From: Sphaerisporangium album
GTDB taxonomy: Bacteria > Actinomycetota > Actinomycetes > Streptosporangiales > Streptosporangiaceae
Assembly: GCF_003323745.1 (NCBI RefSeq)
Contig: NZ_QOIL01000002.1
Coordinates: 465,753-529,752 of the forward strand
Direction of reading: 5' to 3'
DNA: 64,000 bases
Position numbers and translations under genes: made by a program. Positions 1-64,000 of the stretch are shown one piece after another. Position 1 is the first letter of the stretch; each line of letters starts with the position of its first letter. The notes beneath the pieces are model-generated. The model did not search any database, had not been told where the DNA came from, and worked only from the letters and a program-made list of their open reading frames with translations.

Positions 1-2444
1 GGGAGCGGCGCTACTACGAGCAGGCGGTCGCCGTCGACCTGGAGCCGGCGGACATCGCGCCTGGGTCCTGGCGGCACGCCAAGACGACGTTCGGCGTCGA
101 CTTCACCCGCAAGGCGGTCATCCGGCGGTTCAACCTGGGCACCACCCGTTACGACCGGCCCGCCACCGACCGGTTCGCCGGGGAGGACGTCCGGCTCAAC
201 CCGTTCCACGCCTGCCCGGCCTGCGGCGGCGCGACATGGGACGGGCCCCCGGCGATGATGGCGACCATCGGGCCGCAGGCGAGCTCGTTCGCCGACCCTT
301 CCCGAAAGCACCACCGGCCATGGTGCGCCTACCGGCGCGCGGCAGAGGACGTCGAGCACGTCAAGCTGATCCTCGCCCACGTACTACGCACCGAGGCGCT
401 GCGCATCCTGCTTCCCGTCGCGACCCTGCTGATCGAACAGCGGATGGCGTCGTTCGAGGCGGCGCTGATGGCCGGAGTGGCGGCCTGCTACGGCGGCGAC
501 CCCGACCACCTGGCGGTCGTCACCGCGACGATGCCCGACCAGGAGACCGGACGGCGCCGCCGGTTCCTCGTCCTGCACGACACGCTGCCTGGAGGCACCG
601 GCTACCTGCACCGGCTGTCCACGCCGGAGGAGTTCCGCAAGGTGCTCGCCGCGGCGCGGGACATCGTGGAGACCTGCGCCTGCGCCACCGACGGATCCAA
701 GGTCGCCTGCCACCGCTGCCTGCTGGCGCACGTGTCCGGGGACAAGTACGACAAGGTGAGCCGGGCCGAGGCTCTCATCATGCTTCGCGAGCTCCTCGAA
801 GAGTGGGACACCGCGACGGTAGCCAGCACCGACGCGATCTCCCTGTGGGACCAGGTGGAGAGCGAGCTGGAAGCCCGCTTCCTCGGCGGCCTGCAGGCCT
901 GGGCTCGCCGGAGCGACACGCCCGGTACGCTGGGCCGCGCGGGCACGGTCAACGGCCGACGTACCGCGGACCTGCGCATCGAGCAGGCCGACGGCTCGAT
1001 CGCGCACTGGCAGATGATCCTGCAGAACACCATCAGGGAGACCAGGCCCGACGTGCTGTTCCGGCGGCTGGACGCCGTCTCGGTCACGTCCGGGCCGGCG
1101 GAGGTCGCCGTCTACCTCGACGGATACAACTACCACGCGTCCCCGGCGAAGAACCGGCTGGCGGGCGACGCGGCCAAGCGCACCCGGCTCCGCGCGCACG
1201 GCACGCTGGTCTTCCAGCTGACCTGGGACGACCTGGACGAGTGGGAAGGGCGCGGACACAGTCCGTCCCCGTCCACGGAACCGTTACGGGCTCCCTACCT
1301 GGGCAACGCCCGTACGGCCGCGCGGCAGGTCTACCAGCAGTTCAGCCCTGACCGTGAGCCGGACGAACTGGTCCGCACCATGTGGACCAACCCGATCGAC
1401 ACGCTGCTCGCGTTCCTCGGCGAGCCGGACCCCGGCCGGTGGCTCCGCCGCGCCGAAGCCGCCGCCGCAGGGCTGCTGCTGGTCACACAGGCACAGAGCG
1501 TCTGTGGGCCGGACGGCGTACCGGAGCGGCTGATGGCTGCGCTCCGGGGCGAGCCCATGCCCCCGTCGACCGCCGGTGCGATCGCGGTACGGTGGTCCGC
1601 CGACACGAGCGGCTGCCCCGTCGCTCTGATCATCGACCAGCGATCCGGGTACGCGTGGACGGCCTTCGCCGTGGTCGACGACCGGCACGAGACGATCGTC
1701 GCCGACGAGGAGGCGCACCGCCGCCGGTGGGCGGCATGGCTGTACTGGGGCAACCTGCTGCAGTTCCTGGACATTGGCGCAGGGGAGGGCGGGCAGCTCA
1801 CCGTCACCGGCCTGGACACCTTCGACCCGACGTTGCTCGCGGCGGCGGGCGGAGCCGGGATCCTCTCCACGCTCAGCCTGGTGCCGCTGGACGAGGACCT
1901 GGTCGATGCTCCGGTTCCCGCCGGAAAGCCGCTCGACCCGGCCCATGCAAAGCCACTCGACGAGGACTCCGGAGTGTCCGTCACCGAGACGACGACCACT
2001 TCGGTCTCCTCACTGGACGAGACCGTGCCCGTGCGCGACCGGGCGGAGCCCGTATCGGACCGGACGCTGCCCGTACGGCGTCCCGTCGTCGAAGGGCAAA
2101 CCGGGCCGACGGCGTCGGGCAACGAGGTGGACCCCAGCTGGGAGCGGATCTACGACGTTCTCGACCCGGAGGAGGCGGGGCTCGCGGAGTTCGCCCGAGC
2201 CCTCGCCGAGCTGGGCGTTCCGGCGCCAGGTGAGGGAGGGGTCGGGTTCGAGCTCGGTGAGCAGGCCTGGCAGGCGGAGATGGCGTGGCCGTCGGCCAAG
2301 GTGGCGGTCGTTCTCGCTGGGGACGACGACGAGGCGCGCAACCGGAACGCGGCGTACACGGCGGCCGGTTGGGTCGTGCACGACGTACGCGTCTGGACGG
2401 CCGAGGAACTGGCCGAACGGATTCGAGGGGGGAACGTCACGTGA
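1..2444 (+). CDS. DUF1998-type helicase, C-terminal part (partial at window edge)
   Basis: The frame is open from base 3 to the stop at 2442-2444 (about 813 codons) with no obvious start, so the gene begins outside the window. The visible part carries the DUF1998 signature: a Cys pair (HACPACGG, near base 210), a further Cys (RPWCAYRR, near 320), the segment HDTLPGGTGYLHRL near 575-620, and a Cys cluster (ETCACATDGSKVACHRC) near 670-720. In this family DUF1998 follows a DEAD/DEAH helicase core, and such proteins are hallmarks of phage-defence systems such as DISARM (DrmB) and Druantia (DruE). The last 350 residues are less conserved and end in a small alpha/beta segment. The gene is coupled by overlapping micro-ORFs to a UvrD helicase and a kinase. 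Family is confident; the exact defence type cannot be decided without the N-terminus. Confidence 0.82.
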   Translation, partial: ERRYYEQAVAVDLEPADIAPGSWRHAKTTFGVDFTRKAVIRRFNLGTTRYDRPATDRFAGEDVRLNPFHACPACGGATWDGPPAMMATIGPQASSFADPSRKHHRPWCAYRRAAEDVEHVKLILAHVLRTEALRILLPVATLLIEQRMASFEAALMAGVAACYGGDPDHLAVVTATMPDQETGRRRRFLVLHDTLPGGTGYLHRLSTPEEFRKVLAAARDIVETCACATDGSKVACHRCLLAHVSGDKYDKVSRAEALIMLRELLEEWDTATVASTDAISLWDQVESELEARFLGGLQAWARRSDTPGTLGRAGTVNGRRTADLRIEQADGSIAHWQMILQNTIRETRPDVLFRRLDAVSVTSGPAEVAVYLDGYNYHASPAKNRLAGDAAKRTRLRAHGTLVFQLTWDDLDEWEGRGHSPSPSTEPLRAPYLGNARTAARQVYQQFSPDREPDELVRTMWTNPIDTLLAFLGEPDPGRWLRRAEAAAAGLLLVTQAQSVCGPDGVPERLMAALRGEPMPPSTAGAIAVRWSADTSGCPVALIIDQRSGYAWTAFAVVDDRHETIVADEEAHRRRWAAWLYWGNLLQFLDIGAGEGGQLTVTGLDTFDPTLLAAAGGAGILSTLSLVPLDEDLVDAPVPAGKPLDPAHAKPLDEDSGVSVTETTTTSVSSLDETVPVRDRAEPVSDRTLPVRRPVVEGQTGPTASGNEVDPSWERIYDVLDPEEAGLAEFARALAELGVPAPGEGGVGFELGEQAWQAEMAWPSAKVAVVLAGDDDEARNRNAAYTAAGWVVHDVRVWTAEELAERIRGGNVT

Positions 2445-2485
2445 GCGACCACGGTCCTGCGGAATCCAGGAGGAGCACCCGATGA
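2441..2485 (+). CDS. micro-ORF 1 (14 codons), possible coupling peptide
   Basis: GTG at 2441 overlaps the helicase stop (gTGA). The frame encodes MSDHGPAESRRSTR and stops at 2483-2485, overlapping the ATG of the next micro-ORF. Its first half resembles micro-ORF 2 (MSRHGLAESS), so the two probably arose by duplication. It may only carry ribosomes across the 96-nt gap to the UvrD gene. Expression is unproven. Confidence 0.3.
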   Translation: MSDHGPAESRRSTR

Positions 2486-2544
2486 GCCGCCACGGCCTTG
2501 CGGAATCGTCCAGAGCCATCGAGCGTGATCAGGGGGACAAGTGA
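2482..2544 (+). CDS. micro-ORF 2 (20 codons), possible coupling peptide
   Basis: ATG at 2482 is preceded by a strong AGGAGG (about 2468-2473). The frame encodes MSRHGLAESSRAIERDQGDK and stops at 2542-2544, overlapping the GTG start of the UvrD gene at 2541. Both ends use 4-nt start/stop overlaps, as if built for translational coupling. A peptide function cannot be excluded. Confidence 0.35.
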   Translation: MSRHGLAESSRAIERDQGDK

Positions 2545-4706
2545 GCATTCAGGGCGAGGCGACGCTGCGGCTGCTCGACAAGGCCGACAAGGAGATCATC
2601 AAGCTCTCGCGGGACGTCAAGGGTGCGATCTACGACTTCCAGCACAAGTTCCGCAAGAACCCGGCGAACCCCGGGCTGCACTTCAAGCAGCTCAAAGGAC
2701 ATCCGAGGCTGTACTCCGCGCGGGTCAACCAGGAGTACCGGGCGCTGCTACTGCACGCCGGCGAATCGGACTACATCCTGGTCGCGGTCAAGCACCGCAA
2801 GGACGTGTACGAGAACCTCGACCGGTTCGCGTACCAGATCAACCCGGTCAGCGGCGGCATCGAGTTCGTCGACCTCGTCACCATCGAAGAACGGGTGGGC
2901 GAACAGAAGCCGGCCGGGCCGGAGACGTTGTTCTCCGCCCACACGACCGAGCAACTTCTCGAACTCGGCGTGGCCGAGCCACTGCTCCCGCTCATCGCGA
3001 AGATCACGACTGAGGAGGAGCTGCTCGGCCTGGCCGAGTACGCTCCCCAGCTCACCGGCGAGGTGCTGCTCGCCCTGCACGACGGGAAGAGCGCCGAGGA
3101 GGTGCTCGACCAGGTCACCGCACCCGTCACCGCCCCCGATCCGGTCGACGCCGAGGACTACCAGGCGGCCCTCGCCAGGCCCGCGACGCTGGTCACCACC
3201 GAGGACACTGCCCTGCAGGAGATCCTCGAAGGAGACTTCGGGCGCTGGCGGGTGTTCCTGCACCCCGCACAGCGCAAGACGGTGGAACGCGCCTACAGCG
3301 GTCCCGCCCGGCTCAGCGGCGGACCCGGTACCGGCAAGACGATCGTCGCGCTGCACCGCGTGAGACACCTGGTGGACAAGCTCGGCCCTGGGCACGGCAA
3401 GGCGGTTCTGCTGACCACCTTCAACAAGAACCTGGCCGTCGATCTGCGGCGCAGGATGCTGGAACTCGCCGGACCCGAGGTCGTCGACCGGGTGGATATC
3501 GTGAACATAGACAGCCTCGCCGCGAAGATCGTGGCGGAGGCGGAGCCTGGCGGGCAACGCCGGTGGATCGACGACACGAAGGCGATCATGGAGTGGGAGG
3601 AGCTGCTCGGCGAAGCGGGAGAGACGCGGTGGGATCCCGACTTCCTGCACGCGGAGTGGTCCCATGTCATCCTCGGCCAGGCGATCAACTCCCGCGCCGA
3701 CTACTTCCGTGCGCGCCGCGCCGGACGAGGACGGACCATCACCCGGGAGGACCGGGCCGCCATCTGGCAGCTGGTCGAACGCTACGTGAAGCAACTCGAC
3801 AAGAAAGAGCTGTGGACCTACCGTCAGGTGGCGGAGCGCGCCGCCCGGCTGGAGATCGAACGCGCGCGGAAGATCGCATCGTACGAGGCGAACCAGATCG
3901 ACTCGGTGAAGCTCCAGCATGATTCCGGGATCTGGTACCGGCCGCGCTACCGGCACGTCGTGGTCGATGAAGCTCAGGACCTCAGCGCGGCCCACTGGAA
4001 GATGCTGCGCGCCATGGTGCCCGAAGGCCCTAACGACATCTTCCTGGCCGGGGACACCCACCAGCGGCTGTACGGCAACTACGTGTCGCTGGGAACCCTC
4101 GGGATCAACATCCGGGGACGGTCGTCGAGGCTCACGCTGAGCTATCGCACCACGCACGAGATCCTGGGCGCTGCTCTCGGCGTGCTCGGGCAAGAGGAGT
4201 GGGACGACCTCGACGACGGCCGCGACGACCTGTCCGGCTACCGTTCGGTGCTGCACGGCATGCGCCCCACGCTTCGGCCGGCCCCCACCTGGGAGGCCGA
4301 GTTGGACGCGATCGTGGACCAGGTCCGCGAGTGGGACGATGTGGCGCCCGCGGCGATCGCGATCTGCGTCCCCGAGCGTGCCATGGTCTCCGAGGTGGAG
4401 AACCGGCTCGGCAAGGCGGGAATCTTCGCCACGTCCATCGGGCCCGAGGGGCCGAAGTTGTACGACGCGGTCCACGTCGGGACGATGCACCGGTTCAAGG
4501 GGCTCGAATACCAGCGGATGATCATCGCGGGTGTCGCCGAAGGGCTGGTGCCCTCACATCGGGTCATGCAGTACGAGCGAGGTGACGCGCTACGCTTCCG
4601 GCGCGAGCTTCAGCAGGCCCGCTCCCTGCTGTTCGTCGCGTGCACGCGGGCGCGGGACTCGCTGGTGATCTCCTGGCATGGCCGACGCAGCAGGTTCCTG
4701 CCGTGA
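2541..4706 (+). CDS. RelE-like domain fused to UvrD/Rep-type superfamily 1 helicase
   Basis: 721 aa; GTG start with AGGGGG upstream. Residues about 1-110 resemble a RelE/ParE-type fold (LRLLDKADKEIIKLSRDV, then YSARVNQEYRALLLHAGE). The rest is a superfamily 1 helicase: Walker A GGPGTGKTIVALHR near residue 255, Walker B VVVDEAQDLSAAHW near 475, the LSYRTT motif near 533, GTMHRFKGLEY near 650 and VACTRARDSL near 700. All ATPase and helicase motifs look intact. Fusions of this kind occur in bacterial islands. Whether the RelE-like part is a nuclease or a structural remnant cannot be told from sequence. The gene lies between a DUF1998 helicase and a Ser/Thr kinase and overlaps the kinase by 4 nt, so the three are very likely one operon with a joint role in DNA handling or phage defence. 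Confidence 0.88.
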   Translation: MSIQGEATLRLLDKADKEIIKLSRDVKGAIYDFQHKFRKNPANPGLHFKQLKGHPRLYSARVNQEYRALLLHAGESDYILVAVKHRKDVYENLDRFAYQINPVSGGIEFVDLVTIEERVGEQKPAGPETLFSAHTTEQLLELGVAEPLLPLIAKITTEEELLGLAEYAPQLTGEVLLALHDGKSAEEVLDQVTAPVTAPDPVDAEDYQAALARPATLVTTEDTALQEILEGDFGRWRVFLHPAQRKTVERAYSGPARLSGGPGTGKTIVALHRVRHLVDKLGPGHGKAVLLTTFNKNLAVDLRRRMLELAGPEVVDRVDIVNIDSLAAKIVAEAEPGGQRRWIDDTKAIMEWEELLGEAGETRWDPDFLHAEWSHVILGQAINSRADYFRARRAGRGRTITREDRAAIWQLVERYVKQLDKKELWTYRQVAERAARLEIERARKIASYEANQIDSVKLQHDSGIWYRPRYRHVVVDEAQDLSAAHWKMLRAMVPEGPNDIFLAGDTHQRLYGNYVSLGTLGINIRGRSSRLTLSYRTTHEILGAALGVLGQEEWDDLDDGRDDLSGYRSVLHGMRPTLRPAPTWEAELDAIVDQVREWDDVAPAAIAICVPERAMVSEVENRLGKAGIFATSIGPEGPKLYDAVHVGTMHRFKGLEYQRMIIAGVAEGLVPSHRVMQYERGDALRFRRELQQARSLLFVACTRARDSLVISWHGRRSRFLP

Positions 4707-5608
4707 AGACGATCGCCGAGCGCTACCAACTGTCCCAGCCTATCGCTCGTGGGGGCATGGGCCAGGTCTGGCTGGGATCTGACCTGCGTCTCAACCGGCC
4801 CGTCGCGGTCAAGCTGATCCACGAGGACGACCTGGCCGACAGGAAGGAGACGGTCCGGCGCTTCTATCGTGAGGCGCGGATCACCGCTCGCCTGCGGCAC
4901 CCCGGCACGCCCGTCGTGTACGACTTCGGGAGCGACGAGGGCCGGCTGTTCCTGGCCATGGAGTACCTCGACGGCCACACCGTCGCACATCTCATCGACG
5001 AGCACTCGCCACTGCCCGTTCCCTGGGTGGCGATCATCGGTGCCCAGGTCTGTGCCGTCCTGGCGGCCGCGCATGCCGCCGACCTGATCCACCGGGACGT
5101 CAAGCCGGGCAACCTGGTGATGCTTCCCGACGCGACTGTCAAGGTGATCGACTTCGGGGTGGCGACGGCGCTGAGCGGAGAGGAGTTCTCCAGGATCACC
5201 CAGTCGGGCGCGGTACCCGGCACAGCCCGCTACATGGCCCCGGAGTTGCTGGACGGTGCCTCGGCGAGCCGTTCCAGCGACCTGTACACCGTGGGATGCC
5301 TGCTGTATGAGCTGCTGACCGGCACGCGCCCCTTCGCCGCACCCGACCTGATGGCCGAGATCTACCGCAGCCGCAGCGAAACACCGCCACCTCTGGGCCG
5401 CTCCGACATCCCCCGGGAACTCCGCGAGCTGACCTTCCACCTGCTCGCCAAGTCCCCCGAAGAACGTCCGCACAGCGCGGCGTCGGTGTTCCGCACCCTG
5501 CTTCCCCTGATCGAACCCCCGCCGCCGATCCCAGGCCTGATCGACAAAGACCTGTCCACCCACCCCACCCACATGTACGCCGCAACCCTTCGGCAGATCG
5601 GCCCCTGA
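4703..5608 (+). CDS. soluble serine/threonine protein kinase
   Basis: 301 aa from GTG 4703, which overlaps the UvrD stop (gTGA). The kinase domain is complete: glycine loop ARGGMGQVW, ATP-binding lysine AVKLI, catalytic loop IHRDVKPGN, DFG in VIDFGVA and MAPELL. Unlike PknB-type housekeeping kinases it has no transmembrane segment and no PASTA or other sensor domain; it ends about 30 residues after the fold. Tight coupling to two helicases suggests a regulatory kinase of that system, perhaps signalling or switching the helicases during infection. Kinase activity is well supported by motifs; the substrate and the defence role are inference. Confidence 0.9.
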   Translation: MKTIAERYQLSQPIARGGMGQVWLGSDLRLNRPVAVKLIHEDDLADRKETVRRFYREARITARLRHPGTPVVYDFGSDEGRLFLAMEYLDGHTVAHLIDEHSPLPVPWVAIIGAQVCAVLAAAHAADLIHRDVKPGNLVMLPDATVKVIDFGVATALSGEEFSRITQSGAVPGTARYMAPELLDGASASRSSDLYTVGCLLYELLTGTRPFAAPDLMAEIYRSRSETPPPLGRSDIPRELRELTFHLLAKSPEERPHSAASVFRTLLPLIEPPPPIPGLIDKDLSTHPTHMYAATLRQIGP

Positions 5609-5740
5609 GTCACACGCATCTCAGTGGAAAAAAGAGCATCGGTTCCATAACGTGAGGCGATAGATCCGCATATGTGGTCACCTGATCTCTATTCTGCTGA
5701 TATGTCTGCCGCAGTGCATCCCTAACTTGGATAGATTTCG
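5609..5740 (+). promoter_or_regulatory. AT-rich spacer between the two island operons
   Basis: 132 nt of much lower GC than the surroundings, between the kinase stop and the next operon. TAACTT (5723-5728) and TAGATT (5732-5737) are -10-like boxes just before the GTG at 5741. No clear -35 or terminator hairpin is seen. It probably holds the promoter of the second operon. Confidence 0.35.
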
Positions 5741-7613
5741 GTGCTTTCTTATGATTGGTGGCAGGGTCGGTTGGCCGAGGAGTTCTTCGGCCCTGCCCAG
5801 GCTGGCCGCCCACTCCTCTTCTTTGTTGACGACGACGAGGCCATACGTCTGCACGGCGATGCACGTGCCGCAGATGCCATAAATGATCTATGTACTGCCG
5901 TCGCGCAAGAGGCTATTGATTGGCAGCGCGGCGCGTACGAGCGCGTCTACCGTGACGTCCTTATTTGGGAGAGGTCTTCATCGGAGGATCCGCCACCATG
6001 CCTGCCCTTGCTCGCGGTATGCGTGCTGGCGGCGACGCGCATGCGGGGCAATGGCGGGCGGGGGGCCTTCGCCTACTACGCCCGGCTCGCGGAGATCCTT
6101 TCTCCGCCGAACTGGTATCGCGGGAGCGATCATGAGAAATATCTCCAGAGGGATTATGACACCGTAGGGATTCTCTGGAAGTGTCTCGATACGTGGCTGA
6201 AGGAGCGCGAGGGGACGCGAGGGTTCAGTACGTTGCACGCGTCCAAGGGTAGAGAGAGCTCATTGGGTACGCCCAGTCGCAGGCCCTCGTTTGCGCCGCG
6301 GATCACGATCGTCTGGCTCGGTTCTTCGCGGAATTCCAGGGACGAGACGCCGCCACACTCTTCCGAGGCCTGCGGATGTGGAAGGACCGACCGCGACTCT
6401 CTCGCCGCCTCCGGGAGGCCTTCGACAAGAACAGCGATGACAATGTCCTCGGCCCATTGCTCATCTCTCTCGCCGAATCAGACGGTCGCGTTCCTCCGGT
6501 GCCGAGCGGATTACGACGGCTGCGGCTGAAAGTTACCGCGACTGATGATTACCGGGACGGCTGGAAGTTGGGGTGGCGCGCGGAACGCGTCGCCGGTGTC
6601 GATGGCGACACGCTGGCGCACCCCGGTGGCCATCTCGTCGTGACGGCGCGTGGTGAAGGAGCCCTTTACGTCATCTCGGGCGACGTTCCTGACCTCAAGC
6701 AGGGGCTCGAGAAGGGGTTGGCCGCACGCGGCGAACGCCTGGGCATCAGCCTTCAGCCCCGGCGGCACCCACTGATCCTCCAAGAGGATCCGCTAGGGGG
6801 ATGGACCGAGGTCGACAACGCATCGCCTAATAGGGCATCCCTCGTCATCTTTGATGAGCAAGGTGAGTTGGAAGCTCGGAGCCTCGTCCAGCGAGCAGGC
6901 TTTGAGTGGGAGGAATGGGACGATAGCTCGGTGGACGGCTGGCGCGTGGCCACCGACCTCGAGTTCGATGACGGTCCCGGGGACCAACGGACCAGGCTAG
7001 TGGGTGGCCTCCACCTTCGGGTGACGGGCGAGCGGCGGCACTATCTCGTCGGGGGTGAGCCGGATCTGGTGCCGCCGCCCGGAGCGGACGTCGTCCATCT
7101 CGACGGCGTGCCGATCTCGACAGGGGGAAGGCCAACGGAGCTTCGGGGCCGAGGTCTTGCTCATGGTGAGCACAGAATCGATGCCGGAGCCCGACAGCTG
7201 ACGTTCTTCCTGCATGCCCCACGTCGGCCCGTCCCTTTTGAGGCACCAGGTCCTTCGCGCGCCCGCACACAGCCTTCACCTTTTGAGGGATCCACGATAA
7301 TCGACGCCGAGGGCCGCTACACCGATCTGATCCCAACGGCACCGCCCCTCTGGTGGCGTGAGCGTCGAACGGGGCTGGGCGGTGAGCCCGAGACGATGGA
7401 ATCCCCGATTCCGCGGTATGGCTCGTGATCGATCACCCGGACGGCACCATCGAGGTGAAGTTGATGCGCCCCGAGGAGCCGCGGATCTCTCACCTCACCC
7501 CGGATATGCGAAAGTTCTGGGCGCTCATGTTCGCGATCGAGCATCCGCCGCCGGAAAGACTCTGGAAGAAATACCTGGAAGCAGTCTTGAGGTGCGGCAA
7601 TGGCCGTTTCTGA
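5741..7613 (+). pseudogene. large island protein of unknown function, two frameshifts
   Basis: Coding sequence runs from GTG 5741 to TGA 7611-7613 but changes frame twice. Near 6251-6258 an AG repeat (agagagag) appears to have gained 2 nt: the frame from 5741 makes sense up to HASKGRE, and the sensible continuation (GYAQSQALVCAADHDRLARF) lies in the frame that holds ATG 6376. Near 7405 a run of four Cs appears to have lost one base: restoring it joins ETMES to DSAVWLVIDHPDGTIEVK and extends the protein to 7613. The repaired product would be about 620 aa, acidic and Trp-rich, with no motif I recognise. It is the first gene of a coupled operon ending in a DEAD/DEAH helicase. Sequencing error is the alternative explanation, but five nearby lesions make decay more likely. 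Confidence 0.6.
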
Positions 7614-8504
7614 GCACCCGCAGGGATTCGATCCGGATCTGGTCGTCTCCTGGCTTGCCGAGATCGAGTCGGGACGGATCGATCGCCTCCGCGCTGACAT
7701 CGTCTGGGCGGCGAGGGCCAACGCCGTGGATGCCATGCAATGGATCGAGTTGATGGAAGGTCTCGGGATACTCCAGCTCGACTGGACTGCCCGGACCTGG
7801 AGGGCGCAGCCGCTGGCGCTGACGGCACTGCCAACGAGACGGGTGTGACCTTGCTCGCCGGGGCTCGCCCCGCCCCCCAGGACTGGAATCATCTTCCGGG
7901 CGTGGTCGTATGCCGGAGCCCTCAAGGGACACAGATTCGCCCGCCGTCGACAGTCTGGTTCCAGACGAACATCGAGCAGGCGGGGGACGTGCTCGGAGCC
8001 GAGTTGACGCCATGCGCAGCGGAGCGGATCGCGGATGGGCTAACCCGTCTGGAGCTGGGCGAACCGGGACCGGGACCCGCGCGGGACAGTGAGTTGGCCG
8101 TCTTCGACACGCTGTCGGGGCGGTTCGGACGACCGAGAACGGTTCCATCGCCGCGCCCAGGTTTGTATGAGTACCTGCTTTACGGGCGGATTCCCCGGTA
8201 TGCCATCTTCCGTAATCAACAGTGGTACAGCGTTGATCGCTCTGCGGGGATTCAGATCTCCCTGCCGGCGGCGGCGTTCCCTTTCATATGGCAGCCTGAA
8301 GGGGACGGGAGCGGGTTGCGGAGTCTGGGGAGACTCATTGTCGATCATCGAGCTCCACTACCCCGTCGCCACCGGGAGGCCGCAGTGCTGTGCACCGGTC
8401 TGCCACCCCTGCGGCTGACGGCAGGAATGGCCTACGACGGGGTGCCGCGATGGATCGCCGAGAAGATCGCGAAGTCGTCGCGCCGGAAATTGGAGATTCG
8501 ATGA
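7600..8504 (+). pseudogene. second unrecognised island gene, probable frameshift near 7835
   Basis: ATG 7600 (GAGGTG upstream) overlaps the end of the previous gene by 14 nt. The first frame stops at 7848 after 82 codons. The next frame then carries about 220 codons to 8504. Adding one A to the AA at about 7833 joins ALP to NETGVTLLAGARP and gives one protein of about 300 aa. An alternative is two genes coupled by the gTGA overlap at 7845-7848. The product has no motif I recognise; its middle part (GLYEYLLYGRIPRYAIFRNQ) looks like a normal soluble domain. Its stop overlaps the helicase start (ATGA at 8501-8504), so it belongs to the same operon. Confidence 0.5.
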
Positions 8505-8965
8505 GTGGGCTCGATGTTACTCGTACGTTCGAGGCACTGCGCGATGCCTACCTGCGGTATTACGACACGGCCTTCCGGATTCGGGACCCTCGGTTGCGTG
8601 CGGAGCGGCGCGCGTTGCTGAACGTTCCAGGTGGGATGTACGCGGAGCCGTACGTAGAGGTTCGGCCGGAGTATGCGACCACCGGCCGCTCGTTGAGTGA
8701 ATCGGTCACGCGAGCAAGCGGTGCCGAGGAGCTTGCGGACTTCGCCGAGGTGGGTCTGCTCGGGGTAGGCCCAGAACTGTACACCCATCAGGAGCGGGCG
8801 CTCGTCTCGGCCCTCATACCTGGGCGGAACGTCGTTGTGACGGCGGGGACCGGCTCGGGTAAGACTGAGGCATTCCTTTTGCCGATCATCTCGGACCTGC
8901 TCAAGGAGTCACGGTCATGGGAGGGCACGCCGGGGAAGGCGGAGCGCTGGTGGCAACGCCGTAGG
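8501..8965 (+). pseudogene. DEAD/DEAH helicase N-terminus, cut off by an IS element
   Basis: ATG 8501 overlaps the preceding stop (ATGA). About 155 residues remain, ending around ERWWQRR. They include the Q-motif-like THQERALVSAL and Walker A TAGTGSGKTEAFLLPI near residue 120. This looks like the front end of a large DEAD/DEAH helicase of the DUF1998-bearing kind. After about 8960 the sequence becomes IS-like, and no downstream part of the helicase is found on the other side of the element. The remainder was therefore deleted or moved. It could be a second copy of the helicase whose C-terminus opens this window, or its displaced front end. Confidence 0.75.
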
Positions 8966-10075
8966 GCGTGTATTTGGCTGTGATCAAGGGATGGTCCGGG
9001 TGAGGTCTTTGATCCAGATCATCGCGGCGCGGAGGTGGAGGCCCGCGAGGTAGCTTGCAGGGGTCTTGTCGTAGCGGGTGGCGATGCCTCGCCAGGCCTT
9101 CAGCTTGTTGATCAGGCGCTCGACGGTGTTCCGCTCCTTGTACAGGTCGGCGTCGTGGCTGACGGGCCGGCCGCCCTTGCTGCCCTTCTTCTTCCGGTTG
9201 GCGGCCTGGTCCTTCCTTTCTGGGATGACTGCCTTGATACGCCGTCTCCGTAGGTAGGCGCGGTTGCCGCGGGATGAGTAGGCCTTGTCGCCGGCGACCG
9301 CGCCGGGCCGGGTCCGGGGACGGCCGACGGGCACCCGGATGCGTACTTTCTTCAGCACCGGGATGAACTGCGGGCTGTTGGCGGCCTGTCCTGCGGTCAA
9401 GACGAACGCCAGCGGGCGGCACTTGCGGTCGGCGGCGAGGTGGATCTTGCTGGTCTGCCCGCCCCTGGAGCGTCCGAGCAGGGCAGCTTTCAGCCGGAGC
9501 TTACGCCGGTACCGGACGCGTCGCCGTTCTTCTGCTTCGGGGTCGTTTGCGGCGTTCTGCTCCTGTTGTCCTTCCGGGTCGCCCCCTTTTGCTGGCCTTG
9601 TCGTCCTCGGCGGCCTTCTCCAGCGCGGCGACAAGGTCGCTGCCCAGGTGCATCCCGGCGGCGTCGTGATGAGCCCGGGCGGTGGTGGAGTCCACGCTGA
9701 CCAGGGACAAGTCCACCTCCCCACGCTTGACGGCTTCCGCGATAACCCCCTCCAGCAAGGCTTCGAAAACACCCGCGTCCCTCCACTGCCGGAAGCGGTT
9801 GTGGACGGTCGGCCAGGCGCTGAACTCCTCGGGCATCTCCCGCCACTGCCCGCCCGTCCTGAACCGCCAGATCACGCCCCTCGAACTGCTGCCGTAGCCG
9901 CTCAGGGTACGGGCCGAACCTGCCGATCGGCAGGTAAGGCTCAATGAACTCCCACTCTTCGTCTGTCAGTTGGGCCCGCGTCACACACGACGACCTACCG
10001 GATCCCGCTCTGCCGCAGGGGCGAATCCCAAACATTGATCGCGTAGTTTCTTGCCTTGTGGCCTTACAGGAAAGA
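8966..10075 (-). mobile_element. IS5-family (IS427-like) insertion sequence, ends unresolved
   Basis: The element carries a minus-strand IS5-type transposase in several frames. Both flanks contain the motif GATCAA in inverted orientation (about 8979-8984 and 10034-10039), but the outer bases of the two ends do not match as terminal inverted repeats and I find no target duplication. Boundaries are approximate. The mismatch of the ends, with loss of the helicase remainder, points to an IS-mediated deletion rather than a simple insertion. Confidence 0.6.
8984..9984 (-). pseudogene. IS5-family transposase, frame-disrupted
   Basis: Read from GTG 9984 leftwards. The N-terminus (LTDEEWEFIEPYLPIGRFG) is in one frame. 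At about 9883 an extra G (gagggg) moves the normal continuation (VIWRFRTGGQWREMPEEF) to a second frame. After about 9590 the C-terminal half, including the DDE-domain segments GGQTSKIHLAAD and DADLYKERNTVERLINKLK, is in a third frame. One shift is expected in IS427-type elements, which make the transposase by programmed frameshifting. The extra-G shift is not expected, so the enzyme is probably dead. It could also be a sequencing error. Confidence 0.7.
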
Positions 10076-10209
10076 CGGGCCGGTGTGGATCGCCGGACGA
10101 CTATCGAGGAACGGCTCCACAGCACGGCCGTCGCCGTCCCCAGATAGACGCCCGTCGCGACCCGCGGTCCTTGGCGGAGCAGGCGGCGTGTGCCCGCCCA
10201 TGGGCTGTT

Positions 10210-10566
10210 TCAGGCGAGTGGCGGGGCCTTTCTCGCCGAACCTCGATAGTCCTCGACCGTGTAGCGCTTCTCGCTCTCGTCCAGCTTCGCGTGTGCCGCC
10301 TGGACCAGGTCGATGTCCAAGATGTCGGCCAGCCGGATCAAGAAGATCATCACGTCGCCGACCTCTGATCGCACCCGACCGGAAGCCTCCGGATCCTCCA
10401 TGACCTCGGAGGATTCCGAAGGCGTAAGCCATTGGAACTCCGCAAGCAGTTCCCCGACCTCACCGGCCAGCGCCATCGCCAGGTTCTTCGGCGTGTGGAA
10501 CTGCTCCCAGTCTCTGGCCTGCGCAAAGCGTCGTAGCCGTTCGGCCAGGCCTTCAAGCTCGCTCAT
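10210..10566 (-). CDS. MazG-like nucleotide pyrophosphohydrolase
   Basis: 118 aa. The MazG/RS21-C6 fold is clear: the EVGELLAEFQW helix motif and EVGDVMIFLIRLADILDID supply the acidic metal ligands (E-x-x-E and E-x-x-D). Such short single-domain enzymes hydrolyse (d)NTPs, typically dCTP or damaged nucleotides, to the monophosphate and pyrophosphate. The start at 10566 (MSELEGLAERL) fits the family. The gene stands alone next to the IS element and is divergent from a small membrane-protein gene. Nucleotide clean-up is likely; a defence role (dNTP depletion) is speculation based on location. Confidence 0.85.
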   Translation of the reverse strand: MSELEGLAERLRRFAQARDWEQFHTPKNLAMALAGEVGELLAEFQWLTPSESSEVMEDPEASGRVRSEVGDVMIFLIRLADILDIDLVQAAHAKLDESEKRYTVEDYRGSARKAPPLA

Positions 10567-10667
10567 GGGAGCAAGCTACCCGCGGTGGTTCTCCGTCGCG
10601 GGCAGCAGGGCAGAGCAGCGAGACTATTCGGCGGTAGGGACGAACGCTCCGCGCTGCGGTCGCGTTC

Positions 10668-11192
10668 GTGTGGCTTCGTGAGAGGCGGTCGGTGGCTGTG
10701 CGTAGGCGGGACCTGTACCTCATCGTCGCCGCGGTGTCGTGTGTGCTCGTGGCGTTCGGCGCTGTCGCCTTCAACTGGGTGAAAGGCGGCCTCGACGTCA
10801 TGATGGAACGGCCGGACCCGGCTTGCGTCGCTCGGAGCGAGGCCGAGAACGAGAGGCTGGCGCAGGCCGTCGCCCGATACCTGCCCTCCGTGAACCCTGA
10901 CGAGATCGAGCGTGGGCACAGCTGCGGCCCACCCGAGAGCGGCAGCCCTTGGATAGAGACCGAGCTTCCGCGTACCTCGATCGATGAGACTCTGCGTGGG
11001 TTCCGCCCGCCGCACTGGACCGCGGTCCCGGCGGACGAAGCCCAGAAGCAGGCCGATCCTGGGCAGGTGGCCGCCGCAGTGACGGGAGAGGTGGATCACC
11101 GCAAGGTCGAGGTGTACGCCATCCAGGTCAAACCCCGCACGGGACCCCTCAGGGGACCGGTCAAGATCATTGCTTGGTTCGTGATGGCCTAG
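10668..11192 (+). CDS. small single-pass membrane protein of unknown function
   Basis: 174 aa from the first possible start. A GTG at 10698 (VRRRDLYLIV) is an equally good start, since neither has a convincing ribosome-binding site. One transmembrane segment (LYLIVAAVSCVLVAFGAVAF) follows a basic N-terminus, so the remaining 130 residues should face outside. Two cysteines (DPACVARS and HSCGPPES) could form a disulfide. I recognise no family. It is convergent with the F420-reductase-like gene. Confidence 0.55.
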   Translation: MWLRERRSVAVRRRDLYLIVAAVSCVLVAFGAVAFNWVKGGLDVMMERPDPACVARSEAENERLAQAVARYLPSVNPDEIERGHSCGPPESGSPWIETELPRTSIDETLRGFRPPHWTAVPADEAQKQADPGQVAAAVTGEVDHRKVEVYAIQVKPRTGPLRGPVKIIAWFVMA

Positions 11193-11321
11193 TGTGCTGC
11201 CCCACAGCTGTCCGGTGAACGGTCCCCGGGGTGCTCGCCGTACGAGGGCGCCGGCATTGTCGTATCCCACTTCGCCGACGCGGCGCCCAGGACATGGGCG
11301 GGGATCTGTACCGATCCCTGC

Positions 11322-11346
11322 GCCTCGCCGCGGCCTGCGGCGAGGC
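11322..11346 (-). terminator. hairpin after the F420-reductase-like gene
   Basis: Perfect 10-bp stem (GCCTCGCCGC / GCGGCGAGGC) with a 5-nt loop, 16 nt beyond the stop of the minus-strand gene at 11362. There is no U-run, as is usual for actinobacterial terminators. Confidence 0.55.
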
Positions 11347-11361
11347 GGTGCTGGGGGAGCG

Positions 11362-12072
11362 TCAGTCCCGCGCGGTGTCGCGGTAGCGGCGGGCGGCGGC
11401 CAGGGCGGCGCGGATGGTGTCGGCGTCGGCGGGGGAGCCGGGGTCGTCGCCTGCGATGCCGAGGCCCTGCGGGTTCCTGGCGTAGGGCACGGCATAGGCG
11501 GGGGTGTCGCGCTGGAAGCGCCAGCCCTCCGCCAGCGGTCCTGCGTCCACGGCGTCGAAGCCGAGGATGTCCAGCAGCGCGGTCGCGGCGGCCTTGGCCC
11601 CAGGGTCGTCGCCGGCGATCGGCAGGGCTGTGCGGTCCGGGGAACCCGCAGGGCGGGCCAGGGCGGCCAGGTGCTTGAAGTAGATGTTGTTGAAGACCTT
11701 GACGACCTGGGCGTCCGGCAGATGCCGCTGGACCAGTTCGCTGGTGGTGGTCTCTTCGGTGTCCAGTTCCGGGATCTGTCCGTCGCGCTGGGGATAGTAG
11801 TTGCCGGTGTCCAGGACGACCTTGCCGGCCAGCGGCTCCACCGGTACCTGGCGGTATGCGTGCAATGGGACGGTCACCACCACCCAGTCCCCGGCGGCCG
11901 CGGCCTCGGCCGGGGTGGCGGCTCTGGCGTGCGGGCCGAGTTCCTCGGCGAGCGTGGTCAAGGTGTGCGGGCCGCGGGAGTTGCTCAGCACGACGTCCAG
12001 GCCGGCGGCCACCGCCAGCCGGGCGAGCGTGCTGCCGATGTTCCCGCTGCCGATCAATCCGAGAGTTGCCAT
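11362..12072 (-). CDS. NADPH-dependent F420 reductase-like oxidoreductase
   Basis: 236 aa from ATG 12072 (AGGGATG upstream). The frame is open further upstream, but the Rossmann motif GLIGSGNIGSTLARLA begins only at residue 4, which fixes this start. Other family segments are the DVVLSNSRG strand, VVVTVPLHAYRQVP, VLDTGNYYPQRDG and VVKVFNNIYFKHL. These match the F420-NADP oxidoreductase fold, whose members reduce NADP with F420H2 or act on other substrates through NADPH. True F420 use is uncertain, because many relatives in Actinobacteria are of unknown specificity. It lies downstream of an ADP-ribosylglycohydrolase gene on the same strand with a 214-nt gap. Confidence 0.8.
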   Translation of the reverse strand: MATLGLIGSGNIGSTLARLAVAAGLDVVLSNSRGPHTLTTLAEELGPHARAATPAEAAAAGDWVVVTVPLHAYRQVPVEPLAGKVVLDTGNYYPQRDGQIPELDTEETTTSELVQRHLPDAQVVKVFNNIYFKHLAALARPAGSPDRTALPIAGDDPGAKAAATALLDILGFDAVDAGPLAEGWRFQRDTPAYAVPYARNPQGLGIAGDDPGSPADADTIRAALAAARRYRDTARD

Positions 12073-12286
12073 GACGGCGACAACGACATCCCTGGTCTCT
12101 GTTGTTCCTCTCTGGTCGGGGCTTCTCAGCGCATGCTCCCGCGGCACCCGCCGGCTCCGGGCTCGGCGACGCCCGCCCGCTGTGTCCGATCGCCGCGCCT
12201 CGGCGCCACCCACGATGGGCGACACCGTACGAAACGCCCTCTCGGTGTCCGGGTGAACTGGTGATGAGTATCACCGCTTGACCGGC

Positions 12287-13378
12287 TCAGGAGCCGGGAT
12301 ATTTGCCCCGGGGGAGGTCGCCGCCGGAGAACCAGGTGGTGAAGTCGTCGGCGAGTTCGGTGATGGTGGTCCGCCCTTCCAGGGGTGACAGCCAGTGCTG
12401 GGGCAGGGCCGTCTCGCCGTGTCCGGCTCCGAGGATGTTGCCGCAGATGGCGCCGGTCGAGTCGCTGTCGCCGGAGTGGTTGACGGCCAGCAGCAACGCA
12501 CGCTCGACATCGTGCTCGTGGACCAGGGCGCAGTAGACGGCGATCGCGAGTGCCTCCTCGGCGACCCATGCGCCGCCGAGGGTTTCCACTGCCTCGGGGG
12601 TGGGGGGTGTCGTACCGGCCAGGGCGACTGCGGCCTGGATCGCGGCGGTGGTCTCTTCGTGTCCGGGGTGTGCGGAGAGCAGGGCGAGGGCCTCCTGTAC
12701 GGCGTTCGCGAGCGCATGTCCTTGAGCGAGGAAGGAGACGATCGCCGCGAAGGCTCCTGCGGAGAGGTAGCCGGTCGGGTGGCCGTGGGTGATCTGGGCA
12801 CAGGCCGCCGCCAGGCGGAACGCCTCCCGCGGTTCGGGGGACGCCAGGCCGAACGGGGCCGAGCGCATGACCGTGCCGCACCCCTTGGAACCGGAATTGA
12901 CCGCGCCGGCCGCGCCACCCGTCGCCGTCGGGCCGAGCTGGTGACGCAGGCCGGACAGGCAGGTGTTGCCCGGCGCACGGCGGTCGTAGAGCCAGGTCTG
13001 CTCGCGTAGCCGGCCACTGCGGACGAGCCCGTCATCCGGTGGCGGGGACTTGTGCTGCTGCGTGTCGAGCCAGCGAAGGTACGCGTTGCGCACGACGTCC
13101 ACCTCGGCGCAGAAGCCTCGTTCTCGCGCACGGACACCGGCGCGGATCAGTCCCTCGACGGTGAACAGGGTCATCTGGGTGTCGTCGGTGATCAGGCCGA
13201 TCTTCCCGCGCCAGTCGGGGGTGAGGTCGGTCAGCCCCGTACGACCATGGCGGCGGCGGATGTCGGCGATGGAGTCGAACTCGATGGGCGCCCCGAGCGC
13301 GTCCCCGATCGCCCCTCCGAGCAGGCAGCCACGCACTCTGCTGCCAAAGCTCACATCGGTGTGCTCGGCGTCGCGCAT
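12287..13378 (-). CDS. ADP-ribosylglycohydrolase family protein
   Basis: 363 aa from ATG 13378, chosen for AAGGAG 9 nt upstream; the longer frame has no such site. Metal-binding motifs of the DraG/ARH family are present: GGAIGDALGAPIEF near residue 21, TDDTQMTLFT near 63 and NHSGDSDSTGAICGNILG near 300, which supply the paired Asp and Thr ligands for two Mg ions. The enzyme is predicted to remove ADP-ribose from proteins or small molecules in the cytoplasm. ADP-ribosyl hydrolases often accompany toxins or defence systems, but no ADP-ribosyltransferase is visible here. Confidence 0.88.
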   Translation of the reverse strand: MRDAEHTDVSFGSRVRGCLLGGAIGDALGAPIEFDSIADIRRRHGRTGLTDLTPDWRGKIGLITDDTQMTLFTVEGLIRAGVRARERGFCAEVDVVRNAYLRWLDTQQHKSPPPDDGLVRSGRLREQTWLYDRRAPGNTCLSGLRHQLGPTATGGAAGAVNSGSKGCGTVMRSAPFGLASPEPREAFRLAAACAQITHGHPTGYLSAGAFAAIVSFLAQGHALANAVQEALALLSAHPGHEETTAAIQAAVALAGTTPPTPEAVETLGGAWVAEEALAIAVYCALVHEHDVERALLLAVNHSGDSDSTGAICGNILGAGHGETALPQHWLSPLEGRTTITELADDFTTWFSGGDLPRGKYPGS

Positions 13379-13525
13379 GATGGTGATCTCCTTCGCACGA
13401 ATGACCCTGACCGTACCGGCAGTAGCCGCCACGTCGCGGTCGATCTCTGCTGATTCACGGGCTTCTGCGAAGTCCCCTTCTGTCTACAGGGGCGCGTCGA
13501 AGCCGAAATCTCTGGCCAGATCGTT

Positions 13526-13947
13526 CTAAGGAAGGCGGCGCAGCTCGGCGGCGGCTTCGGGGTGGATGAGCGTGTCGCTGTGGTCCTGAAACCAGATCAC
13601 GACCAGGCACGAGGACTCGGCGTTGGGAATCCCGGCCTCGAATAGCCCGATGCACTTCACGGGCGGCAGGAACTCCACAAGGCCATACGGGTGGGGGCGG
13701 GGGCCGCGCCGATCGAAGCGTTGCTGATCGTCCGGGATGGTTCTAGCCGGTGGGACGAGATGGACGGGTACTGCGTCCACTTCCGGCGCGTCCGCTCCAT
13801 CGTCCGACCGATGAACATCTCGTCGTTCATCCGCTGCCTGGGCACGCCTTCGATGAGGCCGCCGTAGGTGAGAGTCATCTCCACCCAGCGCAGATGCACA
13901 TCGAATCCAGCGTCCAGCCGGAGCGGTGTAACGGCGAGACCGACCAT
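13526..13947 (-). pseudogene. conserved hypothetical protein with a frameshift
   Basis: ATG 13947 has GGAGG 7 nt upstream. The frame is sensible to RRKWTQYP (about 13770), then the sensible sequence (VHLVPPARTIPDDQQRF) continues in the next frame to the stop at 13526. Adding one G at about 13763 restores a protein of about 140 aa with a TYGGLIEG segment near the start and SCLVVIWFQD near the end, a layout I have seen in Streptomyces hypothetical proteins. No function is known. The lesion is a single-base deletion, like several others in this part of the window. Confidence 0.55.
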
Positions 13948-14248
13948 GATTTCCTCCACTGAGCTGAGCCAGGTCTACCGCGACATCGCCGGTCCGGCAT
14001 CGGAATGCCGCAGAAACACCTATCGGATGGTGGCCGCATGCAGTAGATCATATGTGAACCGAGTGCACAACATACACTCGTCCTCGCGCTTGGATTCGTC
14101 GAGGTTGGCCGGTGCCGCCGGTCGGCGGCTCCGGGCTCGCTCTGTACGCGACCTGCGTGCCTACGCCGACGGGTTGCACGACCCTATGCGCCATCTGGAC
14201 GCTCTGGAGTGACGGCCCGCCACGAGTCGGTTCGTCCCGTCCGGGCCT
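13948..14248. other. 301-nt intergenic region, no confident gene
   Basis: Lower-GC stretches (about 14020-14090) look like promoter DNA for the minus-strand hypothetical gene. A short plus-strand frame ending at 14212 (RSVRDLRAYADGLHDPMRHL) reads like a protein tail but has no start or context, so it is at most a gene remnant. Confidence 0.3.
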
Positions 14249-15259
14249 TCAGGGGAGTTTGCCGAGGGACTTGGTGAGGATGGCGGCGGTGTCGGCGATG
14301 AGCTTGTTGTCGTAAGCCGTGTCTCGGGCGTGGTGGTTGGTGTAGATGGTCATGATGATGGGGGGAGTCGTGGCGGTGGGGTGGATTACGGCGATGTCGT
14401 TGGCGGAGCCGTAGGAGGATGAGGAGCCCGTTTTGTCGCCGATGATCCAGGTCTTGGGGAGGGCGGCGCGGATGCGGGCGTCGCCGGTGGTGTTGGCGCG
14501 GAGCCAGGCGTTGAGCTGGGCGCGGTCCCGGGGGTCCAGGGCGTTGTCGACCGTGACCTTGCGCAGGTCGTGGGCTATGGCGGCGGGGGTGGTGGTGTCG
14601 CGCTTCTCCTTGAGGCTCCAGTTGTTGAGTTCGGTCTCCCAGCGGTCGAGGTGGGTGATCGGGTCCTTCAGCGAGCGGAAGTACTTCGTCAGGCCCGCCG
14701 GTCCGCCGATCTGCCTGAGCACCATGTTGGCCGCGGTGTTGTCGCTGTAGGTGATGGCGGCCTCGCAGAGCTTGGCGACGGTCATGCCGTCATCCACGTG
14801 CTTCTCGGTGACCGGGGAGTTCTCCTTCAGGTCGCCGCTCTTCCAGTGGATCACCCGGTTCATCAGCCCTGGGGTGGAGGTGCGGGCCTTGTCCAGGACG
14901 GCGGCGCAGGCCAGTGCCTTGAAGGTGGAGAGCAGGGGGAAGCGTTCGCCGGAGCGATAGCCGATCGTCCTGCCGGTGGCCGTGTCGACGGCGTACGCGC
15001 CGATGCGACCCTTGGACGACTTCTCCAGGTCGCGCAGCAGCCGGTGGGCGACGGCTTCGCGGGGCGACGTGAGCCGGAGGTCTTCGAGGCCGCCCTGCTT
15101 GACGCCTGTCGCGGTCAGGGCCACTCCGGTCCGGGGGATCGCCCGGCTGTCGGCCACGGCGGTGTCCACACCACAGGCGGTTCCACCCGCGAGGAGGGAG
15201 ATCGTCAGCCCGGTCGCCTTCAGCGCCGCAGGAAGCCGGTGAGTGGGCAAGTGCCGCAT
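14249..15259 (-). CDS. bla: class A beta-lactamase, exported
   Basis: 336 aa from ATG 15259 (GAAGGA 9 nt upstream). All class A active-site motifs are present: STFK (Ser111/Lys114), YSDN (Ser172-Asn174), ETELN (Glu208, the Glu166-type base) and DKTG (Lys276-Gly278). The enzyme hydrolyses beta-lactam rings by an acyl-serine mechanism. A signal sequence (GLTISLLAGGTACG) precedes the domain. Cys29 could be lipidated, although Gly at -3 makes the lipobox poor. It is longer than usual because of about 35 extra residues after the signal. A perfect palindrome lies 62 nt upstream of the start, so the gene is probably regulated. No blaI or blaR neighbour is present. Confidence 0.93.
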   Translation of the reverse strand: MRHLPTHRLPAALKATGLTISLLAGGTACGVDTAVADSRAIPRTGVALTATGVKQGGLEDLRLTSPREAVAHRLLRDLEKSSKGRIGAYAVDTATGRTIGYRSGERFPLLSTFKALACAAVLDKARTSTPGLMNRVIHWKSGDLKENSPVTEKHVDDGMTVAKLCEAAITYSDNTAANMVLRQIGGPAGLTKYFRSLKDPITHLDRWETELNNWSLKEKRDTTTPAAIAHDLRKVTVDNALDPRDRAQLNAWLRANTTGDARIRAALPKTWIIGDKTGSSSSYGSANDIAVIHPTATTPPIIMTIYTNHHARDTAYDNKLIADTAAILTKSLGKLP

Positions 15260-15321
15260 TCCATGTCCTTCGCTCGTGATCAGTGGGCGCAAGAAGGACA
15301 TCAGAGTGAGACGGATGGTGT

Positions 15322-15337
15322 CCAATATCGATATTGG
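15322..15337. promoter_or_regulatory. perfect 16-bp palindrome in the bla promoter region
   Basis: CCAATATCGATATTGG, AT-rich inside GC-rich DNA, upstream of the beta-lactamase start. It is a likely operator for a dimeric repressor and may overlap the promoter core. The binding protein is not identifiable in the window. Confidence 0.55.
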
Positions 15338-15991
15338 TCCGCCCCTCATATCGGCACTCGTATCAGTGCAGGTCGGGCCGCTATCGCGCTGATGGCCGGC
15401 GCTGCGGTGCCCGCGTCGGAGTCAGGTTCGGAGGTGCCCGGGGCCGGGTGCGGTGGGTGACGGACGTTCGTCCTGGTCGGGGGCCTCCACCAGGTGCGGG
15501 GAGATCTTTCGCGGGGCGCTTGACGGTGGTGGGGAGAAACGGGTGTCCTGGATGGGTGGCACCTCGTTCGGTGAGGCGTCTGCGCGGACACAGGCCACTG
15601 ACCCCACGACATCGAGAGATGCCCAGGGTCAGGACAGGTCTCCCCGGCTTAAGGGGTGACCCCAGGTGGCTTCCCATTCAGGGATCACGCCGTGCAGTGC
15701 CGAAGCTCTTACATGAGGGGTGCTGGTCAACTGTTGGTCCGCCGTCGAGGACGGCGCGTGCGCGGGCGCCCTGGCATGCTCGCGGGCGGTGTAAGGAGGA
15801 GGTGACGCGTGATGGACGTCGATTGCCATAGTCGACTGTCCTGTTCCGTGACACCCCGCATCCATCGCCCGCGCCGGGACGGCTGACCGGCCGAGACCGG
15901 TCGGGCCTTCAGAGCTCACGCGCGGCCGCCGTCGCGCCCGGTGCGATGCTCCCGCGGGGCGTTCCCCTTGCGTAAGCGGAGGAGGTCCGCC
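15338..15991. other. about 650 nt without a convincing gene
   Basis: Only low-quality frames are present (Pro/Arg/Gly-rich, no family features). The right edge carries the ribosome-binding site of the small ORF at 15992. I see no RNA gene, repeat or terminator of note. Confidence 0.4.
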
Positions 15992-16177
15992 ATGACCATC
16001 ACGATCACGCTGCCCCAGATGCTGACGAGCGCCGACCTGCGGCGTCTCCTGCGTGCCCTGTGGCCGCTGGCGGCCGTCGCGCTGCCCGCGGTCGCGGAGG
16101 CCGTCGGGGCGTCGTTCGTCGTACGCCTGGCCGTCGAGATCGCCGTACGGGTGGCCGGCCAGGCCATGAGTGCGTAG
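15992..16177 (+). CDS. small protein (61 aa) of unknown function
   Basis: ATG 15992 has a near-ideal AGGAGG 6 nt upstream, the main reason to call it. The product is MTITITLPQMLTSADL followed by hydrophobic helices (LWPLAAVALPAVAEAVGASFVVRLAVEIAV), so it may be membrane-associated or amphipathic. No family is recognised. The upstream frame also allows a longer version from 15941, but without a ribosome-binding site. Confidence 0.5.
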   Translation: MTITITLPQMLTSADLRRLLRALWPLAAVALPAVAEAVGASFVVRLAVEIAVRVAGQAMSA

Positions 16178-16222
16178 ACCACCCGGGAGCGTACCGGGAC
16201 GGCGTCCGCCCGGGGGGCCTCG

Positions 16223-16714
16223 TCAGGCCGCCGGGCGCTCGTCGTCGAACCAGCGGCGCAGCCGGTCGAGGATCGCCCGCAGCGCGCCCGTTTCGATCGC
16301 CCGATGGATCGCGCCGTCGGAGAACCGCTCGCCGCGGACGAACGTGGTGGCCAGGCGGGCGGCGTCGGCGACGGGCGCGCCGGCCAGGCCGCGTCCGTCC
16401 GGGAACAGGGGGGTCGTCCTGTGCCACTGCTGCCAGTCGAACACCACGATGACCTTCAGCTCGTACAGCAGGGCGACGACCTCGTCGATCGCGTCGCCGT
16501 GGAGGGGATGGGGGACCTGCACGGAGCCGGCGGCGAGCTTCTGCCCGCCGCCCCAGGGCACCTGGAGGCCGGCCGGGCTGAGGGCGCCGGCGAGGGAGAA
16601 CAGACGCGCCCAGCGTTCGGCAGGCTGGGCGGCGAGCGTCGCGGCGATCTCGTCGTCGGTGGGGCCGCCGAAGCCGGACCCGCCCGCTCCGCGTGCGCGC
16701 TGTGGCTCCGTCAC
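16223..16714 (-). CDS. DUF6508 family protein
   Basis: 163 aa from GTG 16714 (GAGGAG about 10 nt upstream). The frame stays open far upstream, antisense to the ABC transporter, but only this end has protein-like composition. Its C-terminal half carries the pattern I associate with DUF6508: VVFDWQQW, then TTFVRGERFSDGAIHRA and an ILDRLRRW ending. The function of the family is unknown. It is convergent with the small ORF at 15992 and divergent from the ABC exporter. Confidence 0.7.
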   Translation of the reverse strand: MTEPQRARGAGGSGFGGPTDDEIAATLAAQPAERWARLFSLAGALSPAGLQVPWGGGQKLAAGSVQVPHPLHGDAIDEVVALLYELKVIVVFDWQQWHRTTPLFPDGRGLAGAPVADAARLATTFVRGERFSDGAIHRAIETGALRAILDRLRRWFDDERPAA

Positions 16715-16882
16715 GATCGCCGTCTCCTCACTGCCGTTCGCATTTCCAACGTATCGGCCCGAAGGGTGGCGTACCGGCCATTCCGCCGGAGGAAAAATAG
16801 CGCGTGCCTGAGCTACGTGCTCATATAGCGTGTTCCGCGTGATTTCCACACCCCGCCGCGCCCCCTCCCTCGGGGCGCACCC

Positions 16883-18616
16883 ATGTTGAGCCGCCTGCTG
16901 CGCACCTACCTGAGGCCCTACTCGGCGGCGCTGGCCGCCGTCGTGCTGTTCCAGTTGGTGGGCACCATCGCGTCGTTGTACCTGCCGAGCCTCAACGCCG
17001 ACATCATCGACAAGGGCGTCGCCGCCGGGGACACCGATTACATCCTGTCCGCAGGCGGGTGGATGCTGGCCGTGTCGCTGGTGCAGATCGCCTGCTCGGT
17101 GGCGGCCGTCTACTACGGCGCCAAGGTGGCGGCGGGCTTCGGACGGGACGTCCGCTCGTCGGTGTTCCACCGCGTGGTCGGGTTCTCCACCCGCGAGGTC
17201 TCGCACTTCGGGGCGCCGTCGCTGATCACCCGGACGACCAACGACGTGCAGCAGGTGCAGATGCTCGTCGTGATGACGTGCACCATGCTGGTGGCCGCGC
17301 CGATCATGGGGCTCGGCGGCATCATCATGGCACTGAAACAGGACATCGGCCTGTCGTGGCTGATGCTCGTGTGCGTCCCCGCGCTGCTGATCGCGATCGG
17401 GCTGATCGTCTCCCGCATGGTGCCCCTGTTCCGGGCGATGCAGACGCGCATCGACGCGGTCAACCAGGTGCTGCGCGAGCAGTTGACCGGTATCCGGGTC
17501 GTGCGGGCGTTCGTCCGGGAACGTGAGGAGACGCGGAGGTTCGCCCAGGCGAACGAGGACCTGACCGGGACGGCGCTGAGCGTGGGACGCCTGACCGCGC
17601 TCATCTTCCCCACCGTGATGCTGATCTTCAACGCCTCCAGCATCGCCGTCCTCTGGTTCGGCGCCGCCCGGGTGGACAACGGGGAGATGCAGATCGGCGG
17701 CCTGACCGCGTTCCTCATGTACCTGATGCAGATCCTGATGTCGATGATGATGGCCACCTTCATCTCGATCATGATCCCGCGCGCCGCCGTCTGCGCCGAG
17801 CGCATCGGCGAGGTGCTGGACACCGAGTCCTCCGTACGCCCGGCCGAGCGGCCCGTACGGCAGGTGGGGCTGCACGCCGAGCTGGAGATGCGCGACGTCG
17901 AGTTCCGCTACCCGGGCGCGGCGGCGCCGGTGCTGTCCGGCATCTCGTTCCGCGCGGCCGCGGGGCAGACCACCGCGATCATCGGCAGCACGGGCTCGGG
18001 CAAGACCACGCTCGTCTCGCTGGTGCCGCGGCTGTTCGACGCCACCGCCGGCACCGTCCTGGTCGACGGCGTCGACGTCCGCGAGCTGGAACCTCAGATG
18101 CTCTGGACGCGCATCGGCCTCGTGCCGCAGAAGCCGTACCTGTTCACCGGCACCGTGGCGAGCAACCTGCGGTACGGCAACCCGAACGCCACCGACGACG
18201 AACTGTGGGAGGCGCTGGAGGTCGCGCAGGCCCGCGACTTCGTCGAGGCGATGCCCGAGGGCCTGGAGGCGCCGATCGCGCAGGGCGGCACGAACGTGTC
18301 CGGCGGGCAGCGGCAGCGGCTCTCGATCGCGCGGGCCCTGGTCAGCAAGCCCGAGATCTACCTGTTCGACGACTCGTTCTCGGCCCTGGACCTGGCCACC
18401 GACGCCCGGCTGCGCGCGGCCCTGCGTCCGCACACGGCCGAGGCCGCCGTCGTCATCGTCGGCCAGCGGGTGTCCACCATCGCCGACGCCGACCAGATCA
18501 TCGTCCTGGACGACGGCGTGATCGTCGGCATCGGGACCCACGAGCAACTACTGGAAACCTGCCCGACCTACGTCGAGATCGTGGAGTCCCAGGTGACCGC
18601 AGGGAGCGCAGTATGA
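16883..18616 (+). CDS. heterodimeric ABC exporter, subunit with degenerate ATP site
   Basis: 577 aa: an ABC type I exporter membrane domain (six predicted helices, residues about 15-310) followed by a nucleotide-binding domain with Walker [11 protein letters not shown] near residue 367 and signature VSGGQRQRL near 473. Walker B reads FDDSFSALD near 495, so the catalytic glutamate is replaced by aspartate. This is the hallmark of the non-hydrolysing site in heterodimeric exporters such as TM287/288. It pairs with the next gene, 34 nt downstream, which has the consensus site. The substrate is unknown; drugs, lipids or peptides are possible. Confidence 0.92.
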
Positions 18617-18650
18617 GCCGGATCCGCACCGGCCGCGAAGAGGGGGCCAA

Positions 18651-20639
18651 ATGAGCGACCGGACCGCGGCGCCCGCGCGTCCACGGCCGCCCGCGGGGGG
18701 CGGCCCGTTCGGACGGGGGCCCTTCGGGGGCGGGATGCCCGCGGAGAAGTCGATGAACTTCGGGCCCTCGGCCCGGCGGCTGCTCGGGCGGCTGCGCCCC
18801 GAACGCCCGAGGATCATCGCCGTCATCACCCTGGCCGTGATCAGCGTGGTCTTCTCCGTCATCGGACCGAAGATCCTCGGCCACGCGACGGACCTCATCT
18901 TCAGCGGCGTCGTCAGCAGGCAGTTGCCCGCCGGGACGACCAAAGAGCAGGCGGTCGAGGCCGCCCGCGCGTCCGGCAACGGCAACTTCGCCGACATGCT
19001 CGCCCGCATGGACCTCCTCCCCGGCCACGGCATCGACTTCGGCGCCCTCGGCGCGACGCTGGTGTGGGCGCTGGTCCTGTTCGTCGCGGCGTCGCTCTTC
19101 ATGTGGCTGCAGGGCTACCTGCTCAACGACGTCACGCAGCGGACGGTGTACCGGCTACGGTCGGACGTCGAGGACAAGCTGAACCGGCTGCCCCTGAAGT
19201 TCTTCGACGGCCAGCCGCGCGGCGAGCTGCTCAGCCGGGTCACCAACGACATCGACAACGTGTCGCAGACCCTGCAGCAGACGCTCAGCCAGCTTCTCAC
19301 CTCGCTGCTGACCGTGATCGGCGTGCTGGCGATGATGCTCTTCATCTCGCCGCTGCTCGCGCTGATCGCCCTGGTGACGATCCCGCTGTCGATGGTCGTC
19401 ACCGCGCTCGTCGCCAAGCGCTCACAGAAGCTCTTCGTCGCGCAGTGGGCGCACACCGGCAGCCTCAACGCCCACATCGAGGAGGCGTTCACCGGCCACG
19501 AGCTGGTCAAGGTTTTCGGACGTGGGCCCGAGGTCGAGGAGGTGTTCAGGGAGCGCAACGAGCAGCTCTTCAAGGCCGGGTTCGGCGCCCAGTTCATCTC
19601 CGGGATCGTCATGCCGATGATGATGTTCATCGGCAACCTCAACTATGTCGCCATCGCCGTGGTCGGAGGGCTGCGGGTCGCCACCGGGACGATGAGCCTG
19701 GGCGACGTGCAGGCGTTCATCCAGTACTCCCGGCAGTTCACCCAGCCGCTGACCCAGGTCGCCTCGATGACCAACCTGCTGCAGTCCGGCGTGGCGTCGG
19801 CCGAGCGGGTCTTCGAGCTGCTGGACGCCGAGGAGCAGACCCCCGACCCCGCCGACCCGGCGCTGCCCGCGGCCCGGCGTGGGCGCGTCGAGTTCGAGGA
19901 CGTCTCCTTCCGCTACGAGCCCGACCAGCCCCTCATCGAGCACCTGTCGCTGGTGGCGGACCCCGGGCACACGATCGCGATCGTCGGCCCGACCGGCGCG
20001 GGGAAGACGACCCTGGTCAACCTCATCATGCGCTTCTACGAGCTGGACTCCGGCCGCATCACGCTGGACGGCGTCGACATCACCGCGATGCGCCGCGAGG
20101 ACCTGCGCGCGCACATCGGCATGGTGCTCCAGGACACGTGGCTGTTCGGCGGGACGATCCGCGACAACATCGCCTACGGCAACCCGGACGCCACCGACGA
20201 GCAGGTGTACGCGGCGGCGCGGGCGACGTACGTCGACCGGTTCGTCCGCACCCTGCCCGACGGCTACGACACCGTGATCGACGAGGAGGGCGGCAACGTC
20301 AGCGCCGGCGAGAAGCAGCTTCTCACCATCGCCCGCGCCTTCCTCGCCAACCCGTCCCTGCTGATCCTGGACGAGGCCACCAGCTCGGTCGACACGCGCA
20401 CCGAGGTCCTGGTGCAGCACGCCATGGCAGCCCTACGCACCGACCGCACCAGCTTCGTCATCGCCCACCGGCTGTCGACCATCCGCGACGCCGACCTGAT
20501 CCTGGTGATGGAGGCGGGACGCATCGTCGAGCACGGCACCCACGAGGAACTGCTGGACGCCCGCGGCGCCTACCACCGCCTGTACTCGGCGCAGTTCAGC
20601 GGCGCCCTGGTCCCGGCGGACGGCGAACCGCCCGCCTGA
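18651..20639 (+). CDS. heterodimeric ABC exporter, catalytic subunit
   Basis: 662 aa; ATG 18651 with GAAGAGGGGG upstream. A Pro/Gly-rich cytoplasmic extension (residues about 5-45, [17 protein letters not shown]) precedes an elbow helix and six transmembrane helices. A loop of about 60 residues lies between helices 1 and 2. The nucleotide-binding domain has Walker [11 protein letters not shown], signature [10 protein letters not shown] and Walker [17 protein letters not shown] with the catalytic Glu present. The SAGEKQ variant of the signature is typical of the catalytic partner in TM287/288-like exporters. Together with the preceding gene it forms one functional exporter. Confidence 0.93.
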
Positions 20640-20670
20640 GGACGGCGGCCCCGGGCCACGGGACGGCGGC

Positions 20671-20705
20671 CCCCGGCCGAGCCGGTTACGCGGCTCAGCC
20701 GGGGG
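20671..20705. terminator. bidirectional terminator hairpin
   Basis: CCCCGGCCGAGCCG and CGGCTCAGCCGGGG pair over 14 positions with one mismatch around a 6-nt loop. The hairpin sits between the exporter operon and the convergent gene ending at 20695, whose stop codon lies inside it. Confidence 0.6.
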
Positions 20706-21276
20706 TCTGGGCGGTCTCCAGCCTGCGGATGATCGGGGTCAGCAGGGCGTTCAGCTCCCTGACCAGGGCGGTCACCGCGAGGTGGGCGGTCTCCGGCAGG
20801 GTTTCCGCCGGGCCCCCGGGGGCGGGGGGAAGGGCGTTCAGGGGGATCGGCGCATCGATGACCAGGGTCGGCCGCAGGTACGGGCTGCGTGAGAGGTCCT
20901 GGTCCGTCGGGTCAAGGAACTGGCCGAAGGTCTGCGGCCACTCGCGCCAGCCCCGGTCGCGCCACCACTCCCGCGAGGCGGTGAGCTCGGCGGGGGGAGG
21001 CGAGACGAGCAGGACATGCGCGGTGAGCGTGCCGTCCCACGGGTTGCGGTCGCAGGCCGCGGACAGCACCCGGCGGTGCCGCCGCACGTACGGCGGGGAG
21101 GGCGTGATGGCGAGCCTCCAGGCGGCGCAGGCGAACGTGACCGGCGCGATGTCGCCCCACGTCCCGTCGAACGCGGCGACGTTGCGCCGCACGTGCTCGG
21201 CGTAACGACTGCGGCCCTCGCCGGCGAGTTCGCGGTCGTGGCCGTGGTCGATCCAGAAGGCATCGTGCTCGCCCAT
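20695..21276 (-). CDS. conserved-looking hypothetical protein
   Basis: 193 aa from ATG 21276 (MGEHDAFWID), with AGGGAG 6 nt upstream; the longer frame lacks a site. Aromatic-rich segments (SREWWRDRGWREWPQTFGQF) and a helical tail (AVTALVRELNALLTPIIRRL) suggest a soluble alpha/beta protein. No signal peptide, membrane segment or catalytic motif is visible and I recognise no family. It lies upstream-adjacent, on the same strand, to the YYEF-family gene's 3' side. Confidence 0.6.
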   Translation of the reverse strand: MGEHDAFWIDHGHDRELAGEGRSRYAEHVRRNVAAFDGTWGDIAPVTFACAAWRLAITPSPPYVRRHRRVLSAACDRNPWDGTLTAHVLLVSPPPAELTASREWWRDRGWREWPQTFGQFLDPTDQDLSRSPYLRPTLVIDAPIPLNALPPAPGGPAETLPETAHLAVTALVRELNALLTPIIRRLETAQTPG

Positions 21277-21489
21277 ATGTCTCCCTCTGTCGTCGGTCCC
21301 CGCCGCCCAGTCAACGCCCTCCAGCAGAACCAGACGCCCGATTTCTCCCAGAGCCGACGCGTGAGCGCCCGCCCGGGGACGCGTGAAGGCGCCGGGCATG
21401 CGTACAGGCCTGCGGGCGGCCAGGCCGACCGGTCCGGCCGTGCCGGCGGGCCTGAAGGGGACCGTCCACGCTCGCCGGCCCCGGAGGCG

Positions 21490-22344
21490 TTACCGGGGAG
21501 CCGAGCCCCGGGCCTCCGCTGCCGCGTCCAGTAGCTGGGCCACTGTACGGCGGGTGGCGGAGTCGTCGGCGGGCTTGGTTTCGCCGTGGAAGCGGCGGAG
21601 GAGTTCCAGGCGGGCCCCGCCGGCCTCGCCGGTGGCGACGCGCAGGAGCAGTGAGTTCTTGTCGCTCGCGGGCAGGGCCGCGATCCACTCGGCCAGCTTC
21701 TCGGGCTCGGCGGCGCGTTCGGGGACGCTGGCGGTGGCGGCCGTCGCGAGCAGGTCAGGGTCCAGGCGCAGGAACCCGGCGAGCGCCCGCTGGGACGGGC
21801 TCAGCGTGGCCAGACCGGCGGGGACGGGCGGTTCGGGCTCGTCCTCGAAGTCCTCGTCGAAGGCGTCCTCGTCGCGCTCCCACGTCCCGACCGCCGCCAG
21901 CCAGGCGAGGTAGAGCGGGCGCAGGTCGCCGGAGGCCAGGTCGGCGCGCACGTCGGCGATGAGCGCCAGCGGGCCGGCGTCGTCCTCGTCGTCGCCGTCC
22001 TCGCCCTCCTCGCTCAGCAGGTCGAGCACGAGGTGGTCGTCCGAGACCCACGCCTCGACCTGCTCGTCGAGCAGGTAGGGCTCGGCGGCGCCGAGGTCGA
22101 GGGCCTCCTTCGGCAGCCGCAGCATCACCTGGCGGGTGCCCGAATCGTCGGTGTAGAGGTGGGCGTCGTAGTAACGCTCCATCATCGCGGCCGGATCGCC
22201 GCCGAAGTCGCCGGACTTGTACTCGCCGGTGAAGCCGGTGGCGGTGACCTCCGCGCCGCCGGACAGGGCGCGGACCTCGGCCAGTTCGGCGAGGGTCAGC
22301 GGGCGGTCCAGCGCGAGGAATTCGTAGTACCGGTAGTCGCTCAT
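21490..22344 (-). CDS. YYEFLALDRPLT-family conserved protein of unknown function
   Basis: 284 aa from ATG 22344. The N-terminal 90 residues (YRYYEFLALDRPLTLAELAE, then GDPAAMMERYYDAHLYTDDSG) match a widespread bacterial family of unknown function whose genes are often found near SWIM zinc-finger or helicase genes. The middle is strongly acidic (EEGEDGDDEDD, DEDAFDEDFEDEPEP). The C-terminal third is helical (SDKNSLLLRVATGE, ARLELLRRFHGE). No enzyme motif is seen. The family match is from memory and the function is unknown. Confidence 0.7.
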   Translation of the reverse strand: MSDYRYYEFLALDRPLTLAELAEVRALSGGAEVTATGFTGEYKSGDFGGDPAAMMERYYDAHLYTDDSGTRQVMLRLPKEALDLGAAEPYLLDEQVEAWVSDDHLVLDLLSEEGEDGDDEDDAGPLALIADVRADLASGDLRPLYLAWLAAVGTWERDEDAFDEDFEDEPEPPVPAGLATLSPSQRALAGFLRLDPDLLATAATASVPERAAEPEKLAEWIAALPASDKNSLLLRVATGEAGGARLELLRRFHGETKPADDSATRRTVAQLLDAAAEARGSAPR

Positions 22345-22787
22345 CCGTCCACTCGTCCGGTGCCGATGGGTGCGGAGGTGCCCGTCACCCGTTTGATGGG
22401 AGAGGTCGCGTGCCGTGTGCGCGCGATCGCCGCCGCCCCTGCTCCGTTCGGGCGTCCGTTACAGCCTGGTTGGTGGCGATCAACGGCGATGAGCATAGTG
22501 GAGGCGGGCTCCCGATGCGCCGCGCCTCACCCGCGTCCGCCCTATGACGGCACCACGGCGCGCGGGCGGGTGTGCGGTCCGTCGTCGCGGCGCCGCGCGT
22601 TCCGGGCGGGTCGCGGTGGTTCGGGGTTCTGGCGCGAAGTTCCGGCCCCGAGTCCGGGCGGCGAAAAGGGTTGGCACGGGCACTTTGGACAAGGTTCTTA
22701 ATTACGCCATATCCGGTTATCTCTCCTGGTGGGCGGCGAGCTCATCATTCCATCCCGTAGGCATCGCGAGGTGTTCCGGGATGGCAC
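22345..22787. other. 443-nt divergent intergenic region
   Basis: Contains the promoters of the divergent YYEF-family gene and glycosyltransferase operon. A low-GC patch (about 22695-22725, ttcttaattacgccatatcc) is the best promoter candidate for the plus-strand operon. No repeat or RNA gene is seen. Confidence 0.35.
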
Positions 22788-23912
22788 ATGAGGATCGTCC
22801 GGCTGGCCAATTTCGTCGCCCCCCGCTCCGGCGGGCTGCGCACCGCCCTGCACGAGCTCGGCTCCGGCTACGGCGCCGCCGGGCATGAACCCGTCCTGGT
22901 GATCCCCGGCCCGCGCCCCGGCGTGCGGGAGACCCCGGCCGGGAAGATCATCACGGTTCCCGGCCCGGTCGTGCCCGGGACGGGAGGGTACCGGGTCATC
23001 ACCGCGCGCCGGTCCCTGCGCCGCCTGCTGGACGAGCTGCGCCCCGACCGCCTGGAGGTGTCGGACCGCACGACGCTGCGCTGGACGGGCCGCTGGGCGC
23101 GCTCGCGCGGCGTGCGGTCGGTCATGGTGTCGCACGAGAGCCTGGACGGCCTGCTGCGCCTGTTCGTCCCCGGCCGCGCGCCCGCCCGCGCGCTGGCCGA
23201 CCGGCTCAACCGCGCGACCGCCCGCGACTTCGACGTGGTCGTCTGCACGACCGCGTGGGCCGCCGCCGAGTTCGCGCGGCTCGGCGTGCCGAACCTGCGG
23301 CGGGTGCCGCTCGGGGTGGACCTCGCCCGCTTCGCCCCGGAACGCCGCGACCCCGCGCTGCGCGCCACGCTGGCCGGGCCGGACGAGCCGCTGCTCGTCC
23401 ACTGCAGCCGCCTGTCCTCAGAGAAGCATCCCGACCGGCCCATCGCCGCCCTGGCCGAGCTGCGCCGCCGGGGCGTGCCCGCCCGGCTCGTCGTGGCCGG
23501 GGACGGGCCCCGCCGCCGGGCGCTGGAGGAGCGGGCCGCGGGGCTGCCCGTCCGCTTCCTCGGGCACGTCTCCGATCGCGACATGGTGGCGAGGCTCCTG
23601 GCCACGGCGGACGTCGCCGTCGCGCCCGGCCCCGTCGAGACGTTCGGCCTGGCCGCGCTCGAAGCCCTCGCCGGCGGCACGCCCGTCGTCGTGTCCCGCG
23701 CGAGCGCCCTGCCCGAGGTGATCGGCGAGGCCGGCGCCGCAGTCGGCGACGACCCCCGCGCGTACGCCGACGCGATCCAGGGGCTTCTCGCCCGCGACGA
23801 GCGGGACCGGCGACGGCAGGCCCGCGCGCAGGCGGAACGGTTCGGCTGGCCGGCGTCGGTCGGCGGCTTCCTCGGGGCGCACGGGCTGCCCGGACTGATA
23901 GGAGCGCGGTGA
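22788..23912 (+). CDS. GT4-family glycosyltransferase
   Basis: 374 aa, GT-B fold. The N-terminal domain starts with MRIVRLANFVAPRSGGLRTA (acceptor side). The C-terminal domain has the donor-binding pattern: LLVHCSRLSSEKHPDRPI near residue 205, VVAGDGPRRRALEE near 235 and the EX7E-type motif ETFGLAALEALAGGTPVV near 285. It uses an NDP-sugar, probably GDP-mannose or UDP-glucose, to extend a lipid or polysaccharide. Its stop overlaps the ATG of the SGNH hydrolase gene (TGATG) and a second GT4 gene follows, so the three likely act in one pathway at the inner face of the membrane. Confidence 0.88.
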   Translation: MRIVRLANFVAPRSGGLRTALHELGSGYGAAGHEPVLVIPGPRPGVRETPAGKIITVPGPVVPGTGGYRVITARRSLRRLLDELRPDRLEVSDRTTLRWTGRWARSRGVRSVMVSHESLDGLLRLFVPGRAPARALADRLNRATARDFDVVVCTTAWAAAEFARLGVPNLRRVPLGVDLARFAPERRDPALRATLAGPDEPLLVHCSRLSSEKHPDRPIAALAELRRRGVPARLVVAGDGPRRRALEERAAGLPVRFLGHVSDRDMVARLLATADVAVAPGPVETFGLAALEALAGGTPVVVSRASALPEVIGEAGAAVGDDPRAYADAIQGLLARDERDRRRQARAQAERFGWPASVGGFLGAHGLPGLIGAR

Positions 23913-24781
23913 TGACCGTACGACTCGTGGCGCTCGGTGACTCCGTCACCGTCGGCATGGGCGACCCGCTGCCCGGAGGCGGCTGGCGCGGATGGGCGGC
24001 CCTGCTCGCCGGCGCGCTCGGCCCCGAGGGCGAGGTCGAGTTCAGCAACCTGGCCGACTGCGGGGCGACGGCCGTCGACCTCGCCGCCGACCAGCTCCCG
24101 AGGGCCCTCGCGCTGCGGCCGACGCTGGCGTCCGTGCTGGCGGGCGTCAACGACACGCTGCGCGGCAGGTTCGACCTGGCCGCCATCGCCGCCGCCCTGG
24201 AGGAGGTCGTCGGCGGCCTGCGCGGCGCGGGCGCGACCGTGCTCACCGCGCGCCTGCCCGACCCGGGGCTGATGCTCGGCATCCCCGACTTCGTCCGCCG
24301 CCCGCTCACCCGCCGGGTCCACGGCATCAACGCGGTACTCGACCACCTCGCCGACAGGTACGAGACCGTGCACATCGACCTGGGCTCCAACCCGGCACTG
24401 TACGAGCGGCGGATGTGGGGGGTCGACCGGCTGCACCCGAGCGAGCGCGGCCACCGCCTGCTGGCGCGGCTGTTCGCCGCCGGGCTGGCCGAACACGGTT
24501 TCGCCGGTCACGCGCCGCCGAGCGCCGAGCCGGTCGGGCGCGAGCCGTCGGCGTGGGCGAGCGCGCGCTGGATGGCCGTCGAGGGGACGGGGTGGATCGC
24601 GCGGCGCTCGCGGGACTTCCTCCCGCAGTTCTGCGGCCTCGTCCTCAGCGAGGCGTGGCACGAGGTCCGCGGCAGGACCGGGACCCTCGACGAGGTGCTG
24701 CACGCCGAGCTCGACGTCATCCTGCGGCGCCTCGGCGCGCCCGGCCCCGGCGGGAGCGCCCCGGCCGCCGCCGGCGCGTGA
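23912..24781 (+). CDS. SGNH/GDSL-family hydrolase
   Basis: 289 aa from ATG 23912, which overlaps the preceding stop by one base. The three blocks are clear: nucleophile GDSVTVGMGD (Ser11), block III GVND and the DRLHPSERGH block with catalytic Asp and His. There is no signal peptide, so it acts in the cytoplasm, as an esterase or deacylase on a lipid or sugar acyl group. The position between two GT4 glycosyltransferases suggests trimming or proof-reading of a glycolipid such as a phosphatidylinositol mannoside. The C-terminal 80 residues are an extension without motifs. Confidence 0.88.
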   Translation: MTVRLVALGDSVTVGMGDPLPGGGWRGWAALLAGALGPEGEVEFSNLADCGATAVDLAADQLPRALALRPTLASVLAGVNDTLRGRFDLAAIAAALEEVVGGLRGAGATVLTARLPDPGLMLGIPDFVRRPLTRRVHGINAVLDHLADRYETVHIDLGSNPALYERRMWGVDRLHPSERGHRLLARLFAAGLAEHGFAGHAPPSAEPVGREPSAWASARWMAVEGTGWIARRSRDFLPQFCGLVLSEAWHEVRGRTGTLDEVLHAELDVILRRLGAPGPGGSAPAAAGA

Positions 24782-24848
24782 CGGAGGAGCCTCCGACCCC
24801 GCGTACCGCGTCGCCGAAGCGGCGAGAGCAGCGAGAGAAGTGAGACCC

Positions 24849-26075
24849 ATGAGAGTCGCCATCGTCTCCGAGTCCTTCCTACCCCAGGTCAACGGCGTGA
24901 CGAACTCGCTGGTCCGTCTGCTGCGCCACCTCGCGGACCACGGCCACGACGCGATGGTCGTGGCGCCGAACCCCGGCCCGAAGACCTACGCCGGGTTCCC
25001 GGTCCACTCGACGCCCGCGTTCCGGCTGCTGCCGTTCTACCGGTCGTTCCGGGTGGGGTTGCCGAGCCGCGGCATCCACCGGGCGATCGAGGAGTTCGAG
25101 CCCGACGTCGTCCATCTCGCCTCGCCGACGGTGGTCGGGGCGGCGGGGCTGACGGCGGCGCTGCGGCTCGGCGTGCCCGCGGTGGCGGTGTTCCAGACCG
25201 ACCTCGCCGGCTTCGCGCGCCAGTACGGCCTGCGCGGCACCGACGCGCTGATCTGGGCCTGGCTCCGGCACATCCACGGACGGGCCGCGCTCACCCTCGC
25301 GCCCTCGACGGCGACGATGGCCGAGCTGCGCGACCACGGCGTCCCCCGGCTGGCGCTGTGGGGGAGGGGCGTCGACCTCGACCAGTTCGACCCGCGCCAC
25401 CGCCGCGCCGAGCTGCGGCGGGAGTTCGCTCCGGACGGCGAGGTCGTCGTCGGCTACGTCGGGCGGCTGGCCGCCGACAAGCGGGTGCACCTGCTCGCCG
25501 AGCTGGCGGACATCCCCGGGACCCGGCTCGTGATCGTCGGCGACGGCCCCGCCGAGCCCCGGCTGCGCAAGTTGCTGCCGAACGCGGTGTTCTGCGGCCT
25601 GCGCACCGGAGAGGACCTTTCGCGGATCCTCGCGTCGTTCGACGTCTTCGTGCACACGGGCAGGAACGAGACCTACTGCCAGGCCGTCCAGGAGGCGCTG
25701 GCGGCCGGTGTGCCCGTCGTCGCGGCCGCCGCCGGAGGGCCGCTCGACCTCGTCACGCCGGACCGCAACGGCCTGCTCTTCCCGCCGGACGACCCCGCCG
25801 AGATGCGCCGCGCCGTCGCCCGCCTCGCCGGGGACGCGGACGCCCGCCGCCGCATGGGGGCCAACGCCCGCGAGTCCGTCCTCGGCCGCGGCTGGACGGC
25901 GCTGTGCCACCAGCTCTTCGGCTACTACCAGGCCGTGGTGGGCGAGTCGCCCGTCCGCGTGCCGCCGGTCACGGCTCCCGGGGCGGCGAAGCGGCCGGTC
26001 GTGGCCAGGAAGGACGCCGTCACGCTGGGCGGGCGTCCCCCGCGGGAGACGCCCGCGCCCGCCCGCCACGCGTAG
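24849..26075 (+). CDS. GT4 mannosyltransferase, MgtA/PimB-like
   Basis: 408 aa from ATG 24849, chosen for GAGAAG 8 nt upstream over the GTG at 24840. The N-terminus VAIVSESFLPQVNGVTNS and the segment FQTDLAGFARQYGL are typical of the actinobacterial mannosyltransferases MgtA/PimB, which use GDP-mannose on diacylglycerol- or inositol-based lipids. The C-terminal domain has VGYVGRLAADKRVHLL, VIVGDGPAEPRLRKLL and NETYCQAVQEALAAGVPVV. A Pro-rich tail of about 50 residues is extra. It closes the GT4-SGNH-GT4 cluster, 67 nt after the hydrolase. Exact acceptor is not predictable. Confidence 0.88.
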   Translation: MRVAIVSESFLPQVNGVTNSLVRLLRHLADHGHDAMVVAPNPGPKTYAGFPVHSTPAFRLLPFYRSFRVGLPSRGIHRAIEEFEPDVVHLASPTVVGAAGLTAALRLGVPAVAVFQTDLAGFARQYGLRGTDALIWAWLRHIHGRAALTLAPSTATMAELRDHGVPRLALWGRGVDLDQFDPRHRRAELRREFAPDGEVVVGYVGRLAADKRVHLLAELADIPGTRLVIVGDGPAEPRLRKLLPNAVFCGLRTGEDLSRILASFDVFVHTGRNETYCQAVQEALAAGVPVVAAAAGGPLDLVTPDRNGLLFPPDDPAEMRRAVARLAGDADARRRMGANARESVLGRGWTALCHQLFGYYQAVVGESPVRVPPVTAPGAAKRPVVARKDAVTLGGRPPRETPAPARHA

Positions 26076-26165
26076 GGACGCCCGCGTCACCGTGCCGGGG
26101 GTCACGGGATCGCGGCCCTGGCGGCGCGGCCGGCTCGTACGGGGGCGGGCCGGTTCGCGTGGCGG

Positions 26166-27014
26166 TCAGCGGAAGGCGTCCGCGTGGTCGCGTGCCCACT
26201 GGTGGTACGTGGTCGCCGGCGCGCCGGTGATCTCCTCCACCGTGGAGGTGACCGGCTCGGGGGACGCCGCCATCGCCGCGTGGCCGGTGAGGATGGCGTC
26301 CGCCATCTCGGGCGGCAGGCCCCCGGCGATCATGCCCTCGCGCACGGCCTCGGGCGTCAGCTCCACCCAGCGGACCGGACGGCCGATCGCCTCGCCGATG
26401 GCGGCCACCTGCTCGACCTGCGTGAGCGTCCGCGGGCCGGTCAGCACGTGCTTCGCGCCCGCGTGGCCGCCGTCCAGCATCGCGCGGACCCCCACGGCGG
26501 CGATGTCGCGCTCGTGGATCAGCGCGCGCCCCGCCTGCCCGTACGCCCAGTGGACCGTGCCCGTCTCACGGATCTGCTCGGCCCATTGAAGGGTGTTGGC
26601 GGCGAACCCGGTCGGGCGCAGGAACGTCCATTCGGCGCCGGAGTCCTCGATCAGGTGCTCCATGCGGGCGTGCGAGCCCATGATGAACCCCTGGCCCGTC
26701 TTCCGGTCGTCGGGCACCCCCCGGGCGGACAGGTACACGATGTGACGGACCTGCCCGGCGATCGCGGCGACGGTCTCGGGCGCGGCGTGGTCGCCGGAGA
26801 GTGTGGGCCAGACCAGCAGCACCGCCTCGACGCCGTCCAGGGCGGCTTTCAGCGACGCGGGGTCGGCCAGGTCGCCGCCGACGACCTCGGCGCCGTCCGG
26901 CAGGCGGGCCGCGCCGGGGTCGCGGGTGAGCGCGCGGACGCGGGCCCCCTCCTTCAGCAGGGCGGACACGGCGTGCCCGCCGACTTTTCCCGTGGCCCCC
27001 GTTACGAGGAACAT
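26166..27014 (-). CDS. NmrA-like NAD(P)-binding protein
   Basis: 282 aa from ATG 27014 (AGGGAG 7 nt upstream). It has the atypical-SDR nucleotide motif FLVTGATGKVGGHAVSALL, then VVGGDLADPASLKAALDGVE and VYLSARGVPDD. The Tyr-x-x-x-Lys pair of classical SDRs is missing, as is usual in NmrA/HSCARG-type redox sensors and some quinone or nitro reductases. The upstream promoter has MerR/SoxR-type geometry with a 19-bp spacer, so expression probably responds to a redox-active or toxic compound. No MerR gene is adjacent. Confidence 0.85.
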   Translation of the reverse strand: MFLVTGATGKVGGHAVSALLKEGARVRALTRDPGAARLPDGAEVVGGDLADPASLKAALDGVEAVLLVWPTLSGDHAAPETVAAIAGQVRHIVYLSARGVPDDRKTGQGFIMGSHARMEHLIEDSGAEWTFLRPTGFAANTLQWAEQIRETGTVHWAYGQAGRALIHERDIAAVGVRAMLDGGHAGAKHVLTGPRTLTQVEQVAAIGEAIGRPVRWVELTPEAVREGMIAGGLPPEMADAILTGHAAMAASPEPVTSTVEEITGAPATTYHQWARDHADAFR

Positions 27015-27047
27015 CGTTTCTCCCTTGTCGATGCCGGTGCTGCTGCC

Positions 27048-27078
27048 ATCGTGAAACATCAACATTGGTTGAGGTCAA
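27048..27078 (-). promoter_or_regulatory. MerR/SoxR-type promoter of the NmrA-like gene
   Basis: On the minus strand, -35 TTGACC (27078-27073) and -10 CACGAT (27053-27048) are separated by exactly 19 bp. The spacer contains the dyad TCAAC-N4-GTTGA (27059-27072). An over-long spacer with a central dyad is the hallmark of promoters activated by MerR-family regulators such as SoxR. The transcript would start near 27041, giving a leader of about 27 nt. Confidence 0.6.
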
Positions 27079-27325
27079 GGCTCTTGGCGGGCGCGACGGC
27101 GTCCCGTATAGGCGCACGCGGCGGCACGCGGGACTTCCGAGGCGGTCGGCGGCTCGCCATGGCGGGCGGGGGCGGGGAGAATGATCCCGCGGGCGCAGGG
27201 GAGGATTGTGCACGATGCCCGAGTCCGGCGATGTCCGTCCGGGGATCCTTCGCGTGTGGAGCGAAGATCGGTGAAGATGGATGTAGACGGACCGGTGCCG
27301 CCGCGCGCCGCCAGCCGAGGACGAG

Positions 27326-28186
27326 GTGAACGTGGTCGCCGAAGACACCAAGACTCCCGCCAGGAGCGGCAAGCGCAAGAAGGGCTCGTTCTGGCGTGAG
27401 CTGCCCGTTCTCGTGGTCGTCGCCTTGTTGCTGGCGCTCGCCATCAAAACGTTCGTCGTGCAGGCCTTCTACATCCCCTCCGGGTCGATGGAGAACACGC
27501 TGCTGCTGAACGACCGCGTCCTGGTCAACAAGCTCGTCTACCACACGCGCGACGTCGAGCGCGGCGACGTGATCGTCTTCTCCGGCGTGGACTCCTGGAA
27601 GGGCGAGGTCGACGTCCCGCCGCCGTCCAACCCGGTCGCCGGGTTCTTCCGCTGGGTCGGCACGGCCTTCGGCGTGGTCCCCGGCGAGAAGGACTACATC
27701 AAGCGGGTCATCGGCGTCGGCGGCGACACGGTGAAGTGCTGCGACGACCAGGGACGGGTCACCGTCAACGGCGTGCCGCTCAAGGAGGACGCCTACCTGT
27801 ATCCGGGCAACGCGCCGTCGGACAAGACGTTCGAGGTCAAGGTCGAGCCCGGCCGCCTGTGGGTGATGGGCGACCACCGGCAGATCTCCTACGACTCCCG
27901 CATGCACCAGGGCGACAAGGGGGACGGCGCGATCCCCGTGGACACCGTCGTCGGCCGCGCGTTCGTGATCGTGTGGCCGCTGTCGCGGGCGGGCACGCTG
28001 CCCATCCCCGACACCTTCGTCCAGCCCGCGCTCAAGGCGGCGGCCGCCCTCGGCGGGGCCACGCCGCTCGCGGCCGGGTTCGCCGGGGCGGTGCCGCTGT
28101 TGTGGTGGCGGCGGCGCCTGCTGACCAGGCCGTACCACGACCGCCGACGGGGCCTCGCGGCCCCGGTGTCCTTCGTCGACCGGTGA
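27326..28186 (+). CDS. lepB: signal peptidase I
   Basis: 286 aa from GTG 27326; GTG 27332 is an alternative. After a basic cytoplasmic start comes one transmembrane helix (LPVLVVVALLLALAIKTFVV) and then the catalytic domain outside. The serine motif YIPSGSME and the lysine motif DYIKRVIGVGGDTV form the Ser-Lys dyad of S26 peptidases; GDHRQISYDSR matches box E, with Gln-Ile where Asn-Ser is usual. A second hydrophobic stretch near the C-terminus (about residues 232-262) suggests two-pass topology. It removes signal peptides from exported proteins. Streptomyces carry several copies, usually near rplS; this one stands alone. Confidence 0.93.
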   Translation: MNVVAEDTKTPARSGKRKKGSFWRELPVLVVVALLLALAIKTFVVQAFYIPSGSMENTLLLNDRVLVNKLVYHTRDVERGDVIVFSGVDSWKGEVDVPPPSNPVAGFFRWVGTAFGVVPGEKDYIKRVIGVGGDTVKCCDDQGRVTVNGVPLKEDAYLYPGNAPSDKTFEVKVEPGRLWVMGDHRQISYDSRMHQGDKGDGAIPVDTVVGRAFVIVWPLSRAGTLPIPDTFVQPALKAAAALGGATPLAAGFAGAVPLLWWRRRLLTRPYHDRRRGLAAPVSFVDR

Positions 28187-28235
28187 GAAAGCAGTACAGA
28201 AGCTGATTGATCGCGCGCCGGTCCCAACCTCTGAG

Positions 28236-28294
28236 GACGGGCCCCCTCGGCGGGACCCGTCGGCGTGGGCCCCTCGGCGGGCACCCGTCAGCCG
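28236..28294. repeat. imperfect tandem repeat between lepB and the GH18-like gene
   Basis: Two copies of a unit of about 28 nt (gggccccctcggcgggaccc and gggcccctcggcgggcaccc, each followed by gtc). The run covers the stop-side end of the minus-strand gene and could act as a terminator between the convergent genes. Confidence 0.5.
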
Positions 28295-29361
28295 GCGCCG
28301 CCCCAGCCGCGGCGGTACTCGTCCCAGTCCGCCTCGGTGGCCGTGAAGTCCACGTACAGCGCGACGCCGAAGGACCGCCGCGTGTCGCCGCCGAGCCCGA
28401 GGCGCACCCCGTGGATCGAGGCCCTCATGGTCTCGGCCGACGGGTGGTGCGTCCAGGTCGGGTCATGGTAGGCGGGCACGCCGATCAGCAGCGTGGTGCC
28501 CGTGGGCACGGCGGCCAGGGCCAGCGCGGTCTGGCGGCGCACGTACCCGCTGAACAGGGCCTGCGTCGGCTGCGCCGTGTCGTACGTCATCACCGCCACC
28601 TGGTCGAGACGGCGCGCGACCTCGCGCAGGTAGCCGGCCGTCCACAGCGCGGCGCGCCCGAGCACGAGCTCGCTCGCGGTGCTCAGGCCGGGCAGCGGTT
28701 CGAGCTGGTGCACCGACAGGGACAGCAGGCGGCCGGGTGGCAGGGCGGCGCGGGTGCGGTCCAGGACGTCCAGCAGCCCGAGGTCCCCGCTGTCCAGCGG
28801 CTCGAAGTTGTAGTGGACGCCGTCGAACCCGGCCGCCATCACCTGTCCGGCCGTCCGCACGATGTTGGCCCGCGTCTGAGCGTCGGACAGGTCGAGCATC
28901 CCGGGGTCCAGCCGCTGCCCGAGCCACGCGTGGACGCGCACCCCGGGCAGTGCGCGGCGCAACGCGCCGACCGCCCAGCCCGCGCGGGGGTACAGGGAGG
29001 TGGGCAGGGTGCCGTCGACCTCGATCGGGCCGGTGTGGACGTACAGGTCGCTGACGCCGGTGCCCCTGAGATGGGCGGCCAGGGCGGCGACCTGCGGGTC
29101 GCCGTTGCGCCCGTCCACCCACGCGTGCCCGAGCCACGCCGCGTCCCGGCCGCGCGTTACCGCGCCGGGCGACGGCGTGCCCAGGCTGAACAGGTACAGC
29201 GCGATCCCGCTGAGCGCGAGCACGAGCACCGGCAGGGAGAGCAGGACGACGACGACCTGCCACGCCCGGCGCCACGGCCTGCGGCCTGACGGCCTGCCGA
29301 TGGGCTCCGGGGGAGCGAGGCCGTCCCGGGCGGTGGACTGGTCTTCACGGTGCGGCCGCAT
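28288..29361 (-). CDS. membrane-anchored GH18-like glycoside hydrolase
   Basis: 357 aa. A cytoplasmic stretch of about 35 residues is followed by one transmembrane helix (AWQVVVVLLSLPVLVLALSG), so the barrel lies outside. The domain has TIM-barrel features of GH18: AWLGHAWVDG, then GFDGVHYNFEPLDSGD, where DGVHYNFE corresponds to the DxxDxDxE catalytic motif with Glu kept but the inner Asp residues replaced by His and Asn. VAVMTYDTAQPTQALFSGYV fits the MxYD strand. Loss of the assisting Asp may mean weak chitinase activity or a binding role in cell-wall glycan handling. The fold assignment is fairly sure, the activity is not. Confidence 0.7.
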   Translation of the reverse strand: MRPHREDQSTARDGLAPPEPIGRPSGRRPWRRAWQVVVVLLSLPVLVLALSGIALYLFSLGTPSPGAVTRGRDAAWLGHAWVDGRNGDPQVAALAAHLRGTGVSDLYVHTGPIEVDGTLPTSLYPRAGWAVGALRRALPGVRVHAWLGQRLDPGMLDLSDAQTRANIVRTAGQVMAAGFDGVHYNFEPLDSGDLGLLDVLDRTRAALPPGRLLSLSVHQLEPLPGLSTASELVLGRAALWTAGYLREVARRLDQVAVMTYDTAQPTQALFSGYVRRQTALALAAVPTGTTLLIGVPAYHDPTWTHHPSAETMRASIHGVRLGLGGDTRRSFGVALYVDFTATEADWDEYRRGWGGAG

Positions 29362-29465
29362 CGGCTTCGGGACCCCCGGGCTGACGGAAAATGCGAGGCG
29401 GATCCGGGAGTGACATCGGTACGCTCACCGCGCTTTCCCCTGGACCCTCTGAAAGTGGACTCTAC

Positions 29466-30287
29466 GTGACGAAGATCGCCCTCACCGGTGTCACCGGAAA
29501 CCTCGGCCGAATCGCCGTCGAGGACCTGCTGGGCCGGGCCGGCCCCGCCGGCGTCGTGGCGCTGGCCCGCACCCCCGAGAAGGCCGCGCCCCTGGCCGCG
29601 CGCGGCGTGGAGGTGCGCCACGCCGACTACGACCTCCCGGACACCCTCGACGGTGCGCTCGCCGGTGTGGAGGTCCTGCTCCTGGTGTCCGGCCCCGACC
29701 TCACGCCCGGGGTGCGCGTCGCGCAGCACCAGGCGGTCGTCGAGCGCGCGGTCCGGGCCGGGGTGCGGCGCATCGTCTACACCAGCGCCCTCGGCGCGGA
29801 CGACGGCGAGGGCTTCGCGGCCGACCACGGCGTGACCGAGAAGGCGATCGCCGCCTCCGGCCTCAGCTACACCTTCCTGCGCAACGCGCTGTACTCGGAG
29901 GCGTTCGTCGGGGCGGCGCTGGCGCAGGCCAGGCAGATCGGGACGGTGACGTCCTCGACCGGCGGGCGTCCGCTCAACACGGCGCGGCTGCGCGATCTGG
30001 CCCTGGCCGCGTCGGCGGCCCTCACGGGGACCGGGCACGAGAACGCCGTCTACGAGCTGCGCGGTCCCCTGTGGACGTACCCCGAGCTGGCCGAGGCCCT
30101 CGCGGCGGCGCTCGGTGGCCCGGTCGGGTACCGCGAGGTCACGGACGCGGAGGCCGGGTGGCTCGGCGCGCTCGCCCCGATGGTCCGCGCGGGCGCCCTC
30201 GCCGAGACAGGCCCCGACCTGGAGCGCCTGCTCGGCCGCCCCGCGACCGATCTGCCCGGCACGATCGCCGCGCTCCTCGCCCGCTGA
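29466..30287 (+). CDS. NmrA-family NAD(P)H-binding oxidoreductase (QOR2-like)
   Basis: 273 aa from GTG 29466 (GAAAGTGGA upstream). Rossmann motif KIALTGVTGNLGRIAVEDLL, then VRHADYDLPDTLDGALAGVE and VYTSALGADD resemble the quinone reductase QOR2/YtfG group of atypical SDRs, which reduce quinones with NADPH. HGVTEKAIAASGLSYTFLRNALYSE is a typical segment of that group. It is a single-gene unit, separate from the organosulfur operon that starts 418 nt downstream. Confidence 0.87.
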   Translation: MTKIALTGVTGNLGRIAVEDLLGRAGPAGVVALARTPEKAAPLAARGVEVRHADYDLPDTLDGALAGVEVLLLVSGPDLTPGVRVAQHQAVVERAVRAGVRRIVYTSALGADDGEGFAADHGVTEKAIAASGLSYTFLRNALYSEAFVGAALAQARQIGTVTSSTGGRPLNTARLRDLALAASAALTGTGHENAVYELRGPLWTYPELAEALAAALGGPVGYREVTDAEAGWLGALAPMVRAGALAETGPDLERLLGRPATDLPGTIAALLAR

Positions 30288-30705
30288 TCCGGTGCCCGGG
30301 AGCGAGCAGGGAGGCGGGGCGGTAGCGCGCGTGGAGGCGGGCAGGTAGGGCGGCGTTCTCGCAGGTCGGACGGGTGTGCGCGTGGAGGTGCACGCCCGTT
30401 CTGCCTGTTGGGGTGTCTTGGAATGCGAGATGTGCCTTGACTTACCTATTACCTACCTGAAATATAGGCATTGTGCCGATTGTGAACTTGACCGTCCGGC
30501 GCGCGATCGACTTCATGCACGTGGACAGCAGCCTCTGTCAGTGAACGTGATCCGTCTCGCGCGGTCCTCGCGCTGGTAGACGACGCCTCTCCTCTTCTCC
30601 TCACCCCTCTCTGAAGGCCTCCGTCCCGGAGGTCTCCCACCCATGCCCTGCGGCCGGTCGCCGCCGGTCCCGCCTGTCCTCTCATCGTGTTAGGGGCTTG
30701 TCACC
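30288..30705 (+). promoter_or_regulatory. 418-nt upstream region of the organosulfur operon
   Basis: No supported gene. It contains a low-GC patch (30441-30480) with the CCTA-N9-TAGG motif and an imperfect hairpin around 30367-30394 (cgggtgtgc ... gtgcacgcccg). No known riboswitch class is recognisable by eye. Confidence 0.5.
30452..30468. promoter_or_regulatory. operator-like motif, copy 1 (organosulfur operon)
   Basis: CCTACCTGAAATATAGG, a pseudo-palindrome of form CCTA-N9-TAGG, preceded by TTACCTATTA. The same 17-mer with three changes lies just upstream of the FAD/NAD(P)-binding gene at 62299. It is a candidate binding site for a sulfur-starvation regulator. Confidence 0.5.
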
Positions 30706-31788
30706 ATGTGGAAAATCCGCGTGCCGCGTGCGCACCGCCGGTCCGGCCGTCCGTACGGACGCGTCGCCGCCGTCGCGCTCGCCGTCTCCGTCCTCGGCCT
30801 CGCGGCCGCGTGCGGCACCTCCTCCGCCGCGGGCGGCGGATCGTCCTCCGGAGGCGGCGGGGCGGTCCTGAAGCTGCAGGATCCCGGCAATGCCGGGCCC
30901 CTCGCCTACGCCAAGCGCGAGGGCATCTTGGAGAAACGGCTCAAGGCGGTCGGCGCGACGGTCGAGTGGGGCGGTTCGTACGCCTCCTTCACGGCGACCG
31001 TGGACGCGGTGCACTCCGGGTCGGTGAACGTCCTCGCCGGGGCCATCTCGCCCGCCGTCGGATACCTGGCGAACAGCCCCGACATCAAGATCTTCTCGGT
31101 CACCGACCCCATCACCGACCCCTCCGCGCCGCAGACGGACGGCCTCGTCGTGAAGCCCGACAGCCCGATCACGTCCGTGAAGGACCTGGCGGGCAAGCAG
31201 GTGGCGGTCAACAAGGGAGGCAAGGGCGAATATCTGCTCCTGCTCGCCCTGGAGGACGCCGGGGTGCCCGTCGACCAGGTCAAGCGGGTCTACCTGAACC
31301 CCGATCAGGGCGCCGCGGCCTTCGCCACCGGCAAGGTGGACGCGTGGTGGGCCATCGTCAAGGCCTACCCGGAGGCGGTGGCCAAGGGCGCGCGGGTGCT
31401 CGTCCACGGCCGCGACCTGGACGACAAGGACCTCACGATCCTCGCGGCGCGCGACGAGCTGCTGCGACGGCACCCCGAGGCGGTCCGCGTCTACCTGGAG
31501 GTGCTCCAGGAGCTGACCGAGGAGGCCAGGAAGACGCCCGAGAAGTTCGAGAACGTCTTCCTCACGCAGGGGCCCACCGCCGTCACCGGCGCGCGGCTCG
31601 ACCTGGACATCGCCACGGCCCGGTACGCCAACATCCCGCGGTACGCCGCCAAGGAGGACGGCGCCAACATCCGCGCGGTGTCCGACCTGTTCCGCCGGTA
31701 CGGGGTCGTGACCGCCGAGATCCGGCCGGACGACGTGCTGTTCGACCTGAAGGCGGCGGCCGGCTCGACCCCCGCCGCCTCGGGGTGA
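30706..31788 (+). CDS. SsuA-like sulfonate-binding lipoprotein of an ABC importer
   Basis: 360 aa. Signal sequence with lipobox LAAAC (Cys36) and a Ser/Gly linker, so it is anchored outside the membrane. The mature part has the NMT1/SsuA fold: KREGILEKRLKAVGATVEWGG, then SVNVLAGAISPAVGYLANSPDIKIF and DLAGKQVAVNKGGKGEYLLL. It is expected to bind aliphatic or aromatic sulfonates or related organosulfur compounds for the permease and ATPase encoded next. First gene of the operon; the permease starts 4 nt after its stop. Substrate assigned from the neighbouring desulfinase and monooxygenases. Confidence 0.88.
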   Translation: MWKIRVPRAHRRSGRPYGRVAAVALAVSVLGLAAACGTSSAAGGGSSSGGGGAVLKLQDPGNAGPLAYAKREGILEKRLKAVGATVEWGGSYASFTATVDAVHSGSVNVLAGAISPAVGYLANSPDIKIFSVTDPITDPSAPQTDGLVVKPDSPITSVKDLAGKQVAVNKGGKGEYLLLLALEDAGVPVDQVKRVYLNPDQGAAAFATGKVDAWWAIVKAYPEAVAKGARVLVHGRDLDDKDLTILAARDELLRRHPEAVRVYLEVLQELTEEARKTPEKFENVFLTQGPTAVTGARLDLDIATARYANIPRYAAKEDGANIRAVSDLFRRYGVVTAEIRPDDVLFDLKAAAGSTPAASG

Positions 31789-31792
31789 CGCC

Positions 31793-32764
31793 GTGACCAT
31801 CGAGAGACTCCACCAACCGGACGAGACGGCGACCGCCCTTCCCGGATCCCCGCCGGAGCCGACAGCGGTGTCCGTCTCCGGGTCCGCGCCGGAGTCCACG
31901 GCGGTGTCCGTCTCCGGGTCCGCGCCGGAGTCCCCGGCCGCCGCACGGGAGGAGGCTCGCGGGCTGGAGGCGCCGAGGTTCCTCGGGGCGCGCCGCCGTC
32001 CCGCCGCGCTCTCGGTCGCGGTACGGATCGCGGTGCCGCTGCTGCTGCTCGCCGCGTGGTGGTACGGGTCCGCGAGCGGGCGGATCCCCCCGGACGTGCT
32101 CGCCGCGCCGTCCGCGGTGGCCGGCGCGCTGCGCGAGCTGATCGCCACCGGCCAGCTCACCGGCTACCTGCTCGCCTCCGGGCACCGCGCCGGGCTGGGC
32201 GTGCTCGCGGGCGGCGGGCTCGGGCTGGTGCTCGGCGTGGCCGCGGGCATCTCGGCGGTCGGCGAGGAGCTGGTCGACCCGACGATGCAGATGCTGCGCG
32301 CCGTGCCGTTCCTCGCACTGGTTCCGCTGTTCATCTCGTGGTTCGGGGTCGGCGAGACCTTCAAGATCGTGCTGATCGCGGTGGCGGCGGCCATCCCCAT
32401 GTACGCCTACACCTACCTCGGGGTCAGGAACGTCGACCGCAAGGTCGTCGAGGCGGCGCGCGGGTTCGGGCTGCGCGGACACCGGCTCGCCCTCGGGGTC
32501 GTCATCCCGAGCGCGTTGCCGAGCATCCTGATGGCCCTGCGGATCAGCCTCTCGGTCTCGCTGACCGGCCTGATCGCCGCCGAGCAGATCGGCGCGACCG
32601 AGGGCATCGGCTACCTGGTCACGTTGGCCCAGCAGTACTTCCGTCCCGACTACATGGTGCTGTGCATCCTCGTCTACGCCGCGCTCGGGCTCGTCTTCGA
32701 CGGCGCGATCCGGCTGCTGGAGCGGGTCGCGATGCCGTGGCGCGGCCACGTGGTCGCCCGATGA
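31793..32764 (+). CDS. SsuC-like permease of the organosulfur ABC importer
   Basis: 323 aa from GTG 31793. The first 60 residues are cytoplasmic and Pro/Ser-rich, with a perfect 12-residue tandem repeat (TAVSVSGSAPES twice). Six predicted transmembrane helices follow, with the EAA loop EAARGFGLRGHRLALGVVIPSALP split here as EAARGFGLRGHR and LALGVVIPSALP, which contacts the ATPase. This is a BPD_transp_1 protein of the SsuC/TauC type. Coupled to the binding protein upstream and the ATPase 46 nt downstream. Confidence 0.9.
   Translation: MTIERLHQPDETATALPGSPPEPTAVSVSGSAPESTAVSVSGSAPESPAAAREEARGLEAPRFLGARRRPAALSVAVRIAVPLLLLAAWWYGSASGRIPPDVLAAPSAVAGALRELIATGQLTGYLLASGHRAGLGVLAGGGLGLVLGVAAGISAVGEELVDPTMQMLRAVPFLALVPLFISWFGVGETFKIVLIAVAAAIPMYAYTYLGVRNVDRKVVEAARGFGLRGHRLALGVVIPSALPSILMALRISLSVSLTGLIAAEQIGATEGIGYLVTLAQQYFRPDYMVLCILVYAALGLVFDGAIRLLERVAMPWRGHVVAR
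31862..31933 (+). repeat. 36-bp tandem repeat inside the permease gene
   Basis: Two adjacent 36-bp units (31862-31897 and 31898-31933) differ at a single third-codon base (ACA/ACG) and keep the frame. Near identity suggests a recent slippage duplication in the cytoplasmic N-terminal tail. Confidence 0.85.
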
Positions 32765-32810
32765 GGCGGCGCGCCACCGGTGGCCGGGAAAACGTCCACG
32801 AGGAGTTCCG

Positions 32811-33545
32811 ATGAGCGAACCGGTGTTCCCGGGCGAGGCCCCGGACGGCCTCGCGATCCGGGTCAGAGGGTTGCGCAAGTCGTTCGGCGCCAAGACGGTG
32901 CTGGACGGCGTCGACCTGGACATCCGGCGCGGCGAGTTCTTCGCGCTGCTCGGGCCGAGCGGCACCGGCAAGACCACCCTGCTGCGCATCCTGGCCGGCC
33001 TGGAGCTTCCCGACGCCGGGACGGTCCTCGCCGCCCGCAGGCGCACGACCGTGTACCAGGAGCCCCGGCTCATCCCGGCCCGGCGCGTCCTCGCCAACGT
33101 CACGCTCGGTCTGCCGTCTTCCGTGCGGGAGGCGGGCCGCCGGGCCCTGGCCGAGGTCGGGCTGGAGGGGTACGGGCGCGCGTGGCCGGCGACGCTGTCC
33201 GGCGGGGAGGCGCAGCGCGTCGCCCTGGCGCGGGCGCTGGTGCGCGACCCCGAGGTGCTGCTGCTCGACGAGCCGTTCGCCGCGCTCGACGCCCTGACCC
33301 GGCTCCAGATGCAGGAACTGGTCGCCGAGCTGTGTGCGCGGCACCGCCCGGCGGTCGTCCTGGTCACGCACGACGTGGACGAGGCCGTCCGGCTGGCCGA
33401 CCGCGTGGTGGTGCTGCGCGAGGGCGCGCTGGCCGTCGACCAGGCCATCGACCTGCCCCACCCCCGCGACCGGGACACCCCCGGCTTCACCGCCCACCGC
33501 CGTCTGTTCCTCACCCACCTCGGCGTCACCGCCGCCGCCCACTGA
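32811..33545 (+). CDS. SsuB-like ATPase of the organosulfur ABC importer
   Basis: 244 aa; ATG 32811 with GAGGAG upstream. Complete ABC ATPase: Walker A GPSGTGKTTLLR, Q-loop VYQEPRLIPARRV, signature LSGGEAQRVALARAL, Walker B VLLLDEPFAALDAL with catalytic Glu, and the H-loop VLVTHDVDEAVRLADR. Typical SsuB/TauB length. It powers import by the permease and lipoprotein encoded just upstream. Confidence 0.92.
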   Translation: MSEPVFPGEAPDGLAIRVRGLRKSFGAKTVLDGVDLDIRRGEFFALLGPSGTGKTTLLRILAGLELPDAGTVLAARRRTTVYQEPRLIPARRVLANVTLGLPSSVREAGRRALAEVGLEGYGRAWPATLSGGEAQRVALARALVRDPEVLLLDEPFAALDALTRLQMQELVAELCARHRPAVVLVTHDVDEAVRLADRVVVLREGALAVDQAIDLPHPRDRDTPGFTAHRRLFLTHLGVTAAAH

Positions 33546-33618
33546 TCCGCGTGCCCGTGCTGGTCCGCGTGGCCCGTCCTGGTCCGCGTGGCCTGTCCGT
33601 CATGACCGAAGGAGTCGC

Positions 33619-34734
33619 ATGACCTCCGTAGACAAGCTTTGGTACACCCGCTGCCCCGTCCCCACCGCCAGCGGCCTCGCGCACAACCAGGGGTGGCTCG
33701 CCGAGGAGTTCCGGGTCGCCGGCCTGGAGATCAGGATCCTCCAGGACGCCGGCCCCGAGCTGGCGGAGCACCATTTCGACCATCGCCTGCTCGGGCTGCT
33801 CCGCGAGGGCGGCAACGTTCCGGCGCTGGCCGCGCGCTCGGCGGGGGCTCCCACCCGGCTGATCGGCCTGACCTGGATCGAGGAATGGCAGTCCATCCTG
33901 GTCCGGGCCGATTCCGGCATCACGGACGCGGCGGGGCTGGCGGGCGCCCGGGTGGCGCTGCCCGGCTGGGCCGAGACCCGGGCCAAGAGCTTCCCGAGGG
34001 CGATGGCCCTGCACGGGTTCAAGGGCGCGCTGTCCCAGGCCGGGCTCACGCTGGACGACGTCACCTTCGCCGAGGTCGCCGCCCAGACCAGGCCGTCGGT
34101 GGGCCGGGACGCGGACGCCCGCGCGTTCTCCTGGCCCGGCATCGCCGAGCTCGCCCGGGGCGAGGTGGACGCGGTGTACGCCAAGGGGGCGCGGGCGGCC
34201 GAGCAGGCCGCCGAGATCGGCGCGGTCGTCGCCGTCGACCTGGACGCCCACCCCGACCCCCGTACGCGCGTCAACAACGGCACCCCGAGGCCGATCACCG
34301 TGCACGCGCGGCTCCTGGAGGAGCGGCCGGAGCTGGTCACCGGGTTCCTGGTACAGACGCTGCGTGCCGCCGACTGGGCCCGGGGCGACCTCGGCAGGGT
34401 GCGCGACATCCTGTCCGCCGAGACCCGCTCGGGCGCGGACGCCGTGGCCACCGCCTACCGGGGCGACTTCCACCACTTCCTGCACCCCGACCTGTCCGAC
34501 GAGCGCGTGGACCTGCTGCGCGTCCAGAAGAACTTCCTGCTCGTGCACGGCTTCCTGGACGCCGACTTCGACCTGGACGCGTGGGTGGCGCCCGAGCCGC
34601 TCGCGGCGGCCAGGGAACGGCTGGAGGAGCTGGGCGCCCTCGCGGGCGACGCCGCCTCCGTGCCCGGGGCCGTCTCGGAAGCCGTGTCCGGGTCTGCCGG
34701 GCTTCGCGGCGAGATCGCCGGGGCGGTGGCGTGA
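33619..34734 (+). CDS. DszB-like sulfinate desulfinase
   Basis: 371 aa; ATG 33619 with GAAGGAG upstream. It has the SsuA/NMT1 fold but no signal peptide, so it is cytoplasmic. It matches the Rhodococcus hydroxybiphenyl sulfinate desulfinase DszB in key places: CPVPTA near the start (Cys12, like the catalytic Cys27), HHFDHRLLGLLREGGNVP (His52 and Arg62, ten apart like His60 and Arg70), then RADSGITDAAGLAGARVALP and GDFHHFLHPDLSDE, with LDAWVAPEPL at the end. All three DszB catalytic residues appear conserved. The enzyme would release sulfite from a sulfinate formed by the monooxygenases encoded next. The natural substrate is unknown. Confidence 0.78.
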   Translation: MTSVDKLWYTRCPVPTASGLAHNQGWLAEEFRVAGLEIRILQDAGPELAEHHFDHRLLGLLREGGNVPALAARSAGAPTRLIGLTWIEEWQSILVRADSGITDAAGLAGARVALPGWAETRAKSFPRAMALHGFKGALSQAGLTLDDVTFAEVAAQTRPSVGRDADARAFSWPGIAELARGEVDAVYAKGARAAEQAAEIGAVVAVDLDAHPDPRTRVNNGTPRPITVHARLLEERPELVTGFLVQTLRAADWARGDLGRVRDILSAETRSGADAVATAYRGDFHHFLHPDLSDERVDLLRVQKNFLLVHGFLDADFDLDAWVAPEPLAAARERLEELGALAGDAASVPGAVSEAVSGSAGLRGEIAGAVA

Positions 34735-35792
34735 TGGCCGCGAGCCCCGAATTCCTCGTCACCGTCCCCACGCGGGGCGACGGGCGCGAGCCGGGCCGGC
34801 AGGACCGGGGCGACTGGCGGCCGGACGCGCGCCGCCCGCTCCCGTCCTTCGTCACCGACCCCCGCGCCGGCGCGTCCCGCCCCTCCGACCACCTCGCCCA
34901 GGTGGGCAGGGCCGCCGAGATCGCCACCGTCGGCGGCGCGCTGGTGCCGTTCGACCCCGAGGGCGAGGAGGCGCTGGTCGTGGCCGCGGGGCTGCTGCGG
35001 CAGAGCCGTCACCTGCGCGTCGTCGCCGGATTCCACCCCGGCGTGGCGACGCCCGTGTACGCGGCCAAGTTCTCCGCGTCTCTCCAGCGCTTCGCCGAGG
35101 GAAGGCTGGGCTGGCAGCTCGACGTGGATCTCGACCCCGCCGTCGCCCGCTCCCAGGGGGACTTCCTGACGGGCGCGGACCGGTACGCGCGGGCGGAGGA
35201 GTTCCTGACCGTCGCCAAGGGCGTCTGGCACGAGGAGGGCTACACCCACGAAGGCCGCTTCTACCAGGTGCTCGCGGGTGGCTTCCAGTCGCCGAACTCC
35301 GGTCTGCCGTTCCCGCGCGTCCACCTCGGCGGCACCGCCCCCGAGGCGCTCGCCCTGTCCGCCCGCCACGCCGACGTGCACCTCTTCACCGCGGGCGAGG
35401 ACGTCGCGGCCGGCGTCGCCGCGTTGTCGGAGCGCGCGGCGGCCGAGGGACGCGAGGTCGCGTACGGCCTGCGGGTGCCCGTCCTGGCCCGCGAGGACGA
35501 GGACGAGGCGTGGGCCGGCGTCCGCGGGCTGTGGGCCCTCGCCGGCGCCCCCGGCGACCCGCCCGGCCCCGACCCCCGGACCGGGCTGTGGCCGGGCTTC
35601 GCCACGATCGGCGGGTCCACCCCACTGGGCCTCGTCGGGTCGTACGAGACCGTCGCCGCCGGGATCCGCGGCTACCTGGACCAGGGGGTCACGACGTTCG
35701 TGCTGGAGGCGCGGCCCGCCGTCGAGGAGACCTACCGGCTGGGCGAGCGGCTGCTGCCGTTGTTCGCGAAGGAGATCGAGCGTGTCCATTGA
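34734..35792 (+). CDS. LLM-class flavin-dependent monooxygenase 1
   Basis: 352 aa from ATG 34734, which overlaps the desulfinase stop (TGATG). Bacterial luciferase-like fold of the SsuD group: GALVPFDPEGEEALVVAAGLL, VVAGFHPGVATPVYAAKFSASL, SQGDFLTGADRYARAEEFLTV and a C-terminal LVGSYETVAAGIRGYLDQG. Such enzymes use FMNH2 and O2 to oxidise or cleave C-S bonds. No flavin reductase (SsuE-type) is encoded in the operon, so reduced flavin must come from elsewhere. It ends inside the next LLM gene (11-nt overlap). Confidence 0.86.
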   Translation: MAASPEFLVTVPTRGDGREPGRQDRGDWRPDARRPLPSFVTDPRAGASRPSDHLAQVGRAAEIATVGGALVPFDPEGEEALVVAAGLLRQSRHLRVVAGFHPGVATPVYAAKFSASLQRFAEGRLGWQLDVDLDPAVARSQGDFLTGADRYARAEEFLTVAKGVWHEEGYTHEGRFYQVLAGGFQSPNSGLPFPRVHLGGTAPEALALSARHADVHLFTAGEDVAAGVAALSERAAAEGREVAYGLRVPVLAREDEDEAWAGVRGLWALAGAPGDPPGPDPRTGLWPGFATIGGSTPLGLVGSYETVAAGIRGYLDQGVTTFVLEARPAVEETYRLGERLLPLFAKEIERVH

Positions 35793-36957
35793 CATCTACT
35801 GGCGGATCGGCACCCACGGCGACCAGCCGTCCCTGCGCCGCCGGGTGACCAGCAGGGGAGAGTGGGCGCCGGTCGTGCCGGGCAGCCTGGCCCCCGGGGT
35901 GCGGGACGGCCGCCGCGACGGGTACTCCTACGTCGAGCACATGGCCGACGTCGCCCGTGCCTCGGAGAGCTCCGGCTTCGTCGGCGGCCTGCTGCCGTCG
36001 TTCCCGTTCACCGACGACCCGTGGGCCACGGCCGCCGCCCTCGCCCGCGAGACCACGACCTACCGGTTCATGATCGCCTACCAGCCGGGCTTCCTGCACC
36101 CGGTGCAGGCGGCGCGGATGTCGGCGACGCTCCAGCGGGCCACCGGCGGGCGGGTCGTCTACAACATCATCTCCGGCGGCGGCGGCCCCGCCCAGCTCTG
36201 GTGGGGCGACCGTGTGGACCACGACGACCGGTACGCCCGCACCTCCGAGTTCCTGGACGTGCTCAAGGGCGTCTGGGGCGGCGGCCCGTTCGACTACGAG
36301 GGCCGGTTCTACCGCGTCGAGGGCGCCGGACTGCCCGAGCCGCTCGCCCGGCAGCCGTTCCCGGAGATCTACTTCTCCGGGTCGTCCAAGGCCGCGATCG
36401 AGGCGGCCGGGCGCCACGCCGACTACTACCTGTCGTGGCTGGAGCCGTTCCCCGACCTGGCCGCCAAGTTCGACCAGGTACGCGCGCACAGCACCGCCAT
36501 CGGACGCGCTCCCAGGTTCGCGGTGCGCATCGACGTGCTCGCCCGCGACACCGAGGAGGCCGCCTGGGACGAGGTCCGGCGCGGCTGGGAGCACGTCGAC
36601 CCGTCCGCGCTGACCGGCCCGGACGGCGACTCGGTCGGATGGCTGCGCAGCCAGTCGTTCGTCTCCTGGCCGGTGCGCCACCACCGCGAGCTGGAGGTCT
36701 CGCCCAACGTCTGGGGCGGCTTCCACCTGCTGCGCGGCGGGCCGGCGTTCGGGCTCGTCGGCAGCTACCAGCAGGTCGCCGAACGGCTCGACGAGCTGAT
36801 CGGCATCGGTGTGGACGCCTTCATCCTCGCGGGCGTGCCGCACCTGGAGGAGGCGTACCGCGTCGGCGAAGAGGTGCTGCCGCTCCTCAAGGGTCGTGCC
36901 CATGGCCGCGCCTCCGGCACGGCTGGTCCGGGGCGCGAATCATCTGTCTCCATGTAG
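35782..36957 (+). CDS. LLM-class flavin-dependent monooxygenase 2 (SsuD-like)
   Basis: 391 aa from GTG 35782 (AAGGAG upstream), overlapping the previous gene. Closest in look to alkanesulfonate monooxygenase SsuD: MSIDIYWRIGTHGDQP, FMIAYQPGFLHPVQAARMSATLQ, RVVYNIISGGGG, DHDDRYARTSEFLDVLKGVW and FILAGVPHLEEAYRVGEEVLP. Predicted reaction: FMNH2- and O2-dependent oxidation of a sulfonate or sulfone. Having two paralogues suggests successive steps that end in the sulfinate used by the DszB-like enzyme, but the order is inference. Confidence 0.9.
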   Translation: MSIDIYWRIGTHGDQPSLRRRVTSRGEWAPVVPGSLAPGVRDGRRDGYSYVEHMADVARASESSGFVGGLLPSFPFTDDPWATAAALARETTTYRFMIAYQPGFLHPVQAARMSATLQRATGGRVVYNIISGGGGPAQLWWGDRVDHDDRYARTSEFLDVLKGVWGGGPFDYEGRFYRVEGAGLPEPLARQPFPEIYFSGSSKAAIEAAGRHADYYLSWLEPFPDLAAKFDQVRAHSTAIGRAPRFAVRIDVLARDTEEAAWDEVRRGWEHVDPSALTGPDGDSVGWLRSQSFVSWPVRHHRELEVSPNVWGGFHLLRGGPAFGLVGSYQQVAERLDELIGIGVDAFILAGVPHLEEAYRVGEEVLPLLKGRAHGRASGTAGPGRESSVSM

Positions 36958-36981
36958 ATCCGTAGAGAAAGGGACCATCTG

Positions 36982-37899
36982 ATGAGCGTCCGTGTCGGCT
37001 ACTTTCCCAACAACAACTCGCTGTGGGTCCTGCGCGCCCGTGGCATCCTCGAACGGTCCCTGCCCGGCGTCGAGTGGGTCGACCTGCGCGACCTGCCCGC
37101 CGGCGAGCGTCCCGACCCCAGGAAGGCGCTGCCCTCGCTGCACGGCGACCACCTGTTCGACGGGGGGTACGACTTCATCGGCACCGGCTCCACGCCGCCC
37201 GTCACCGCCCAGGGCAAGGGGCACGACATCGTGTACGTCGCGATCTCCGGGTCCCGGCACGAGAACGGGCGGCTCGTCGTCCACGAGGACTCGCCGATCC
37301 ACTCCCTGGAGGACCTCGCGGGCAGGCGCGTCGCGCTCGGGCACGGCTCGTGGCAGACCACGCTGCTGCTGTTCGCGCTCGACCGCGCCGGGCTCACCTG
37401 GAAGGACATCGAGCCGGTGGACGTCCACGGCGACGCCGCGCAGGTCTTCCTGGATCGCGAGGTGGACGCCTGGGTCGGCTCCTACCCCTCGCTGACCCGG
37501 GTCGAGCGGGAGACGCGCGTCCGGGAGCTCGTGGCGACGGACGGGCTGTTCAGCCACCGTTCGCTGTGGTTCACCCGGCGTGACTTCGCCGAGCGGCACC
37601 CCGAGGAGCTGGCCGCCATCGTCGCCGCCCTGCAGGAGTCCGACGCGTGGATCAAGGAGAACCCGCGGGCCGCGGCCGAGCTCTTCGCCGCCGACGACGG
37701 GGGAGACCTCGACGCCTGGGAGCACGCGCTGCGCCACCGCCCGTTCGGCCTGAACCCGGTCACCGAGGACTTCGTCGCCGAGCAGCAGCGCGCGGCCGAC
37801 CTCTTCCACGCGAGCGGCCTGATCGACCGCAAGATCAGCGTCTCCGAGGCCGTCCTGCCCGAACTCAACCGCCTGGTGGAGTCCACCCGCCCCCACTGA
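36982..37899 (+). CDS. SsuA-fold protein lacking a signal peptide
   Basis: 305 aa; ATG 36982. It starts directly with the first strand of the fold (VRVGYFPNNNSLWVLRARGI), with no signal sequence or lipobox. It keeps ligand-binding features of sulfonate-binding proteins (IGTGSTPPVTAQGKGHDIVYV, HSLEDLAGRRVALGHGSWQT). It lacks the DszB Cys-Pro-Val-Pro motif, so it is not an obvious second desulfinase. It could be a cytoplasmic binding protein, an enzyme of unknown type, or a binding protein that relies on another route out. It is the last gene of the operon, followed by a strong terminator. Confidence 0.75.
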   Translation: MSVRVGYFPNNNSLWVLRARGILERSLPGVEWVDLRDLPAGERPDPRKALPSLHGDHLFDGGYDFIGTGSTPPVTAQGKGHDIVYVAISGSRHENGRLVVHEDSPIHSLEDLAGRRVALGHGSWQTTLLLFALDRAGLTWKDIEPVDVHGDAAQVFLDREVDAWVGSYPSLTRVERETRVRELVATDGLFSHRSLWFTRRDFAERHPEELAAIVAALQESDAWIKENPRAAAELFAADDGGDLDAWEHALRHRPFGLNPVTEDFVAEQQRAADLFHASGLIDRKISVSEAVLPELNRLVESTRPH

Positions 37900-37950
37900 C
37901 GGCGACCTCCGACCCCGGGGCGGGGCCCGAGACCTCGCCCCGGCGGAACA

Positions 37951-37988
37951 GGCGCGGGCCGGGCCGATTCGAAGCCCCGGCCCGCGCC
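37951..37988 (+). terminator. terminator of the organosulfur operon
   Basis: Perfect 13-bp stem (GGCGCGGGCCGGG / CCCGGCCCGCGCC) with a 12-nt loop, 51 nt after the stop of the last gene. Confidence 0.75.
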
Positions 37989-38138
37989 TCCCGAAGGGCC
38001 GGACGTCCTGCGAGCCGGATCTCCCGCCTCCCGGCTTCCCCGCGAACGAGGCCTGGCCCGGGGTGGGCCGTGCGCGTCCGGCTCCCTCCTCACCAGGCCG
38101 ATTCACCATCCGAGGCTGATTGCTGACAGGCTCGGAGC

Positions 38139-39002
38139 ATGCGGATCGATCTGCACACGCACTCCACCGCGAGCGACGGCACCGACGCCCCGGAGCTCCT
38201 CATGCGGGAGGCGGCCGAGGCGGGGCTGGACGTGATCGCGCTCACCGACCACGACACCACCGCCGGGTGGAACCGGGCGGCGCCGGCGGTGCCGCCCGGG
38301 CTGACGCTGGTGTTCGGCGCCGAGCTGTCGGGCCGCTGGTACCGCAGCGAGCCGTCCATCGGCCTGCACCTGCTCGCCTACCTGTTCGACCCCGGTCACC
38401 AGGAGCTGACCGCCGAACTCGCCCGCGTACGCCGCTCCCGCGACCTGCGCGCCGAGGCGATCGTCGAGCTGCTGAACGCCGACGGCGTCGACCTCACCAT
38501 GGACGAGGTGCGCGGGCTGGTGGCCGGAGGGACGGTCGGCCGCCCGCACATCGCCCGCGCGCTGGTCGCGCGCGGCCTCGTCGGCTCGGTGGACGAGGCG
38601 TTCGGCCCCGAATGGCTGGGAGGGCGTTACCGGCTGCCCAAGACCGACATCGACGTGCTGACCGCGATCCGGCTGATCGGCGAGGCGGGCGGCGTGTCCG
38701 TGCTGGCCCATCCGATGGCGGGCAGCCGTGGTCACGTCCTGCCGGACGCGCTGATCGTGGGCCTCGCGGGCGCGGGCCTGTGGGGCATCGAGGCCGGCCA
38801 CCCGGACCACTCGCCCGAGGACGCCGCGCACGTGCGCGTGCTGGCCCGCGACCTGGGCCTGCGCGTCACCGGCTCCAGCGACTACCACGGCGACAACAAG
38901 ACCGTCCGCCTCGGCGCCTACACCACCGCCCCCGACGTCTACGAGGACCTGATCGCCACCGCCACCGGCACACCCCCCGCCTACGGCCCCCCGAAGCCGT
39001 GA
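38139..39002 (+). CDS. PHP-domain phosphoesterase
   Basis: 287 aa from ATG 38139. Metal-binding motifs of the PHP superfamily: MRIDLHTHSTASDGTDAPEL, ALTDHDTTAGW, FGAELSG, VSVLAHPM and GSSDYHGDN, giving the usual His/Asp set for two or three metal ions. Relatives of this size act as 3',5'-nucleoside bisphosphate phosphatases or small-molecule phosphoesterases, sometimes as 5'-3' exonucleases on short RNA. Stand-alone gene, convergent with an aminotransferase gene. Confidence 0.88.
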   Translation: MRIDLHTHSTASDGTDAPELLMREAAEAGLDVIALTDHDTTAGWNRAAPAVPPGLTLVFGAELSGRWYRSEPSIGLHLLAYLFDPGHQELTAELARVRRSRDLRAEAIVELLNADGVDLTMDEVRGLVAGGTVGRPHIARALVARGLVGSVDEAFGPEWLGGRYRLPKTDIDVLTAIRLIGEAGGVSVLAHPMAGSRGHVLPDALIVGLAGAGLWGIEAGHPDHSPEDAAHVRVLARDLGLRVTGSSDYHGDNKTVRLGAYTTAPDVYEDLIATATGTPPAYGPPKP

Positions 39003-39051
39003 TCCCACGGCGGACGGGACGGCGGCCCGTGGCGGAGGGTCCGGCGTCGGG

Positions 39052-39837
39052 CTATATCGGCTCGCCCGGGAGGGCGGCGTACTCGCGGCGCAGGGTGGTC
39101 ACGATCGGCTCGTCCGGCCGAAGCTCGGCCCCGTCGATCGAGCGCACGGGACGCGCACCGATCGCCGAGCTGGTGACGAACGCCGCCGTCATGCCGGGCA
39201 GGTCGTCGAGGTCGACGGCGGCCGTGACGGACGGGATGCCCACGCGCTCCGCGACCCGCTGGAGCAGCCGCATGGTCACGCCCGGGAGGCGGTCGTCCTC
39301 CGGCCACAGCAGGCGGCCTTCGCGGACGAAGCCGATGTTCCAGGTCGGCCCCTCGGTCACCCGTCCCCGAGCGTCCGTGAACAGCGCGTCGTCGTACCCG
39401 CCGGCCAGGGCGAACCGCCGGTGGAGGACCGGCCCGAACAGCCCGGAGTGCTTGACCTCCGGAAGATCGCGCTGGTACTCGGCCGTCCCGAGGGCGAGCG
39501 GGGGCAGGTCGCCGGGGACCGGCCGGGTGCTGACCAGGATCTCCGGATGGGCTTTGACGGCCGGACGCGCGACGTCCAACTCGGGATCGAAGACGGTGAC
39601 ACGCACGATCACCGGCGTGCCGGGCGCCGTCACGCGCCGGACCAGATGGCGGACGCGGTCGAGGTCGAGCTCGGCGCCGTGCAGGACGCGGCAGTCACCG
39701 AGCAGCCGCTCCAGATGGAGCGACAGCCCCCGGACGCGCCCGTCCTCCACCCGCATGGTGGTGAAGTGCCCGTAGTTGTACAGCGCCAGCGCCCCAAGCT
39801 CCTCGACGCCGACGGGCCGTCCGTTCAACTCCATCAT
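39052..39837 (-). CDS. class IV aminotransferase / aminodeoxychorismate lyase family
   Basis: 261 aa. Fold-type IV PLP enzyme: the Schiff-base lysine is in PEVKHSGLFGPVLHRR (near residue 127), and the phosphate-binding end is represented by TEGPTWNIGFVREG and GVTMRLLQRVAE. Substrates in this group include branched-chain amino acids, D-alanine and aminodeoxychorismate; the Asn in TWNIGF fits the lyase/BCAT pattern, but specificity is not readable. ATG 39837 and 39834 are both possible. Single gene. Confidence 0.85.
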   Translation of the reverse strand: MMELNGRPVGVEELGALALYNYGHFTTMRVEDGRVRGLSLHLERLLGDCRVLHGAELDLDRVRHLVRRVTAPGTPVIVRVTVFDPELDVARPAVKAHPEILVSTRPVPGDLPPLALGTAEYQRDLPEVKHSGLFGPVLHRRFALAGGYDDALFTDARGRVTEGPTWNIGFVREGRLLWPEDDRLPGVTMRLLQRVAERVGIPSVTAAVDLDDLPGMTAAFVTSSAIGARPVRSIDGAELRPDEPIVTTLRREYAALPGEPI

Positions 39838-39933
39838 CGGCCCATCCTGACACCTCCCCGGGCACCCCTCACCCCGTGATTCCCGATGTTCGCCGAAGGC
39901 GTGCGCGTGAGCCGGCTACATGCAGCGGCCTCG

Positions 39934-40293
39934 TCACGGCTCGATGACGAGCTCCTTGACCCTGTCGCCTTCGAGCTGGAACTGGAACCGGAGGTCGGCC
40001 TCGCCTCCCGGGAAGTCGCCCTCCAGGTGGGCCTTCACGGTCCATCCGTTGGGAGAGTGCTCGGTCTGCTGCGTGTAGTCGGTCGTGTAGGTGTACTCGC
40101 TCGCCGCTTTCGCGAGCCAGTTGCGGATCGCGTCGATCCCCGCGTACTCGATGTTCTCGTCGGTGACCTTCGCGTCCGGCGTGAAGACGGTTGTGAGGGA
40201 TTCGCGGTCGCCGTCCCGGTGGGTCTCGAGGTAGTGGCGGACGACGGCCGGCAGCTTCTCGGGCGCGTAGGGGACATAGGGGGTCTCGCTCAT
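39934..40293 (-). CDS. SnoaL/NTF2-like small protein
   Basis: 119 aa; ATG 40293 with AAGGAG 8 nt upstream. Single cone-shaped NTF2-like domain: LPAVVRHYLETHRDGDRESLTTVF at the start split by DAKVTDENIEYAG, then WTVKAHLEGDFPGG and RFQFQLEGDRVKELVI. Relatives are polyketide cyclases, isomerases or ligand-binding proteins. No catalytic residues can be assigned. It lies next to an SDR remnant on the same strand (30 nt apart), with which it may once have formed an operon. Confidence 0.8.
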   Translation of the reverse strand: MSETPYVPYAPEKLPAVVRHYLETHRDGDRESLTTVFTPDAKVTDENIEYAGIDAIRNWLAKAASEYTYTTDYTQQTEHSPNGWTVKAHLEGDFPGGEADLRFQFQLEGDRVKELVIEP

Positions 40294-40323
40294 GATGGCT
40301 CTCCTTTCAGTGGGTGGTGGGTG

Positions 40324-40392
40324 CTAGGTCGTTCTCAGGGTTCCGCCGTCGATCACGATCTCGGTTCCGAGGATGGACGCGGCGGGGCGCAT
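40324..40392 (-). pseudogene. 22-codon remnant of an SDR oxidoreductase gene
   Basis: ATG 40392 encodes MRPAASILGTEIVIDGGTL followed by RTT and a stop. GTEIVIDGGTL is the C-terminal signature of classical short-chain dehydrogenases, so almost the whole coding region has been deleted while the promoter and start remain. The start lies 6 nt after a -10-like box of a MerR-type promoter. Confidence 0.6.
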
Positions 40393-40398
40393 GCCTCA

Positions 40399-40429
40399 AA
40401 GGTCGGCCTTCCCCCAAGGGGAAGGTCAA
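40399..40429 (-). promoter_or_regulatory. MerR-type promoter and operator of the SDR remnant
   Basis: Minus strand: -35 TTGACC (40429-40424), 19-bp spacer, -10-like GACCTT (40404-40399). The spacer holds the dyad CCTTCCCC-N3-GGGGAAGG (40407-40425). The geometry is that of MerR-activated promoters, and a MerR gene lies 0.6 kb away at 41038, its likely regulator. Confidence 0.6.
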
Positions 40430-40612
40430 GTCGTGGCCGCGCAGAGAGCCGAGGGGTGGCGGCCGGCGCCTCTATGTCGCCGGCCGCCGCGGCGGCACCG
40501 TAGCGCTGGATCACATCGCGGTCATCGCGTTCTCCTGTCTTCGTAGACTTGTGGGAGTTCTCATGGTTCCCGGCGGGTGCCGGTTGCTTGAACGTGACCA
40601 CCGGAGGTCAGG

Positions 40613-41041
40613 GTGTCCCAGCCAGACGTATCCCAGGTCGAGTGGACGGTGTTCTCCGCGAAGTGCCCCTCTCGGGAGTCGCCGGCGCGCATCGCGAACA
40701 AGTGAACGGCGATGATCGTGATCCTGCTGGATCGCAGTCCACGGCGGTTCGGCGATCTCCACCGGGAGATCGGGGGCATCTCGAAGAAGGTGCTGATCGA
40801 CACCCTGCGTGCGCTCGAGAGGGACGGGATGATCGCGCGGCCCGACCCGGATGACGCGTCCGCGGTGTACCGGCTCACTCCGCTCGGCCGCACGCTCCGC
40901 GAGCCGCTGATCGCGCTGCGGCAGTGGGCCGAATCCCATGTCGACGAAGTGATCAGAGCCCAGCAGGCGTATGACGAGCGCCACGATGGAGACCTCGTGG
41001 CGGATGGCGACGGCGGCGGCCCGCAGGTTCCCGGATCGTGA
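40613..41041 (+). pseudogene. HxlR-family regulator with an in-frame TGA at the conserved Trp
   Basis: GTG 40613 (GGAGG upstream) opens a frame of 143 codons interrupted only by TGA at 40703-40705. Upstream it reads KCPSRESPARIANK and downstream TAMIVILLDRSPRRFGDLHREI. HxlR proteins have a Trp exactly here (GKWT motif), so TGG appears to have become TGA. The rest (ISKKVLIDTLRALERDGMIAR, YRLTPLGRTLREPL) is an intact winged helix. A restart at ATG 40712 would give a 109-aa protein lacking the first helix. Its stop overlaps the MerR start. Confidence 0.7.
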
Positions 41042-41868
41042 TCAGCTCGGATCGGTCGCTGATGACGATCGGTGACTTCTCGCGGGCGACTCGCCTGAGC
41101 GCCAAGGCGCTGCGCCACTACCACCGTGAGGGGCTGCTCGCCCCGGCCTCGGTGGATCCGGTCAACGGCTACCGCCTCTACACGGTCGACCAGCTGATCG
41201 ATGCGCAGGTGATCCGAACCCTCCGGGAGCTGGACGTCCCGGTGGACGAGATCCGCGAGATCGTCTCCACTTCGGATGTGGCGTCCAGGGCGGCCCGGAT
41301 CGAAGGGCACGCGGCGCGCCTGGAGGCGCGGCTGCGGAAGACCTCGGATGCCCTGTCGTCGCTGAGGCGCATCCTCGACGACGCCTCGCCGCGGATCCCG
41401 ATCGCCCACCGGACGGTTCCTCCGACCGATGCCCTGGTCGTCCAGGAGGTCATCGATCTGCCGGAGTTGAGCCCGTGGTTCGATTCCGCGATGCGTGAGC
41501 TCGCGCGGGTCGTCGAGGCGGAGCGGGTTCCCGTGGCGGGCGCCTTCGGAGGCCTGTGGTCGACGGAGCTGTTCCTCGACGGCAGGGGGATGGCCGCGCT
41601 CTATGCGCCGGTCGACAGCGGAAGCGAGCTCGAGACCATGGGACGCGTGCGAGCGGTCACGCTGCCGGCCGTGGAACTCGCCGTGGCGACGAGCCACGGG
41701 CCGGACGAGAGCGTCAGGGCGGTCTACGCCGCGCTGGGCGAGCACGTCGCCCGCCACGAGCTGAGCATCGACGCACCCATCCGCGAGACGTATCTGAAGG
41801 GCCTGCCCGGCCCGGACGCGGACGCGATCGTCGAGATCGGATGGCCCGTGTTCCGCGTCACCCGGTAG
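41038..41868 (+). CDS. MerR-family transcriptional regulator with GyrI-like effector domain
   Basis: 276 aa from GTG 41038, or 268 from ATG 41062 (MTIGDFSRATRLSAKALRHY). The helix-turn-helix and wing (LRHYHREGLLAPASVDPVNGYRLY split as LRHYHREGLLAPASV and NGYRLYTVDQL) are followed by the dimer coiled coil (about residues 85-118) and a C-terminal GyrI-like ligand domain. BmrR-type proteins of this layout sense bulky toxic compounds. The MerR-type promoter 0.6 kb upstream, driving the SDR remnant, is a likely target. Confidence 0.88.
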   Translation: MISSDRSLMTIGDFSRATRLSAKALRHYHREGLLAPASVDPVNGYRLYTVDQLIDAQVIRTLRELDVPVDEIREIVSTSDVASRAARIEGHAARLEARLRKTSDALSSLRRILDDASPRIPIAHRTVPPTDALVVQEVIDLPELSPWFDSAMRELARVVEAERVPVAGAFGGLWSTELFLDGRGMAALYAPVDSGSELETMGRVRAVTLPAVELAVATSHGPDESVRAVYAALGEHVARHELSIDAPIRETYLKGLPGPDADAIVEIGWPVFRVTR

Positions 41869-41946
41869 AAGCGGACGCTGGGCGCGCGGCAGGCGCCCAG
41901 CGTCCGGGGTGTGATCACGCCGAGGGCGGTCGCACCGTCCTGCTGG

Positions 41947-42417
41947 TCAGCGACGGGTGCCGGGGGCTCCGGTAGAGCTCTTGGTCCGGGTCGGCACGAC
42001 CTCCTTGGGAACGAACGTGAGCGCCGCGACCGCGTCGACCGGCTCCGGGGTGACATCGCCGCCGCGCCCCTCGAACGTCGCGTCGAGAAGCTCCTTCAGA
42101 GAGCGGTTGGTCTCAATGGGGAGGAAGGAGATCATGCAGACCTCCTCCAGCGATGCCGACTCGGCGACGTCGATGAGCTCCGCCTTCAGGTCCTCACGCG
42201 TGTAGGTGATGATGTAGTTGTAGTCCTGCTCGAGCGTGAACAGCTTGTGCTCGCGCATCTCCGCAGGAACGTCGCTCTCCTTGAAGTTCCACAGGAACCT
42301 GGCCGGGCCGCCCACGACGGGTCCGCCGAGCACGAGCTGCTTCGCCATCAGCGCATCGAGGATGCGATGGGCCTGCGCGGTCTGCTCCGCGCTGATGAAC
42401 ACCTGGTAGTACTGCAT
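41947..42417 (-). CDS. CutA-like protein
   Basis: 156 aa from ATG 42417 (AAGGA 8 nt upstream). Strand and helix order fit the trimeric CutA1 fold: YQVFISAEQTAQAHRILDALM, an RFLWNFKE strand, then YNYIITYTREDLKAELIDVAES and EEVCMISFLPIETNRSLKELLDA. CutA proteins have been linked to divalent-metal tolerance and signalling, but their real role is unclear. The tail of 45 residues is extra. It is divergent from the TetR gene, with two palindromic operators between them, so both genes may be controlled by that regulator. Confidence 0.65.
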   Translation of the reverse strand: MQYYQVFISAEQTAQAHRILDALMAKQLVLGGPVVGGPARFLWNFKESDVPAEMREHKLFTLEQDYNYIITYTREDLKAELIDVAESASLEEVCMISFLPIETNRSLKELLDATFEGRGGDVTPEPVDAVAALTFVPKEVVPTRTKSSTGAPGTRR

Positions 42418-42471
42418 CTTTTTCCTTCTTCGGTTGAGATCGCCCGGGTTGCTCCTGAGCGATCGGCTCAA

Positions 42472-42506
42472 TGTAGCGCTGCTACACACCATATAGCACC
42501 GCTATA
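42472..42506. promoter_or_regulatory. twin palindromic operators between cutA-like and tetR
   Basis: TGTAGCGCTGCTACA (42472-42486) and TATAGCACCGCTATA (42492-42506), both of the form TRTAGC-N3-GCTAYA, centres 20 bp apart. The second overlaps the -10 box TATACT (42503-42508) of the TetR gene. Typical of autorepression and joint control of a divergent pair. Confidence 0.75.
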
Positions 42507-42514
42507 CTAGGGGT

Positions 42515-43078
42515 ATGACGAAGGAGCTTTCGACTCGGGACAGGCTGCTGCTCGTCGGCGCGGAGCTCCTGGAGCACGCCGAGGGGGGCGCGGTCTCCAC
42601 GCGCGCGATAACCGAGAAGGCGGGGGTTCAGGCGCCGACGCTGTATCACCACTTCGGCAGCAAGCAGGCTCTCCTCGACGAGGTGGTCAGCCACGGGTTC
42701 CGGCGCTTTCTCCAGGACAACCCCGCCCCCGCCGACGAGGCCGGCCGGATCTCGGCGATCGCGCGCGCGTGGGACACGCACGTCCGGTTCGGTGTGGAGC
42801 ACCCCGCGTTCTACGCGCACATCTACGCCCGGGTCGAGCCGGGCTATCGATGCGGCGTCGTCAGCGTCGTGGAGCAGATGCTCCTGGAGGCACTCGAGCG
42901 GGCGCGGTCGGTCCTGGCGGTGGATCCCGCGCAGGCGGCGAGGATGATCCTGGCGGCGAGCACGGGTGTGATTTTGACGTTGATCTCCGAGCTGGACGGC
43001 GACCCGCACTGGGAGCTCTCGGAGCGCGTGCGGGACGCGATCCTCGACTCGCTCGTCATTTCGGGCGGGGCGAGATGA
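42515..43078 (+). CDS. TetR-family transcriptional regulator, leaderless
   Basis: 187 aa. N-terminal helix-turn-helix STRAITEKAGVQAPTLYHHFGSKQALLDEVV is canonical when read as STRAITEKAGVQ and TLYHHFGSKQALLDE; the rest is a ligand/dimer domain of the TetR_C type with WDTHVRFGVEHPAFYAHIY. The ATG at 42515 lies 6 nt after TATACT, so transcription probably starts at the A of ATG, without a ribosome-binding site. It should repress itself and the cutA-like gene through the twin operators. Confidence 0.9.
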   Translation: MTKELSTRDRLLLVGAELLEHAEGGAVSTRAITEKAGVQAPTLYHHFGSKQALLDEVVSHGFRRFLQDNPAPADEAGRISAIARAWDTHVRFGVEHPAFYAHIYARVEPGYRCGVVSVVEQMLLEALERARSVLAVDPAQAARMILAASTGVILTLISELDGDPHWELSERVRDAILDSLVISGGAR

Positions 43079-43109
43079 GCCCTCGATGCATCGTCGCGGA
43101 GGCAAGAGG

Positions 43110-43322
43110 TCATGCCGTTCGCTGATGACATGATCGGCGACGACGTCGCCCGTCGGCCGCGGAGATCGTCGATGCGGTCGCGGCAAGGCGGGGTGCCTCG
43201 GTGACGCGCTGCTGGAGTCGTCGGGGCGAACCGCCGGTGAGCTCGCCTACCTCAATCGAGAGGTGCGCAGCCTCCGCGACCGGATCTACCAGGACCTCGG
43301 CGGCTGGGAGACGCCGATCTGA
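43110..43322 (+). pseudogene. degenerate small gene of unknown function
   Basis: From about MPFADDMIGDDV (43112) the sensible sequence passes through at least two frames (SAAEIVDAVAARRGAS, then GDALLESSGRTAGELAYLNR ending in GGWETPI and TGA 43320-43322). The C-terminal part looks like a real helical protein. Small indels appear to have broken the gene. No family is recognised. Confidence 0.35.
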
Positions 43323-43498
43323 GTGCCAATGGCGCACAGCAAACTGTGCGTACAGCTGCGCTGCCTCGGGGTGGCGTCGGCGTGAGGCAGGGGTGGCGCC
43401 ATAGCGCACGGTCGCCGTCGGCGAAGTTGACGCATCACTGTATCTGCTGCCACATCGTTCTGCCCTACCCAGGAGAAATCCACTTGCGCTCCCCATAT

Positions 43499-43538
43499 GG
43501 GTGATGCATCATCCTTCGTATAGGGTGACGTATCACCC
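43499..43538. promoter_or_regulatory. paired operators upstream of the SDR operon
   Basis: GGGTGATGCATCATCC (43499-43514) and GGGTGACGTATCACCC (43523-43538), both GGGTGA-N4-TCACCC-like (the first with one change), centres 24 bp apart and ending 17 nt before the SDR start. The MarR encoded at the end of the cluster is the best candidate regulator. Confidence 0.7.
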
Positions 43539-43555
43539 ATGAAGGAGATCTTCTC

Positions 43556-44380
43556 GTGGAAAAGATTTGGATCGTGACCGGGGCTGCGTCGGGCCTCGGT
43601 CGAGAGGTCGCGCGCGCCGCACTGGAAGAAGGGGACGTCGTCGTCGCCACCGATCGCGACACGGCGGGCGCCGCGGTGCTGGCCGACGCCCACGGCGATG
43701 CAGTCGATACCGTGCAGCTCGACGTGACCGACCTCGGCCGCGTCGACGAGGTCGTGGCCGACGTGGTCCGGCGGCACGGCCGCATCGACGTACTCGTCAA
43801 CGCGGCCGGTCGTGGCCATATCGGCGCGGTCGAGGAGACGTCCGATACCGAGCTGCGTCGTCTGATGGAGCTGCACTTCTTCGGCCCGGCCGCGCTCACG
43901 CGCGCGGTCCTGCCGCATATGCGCGCGCAGCGGAGTGGTGCGATCGTGCAGATCAGCAGCCTGGCCGGCCAGCTCTCGGTCCCGGGGATGTCGGCGTACT
44001 CGGCCGGGAAGTTCGCGCTGGAGGGATTCTCGGTCGCGCTGGCACAGGAGGTCGCGCCCCTGGGGATCAAGGTGCTCATCGGTCAGCCCGGTGCGATGCG
44101 GACGAACTTCGCCGGCCCGGCGATCAGCGAGTCCGAGCGCATCGCAGACTACGAGGCAACCGTCGGGGGGCTCCGTAAGCACGTGGCGGAGGTCACCGGA
44201 CAGCAGCCGGGTGACCCGGAGAGGGTCGCGGCGGCGCTGCTAACGGCACTGGCGGCCGAGGACACGCCCGTCCGCCTGCCGCTCGGCAATGACGCATTCG
44301 ATCGGCTGACCGCGGACGCGGACAGGACGCAGCAGGACCGGGTGGCATGGGAGGAGGTGTCCCGTGGCACCGACTTCTGA
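43556..44380 (+). CDS. short-chain dehydrogenase/reductase 1
   Basis: 274 aa from GTG 43556 (AAGGAG 9 nt upstream). Classical SDR: cofactor motif VTGAASGLGREV, DVTDL acidic turn, NAAGRGHIG (NNAG variant), catalytic Ser in VQISSLAGQ and the YSAGK Tyr-Lys pair. The C-terminus (residues 190-274) is long, as in SDRs with bulky substrates. Substrate unknown. It overlaps the next SDR gene by 17 nt and sits behind the twin GGGTGA operators. Confidence 0.92.
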   Translation: MEKIWIVTGAASGLGREVARAALEEGDVVVATDRDTAGAAVLADAHGDAVDTVQLDVTDLGRVDEVVADVVRRHGRIDVLVNAAGRGHIGAVEETSDTELRRLMELHFFGPAALTRAVLPHMRAQRSGAIVQISSLAGQLSVPGMSAYSAGKFALEGFSVALAQEVAPLGIKVLIGQPGAMRTNFAGPAISESERIADYEATVGGLRKHVAEVTGQQPGDPERVAAALLTALAAEDTPVRLPLGNDAFDRLTADADRTQQDRVAWEEVSRGTDF

Positions 44381-45146
44381 GACGACCGCCGGCCGTGTCG
44401 GCCGTGTCGCGGGCAGGACTGCGCTGGTGACCGGCGGCGCGAAGGGCATGGGCGCGGCAACCGTGCGGCTGCTCGCCGAGGAGGGCGCCCGTGTGGCCGC
44501 CGTCGACGTCGACCTCGAGGGGGCGCGCAGGCTGGCGGACGAGCTCGGTCCCGATGTCATCGCCCTGCCCATGGACGTGCGATCCGCAGACGAGTGGGCC
44601 GCGGCGGTCCAGGAGGTCGAGGAGCGCTTCGGCGCCGTCGACATCCTCGTCAACAACGCCGGCATCGCCGACCCGGGGCTGATCGGGCAGTGGGCGCTCG
44701 ATCGCCTCCAGCGCACGATCGACGTCAACCTGGTCGGGGTCTTCAACGGCATCCAGGCCGTGCTCCCCGCGATGAAGCGTGCCGGTGGCGGCTCGATCGT
44801 CAACATCAGCTCGGTCGGATCATTCCAAGGTGTGCCAAGGATGTCGCCGTATGTGGCCACCAAGTGGGGCGTGCGCGGTCTGACCAAGTCGGCGGCGCTG
44901 GAGCTGGGCGTGCACGGAATCCGTGTGAACGCGGTGCACCCCGGCCAGACCAGGACACCGATGACGGAGGGAGTCGTCTTCGACACCAGCGCGATCGCGC
45001 TCGGGCGGGTCGGGGAACCCGAGGACATCGCGCGAGCGGTGCTGTTCCTCGCGTCGGACGAGTCCAGCTTCATCACCGGGAGCGACCTCGTCGTCGACGG
45101 TGGTCAGATCGCCGGACAGGCGGACTACAGCGGCCTCCCGCTGTAG
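44364..45146 (+). CDS. short-chain dehydrogenase/reductase 2 (hydroxysteroid dehydrogenase-like)
   Basis: 260 aa from GTG 44364 with GGGAGGAGG inside the preceding gene. Classical SDR of FabG/3-alpha(20-beta)-hydroxysteroid dehydrogenase type: VTGGAKGMGAATVRLL, DVRSADEW, NNAGIAD, ISSVGSFQG, YVATKWGV (Tyr-Lys) and the C-terminal FITGSDLVVDGGQIAGQADY signature. Probably oxidises or reduces a hydroxyl group on a hydrophobic compound with NAD(H). Followed by a strong hairpin terminator. Confidence 0.92.
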   Translation: MAPTSETTAGRVGRVAGRTALVTGGAKGMGAATVRLLAEEGARVAAVDVDLEGARRLADELGPDVIALPMDVRSADEWAAAVQEVEERFGAVDILVNNAGIADPGLIGQWALDRLQRTIDVNLVGVFNGIQAVLPAMKRAGGGSIVNISSVGSFQGVPRMSPYVATKWGVRGLTKSAALELGVHGIRVNAVHPGQTRTPMTEGVVFDTSAIALGRVGEPEDIARAVLFLASDESSFITGSDLVVDGGQIAGQADYSGLPL

Positions 45147-45151
45147 TCACC

Positions 45152-45189
45152 CGGGGTGCGGCCTCGGCCCTCGTCTCGGCCGCACCCCG
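45152..45189 (+). terminator. terminator after the SDR pair
   Basis: Perfect 12-bp stem (CGGGGTGCGGCC / GGCCGCACCCCG) with a 14-nt loop, just after the stop of the second SDR and before the MarR promoter. Confidence 0.75.
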
Positions 45190-45240
45190 CTGGCGACCAT
45201 CAGACGGATGACTTGTCACCCTGAGTGCTAGCATGGCGCG

Positions 45241-45711
45241 GTGAATGAGGCGGAGCAGTTGTCAGATCGCGAACGTCGCGCGTGGTACGGCTTCCTCACG
45301 ATGCAGGAAGACCTCCGTCGCCACCTCAATCGCGAGCTGACCAACGACTCCGGCATCTCACTGTCGGACTTCGCCGTCCTGAGCACGCTGCAGCAGTCCG
45401 AGATCGGCGCCCTCCGGATGTTCGAACTGCGAGCGGCACTGCGCTGGGAGAAAACCCGGCTGACGCATCAGGTGACGAGGATGATGAAGCGGGACCTCGT
45501 CGCTCGCGTCCACTGCGAAGAGGACGCCCGTGGCATGCGCATCCATCTGACCGAGACCGGCCGCAACACGATCGAAGCGGCCATCCCGGGCTATCTCGAC
45601 CACGTTCGCAGAGTGCTGTTCGACGTGGTCACCCCGCGGCAGCTCGACGCCCTGGCAGACGTCTCCGAGCAGGTGCTCGAGGCCCTGGCGGCCGAGCCGA
45701 TCGACGACTAG
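45241..45711 (+). CDS. MarR-family transcriptional regulator, leaderless
   Basis: 156 aa from GTG 45241. Winged helix: SLSDFAVLSTLQQSE, MFELRAALRWEKTRLTHQVTRM and MRIHLTETGRNTIEAAIPGY. The start lies exactly 6 nt after TAGCAT (45229-45234), so the mRNA is probably leaderless. It sits just downstream of the two SDR genes and is the likely reader of the GGGTGA-N4-TCACCC operators. Confidence 0.88.
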   Translation: MNEAEQLSDRERRAWYGFLTMQEDLRRHLNRELTNDSGISLSDFAVLSTLQQSEIGALRMFELRAALRWEKTRLTHQVTRMMKRDLVARVHCEEDARGMRIHLTETGRNTIEAAIPGYLDHVRRVLFDVVTPRQLDALADVSEQVLEALAAEPIDD

Positions 45712-45787
45712 GGCGGGTCGCGCGCGCTCGCCAGCATCACGACGGGCCGGCTCCCGGAGAGGTGAACGCCATTCATCTCAGCGCACC

Positions 45788-45896
45788 GATGTGTCCGATC
45801 CCGAGTCCGTGGCCGCCATGGTCGCCCGCGCGGTCGCCGAGTTCGGCCGCCTGGACCTCGCCGCCAACGTCGCCGGGGTCGGGGAAGTCGTCGGTG
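45788..45896 (+). pseudogene. internal fragment of an SDR gene
   Basis: The frame reads TDVSDPESVAAMVARAVAEF and then GRLDLAANVAGVGEVVG, the middle part of a classical SDR up to the NNAG motif. There is no start, no cofactor motif and no catalytic part. It abuts the stop of the next minus-strand gene. It may be debris of the same SDR whose C-terminus survives at 40324. Confidence 0.55.
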
Positions 45897-45908
45897 CGAA
45901 GCGTGGCG

Positions 45909-46871
45909 TCAGTAGCCGGCGGTGGGGTCGATCACGCCTTCCAGCGGGTGGGCGTCGCGGAGGTGGCGGACGTTGCGTTCGACGCGTTCGCACAGCATGC
46001 GCGTGACGTACTCCGGGGAGTCGGCACAGTGTGAGGTGATCAGCACCCTGGGGTCGTCCCACAGAGGGTGGCCGCCGGGGAGCGGCTCGGGGTCGGTCAC
46101 GTCCAGGCCGGCGGCGGCGAGGCGGTCCTCCCGCAGCGCTTCCACCAGGGCATCGGTGTCGATGTGGGCGCCGCGGGCGACGTTGACGATCACGGCGTGC
46201 GGGGGGAGCAGCTCCAGCTCCGGGCGGCCGATGACGTGCCTCGTACCAGGGGTGAGGGCGAGCGCCAGCACCAGCACGTCCGTGCCGGGAAGCGTCGCGT
46301 GCAGGGCCGAGGGCGGCAGCGTATCGTCGGCGCCGTCCAGCTTGTCCGGACGGCGGCGGATGACCGTGATGTGGCATCCGAACGGCTGGAGCAGCCGGAC
46401 GAGCTTCCCGGCGATGCCTCCGCCGCCCAGGATCGTCACCGTCCGGCCGCTCAGCGAAGTGGGGGGCATGGGCAGCCACCTCGGCGTCCGCGCCTGGCGG
46501 GCGATGTTGCGCAGGGACGCCAGCGTCAGAAGGAGCGCGTGCTCGCTCACCTGCCCGGCGTAGGCCCCCTTGGCGCAGGTGAAGGTCACCTCGTCGCGGA
46601 ACGCCCCGGCCTCCGCGTACTTCTCGACCCCTGCCCATGGGAACTGCACCCACCGGATGCCCGGATGGGCGTCCAGGGTCTCGCCGAGCAGCTCGGGCCG
46701 CGCGGGGACGAGCCAGACGAGCCCGTTCGCCGCGCCGGGCGGGACCACGGCGCCGCCGCCGCGGGCCACGGCCTCCGCGAGGGCGGCGCGCACCCGCTCG
46801 GCCTCGGGATCGGCGGCCGCTTCCGGGCCGTCGGGGACGACTATCGCGATTCTGGCTTCCACGACGCACAT
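45909..46871 (-). CDS. D-isomer-specific 2-hydroxyacid dehydrogenase
   Basis: 320 aa from ATG 46871 (GGAGCG about 11 nt upstream); a GTG nine bases inside is an alternative. Catalytic triad of the family: Arg in VNVARGAHIDTDALVEAL, Glu in GLDVTDPEPLP and His in LITSHCADSPEY. The nucleotide motif is TILGGGGIAGKLVRLL, with a basic VIRRRPDK after the second strand that suggests NADP. It oxidises a D-2-hydroxyacid or reduces a 2-ketoacid; substrate unknown. Divergent from ppdK, with three DasR-like operators in between. Confidence 0.88.
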   Translation of the reverse strand: MCVVEARIAIVVPDGPEAAADPEAERVRAALAEAVARGGGAVVPPGAANGLVWLVPARPELLGETLDAHPGIRWVQFPWAGVEKYAEAGAFRDEVTFTCAKGAYAGQVSEHALLLTLASLRNIARQARTPRWLPMPPTSLSGRTVTILGGGGIAGKLVRLLQPFGCHITVIRRRPDKLDGADDTLPPSALHATLPGTDVLVLALALTPGTRHVIGRPELELLPPHAVIVNVARGAHIDTDALVEALREDRLAAAGLDVTDPEPLPGGHPLWDDPRVLITSHCADSPEYVTRMLCERVERNVRHLRDAHPLEGVIDPTAGY

Positions 46872-47318
46872 TCTGTCGCGGATCGCTCCAGGCGACGCCG
46901 CGCTCGTGGCCCTGCCGGCCGTGGCCGCGCTCGGCCTGACGACCGCGGTGATCGGCGTGGTGAACAATTATCGGTTCCGGGGTCCTCGGCGGTCTGCTGT
47001 AGCCCTTCCCTCCAGAGGCGGTAACGCGGCGGGCGTTGGAAATGGTCTACACCAGTCATGGTCTACACCAATGGGCGCCGTTGAATGGGCGGTGAATCTA
47101 CCTGACCGCTTCCTGGAATTGGTATATACCATGCTCGGCCCCGCCCGGGTTTTCCTCCCCGCGGCCTTATCCGAGGCAATGGATTAGACCGCTATATTGG
47201 GTTCTAGCAGGGAAGACGCCCTCCCGAGACGAGGGTGACGTTTCCCTCAAGGAACCATAGGTAGAGTCCCCCGCAACGAGGCGGAAGCATACGCCGTGAA
47301 GTCGTTGAAGGAGCTCGA
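46872..47318. promoter_or_regulatory. 447-nt divergent control region of ppdK and the dehydrogenase
   Basis: No supported gene. It contains three DasR-like sites (47043-47131) and a low-GC stretch (47160-47210) suited to the ppdK promoter. Confidence 0.55.
47043..47131. promoter_or_regulatory. three dre-like (DasR/GntR) operators
   Basis: TGGTCTACACCA at 47043-47054 and again at 47059-47070, and the perfect palindrome TGGTATATACCA at 47120-47131. The streptomycete DasR consensus contains TGGTCTAGACCA, so all three fit within one or two bases. DasR links N-acetylglucosamine supply to carbon metabolism and development. Control of ppdK or the divergent dehydrogenase is inference. Confidence 0.65.
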
Positions 47319-49997
<2,679 letters not shown>

Positions 49998-50003
49998 GAC
50001 CGG

Positions 50004-50040
50004 CCCGGTCCGGGCGGCCGCCGAGGCGGCCCGGACCGGG
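50004..50040 (+). terminator. terminator of ppdK
   Basis: Perfect 12-bp stem (CCCGGTCCGGGC / GCCCGGACCGGG), 7 nt after the ppdK stop, with a loop that can pair further (GGCC / GGC). Confidence 0.8.
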
Positions 50041-50173
50041 GTGTGGCGTTCTGCCGGCAGGGGGGGTCGTACGGGCGTTTTGATCTGCGCATATATCGGA
50101 TATGCCAGGGTTGCCGTGAGTTTCCCGCATGTTAGTGATGGCGGGCCCGTCCCGGGGTAGCATCCCGCTACCG

Positions 50174-51412
50174 ATGAGAGGCTATGACCAGTTCGATCAG
50201 GCCAGATGGGTGCCGGAACCCGCCGGCAACCCCGAGCGCAGCGCGTTCGAACGCGACCGGGCGCGGGTGCTGCACAGCGCGGCGCTGCGGCGGCTGGCCG
50301 CGAAGACGCAGGTCGTCGGGCCGGGGGAGTTCCCCGACCACGGCCGCCACATCCCGCGCACCCGCCTGACCCACTCGCTCGAATGCGCCCAGATCGGCCG
50401 TGAGATGGGCAAGGCGCTCGGCTGTGACCCCGACCTGGTGGAGACGGCCTGCCTGGCCCACGACCTCGGCCACCCGCCGTTCGGGCACAACGGCGAGGCC
50501 GCGCTCAACGAGCTGGCCGCCCGGTGCGGCGGGTTCGAGGGCAACGCCCAGAGCCTGCGCCTGCTCGTCCGGCTGGAGGCCAAGGTGCTGACCGCCGACG
50601 GGCGCAGCGCCGGGCTCAACCTCACCCGCGCCACGCTCGACTCCGCGCTCAAGTACCCGTGGACCTCCGCCCACGGCGCCAAGTACGGCGTCTACGCCGA
50701 CGACCTCGCGGTCTTCGACTGGGTCCGCCAGGGCTCGCCGGCCGGGAGCGTCAGCTTCGAGGCGCAGGTCATGGACTGGTCGGACGACGTCGCCTACTCC
50801 GTGCACGACCTGGAGGACGCCCTGCACTCCGGCCACGTCCTGCCCGCGCAGCTCGGCGACGCCGAGGAGCGGCGGGAGGTGTGCGAACGCACGCTCAAGT
50901 GGTACGCGGGCGACAGCAGCCTCACCGAGCTGGAGGAGACCTTCGCCCGGCTGATCGGGGAGCCGCTGTGGCCGTGGCGCTTCGAGGGCAGCATGGGCGA
51001 TCTGGTGGCGCTGAAGTCGTTCACCAGCGGGCTGATCGGGCGCTTCTGCCTGTCCGCGCAGGCCGCCACCCGCGAGGCGTACGGACGGGAGGTGCTCACC
51101 CGGCACGGGGCCGAGCTGGTCGTGCCGAGGACGACCCGCCTGGAGTGCGCGCTGCTCAAGGGGCTGACGGCGCACTACGTGATGGCCAGGGACGACCACA
51201 ACGCCAACCAGGCCCGCCAGCGCGAGCTGATCGCCGAGCTGGCCTCGATGATCATGCTGGGCGCGCCGGGGACGCTGGAGCCGGCGCTGCGTCCCGCCTT
51301 CGCCGAGGCGGCCGACGACGCCGCCCGCCTGCGCGTGGTCGTCGACCAGATCGCCTCCCTCACCGACGTCTCGGCGGTGAGCCTGCACCGCGGTCTCGGC
51401 GCGCGCCTGTAG
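50174..51412 (+). CDS. dgt: deoxyguanosinetriphosphate triphosphohydrolase-like protein
   Basis: 412 aa from ATG 50174. HD-domain metal site: the first His in RLTHSLECAQIG, then HD in CLAHDLGHPPFGHNGEAAL and a later Asp in VMDWSDDVAYSVHDLEDAL. Dgt-type enzymes release triphosphate from dGTP or other dNTPs and so control the dNTP pool. The shorter start is preferred over 50129 because the conserved N-terminus begins here and TAGCAT (50158-50163) gives a very short leader. It is part of the conserved dgt-dnaG-sigma block of actinobacteria. Confidence 0.93.
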   Translation: MRGYDQFDQARWVPEPAGNPERSAFERDRARVLHSAALRRLAAKTQVVGPGEFPDHGRHIPRTRLTHSLECAQIGREMGKALGCDPDLVETACLAHDLGHPPFGHNGEAALNELAARCGGFEGNAQSLRLLVRLEAKVLTADGRSAGLNLTRATLDSALKYPWTSAHGAKYGVYADDLAVFDWVRQGSPAGSVSFEAQVMDWSDDVAYSVHDLEDALHSGHVLPAQLGDAEERREVCERTLKWYAGDSSLTELEETFARLIGEPLWPWRFEGSMGDLVALKSFTSGLIGRFCLSAQAATREAYGREVLTRHGAELVVPRTTRLECALLKGLTAHYVMARDDHNANQARQRELIAELASMIMLGAPGTLEPALRPAFAEAADDAARLRVVVDQIASLTDVSAVSLHRGLGARL

Positions 51413-51528
51413 GGGCTCGCGCCGTTCGCGGTGGACGAGGACCGTGGCGAGCGGGAAGGGCGGGCCCGTGGCCGGCTTCGGCGACATCGAAGCCTGCCGC
51501 CACACGGCGGTCGTGGGCGGGCGCCGCC

Positions 51529-52422
51529 CTAGCCGCGGCGCACGTCCGACGGGTCGCCGGTCTGGGTCGGGACGGGGCGGCGGGTGGGCTTCTTCTGGGG
51601 CTTGGACGCGCAGAGGGTGCGGCAGGGAGGCGTCGCGCCGACGGCGGCGCGCACGGCCGACACGCGCGCGGCGGGGGACAGCGTCGGGTTGCCGCTCAGC
51701 CAGGCGTCCAGGTACGTCCAGGGGTCGACCATGCCCCGGCGCACCCACCAGTACTTGGAGGACGTCGACCACGACAGCGCGAAGTACAGGTTGGTCCCCT
51801 GGCCCTTGGCGTTGCCCGAGTCGCCGACCTGGCCGAGCACCTGGCCCGCGCTCACCCGGACCCCGGGGCGGATGCCCTGCGCCACCGCGTCGAGGTGCCC
51901 GCCGAGGTAGCGCACGCCGTCGTCCCCGATGATCGACACGAACCGGCCCTCGCGGTCCGCGCCGTGGTCGGTGGAGGCCGTCCAGCGGTTGCTGGCGTTG
52001 ACCTCGTGCACCACGCCGCCGACGGGCGCGACGAACGCGCAGCCCTTCCCCGCCCAGATCGTGCTCTTGGGCAGGACGAGCTGCTGGCGGGCGTAGCTGA
52101 CCCGGCAGCCCTTCACCGGGAAGGCGTAGGTGAAGCGCGACACCTTGGGCGGGGGCACCCGGACCGGCTCGTCGCCCTCGGGAGGGGTGACCTTCGGACG
52201 CGGGCTCGCGGCGCCGGAGGGCTCCCCGGACGGCTTCAGCGTGGCCGCGTCGATCTCGCCCCGGTCCGCGCTCGGGGACGGGCTCGGCTCGCCCGTGTCG
52301 CTCGGGAGCGCCCGCGGGGAGGTGGTGGGAAGCGTGCTGATGCCGGCCACCCCGGACGGGGCGGCGCAGGCCGCGGTGACGAGCACCGTCGCGGCAATGG
52401 CGGCGAGTCGCCCCGGTCGCAT
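51529..52422 (-). CDS. M23/LytM-like lipoprotein, probably non-catalytic
   Basis: 297 aa from ATG 52422 (GGTGGAG 5 nt upstream). Signal sequence ending in VTAACAAP (Cys19, likely lipidated), then a 90-residue Pro/Ser/Thr-rich linker. The C-terminal domain has the LytM order: CAFVAPVGGVVHEVN, RYLGGHLDAV and GQVLGQVGDSGNAKGQGTNL. Active M23 peptidases end with an HLHFE motif; here it reads NLYFA, so two zinc/catalytic histidines are gone. It may bind peptidoglycan or activate another hydrolase, like NlpD/EnvC-type LytM proteins. Confidence 0.78.
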   Translation of the reverse strand: MRPGRLAAIAATVLVTAACAAPSGVAGISTLPTTSPRALPSDTGEPSPSPSADRGEIDAATLKPSGEPSGAASPRPKVTPPEGDEPVRVPPPKVSRFTYAFPVKGCRVSYARQQLVLPKSTIWAGKGCAFVAPVGGVVHEVNASNRWTASTDHGADREGRFVSIIGDDGVRYLGGHLDAVAQGIRPGVRVSAGQVLGQVGDSGNAKGQGTNLYFALSWSTSSKYWWVRRGMVDPWTYLDAWLSGNPTLSPAARVSAVRAAVGATPPCRTLCASKPQKKPTRRPVPTQTGDPSDVRRG

Positions 52423-52564
52423 GATCTCCACCCGTTTGACGTTACCGAAATCGAGCGTTTCCTTTCTAACCGACCTCCATGCTCGCCATGACCCATTCAC
52501 GGAAAATCACCCATCACGGGCAGCTCGCGCCCAGGTTGTCGGCGGTGAGTCGTAGACTCGCGGC

Positions 52565-54439
52565 GTGGCAGGGCGGATCAGTGACGAGGACATCGCGCTC
52601 GTGCGTGAGCGCTCATCGATCGCCGACGTCGTGGGGGAGCACATCCAGCTCCGCAACGCGGGCGGCGGCAACCTCAAAGGGTTGTGCCCCTTCCACGAAG
52701 AGAAGTCCCCCTCCTTCAACGTGACGCCCTCGCGGGGCTACTGGTACTGCTTCGGCTGCGCCGAAGGCGGGGATGTCATCACGTTCGTCCGCAAGCTGGA
52801 GCATCTGTCCTTCGCCGAGGCGATCGAGCGGCTGGCCCAGCGCGCCGGCATCCAGCTGCGGTACGAGCAGGGCGGATACGTCCCGGGGCGCGAGCACGGC
52901 GAGCGCAGCCGCCTGATCGAGGCCCACCGGGTCGCCGCCGAGTTCTACGTCTCGCTGCTGTCGGAGGCCGAGGCCGCCCCCGGACGCCGGTTCCTCTCCG
53001 AGCGGGGGTTCGAGCGGGTCGACGCCGAGCTCTTCGGGGTCGGGTACGCCCCCGCCGAGTGGGACCGCCTGGCCCGCCACCTGCTGGCCCGGGGCTTCAC
53101 CGCGGCCGAGCTCGTCAAGGGCGGCCTGGCCCGTGAGGGCCGCCGCGGCCCGGTCGACCGCTTCCGCGGCCGGCTCGTCTGGCCGATCCGCGACATCACC
53201 GGCGAGACGATCGGCTTCGGGGCGCGCAGGCTGCTCGAAAGCGACGACGGGCCCAAGTACCTCAACACCCCCGAAAGCCCCATCTACAAGAAGAGCACGG
53301 TCCTCTACGGCATCGACCTGGCCAAGCGCGAGATCTCCAAGCGCTCGCAGGCCGTCGTCGTCGAGGGGTACACCGACGTGATGGCCTGCCACCTGGCCGG
53401 CGTCCCGACGGCGGTCGCCACGTGCGGCACCTCTTTCGGCGAGGAGCACATCAAGGTCCTGCGGCGGCTCCTGCTCGACCAGGCCGAGTTCCGCGGCGAG
53501 GTCGTGTTCACCTTCGACGGCGACTCGGCGGGGCAGAAGGCCGCCCTGCGCGCCTTCGCCGACGAGCAGAAGTTCGTCACCCAGACTTTCGTGGCCGTCC
53601 AGCCCGACGGCCTCGACCCGTGCGACCTGCGCGTCAAGCACGGGGACGGCGCGGTGCGCGAGCTGATCGCCGGGCGCGAGCCGCTGTTCGCGTTCGCCAT
53701 CCGCAGCGTGATCTCCCGCTACGAGCTGGACACCAACGAGGGCCGCCTGGCCGCGCTGGACGCCGCCGCGCCGCTGGTGGCCGGCATCAAGGACTCCGCC
53801 CTGCGCGGGCGGTACGCCGTCGACCTCGACCGCTGGCTCGGGTTCATGGACGAGCGCATGGTGCTGCGGCGCATCCAGGAGGTCGGCGGGCGGCAGGCCG
53901 GCGGGCGCCCGGCCGCCCCCGAGCGCGGCGGCAGGCGGCCCGCCGCGCCGCGTCCGCCCGACCCCGCCGACCCCGCGGTCCGCCTGGAGTCCGAGGCGCT
54001 GAAGCTCGCCGTCCAGCGGCCCGCCCTCATGGGGCCGGAGTTCGACGCGCTCGGCGCGGGGGCGTTCACCGTCCCCGGGCACGTCGCGCTGTACGAGCTG
54101 ATCATGGAGGCGGGGGGCACGGTGACCGGCGGCCCGGGCGGGCGCGACTGGGTCGACATCCTGCTCGGCGCCACGAACGACGACGGGCTGCGCGGGCTGG
54201 TGACGCGGTTCGCCGTCGAGCCGCTGCGGGCGGACCTGGAGGGCGAGGAGCGCTACGGCGCGGCCGTCCTGGCGCGGCTGTCGGAGGTCGCGGTGACGCG
54301 CGCGCTCGTTCAGGTCAAGGCGAAGATGGAACGGCTCAACCCGGTCGAGCAGCAGCAGGAGTACAACCGTCTCTTCGGGGAACTGGTGGCGCTCGAACAA
54401 CAACGGCGCGTGTTAAGAGAACGGGCCGTCGGCGCATAA
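52565..54439 (+). CDS. dnaG: DNA primase
   Basis: 624 aa from GTG 52565. The CHC2 zinc finger ([14 protein letters not shown] ... [11 protein letters not shown], residues about 38-66) recognises template DNA. The TOPRIM core has [16 protein letters not shown] with catalytic Glu near 265 and the acidic motif [16 protein letters not shown] near 318. The C-terminal 180 residues form the DnaB-binding helical domain after a Pro/Arg-rich linker. It makes RNA primers for replication. TAGACT (52553-52558) lies 6 nt before the GTG, so the transcript appears leaderless. It precedes a sigma factor gene, as in the classic macromolecular synthesis operon. Confidence 0.97.
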
Positions 54440-54571
54440 GAATCTTTACTTTCCGCTCGTCGGCTTGGCCAAACATTTGTTTGATATCGATTCGGTAATG
54501 AATTCGGCTTACCGTCGGTGACAAAAATAGGGCCTGCCGTTTTACGGTGCCTATACAGCAGACTATGTCCC

Positions 54572-55720
<1,149 letters not shown>

Positions 55721-55736
55721 GGCGCGAGTGGCCGGC

Positions 55737-55769
55737 GCCGGCGACCGGGAGACGATCGCGGTCGCCGGC
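55737..55769 (+). terminator. terminator after the sigma factor gene
   Basis: Perfect 11-bp stem (GCCGGCGACCG / CGGTCGCCGGC) with an 11-nt loop, 16 nt after the stop. Confidence 0.75.
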
Positions 55770-56123
55770 CCTGTCGCGCGTCCGTCCGGTTTGACAGAAT
55801 TCCGCGCGGAGATTTTCAGGGTAATTTCGTATATGATTCCGGCGTATATCCTGCGATCATTCAAGGGTGTGAAAAGAGCCGTCGATTCCGCGGCGGCCGG
55901 CCGAATAATCATGCCGCCCTCGAATGACGGGCTTCACATTCGGCGGCGGCGGGGGATGATGGTCCCATGAGGCCGGTCTGCCGCCCGGGTCCTGCGCCCG
56001 TTTCCGGCGTCGGGCGGCTCCACCGCCGAGGCCCGCCCTCGCCGGCCTGATCACCCCAGGGCGGCCACCTGGACGCGGCCCGCGTCCGGTCCAGGGCTTC
56101 ACCTGACACCTACAGCGCGGAAG
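55770..56123. other. 354-nt intergenic region with an AT-rich patch
   Basis: TTGACA (55791-55796) is a perfect -35 box, followed by AT-rich DNA to about 55920, but no gene follows within reach. The short frames here lack any support. It may be a leftover promoter or the target site of the TnpB element. Confidence 0.35.
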
Positions 56124-57337
56124 CCCGGTCCTTCAGGGCCGGGAGGAAGCGCGGAACCGTCCCGCACGATTTGATCACTCCCGCATTGACGGATAAATTC
56201 AATGGCGTGTTGGTGACGGAGATGCTGAAGCTCGCCCCGAGCGCTGAACAGGGCGAAGCCCTGCTGGCGACGATGCGTGCCTGCAACGCCGCCGGCAACC
56301 GGGTGGCCGAGGTGGCGTTCGCCCACCGGACCGCGAACAAGATGGCCTTGCAGAAGCTCGTGTACGCCGAACTGCGGGCCGAGTTCGCCCTGTCGGCGCA
56401 GATGGCCATCCGGTCCATCGCCAAGGCGTGCGAGGCGTACAAGCGGGACAAGACGATCAAGCCGGTGTTCCGTGACCTGGGTGCGGTCGCGTTCGATCAG
56501 CGGATCCTGTCGTGGAAGGGCCGCGACCGGGTCAGCATGCTCACCCTCAGCGGGCGGATCGTCGTCCCGGTGGTCTACCAGGGACGTTGGCTGTCCACCA
56601 CCGGGGCGACCATGCGCGGGCAAGCCGACCTGGTCTACCGGGACGGCATGTTCTTCCTCGCCGTGGTGATCGACGTGCCCGAGCCGCCGCAGGGCGACGA
56701 GCCCGACACGTGGCTGGGCGTGGATCTCGGCATCGCCAACCTGGCCACCGACTCCACCGGGCAGGAACACACCGGCAAGGCAGTGCGGGCGGTCCGGTAT
56801 AGCAACCGCTTGCTCCGTGCTCGCCTCCAGGCCAAGGGCACCAAATCCGCCAAGCGGCTCCTCAAGGCTCGCCGCCGCAGGGAATCCCGGTTCACCCGGG
56901 ACGTCAACCATGTCATCTCCAAGCATCTGGTCGGCAAGGCCGAAGACACCAGGTCCGGGATCGCCCTGGAAGACCTCGAAGGCATCCGGGACCGGGTAAC
57001 GGTTCGCAAGGCGCAGCGTGCCGACCTGCACTCGTGGAGCTTCCACCAGCTCCGCACGTTCGTGACCTACAAGGCCGCCATCGCCGGGATTCCCGTGCGT
57101 CTGGTGGACCCGCGTAACACGTCGCGAACCTGCCCCGAGTGCGGCCACATCGACAAGCGGAACCGTCCCACCCGGGACGACTTCCGCTGCACCTCCTGCG
57201 GGTTCGCTGGTCCCGCAGACCACATCGCGGCGATCAACATCGGTCGCCGGGCAGTGAGTCACGCTGCCGACGACGCGGCCTGAACCGTCGAACCCATCGA
57301 CGGCGAGGAGCTGCAAGCTCGGCCCTTCAGGACCGAG
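56124..57337 (+). mobile_element. solo TnpB element of the IS200/IS605 superfamily
   Basis: The element is bounded by two matching hairpins with TTCA loops: left CCCGGTCC-TTCA-GGGCCGGG (56124-56143) and right CTCGGCCC-TTCA-GGACCGAG (57318-57337). Between them lies one tnpB gene and no Y1 transposase (tnpA). It can move only if a tnpA elsewhere recognises its ends. The exact cleavage sites are not determined; the right end is probably a few bases after 57337. Confidence 0.7.
56207..57283 (+). CDS. tnpB: TnpB-type RNA-guided endonuclease
   Basis: About 358 aa from GTG 56207; GTG 56213 and ATG 56222 are also possible, because no ribosome-binding site stands out. Helical N-terminus LKLAPSAEQGEALLATMRACN when read as LKLAPSAEQGEALLATM. 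The RuvC nuclease residues are all present: Asp in GVDLGIANLATDS, Glu in IALEDLEGIRDR and Asp in PADHIAAINIGRRA. The zinc finger CPECGHIDKRN ... FRCTSCGF is intact. TnpB enzymes cut DNA guided by an RNA made from the right end of the element. It looks functional. Confidence 0.93.
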   Translation: MLVTEMLKLAPSAEQGEALLATMRACNAAGNRVAEVAFAHRTANKMALQKLVYAELRAEFALSAQMAIRSIAKACEAYKRDKTIKPVFRDLGAVAFDQRILSWKGRDRVSMLTLSGRIVVPVVYQGRWLSTTGATMRGQADLVYRDGMFFLAVVIDVPEPPQGDEPDTWLGVDLGIANLATDSTGQEHTGKAVRAVRYSNRLLRARLQAKGTKSAKRLLKARRRRESRFTRDVNHVISKHLVGKAEDTRSGIALEDLEGIRDRVTVRKAQRADLHSWSFHQLRTFVTYKAAIAGIPVRLVDPRNTSRTCPECGHIDKRNRPTRDDFRCTSCGFAGPADHIAAINIGRRAVSHAADDAA

Positions 57338-57345
57338 AAGCTGAC
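57150..57345 (+). ncRNA. predicted omega RNA (TnpB guide scaffold)
   Basis: In known TnpB elements the guide RNA overlaps the 3' end of tnpB and runs to the right end, with the guide taken from flanking DNA. Here the region includes the right-end hairpin (57318-57337) and an upstream dyad near 57284-57305 (ccgtcgaacccatcgacgg). The guide would then start at about 57345 (aggccataggtcgg). Boundaries are estimates. Confidence 0.4.
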
Positions 57346-57453
57346 AGGCCATAGGTCGGCCGCGCCCGAGGCGGCGGGGGACCGGGAATCCGATCGCGAC
57401 GAGGCAGGCGGGCGGCACACCACCTCGGCCTGCTGGACCGATAGCTTTCACGC

Positions 57454-57933
57454 ATGAGAATTCCCTGGGGCTCCCGCGCCCTTCCTCCGGAGGCCGGCGT
57501 CACGCTGGAGCCGGGGGAGCGGGCGCTGGTCCACGCCCGGACGCCGGAGGGCGGCTACGTCGTGGCCACCGACCGCGCCCTGCGCCTGCCGGGCGAGAGC
57601 CCGCTGCCCTGGTACCGGATCGACCGCGCCCAGTGGGACGAGGAGGGCCTGCACGTCGTGGCGACCGACGGCGGCGAGTGGCGGGTGTCCCTGCCCGAGC
57701 CCGGCCGCCTTCCCGAGGCGGTGCGCGAGCGGGTCACCTCCTCCATCCTCGTCAACCGGCACGTGCGGCTCGTAGAGCGGGGGGGAGTGCGGCTGGTCGC
57801 GCGGCGGGTGCCTGGACGGGAGGACGCGCTGTGGGAGCTGGTGTTCGACCCCGGGCTCGACGCGTCGGACCCGGGCCTGCGCGCCGCCGCCGAGCAGGTG
57901 CTGGAGGATCTGCGGCGCAACCTCGGCATCTGA
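57454..57933 (+). CDS. conserved actinobacterial hypothetical protein, leaderless
   Basis: 159 aa from ATG 57454, which lies exactly 6 nt after TAGCTT (57442-57447), so the mRNA is probably leaderless. Beta-rich N-terminus (LEPGERALVHARTPEGGYVV, ATDRALRLPG, WYRIDRAQWDEEGLHVVA) resembles PH-like/YdjF-type actinobacterial proteins of unknown function; the C-terminal helix (LRAAAEQVLEDLRRNLGI) ends the domain. No enzyme motif, signal or membrane segment. Confidence 0.7.
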   Translation: MRIPWGSRALPPEAGVTLEPGERALVHARTPEGGYVVATDRALRLPGESPLPWYRIDRAQWDEEGLHVVATDGGEWRVSLPEPGRLPEAVRERVTSSILVNRHVRLVERGGVRLVARRVPGREDALWELVFDPGLDASDPGLRAAAEQVLEDLRRNLGI

Positions 57934-58050
57934 GCGGGCCGCGCGGGGGTACGAGCACGGCCCGGCGCGGGAGGCTCAGTCGGGGGATGCGGGCAGGGAC
58001 GGCCTGGAACGACCGAGACCCGCGTCGCGTACCGGCGGTGGCCGTCCGCG

Positions 58051-58091
58051 CGAGGCCCGGAACGAACGAAACCCGCGTCGCGCGGGCCTCG
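58051..58091. terminator. hairpin between convergent genes
   Basis: CGAGGCCCG (58051-58059) pairs perfectly with CGGGCCTCG (58083-58091). An imperfect direct repeat (gaacgaccgagacccgcgtc at about 58008, gaacgaacgaaacccgcgtc at about 58060) lies here too. Confidence 0.55.
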
Positions 58092-58137
58092 TTCGCACCG
58101 TACCGGTCACCACCGGTCGCATCCGGTCGGCCGCCGG

Positions 58138-58437
58138 TCAGGTGACGCGTTCCACCTCGCTGTCCGGCCAGCCGGTCCCGGTGTCGTCCTTGACGGCCCA
58201 GCCGTTCTTGTGCAGGAACGGCACCCTGTCGCCGAGGACGTCGCCGAGCTTGTGCTTGGTGACCTCGGCCGCCTTGGACGCCTGCGCGCCCGCCAGGCCT
58301 GCGGCCTGCTGGACGGCAGGGCTGTCGGCGACCCGCTGCGCCACTCGCTTGATCTGCTCGTAGCGCTCGCGGCCCGCCCGGCTGCCGAGGACGTACCCGA
58401 CGGCCAGGCCCACGGTGAACGTCAATCGATATCGCAT
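58138..58437 (-). CDS. YtxH-like small membrane protein
   Basis: 99 aa; ATG 58437 with GGAGGT 8 nt upstream. The N-terminus RYRLTFTVGLAVGYVLGSRA is a single glycine-zipper membrane segment followed by GRERYEQIKRVAQRVADSPAV, the typical YtxH/DUF arrangement in Actinobacteria. The rest is a hydrophilic helix. Function unknown; related proteins are membrane-associated and often stress-induced. Confidence 0.8.
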   Translation of the reverse strand: MRYRLTFTVGLAVGYVLGSRAGRERYEQIKRVAQRVADSPAVQQAAGLAGAQASKAAEVTKHKLGDVLGDRVPFLHKNGWAVKDDTGTGWPDSEVERVT

Positions 58438-58652
58438 CTACTTACACCTCCGGTGCGGCTGGCATCTCCGCTTGCCGGTCCCCTACCCCAGCCGCGTGCG
58501 GTTATGGTCGGAACTCGGCCCGCGTTCGGGCGAGGAGTGCCCGGCCGCCCCATGAGGGGGGTGATCGAGTGCGACACGCACCCCCCGGAATGCGCTAATC
58601 TAGTTCCGCGCCGCAAGGAAGGGCCTCGAAATCCTCCGTGCGACGCGCGCGA

Positions 58653-58728
58653 TCCCGTGTAGCTCAATCGGCAGAGCAGCCGGCTGTTAACCGGCAGGTT
58701 ATAGGTTCGAGTCCTATCGCGGGAGCCA
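58653..58728 (+). tRNA. tRNA-Asn (anticodon GTT)
   Basis: 76 nt with encoded CCA (58726-58728). Acceptor stem TCCCGTG/CGCGGGA with one wobble, D-loop AGCTCAATCGGCAGAGC, anticodon loop CTGTTAA with GTT at 58686-58688, and T-arm GGTTCGAGTCC. A strong hairpin follows at once. Confidence 0.96.
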
Positions 58729-58736
58729 CGCTCCAG

Positions 58737-58765
58737 CAGCCCCAGAGACACCTGTCCTGGGGCTG
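58737..58765 (+). terminator. terminator of the tRNA-Asn gene
   Basis: Perfect 9-bp stem CAGCCCCAG / CTGGGGCTG with an 11-nt loop, 8 nt after the CCA end. Confidence 0.8.
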
Positions 58766-59067
58766 TCGCCGTTTCCGGCCCCTCCGTCCGCCGCCGGGGC
58801 GTTCCGTCCTCCCGCCGGGAATCTCCGGAACCCCGGACAAATCACCGGTGATGGCGGAAGATGTGGGTCTGCCGTGCTTCGTGGCGCAACGCGCACGGCC
58901 CGCCGCACGCCGTGACCGTGTGCGCCCCGGGCCCCCGTGCGTGCGGCCATGGTCGTACGGCGGCCGCGGATCATGCCCAGGGCAGCGGGGAAGGGCCGCT
59001 GCGCGCAGGACGCTCGCATCCCCCGGAAGGTGCGGCGCGCCCGTGTAAGCCCCCTGGCGGTTCTCGC
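58766..59067. other. 302-nt region upstream of the nitric oxide synthase gene
   Basis: No supported gene. Frames here are open because of high GC but have no family features. It probably holds the promoter of the nitric oxide synthase gene; no clear box is visible. Confidence 0.35.
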
Positions 59068-60300
59068 ATGCTCGTGTGGTGGAAATCCCGACGCCGTCCC
59101 CCGTCCCCCGTCCCCGGCGGCCCTGAGGGCGAGGTGGCGTGCGGCATGGCCCCGGACGCCGGGCCTCCGGCGCCGCCCGAATACCAGGAGGGCGCCGGCA
59201 CCGGGCCGGTGGACCCGGCGCAGGCGGAGGCGTTCCTCAGGCTCTTCTACGCGGAGAACCCCTCCGCGGGGCGGCTGCGGCCGCGATTACGGGAGGTCGA
59301 GGCGCAGATCTCCCGGCACGGCACCTACATCCACACCCCGGAGGAGCTCACCTTCGGCGCGCGGGTGGCCTGGCGCAACAGCAACCGGTGCATCGGCCGC
59401 CTGTACTGGCGCTCGCTGCGGGTGCGGGACCGCCGGTCGGTCGGCACCGCCGCGGGGGTCGCGGTGGAGTGCGTCCGCCATCTGCGCGAGGCGACCGGCG
59501 GCGGGCGCGTCCGTCCCACGATCACCGTCTTCGACCAGGACCGCCCGGGACGTCCCGGGCCGAGGATCCTGAACGAGCAGCTCATCCGGTACGCCGGATA
59601 TCTCGGCCCGGCCGGCGAGCTCGTGGCCGGGGACGCGCGCAACGCCGCCCTCACGGCCACAGCCCGCCGCCTCGGCTGGCCCGGCGGCCCGGGGACGGAC
59701 TTCGACGTGCTCCCGCTCGTGATCGAGGCGGGGGACCGCCCGCCGCTGCTCGCGTCCATTCCGGGTGACGCGGTGCTGGAGGTCCCGCTCGAACACCCCG
59801 CCTACCCCTGGTTCGCCGACCTCGGGCTCCGCTGGCACGCCGTGCCCGCGATCTCGGACATGTGCCTGGAGATCGGCGGCGTCTGCTACCCCTGCGCGCC
59901 GTTCAACGGCTGGTACATGGGGACGGAGATCGGCGCGCGCAACCTCGCCGACGAGGACCGCTACGACCGCCTGGGCGTGGTGGCCGCGCGGCTCGGCCTG
60001 GACACCTCCAGCGACCGCACGCTGTGGAAGGACCACGCGCTGGTCGAGCTGAACGTGGCCGTGCTGCACTCGTTCACCCGGGCGGGCGTCACGATCACCG
60101 ACCACCACACCGAGTCCCGCCGGTTCATGGCCCATCTGGAGCGTGAGGAACGTTCCGGGCGCGTCTGCCCCGCCGACTGGTCCTGGATCGTTCCGCCGCT
60201 GTCGGGGGCGCTCACGCCCGTCTTCCACCGGTACTACGACGACGTCCGGCTCTCCCCGGCGTTCGTCCACCACCCCCGCAAGCCCGGGGACGGAGCCTGA
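59068..60300 (+). CDS. nos: bacterial nitric oxide synthase oxygenase
   Basis: 410 aa from ATG 59068; ATG 59146 (384 aa) is the main alternative. Only the oxygenase domain is present, as in other bacteria, so electrons come from a separate reductase. The heme-thiolate Cys is in WRNSNRCIGRLYW (Cys108 in this numbering), the arginine-binding Glu in NGWYMGTEIGARNLAD (Glu287), and the pterin-side Trp in DWSWIVPPLSG. It converts L-arginine to citrulline and nitric oxide. In Streptomyces such enzymes serve thaxtomin nitration, in bacilli stress protection. No nitration-pathway gene is adjacent, so a stress or signalling role is more likely. Confidence 0.95.
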   Translation: MLVWWKSRRRPPSPVPGGPEGEVACGMAPDAGPPAPPEYQEGAGTGPVDPAQAEAFLRLFYAENPSAGRLRPRLREVEAQISRHGTYIHTPEELTFGARVAWRNSNRCIGRLYWRSLRVRDRRSVGTAAGVAVECVRHLREATGGGRVRPTITVFDQDRPGRPGPRILNEQLIRYAGYLGPAGELVAGDARNAALTATARRLGWPGGPGTDFDVLPLVIEAGDRPPLLASIPGDAVLEVPLEHPAYPWFADLGLRWHAVPAISDMCLEIGGVCYPCAPFNGWYMGTEIGARNLADEDRYDRLGVVAARLGLDTSSDRTLWKDHALVELNVAVLHSFTRAGVTITDHHTESRRFMAHLEREERSGRVCPADWSWIVPPLSGALTPVFHRYYDDVRLSPAFVHHPRKPGDGA

Positions 60301-60386
60301 CCCACTCCCCGAACCGCCGTGCCGGAGGCTCGGCCATAGGTGCGTGTAGAACTATATTCGGTAGCGGTTTCTCCCCAGGAGGTTTC

Positions 60387-61169
60387 ATGTCCGATCTCGT
60401 GCTGTCTTCTCTCGACGAGGGCGTGCTGACGCTGACGTTCAACCGGCCCGACCGGCTCAACGCCTGGACCGCCGCGATGGGCCGCCGCTACTTCGACCTG
60501 CTGGAGGACGCCGAGCGCGCCCCGGACGTCCGCGTGATCGTCGTCACCGGCGCCGGGAAGGGTTTCTGCGCGGGCGCGGACTTCGAGACGCTCAGCGCCG
60601 TCCAGGACGGCTCGTACGACGAGGAGCAGGACAAGCGGCCCGGCACCTTCCCGACGACGATCCGCAAGCCGATCATCGCGGCGGTCAACGGCGCCTGCGC
60701 GGGGCTCGGCATGGTGCAGGCGCTGGTGTGCGACCTGGTGTTCACGGCGGCCGAGGCCAAGTGGGCCACCGCGTTCGCCCGGCGCGGCCTGATCGCCGAG
60801 TACGGCCTGGCCTGGATCCTCCCCAGGCTGGTAGGGCAGGCCAGGGCCATGGATCTGCTGCTCTCGGGCCGCACGTTCACCGGCGCCGAGGCGGGCGCGC
60901 TGGGCCTCGCCGGCCGCGTGGTGCCGGGGGAGCGGCTGCTGGAGGAGGCCACCGCCTACGCCCGGGAACTGGCGGTCCACAGTTCGCCGGCCTCGATGGC
61001 CATCATCAAGCGCCAGATCTGGGGCGATTGGGACAAAACGCTCGACGAGTCCGCCGCCGAGGCCGTCCGGCTCATGATGGAGTCGTTCGGGCGCCCGGAT
61101 TTCGCTGAGGGCGTTGCCAGCTATCTGGAGCGCCGCGCGCCCGCCTTCCCGCCGCTGGACCGGCGGTAA
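60387..61169 (+). CDS. enoyl-CoA hydratase/isomerase family protein
   Basis: 260 aa; ATG 60387 with AGGAGG upstream. Crotonase fold: LTFNRPDRLNAWTAAM, oxyanion hole strands VIVVTGAGKGFCAGADFE and ACAGLGMVQALVCDLVF. The second catalytic Glu of the mitochondrial-type hydratases is replaced: the GLIAEYG segment carries the Glu used by many isomerases and hydratases. It acts on acyl-CoA in beta-oxidation or related degradation. Stand-alone gene 86 nt after the nitric oxide synthase. Confidence 0.92.
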   Translation: MSDLVLSSLDEGVLTLTFNRPDRLNAWTAAMGRRYFDLLEDAERAPDVRVIVVTGAGKGFCAGADFETLSAVQDGSYDEEQDKRPGTFPTTIRKPIIAAVNGACAGLGMVQALVCDLVFTAAEAKWATAFARRGLIAEYGLAWILPRLVGQARAMDLLLSGRTFTGAEAGALGLAGRVVPGERLLEEATAYARELAVHSSPASMAIIKRQIWGDWDKTLDESAAEAVRLMMESFGRPDFAEGVASYLERRAPAFPPLDRR

Positions 61170-61260
61170 TGTCCTCCGGCGGCCCCGCGCGGCCCGGCCG
61201 GGGAGTACGATCATGACCGCGTCGACCCCCCTGCGTTGGCCATACGCCCGCGCCATGGTG

Positions 61261-61436
61261 TTGAATAGGGAGCGGTTGTAGTAGAGGTTCGTTAACGTGT
61301 AGCAGCGCCTGCGGAGTTCTTACAGCGGGCGTTCCACCGTGCGAAGCCACGTGCTTTCGAGGGGCGGTCGGTCGCTAGGCAACCCGAGGAACCACGCCGT
61401 GGTCCTCGTAGATCGTCTCATGAGGAGATTCAGTTT
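61261..61436 (+). promoter_or_regulatory. promoter and long 5' UTR of the cold-shock gene
   Basis: TTGAAT (61261-61266), a 17-bp spacer and GAGGTT (61284-61289) form a plausible promoter. The transcript would start near 61296, giving a leader of about 140 nt before the ATG, with AGGAG at about 61422-61426. Long structured leaders are typical of cold-shock genes. No other gene lies in 61170-61436. Confidence 0.45.
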
Positions 61437-61640
61437 ATGGCTCAGGGAACCGTCAAGTGGTTCAACGCCGAAAAGGGCTTCGGTTTCATCGCTCCCGATG
61501 ACGGCAGTGCGGACGTCTTCGTCCACTACTCCGCCATCGACTCCAGCGGCTACCGCAGCCTCGAGGAGAACCAGCGCGTCGACTTCCAGACGACGCGTGG
61601 GCCGAAGGGCCCCCAGGCGGAGCAGGTCCGCCCGCTTTAA
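61437..61640 (+). CDS. cold-shock protein
   Basis: 67 aa, a single cold-shock domain. RNA-binding motifs RNP1 ([11 protein letters not shown]) and RNP2 ([10 protein letters not shown]) are intact, with the conserved N-terminus [10 protein letters not shown]. It binds single-stranded RNA or DNA and melts secondary structure. In actinobacteria this length and sequence type is usual for the abundant CspA-like members. Two hairpins follow. Confidence 0.96.
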
Positions 61641-61708
61641 GAAGACCGAGCTCAACGGCTCCGTGCGCGCGGGTCGGCAGACCCGTGCGGGCTGGTCGCA
61701 AGGCTCTC

Positions 61709-61733
61709 GCGAGGACGGCACCGCCGTCCTCGC
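61709..61733 (+). terminator. terminator hairpin after the cold-shock gene
   Basis: Perfect 11-bp stem (GCGAGGACGGC / GCCGTCCTCGC) with a 3-nt loop. A second hairpin (GGGCGGTTC / GAACCGCCC, 61746-61772) lies just downstream. Confidence 0.75.
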
Positions 61734-61799
61734 CCTAGGACGTCGGGGCGGTTCGCCGAACGTGAACCGCCCTCGTCGTCCATCGATTGGAGGTCCTCG

Positions 61800-62171
61800 A
61801 TGGACCTGCACCTAACCGTCCAGGCCGATTCGACCGTCCTGCGCGTACGTGGTGACGTCGACATCTCCTGCTCACCCGAGCTGCGCGAGCGTCTGCTCGC
61901 CGCGCTCGAACCACCGCGTCCTCGCCTCGATGTCGATCTCTCCGAGGTGACCTTCATGGACGCGAGCGGGGTGGCCGCCCTGATGGCCGCCCGCCGCCGC
62001 TCACTGCGTCTCGGGGGCGGCGTGTGCCTGGTCTCCCCCTCCTCGTCCGTACGCCGGGTGCTGGAGGCGAGCGGGCTGGGCTCCCGGTTCCCCGTCCGCC
62101 TCGTCGCCGCGCCGGAGCCCGCCCCTCCGGGCGCCAAAGCGCGCCAGGCCAGCTACGGCGCCTCCGGCTGA
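61800..62171 (+). CDS. STAS-domain anti-sigma factor antagonist
   Basis: 123 aa; ATG 61800 with GGAGGT upstream. The STAS fold has STVLRVRGDVDISCSPELRE and VDLSEVTFMDASGVAALMAA; the Ser in MDASG is the position phosphorylated by an anti-sigma kinase in SpoIIAA/RsbV-type proteins. Unphosphorylated it would bind the anti-sigma factor and free a SigB/SigF-type sigma factor. The kinase partner is not in the window. A 20-residue flexible tail follows the domain. Confidence 0.9.
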   Translation: MDLHLTVQADSTVLRVRGDVDISCSPELRERLLAALEPPRPRLDVDLSEVTFMDASGVAALMAARRRSLRLGGGVCLVSPSSSVRRVLEASGLGSRFPVRLVAAPEPAPPGAKARQASYGASG

Positions 62172-62263
62172 GGCACCCCTGAACCGCATCGTCTCCCCGG
62201 CGTCCACTTCACGCGGTGGACGCCGTTCGCTTTACCATGGTCTTGACCAAGTTCCATGTATTT

Positions 62264-62280
62264 CCTACCTTATAAATAGG
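62264..62280. promoter_or_regulatory. operator-like motif, copy 2 (FAD/NAD(P)-binding gene)
   Basis: CCTACCTTATAAATAGG, CCTA-N9-TAGG, 18 nt before the GTG start. It matches copy 1 (30452-30468) at 14 of 17 positions; in reverse orientation the match TATTACCTA also extends into the flank. Confidence 0.5.
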
Positions 62281-62298
62281 TAATAACGGGAGGCGAGC

Positions 62299-63825
62299 GT
62301 GACCGGATCCATCTGCGTCGTCGGCGCCGGTGAGACGGGTATCCGGCTGGTCGAGCGGATCCGCGCCAACGCCGCGAAGGCCGGTACCCGGCACCCGCTG
62401 GAGGTCCACCTCGTGGACCCCGACGCGCCTCCCCCCGGGGCGGTCGGCCCGGATCCGCAGGCCCCGGGCCTGCGCATCCACCTGCACCGGGCCGGCGCCA
62501 TCGACCTCGCGGGCCGCCGCGTCCTGCTCGACGACGGCACGCGCGTCGACACCGACGCGGTCGTCCTCGCCCAGGGGTGGCCCGACGTCCTGCCCTCGGC
62601 CCGCGAGCAGGAACTGCGCCACTTCGCCCGCGAGAACGGGCTCTACTACCGGCCCGCCGGGCACGTGGCGGACCGTCCCCTGGAGCAGGTCCCCGGCGGC
62701 GAGCCTGTGCTGGCGCTCGGGCTCGGCTCGGTCCTGGCCGACGTGCTCACGCGGCTCACCGTCGCCCGGGGCGGGCGGTTCCGGCACGGGGCGGACGGCG
62801 AGCTGATCTACCAGGCGAGCGGGCGCGAGCCGCTGGTCCACGTCGGGTCGGTGCGCGGCGTGCCCCCGCACGCCCAGGTCGGATACCGGCTCACCGGCGA
62901 GCGGCCGCCGCCCCCGAGGTTCGTCACGCGCCTGGGCGAGGGGGCGCGCGGCTTCCGGGAGGAGGTGTGGCCCCTCGTGGCCAAGGACCTCGCCTCCGCC
63001 TACTACCACCACCTGCTGACCGTCCACCCCGACCGTGCCCGCGTGGGCTGGGACGCCTTCGCCGGCGCCTTCGAGGCGGAGGAATGGGACGGCAGGGCCA
63101 TGCGCGCGCTGATCCGCACGGCCGTGCCCCGGTTCGAGGACCGCCTCAACTTCGCCCGCCTGGACCGCCCGCTCGCCGGCATGAGGTTCGGCGACCTGGC
63201 CGGGCTGCAGCGGTGGATGCACGGCTACCTCTCCGCCGACCTGTCCCGCCGCGCGGACCCCTCCCACAGCGCCGACCTCGCCATGATCCACGCGCTGCGC
63301 GACGTGCTCGACTTCCTCACCGGCCGAGTGCCGGAGGACGCCTGGTTCCACCGCCTCGCCCGCCACACCGCCGGGACGCTGCCCGCCGGGCGGATCGCCG
63401 AGCTGCGCGCGCTGGCCCGGGCGCGGGTGGTGACGTTCCTCGGCGCCGAGACCCGGGTCGAGCCCACGCGGGAGGGCCTGTGGCGCGCCACCTCGGCGAC
63501 CGTGCCCGGCGCCGTCACCGCCCGGGCCTTCATCGAGGCCAGACGCCCCGGGCCCAGCCTGGACCGCACCCGCGACCCGCTGCTCAGGCGCCTGTACGCC
63601 CGGGGGGAGTGCGCCGAGGAGTCCGGGCGGCTGAAGGTGAGCCTCCCCGGCCACCGCATCGTCGACCAGAACGGGACGGCCCACCCGTACCGCTTCGCGC
63701 TCGGGCCCTGGACCACCGGCGGCCACCCCCTGTCCGCCGACGACCCGGCGATCCGCCACGCCGACACCCTCGCCCGCACCCTGCTCACCACGACGGCGAA
63801 CCCCCGGGTGGCCCGGGTCGCCTAG
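62299..63825 (+). CDS. FAD/NAD(P)-binding protein, shortened in the N-terminal half
   Basis: 508 aa; GTG 62299 with GGGAGG upstream. Starts with a dinucleotide motif SICVVGAGETGIRLVERI and later has TDAVVLAQGWPDVLPS, VLALGLGSVLADVLTRLTV, REPLVHVGSVRGVPPHAQ and a long helical C-terminus. It fits the family of actinobacterial FAD/NAD(P)-binding proteins (NAD_binding_9 type). As I recall them, relatives are around 600 residues, with a segment of about 90 between HLVDPD and the first VHR strand that seems missing here. Function is not established. The shared upstream motif ties it to the organosulfur operon, so a role in sulfur oxidation or redox supply is plausible. Confidence 0.7.
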   Translation: MTGSICVVGAGETGIRLVERIRANAAKAGTRHPLEVHLVDPDAPPPGAVGPDPQAPGLRIHLHRAGAIDLAGRRVLLDDGTRVDTDAVVLAQGWPDVLPSAREQELRHFARENGLYYRPAGHVADRPLEQVPGGEPVLALGLGSVLADVLTRLTVARGGRFRHGADGELIYQASGREPLVHVGSVRGVPPHAQVGYRLTGERPPPPRFVTRLGEGARGFREEVWPLVAKDLASAYYHHLLTVHPDRARVGWDAFAGAFEAEEWDGRAMRALIRTAVPRFEDRLNFARLDRPLAGMRFGDLAGLQRWMHGYLSADLSRRADPSHSADLAMIHALRDVLDFLTGRVPEDAWFHRLARHTAGTLPAGRIAELRALARARVVTFLGAETRVEPTREGLWRATSATVPGAVTARAFIEARRPGPSLDRTRDPLLRRLYARGECAEESGRLKVSLPGHRIVDQNGTAHPYRFALGPWTTGGHPLSADDPAIRHADTLARTLLTTTANPRVARVA

Positions 63826-63875
63826 GTAGCCTGTGCCGTCCCGGTCTCCGCCGCGGGGCTGGAGCCGGTGTGCCG

Positions 63876-64000
63876 TCAGGCGAGGCGGCGGGCGCCGGGG
63901 GCCGGGGTGGCCGGGAGGAAGCGCGGGGGAGCCCAGCCTCGCTCGGCATACGAGCGGGCGACCTCCTCGCGGACGCGGTCCAGGCGGTCGGCGGCGACCA
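63876..64000 (-). CDS. C-terminal end of an unidentified protein (partial)
   Basis: The minus-strand frame from the right edge reads VAADRLDRVREEVARSYAER, then GWAPPRFLPATPAPGARRLA and a stop at 63878-63876. Composition and codon use look like a real gene. Too short to name a family. Confidence 0.5.
   Translation of the reverse strand, partial: VAADRLDRVREEVARSYAERGWAPPRFLPATPAPGARRLA

Follow-up and report, generated by a model that had tools for sequence, protein, structure and literature searches.

ARMADA type II is a four-gene anti-phage system that was described in 2025. In the passages that define it (Bell et al. 2025, PMC12458937), ArmA is a BrxHII/RapA helicase, ArmB a PglX-like methyltransferase, ArmC a YprA-like helicase, and ArmD a GajB-like helicase with an N-terminal RelE domain. 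The same passages report that all four genes are required in E. coli NCTC 12900, with protection occurring without cell death, and place E. coli ATCC 8739 among the tested strains with an active system; they name no trigger. The word "kinase" has 0 occurrences in the main text of that paper, although its supplements may still list one. Searching the literature for a link between ARMADA and a kinase, we found no paper that plainly describes it: passages of PMC12839542 contain neither "ARMADA" nor "Druantia", and PMC13192584 mentions ARMADA twice, in passages without a kinase.

Kinases occur beside DNA-modifying or DNA-processing defence genes in MADS (MAD6 kinase) and in the TerY-P triads. The Pgl system (BREX type 2) of Streptomyces coelicolor pairs a Ser/Thr kinase gene with a PglX-like methyltransferase and, as described in passages of PMC4365076, resistance depends on the kinase activity of PglW, and activation of PglX by this kinase has been proposed. 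DISARM class 1 combines an SNF2-like helicase with a methyltransferase, and a YprA-like helicase is common to DISARM and Druantia. The core of the operon described here is known, as ARMADA type II, and its link to a kinase is what appears to be new.

Gene content and identity of the operon

The window is a stretch of 64,000 nucleotides, bases 465753-529752 of its contig in the 9.3 Mb genome of Sphaerisporangium album. Its edge cuts the operon, which is why the feature first noticed there begins at base 1. We added 20 kb of upstream DNA (piece L004; window position = L004 position - 20000), which gives the full gene order STK1–armA–armB–armC–armD–STK2. The three genes of the window are the 3′ part of this operon:

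L004 5394-6647, + strand: STK1, Ser/Thr kinase, 417 aa if counted from the earliest possible start codon; PF00069 match at E 1.8e-38
L004 6671-9466, + strand: armA, 931 aa, SNF2/RapA-like; top NCBIfam match DrmD, 308 bits (cut-off 610)
L004 9472-12144 and 11819-14716, + strand: armB in two frames, type IIG/PglX-like methyltransferase
L004 15039-15602, - strand: DUF3800-like gene between armB and armC, scoring under the Pfam cut-off
L004 15725 (window -4275) to window 2444, + strand: armC, 2239 aa, YprA-like helicase with a DUF1998/MZB domain and a C-terminal region
Window 1-2444, + strand: the part of armC inside the window, an open frame of the last 813 of 2239 codons
Window 2441-2485, + strand: relay micro-ORF 1, 14 codons, read from the sequence, with a 4-nt overlap with the armC stop
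Window 2482-2544, + strand: relay micro-ORF 2, 20 codons, likewise read from the sequence, with 4-nt overlaps with micro-ORF 1 and with the armD start
Window 2541-4706, + strand: armD, 721 aa, RelE-like domain fused to a UvrD/GajB-like helicase, GTG start at 2541
Window 4703-5608, + strand: STK2, a second, clade-restricted Ser/Thr kinase of about 301 aa (PF00069, E 7.7e-43)

The likely start of STK2 is the GTG at 4703, which overlaps the armD stop at 4706. Genes for a PP2C, a vWA and a membrane/coiled-coil protein lie upstream of STK1 on the opposite strand. We keep them out of the operon because a phmmer search with these proteins in the 80 related loci described below labelled only one gene, a coiled-coil relative in L018 (most loci end shortly upstream of STK1). 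On the same result we rejected the idea that the kinase belongs to a TerY-P triad, as the conserved vWA-PP2C pair of those triads was not found in the operon in the 80 loci, and no phosphatase emerged from this search as a conserved operon member. Downstream of the operon lies a separate neighbour, a broken Druantia-like gene set with fragments at 5741-8983.

Each core gene has its counterpart, in the same order, among the ARMADA type II genes of E. coli ATCC 8739; we therefore assign the operon to neither DISARM nor Druantia and identify the RelE–UvrD protein as ArmD. Identity to the E. coli proteins is 33% for ArmA, 33% and 32% for the two ArmB pieces, 30% for ArmC and 33% for ArmD (part of the E. 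coli ArmD only), and identities to the E. coli, Pseudanabaena and Haematobacter Arm proteins together span 29-40% (with E. coli ArmD again compared in part only). The four genes lie in the order ArmA-ArmB-ArmC-ArmD on one strand, with the DUF3800-like gene on the other strand between armB and armC. The locus shares with E. coli ARMADA type II these four genes, their order, length-wise homology and a RelE-UvrD protein in last place, and differs from it in the kinase before armA, in the second kinase after armD (in part of the lineage) and in the DUF3800-like gene. Judged by sequence comparison, the locus is an actinobacterial form of this four-gene anti-phage system. Among the named records in the matches listed, the window ArmC is nearest to Streptosporangiaceae.

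Individual proteins of the operon can be read as parts of other systems: ArmA as DrmD, ArmC as DruE (PADLOC, 308 bits), and ArmB as a type IIG enzyme or DrmMI. On such readings the operon would be a variant of DISARM, Druantia or BREX rather than ARMADA. The NCBIfam scores, however, are well under the curated cut-offs. By BLASTP, ArmC scores 667 bits along its full length against E. coli ArmC, but 124 bits against the one E. coli DruE compared, where only the helicase motifs align. DISARM has DrmA and a separate DUF1998 protein, DrmB, whereas here one protein of 2239 aa holds both the helicase and the DUF1998 part, and the operon has a RelE-UvrD protein and kinases in addition. Among the matches listed, DrmC (PLD nuclease) had none in the ten scanned proteins, PglZ none in the scanned proteins, and the Druantia partners (DruH for type III, other dru genes) none for the operon genes. 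Pgl/BREX type 2 does not include the helicases and RelE-UvrD protein seen here, and its PglW, a multidomain protein of 1400-1600 residues according to passages of PMC12839542, differs from the 417-aa STK1; the PglW model gives 48 and 56 bits here against a cut-off of 990. The MAD6 model likewise gives 102 bits for STK1 and 145 bits for STK2 against a cut-off of 460. We thus reject membership in DISARM, Druantia or BREX on gene content and scores, and regard a variant of one of them as highly improbable. The preliminary description had proposed a defence operon with a gene set outside standard DISARM and Druantia and with a kinase as a member, and the comparisons bear this out. Its suggestion of a less described system does not hold, since the upstream genes are those of ARMADA type II, which has the RelE-UvrD fusion as its fourth gene in the passages of PMC12458937.

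The window had also been read as holding three intact genes with all helicase and kinase motifs present. armD is complete and open (2541-4706) and the kinase frame runs to 5608, but only 813 of the 2239 residues of the DUF1998 helicase lie in the window. The full armC is open and begins 4.3 kb upstream of the window. The kinase (PF00069), ArmD (PF00580) and DUF1998/MZB matches (PF09369, E 2.3e-11, ArmC residues 1577-1666) fall within the window, but the ArmC helicase core (residues 78-251 and 987-1058) is upstream of base 1. The C-terminal Vsr-type nuclease that marks ArmC of ARMADA type II was not confirmed for the window protein: REase_MTES_1575 was matched in 3 of 26 relatives and DUF559 in 1 of 26, and the window ArmC matched neither. 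With the ArmC C-terminus, Foldseek gave nothing significant and a solved-structure profile search nothing useful. The proposed RelE-UvrD fusion was confirmed as far as prediction goes: ArmD matches UvrD PF00580 (E 3.5e-22), PF13361 and GajB models, and its N-terminus (residues 1-251, model pLDDT 85.5) has a predicted RelE-like fold, with the RelE, YafQ and YoeB toxins as top Foldseek matches. The window ArmD thus shows the fusion typical of ARMADA type II, in which a RelE-like domain precedes a GajB-like helicase of the UvrD type.

The chain of 4-nt overlaps through two micro-ORFs is exact (armC stop 2444, 2441-2485, 2482-2544, armD GTG 2541). We compared 79 armC-armD junctions, including the window and a Streptomyces plasmid, and found that 63 have a direct 4-nt in-frame overlap, 8 (the window among them) have a micro-ORF relay, and 8 have neither. 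The frequency of direct overlaps and relays argues that the chain in the window is beyond chance. A relay has either a single micro-ORF or two, each 3 to 36 codons long, and the lengths in the 7 other loci differ from those in the window. The relay peptides compared vary in sequence between genera, suggesting that the feature being kept is the passing of the ribosome and not the peptide.

armB is broken in this genome. Compared with four relatives, frame 1 aligns through residue 804 (830 against one of them) and frame 2 covers the rest; both pieces match the PglX-like family, but the intact gene of ARMADA type II is not present here. Of 32 related loci scored, 29 have armB as a single open frame. 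This operon copy may be inactive because of the frameshift, or the break may reflect a sequencing error.

The kinase gene before armA

We searched an ArmC alignment against 84,980 species genomes, fetched the best 80 of at least 574 relatives and mapped their genes by profile, using kinase and arm profiles built from these same loci. A Ser/Thr kinase gene lies directly before armA on the same strand in 74 of the 80 related genomes, a set that is biased to near relatives as the best of at least 574 (the class sample below is less biased). The other six are unscorable: L021 extends upstream by 205 nt, where a 59-aa kinase-like end was seen, L053, L065 and L097 stop at contig ends, and ArmA was not found for L070 and L076. 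The kinase was read in the ArmC locus itself in 28 of the 74 and through an ArmA search of the same genome in 46. That search covered the genomes of 51 loci with armA unread and assumes that the ArmA belongs with the ArmC (in L043, for instance, the two are on different contigs). L075 gave a weak STK1 match of 34 bits, truncated where the locus begins. Kinase matches above 60 bits are otherwise scarce, with 51 in 1.90 Mb of these loci, STK1 and STK2 included.

The kinase was also present in 126 of 133 partly redundant loci that show the ArmA start. Among the 7 without it, 3 have too little room (L021, L130, L132) and 4 have room (L124, L125, L189, L190). In the 126 loci, the STK1 stop falls between 40 nt inside and 320 nt before the estimated ArmA start. 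In an order sample of 297 genomes, ArmA was matched at E <= 1e-100 in 50 genomes at 53 places, and all 53, window included, have the kinase (split in two frames in L126 and cut by the locus end in L151). In a class sample of 394 genomes, ArmA was matched at E <= 1e-60 in 42 genomes at 44 places, 25 with the kinase, 17 without it and 2 unreadable (L220, L251); L247 was scored as lacking it; about 1 kb off, its opposite strand has kinase-like matches. A Streptomyces plasmid (NZ_CP109251.1, L153) bears a kinase-led operon, showing that this form can sit on a mobile element.

Kinase-free operons exist in several lineages. Profile scans found no kinase in the E. coli ATCC 8739 stretch, which holds the four arm genes and adjoins Druantia III and Zorya II, none in the operon stretches of the Pseudanabaena, Microvirga, Haematobacter and Aulosira plasmids, and none in those of Tsukamurella and of divergent actinobacterial operons (G284, G278). 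The Microvirga armA sits close to the beginning of its circular record, whose final 4 kb likewise gave no kinase match. Two genomes (G300 and G313) carry the two forms at once, one copy led by the kinase and a divergent one free of it.

On the ArmA tree, which includes E. coli, cyanobacterial and alphaproteobacterial rows, the presence of the kinase needs a single change (116 rows with and 26 without among 142 scored, 4 of 146 rows being unscored; support 98). The trees were built with FastTree and have long outgroup branches; in another tree, 3 of 111 rows were unscored. Distances between kinases and between ArmA proteins correlate at 0.915 over 93 shared loci, whereas 999 permutations reached 0.135 at most. 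Support for STK1 as a single group in the kinase tree is only 59. The active site is conserved among 114 distinct STK1 proteins: all 109 readable sequences have both the catalytic Asp and the DFG Asp, all 107 readable at the ATP-binding Lys have that residue, the remainder being cut by locus ends or split, and the catalytic-loop Lys is replaced by Thr in 1 of 109 readable. A hydropathy scan for putative transmembrane segments exceeded 1.9 in 5 of 114 STK1 and 4 of 16 STK2. Altogether, these comparisons indicate that the kinase was acquired once by an actinobacterial lineage and retained in every readable copy.

The kinase after armD shows a different pattern. No gene family recurs more often after armD in the 80 loci than STK2. 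Of the 75 loci that extend more than 900 nt past armD, the window among them, 16 carry it, and it needs six changes on the ArmC tree (81 scored rows). The window STK1 and STK2 share 34% identity over 250 columns. STK2 was thus rejected as the key kinase and is, on this distribution, a later, optional and patchier second addition. Of the three-gene neighbourhood that had been proposed, armC-armD is conserved but the kinase after armD is not, and the conserved kinase is found before armA instead.

STK1 could alternatively be an independent module for defence or stress that is linked to the arm genes, has its own targets and shares only the transcript. Lone kinases can act in defence, and both STK1 and STK2 match the stand-alone PD-T4-6 kinases of PADLOC; additionally, the four-gene core works kinase-free in E. 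coli, as passages of PMC12458937 report. Repeated gain and loss, as seen for STK2, is what one would expect of a free module, however, whereas STK1 shows no loss in readable copies, one change on the tree, distances that track those of ArmA, and a fixed place directly before armA. We consider a separate module unlikely.

Possible roles of the kinase

Since the lineage has seemingly never lost the kinase, we suggest that the defence is switched by phosphorylation. A phosphorylation switch had been proposed for the window's own kinase, and the comparative support for one is strong, though it comes from the upstream STK1 and not from STK2. Our favoured reading, which we hold to be somewhat probable, is an ARMADA type II operon whose lineage-acquired kinase licenses or gates the Arm machinery. 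STK1 would sense or relay the state of infection and would phosphorylate one or more Arm proteins, its neighbour ArmA being a first guess; the methyltransferase, translocases and nuclease would then act on invading DNA only when licensed. The substrates, the direction of the switch and the trigger are given here as we infer them. The kinase may license ARMADA in the manner proposed for PglW of Pgl, its closest parallel. Because E. coli ARMADA II works without a kinase, STK1 would add control rather than basic chemistry.

Candidate phosphosites were sought in ArmA and ArmC, and neither a site nor a substrate emerged. The Thr-rich linker of ArmC was rejected as such a site, as it is not conserved among relatives, and Ser/Thr is not over-represented at lineage-specific invariant positions (ArmA 1 of 6, ArmC 2 of 12).

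The control could also run in the opposite sense, with the kinase as a brake or antitoxin-like factor that silences ArmB, ArmC or the RelE part of ArmD until infection. PglX is toxic without PglZ in the Pgl system, according to passages of PMC4365076, ArmD has a RelE-like domain, and a kinase in every copy also fits an addiction-like role. E. coli and other lineages, however, have the same core kinase-free, and the core is therefore non-toxic there without the kinase, which makes a brake quite improbable. Licensing by STK1 is testable by comparison, as the same core exists with and without the kinase, side by side in two genomes.

It is about an even chance that one large actinobacterial clade of ARMADA type II uses phosphorylation-licensed immunity. 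A dedicated kinase, acquired once and retained wherever a copy could be read, would then sense infection and turn on a helicase-methyltransferase-nuclease assembly, and a second kinase, gained in parts of the clade, would make the switch two-input or a cascade. Such a clade-bound kinase offers a handle on the control of ARMADA. If the licensing reading is true, this would be a further pairing of a kinase with a defence methyltransferase beside Pgl (PglW) and MADS (MAD6), and would point towards phosphorylation as a recurring control of DNA-modifying immunity.

Genes within and between the core operon

The operon STK1-armA-armB-armC-armD-STK2 combines the ARMADA type II core with Ser/Thr kinases. 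Where armC and armD do not overlap directly, as seen at junctions in loci L018-L097, the gap can be bridged by micro-ORF relays of variable length and sequence; in the window these span 2441-2544. Between armB and armC lies a DUF3800-like gene on the minus strand (L004, the locus with 20 kb of upstream DNA, 15039-15602; window -4961 to -4398). Among the 80 related ArmC loci (the best 80 of 574 relatives), L021, L023, and L096 likewise have such a gene between armB and armC.

Genes flanking the two kinases

Adjoining STK1 on the opposite strand is a TerY-P-like gene set, and 3′ of STK2 we observe a broken Druantia-like gene set (window 5741-8983).

L004:1029-4886 (window -18971 to -15114), genes on the minus strand for a PP2C phosphatase, a vWA protein, and a membrane/coiled-coil protein
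5741-6529 and 6376-7428: DruF-like matches in two frames
7740-8504: DruL-like gene
8390-8983: DruE-like helicase, first ~155 residues only
8984-9772: DDE transposase gene, where the Druantia-like set ends

The membrane/coiled-coil protein has weak ZorA matches, and its relative in L018 sits downstream of the operon. Druantia also adjoins ARMADA II in E. coli ATCC 8739.

Genes at or before armA, and a second ArmD relative

In Actinosynnema pretiosum (L070:974-5033), GmrSD-N, DndB-like, and HhH-GPD-like genes occupy the place expected for armA and the kinase, and no ArmA match at E <= 1e-100 was found in that genome. On a Tsukamurella plasmid (L154), whose ARMADA II is kinase-free, armA is directly preceded by genes for a UvrD protein, a helicase, and a stand-alone DUF1998 protein, a trio that is DISARM-like by annotation; in locus L210 a DrmB-like gene precedes armA. 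The window's own genome encodes a second ArmD match (G000:C45:453472-455394; 36% identity over residues 52-721), which sits within a 1498-aa open frame.
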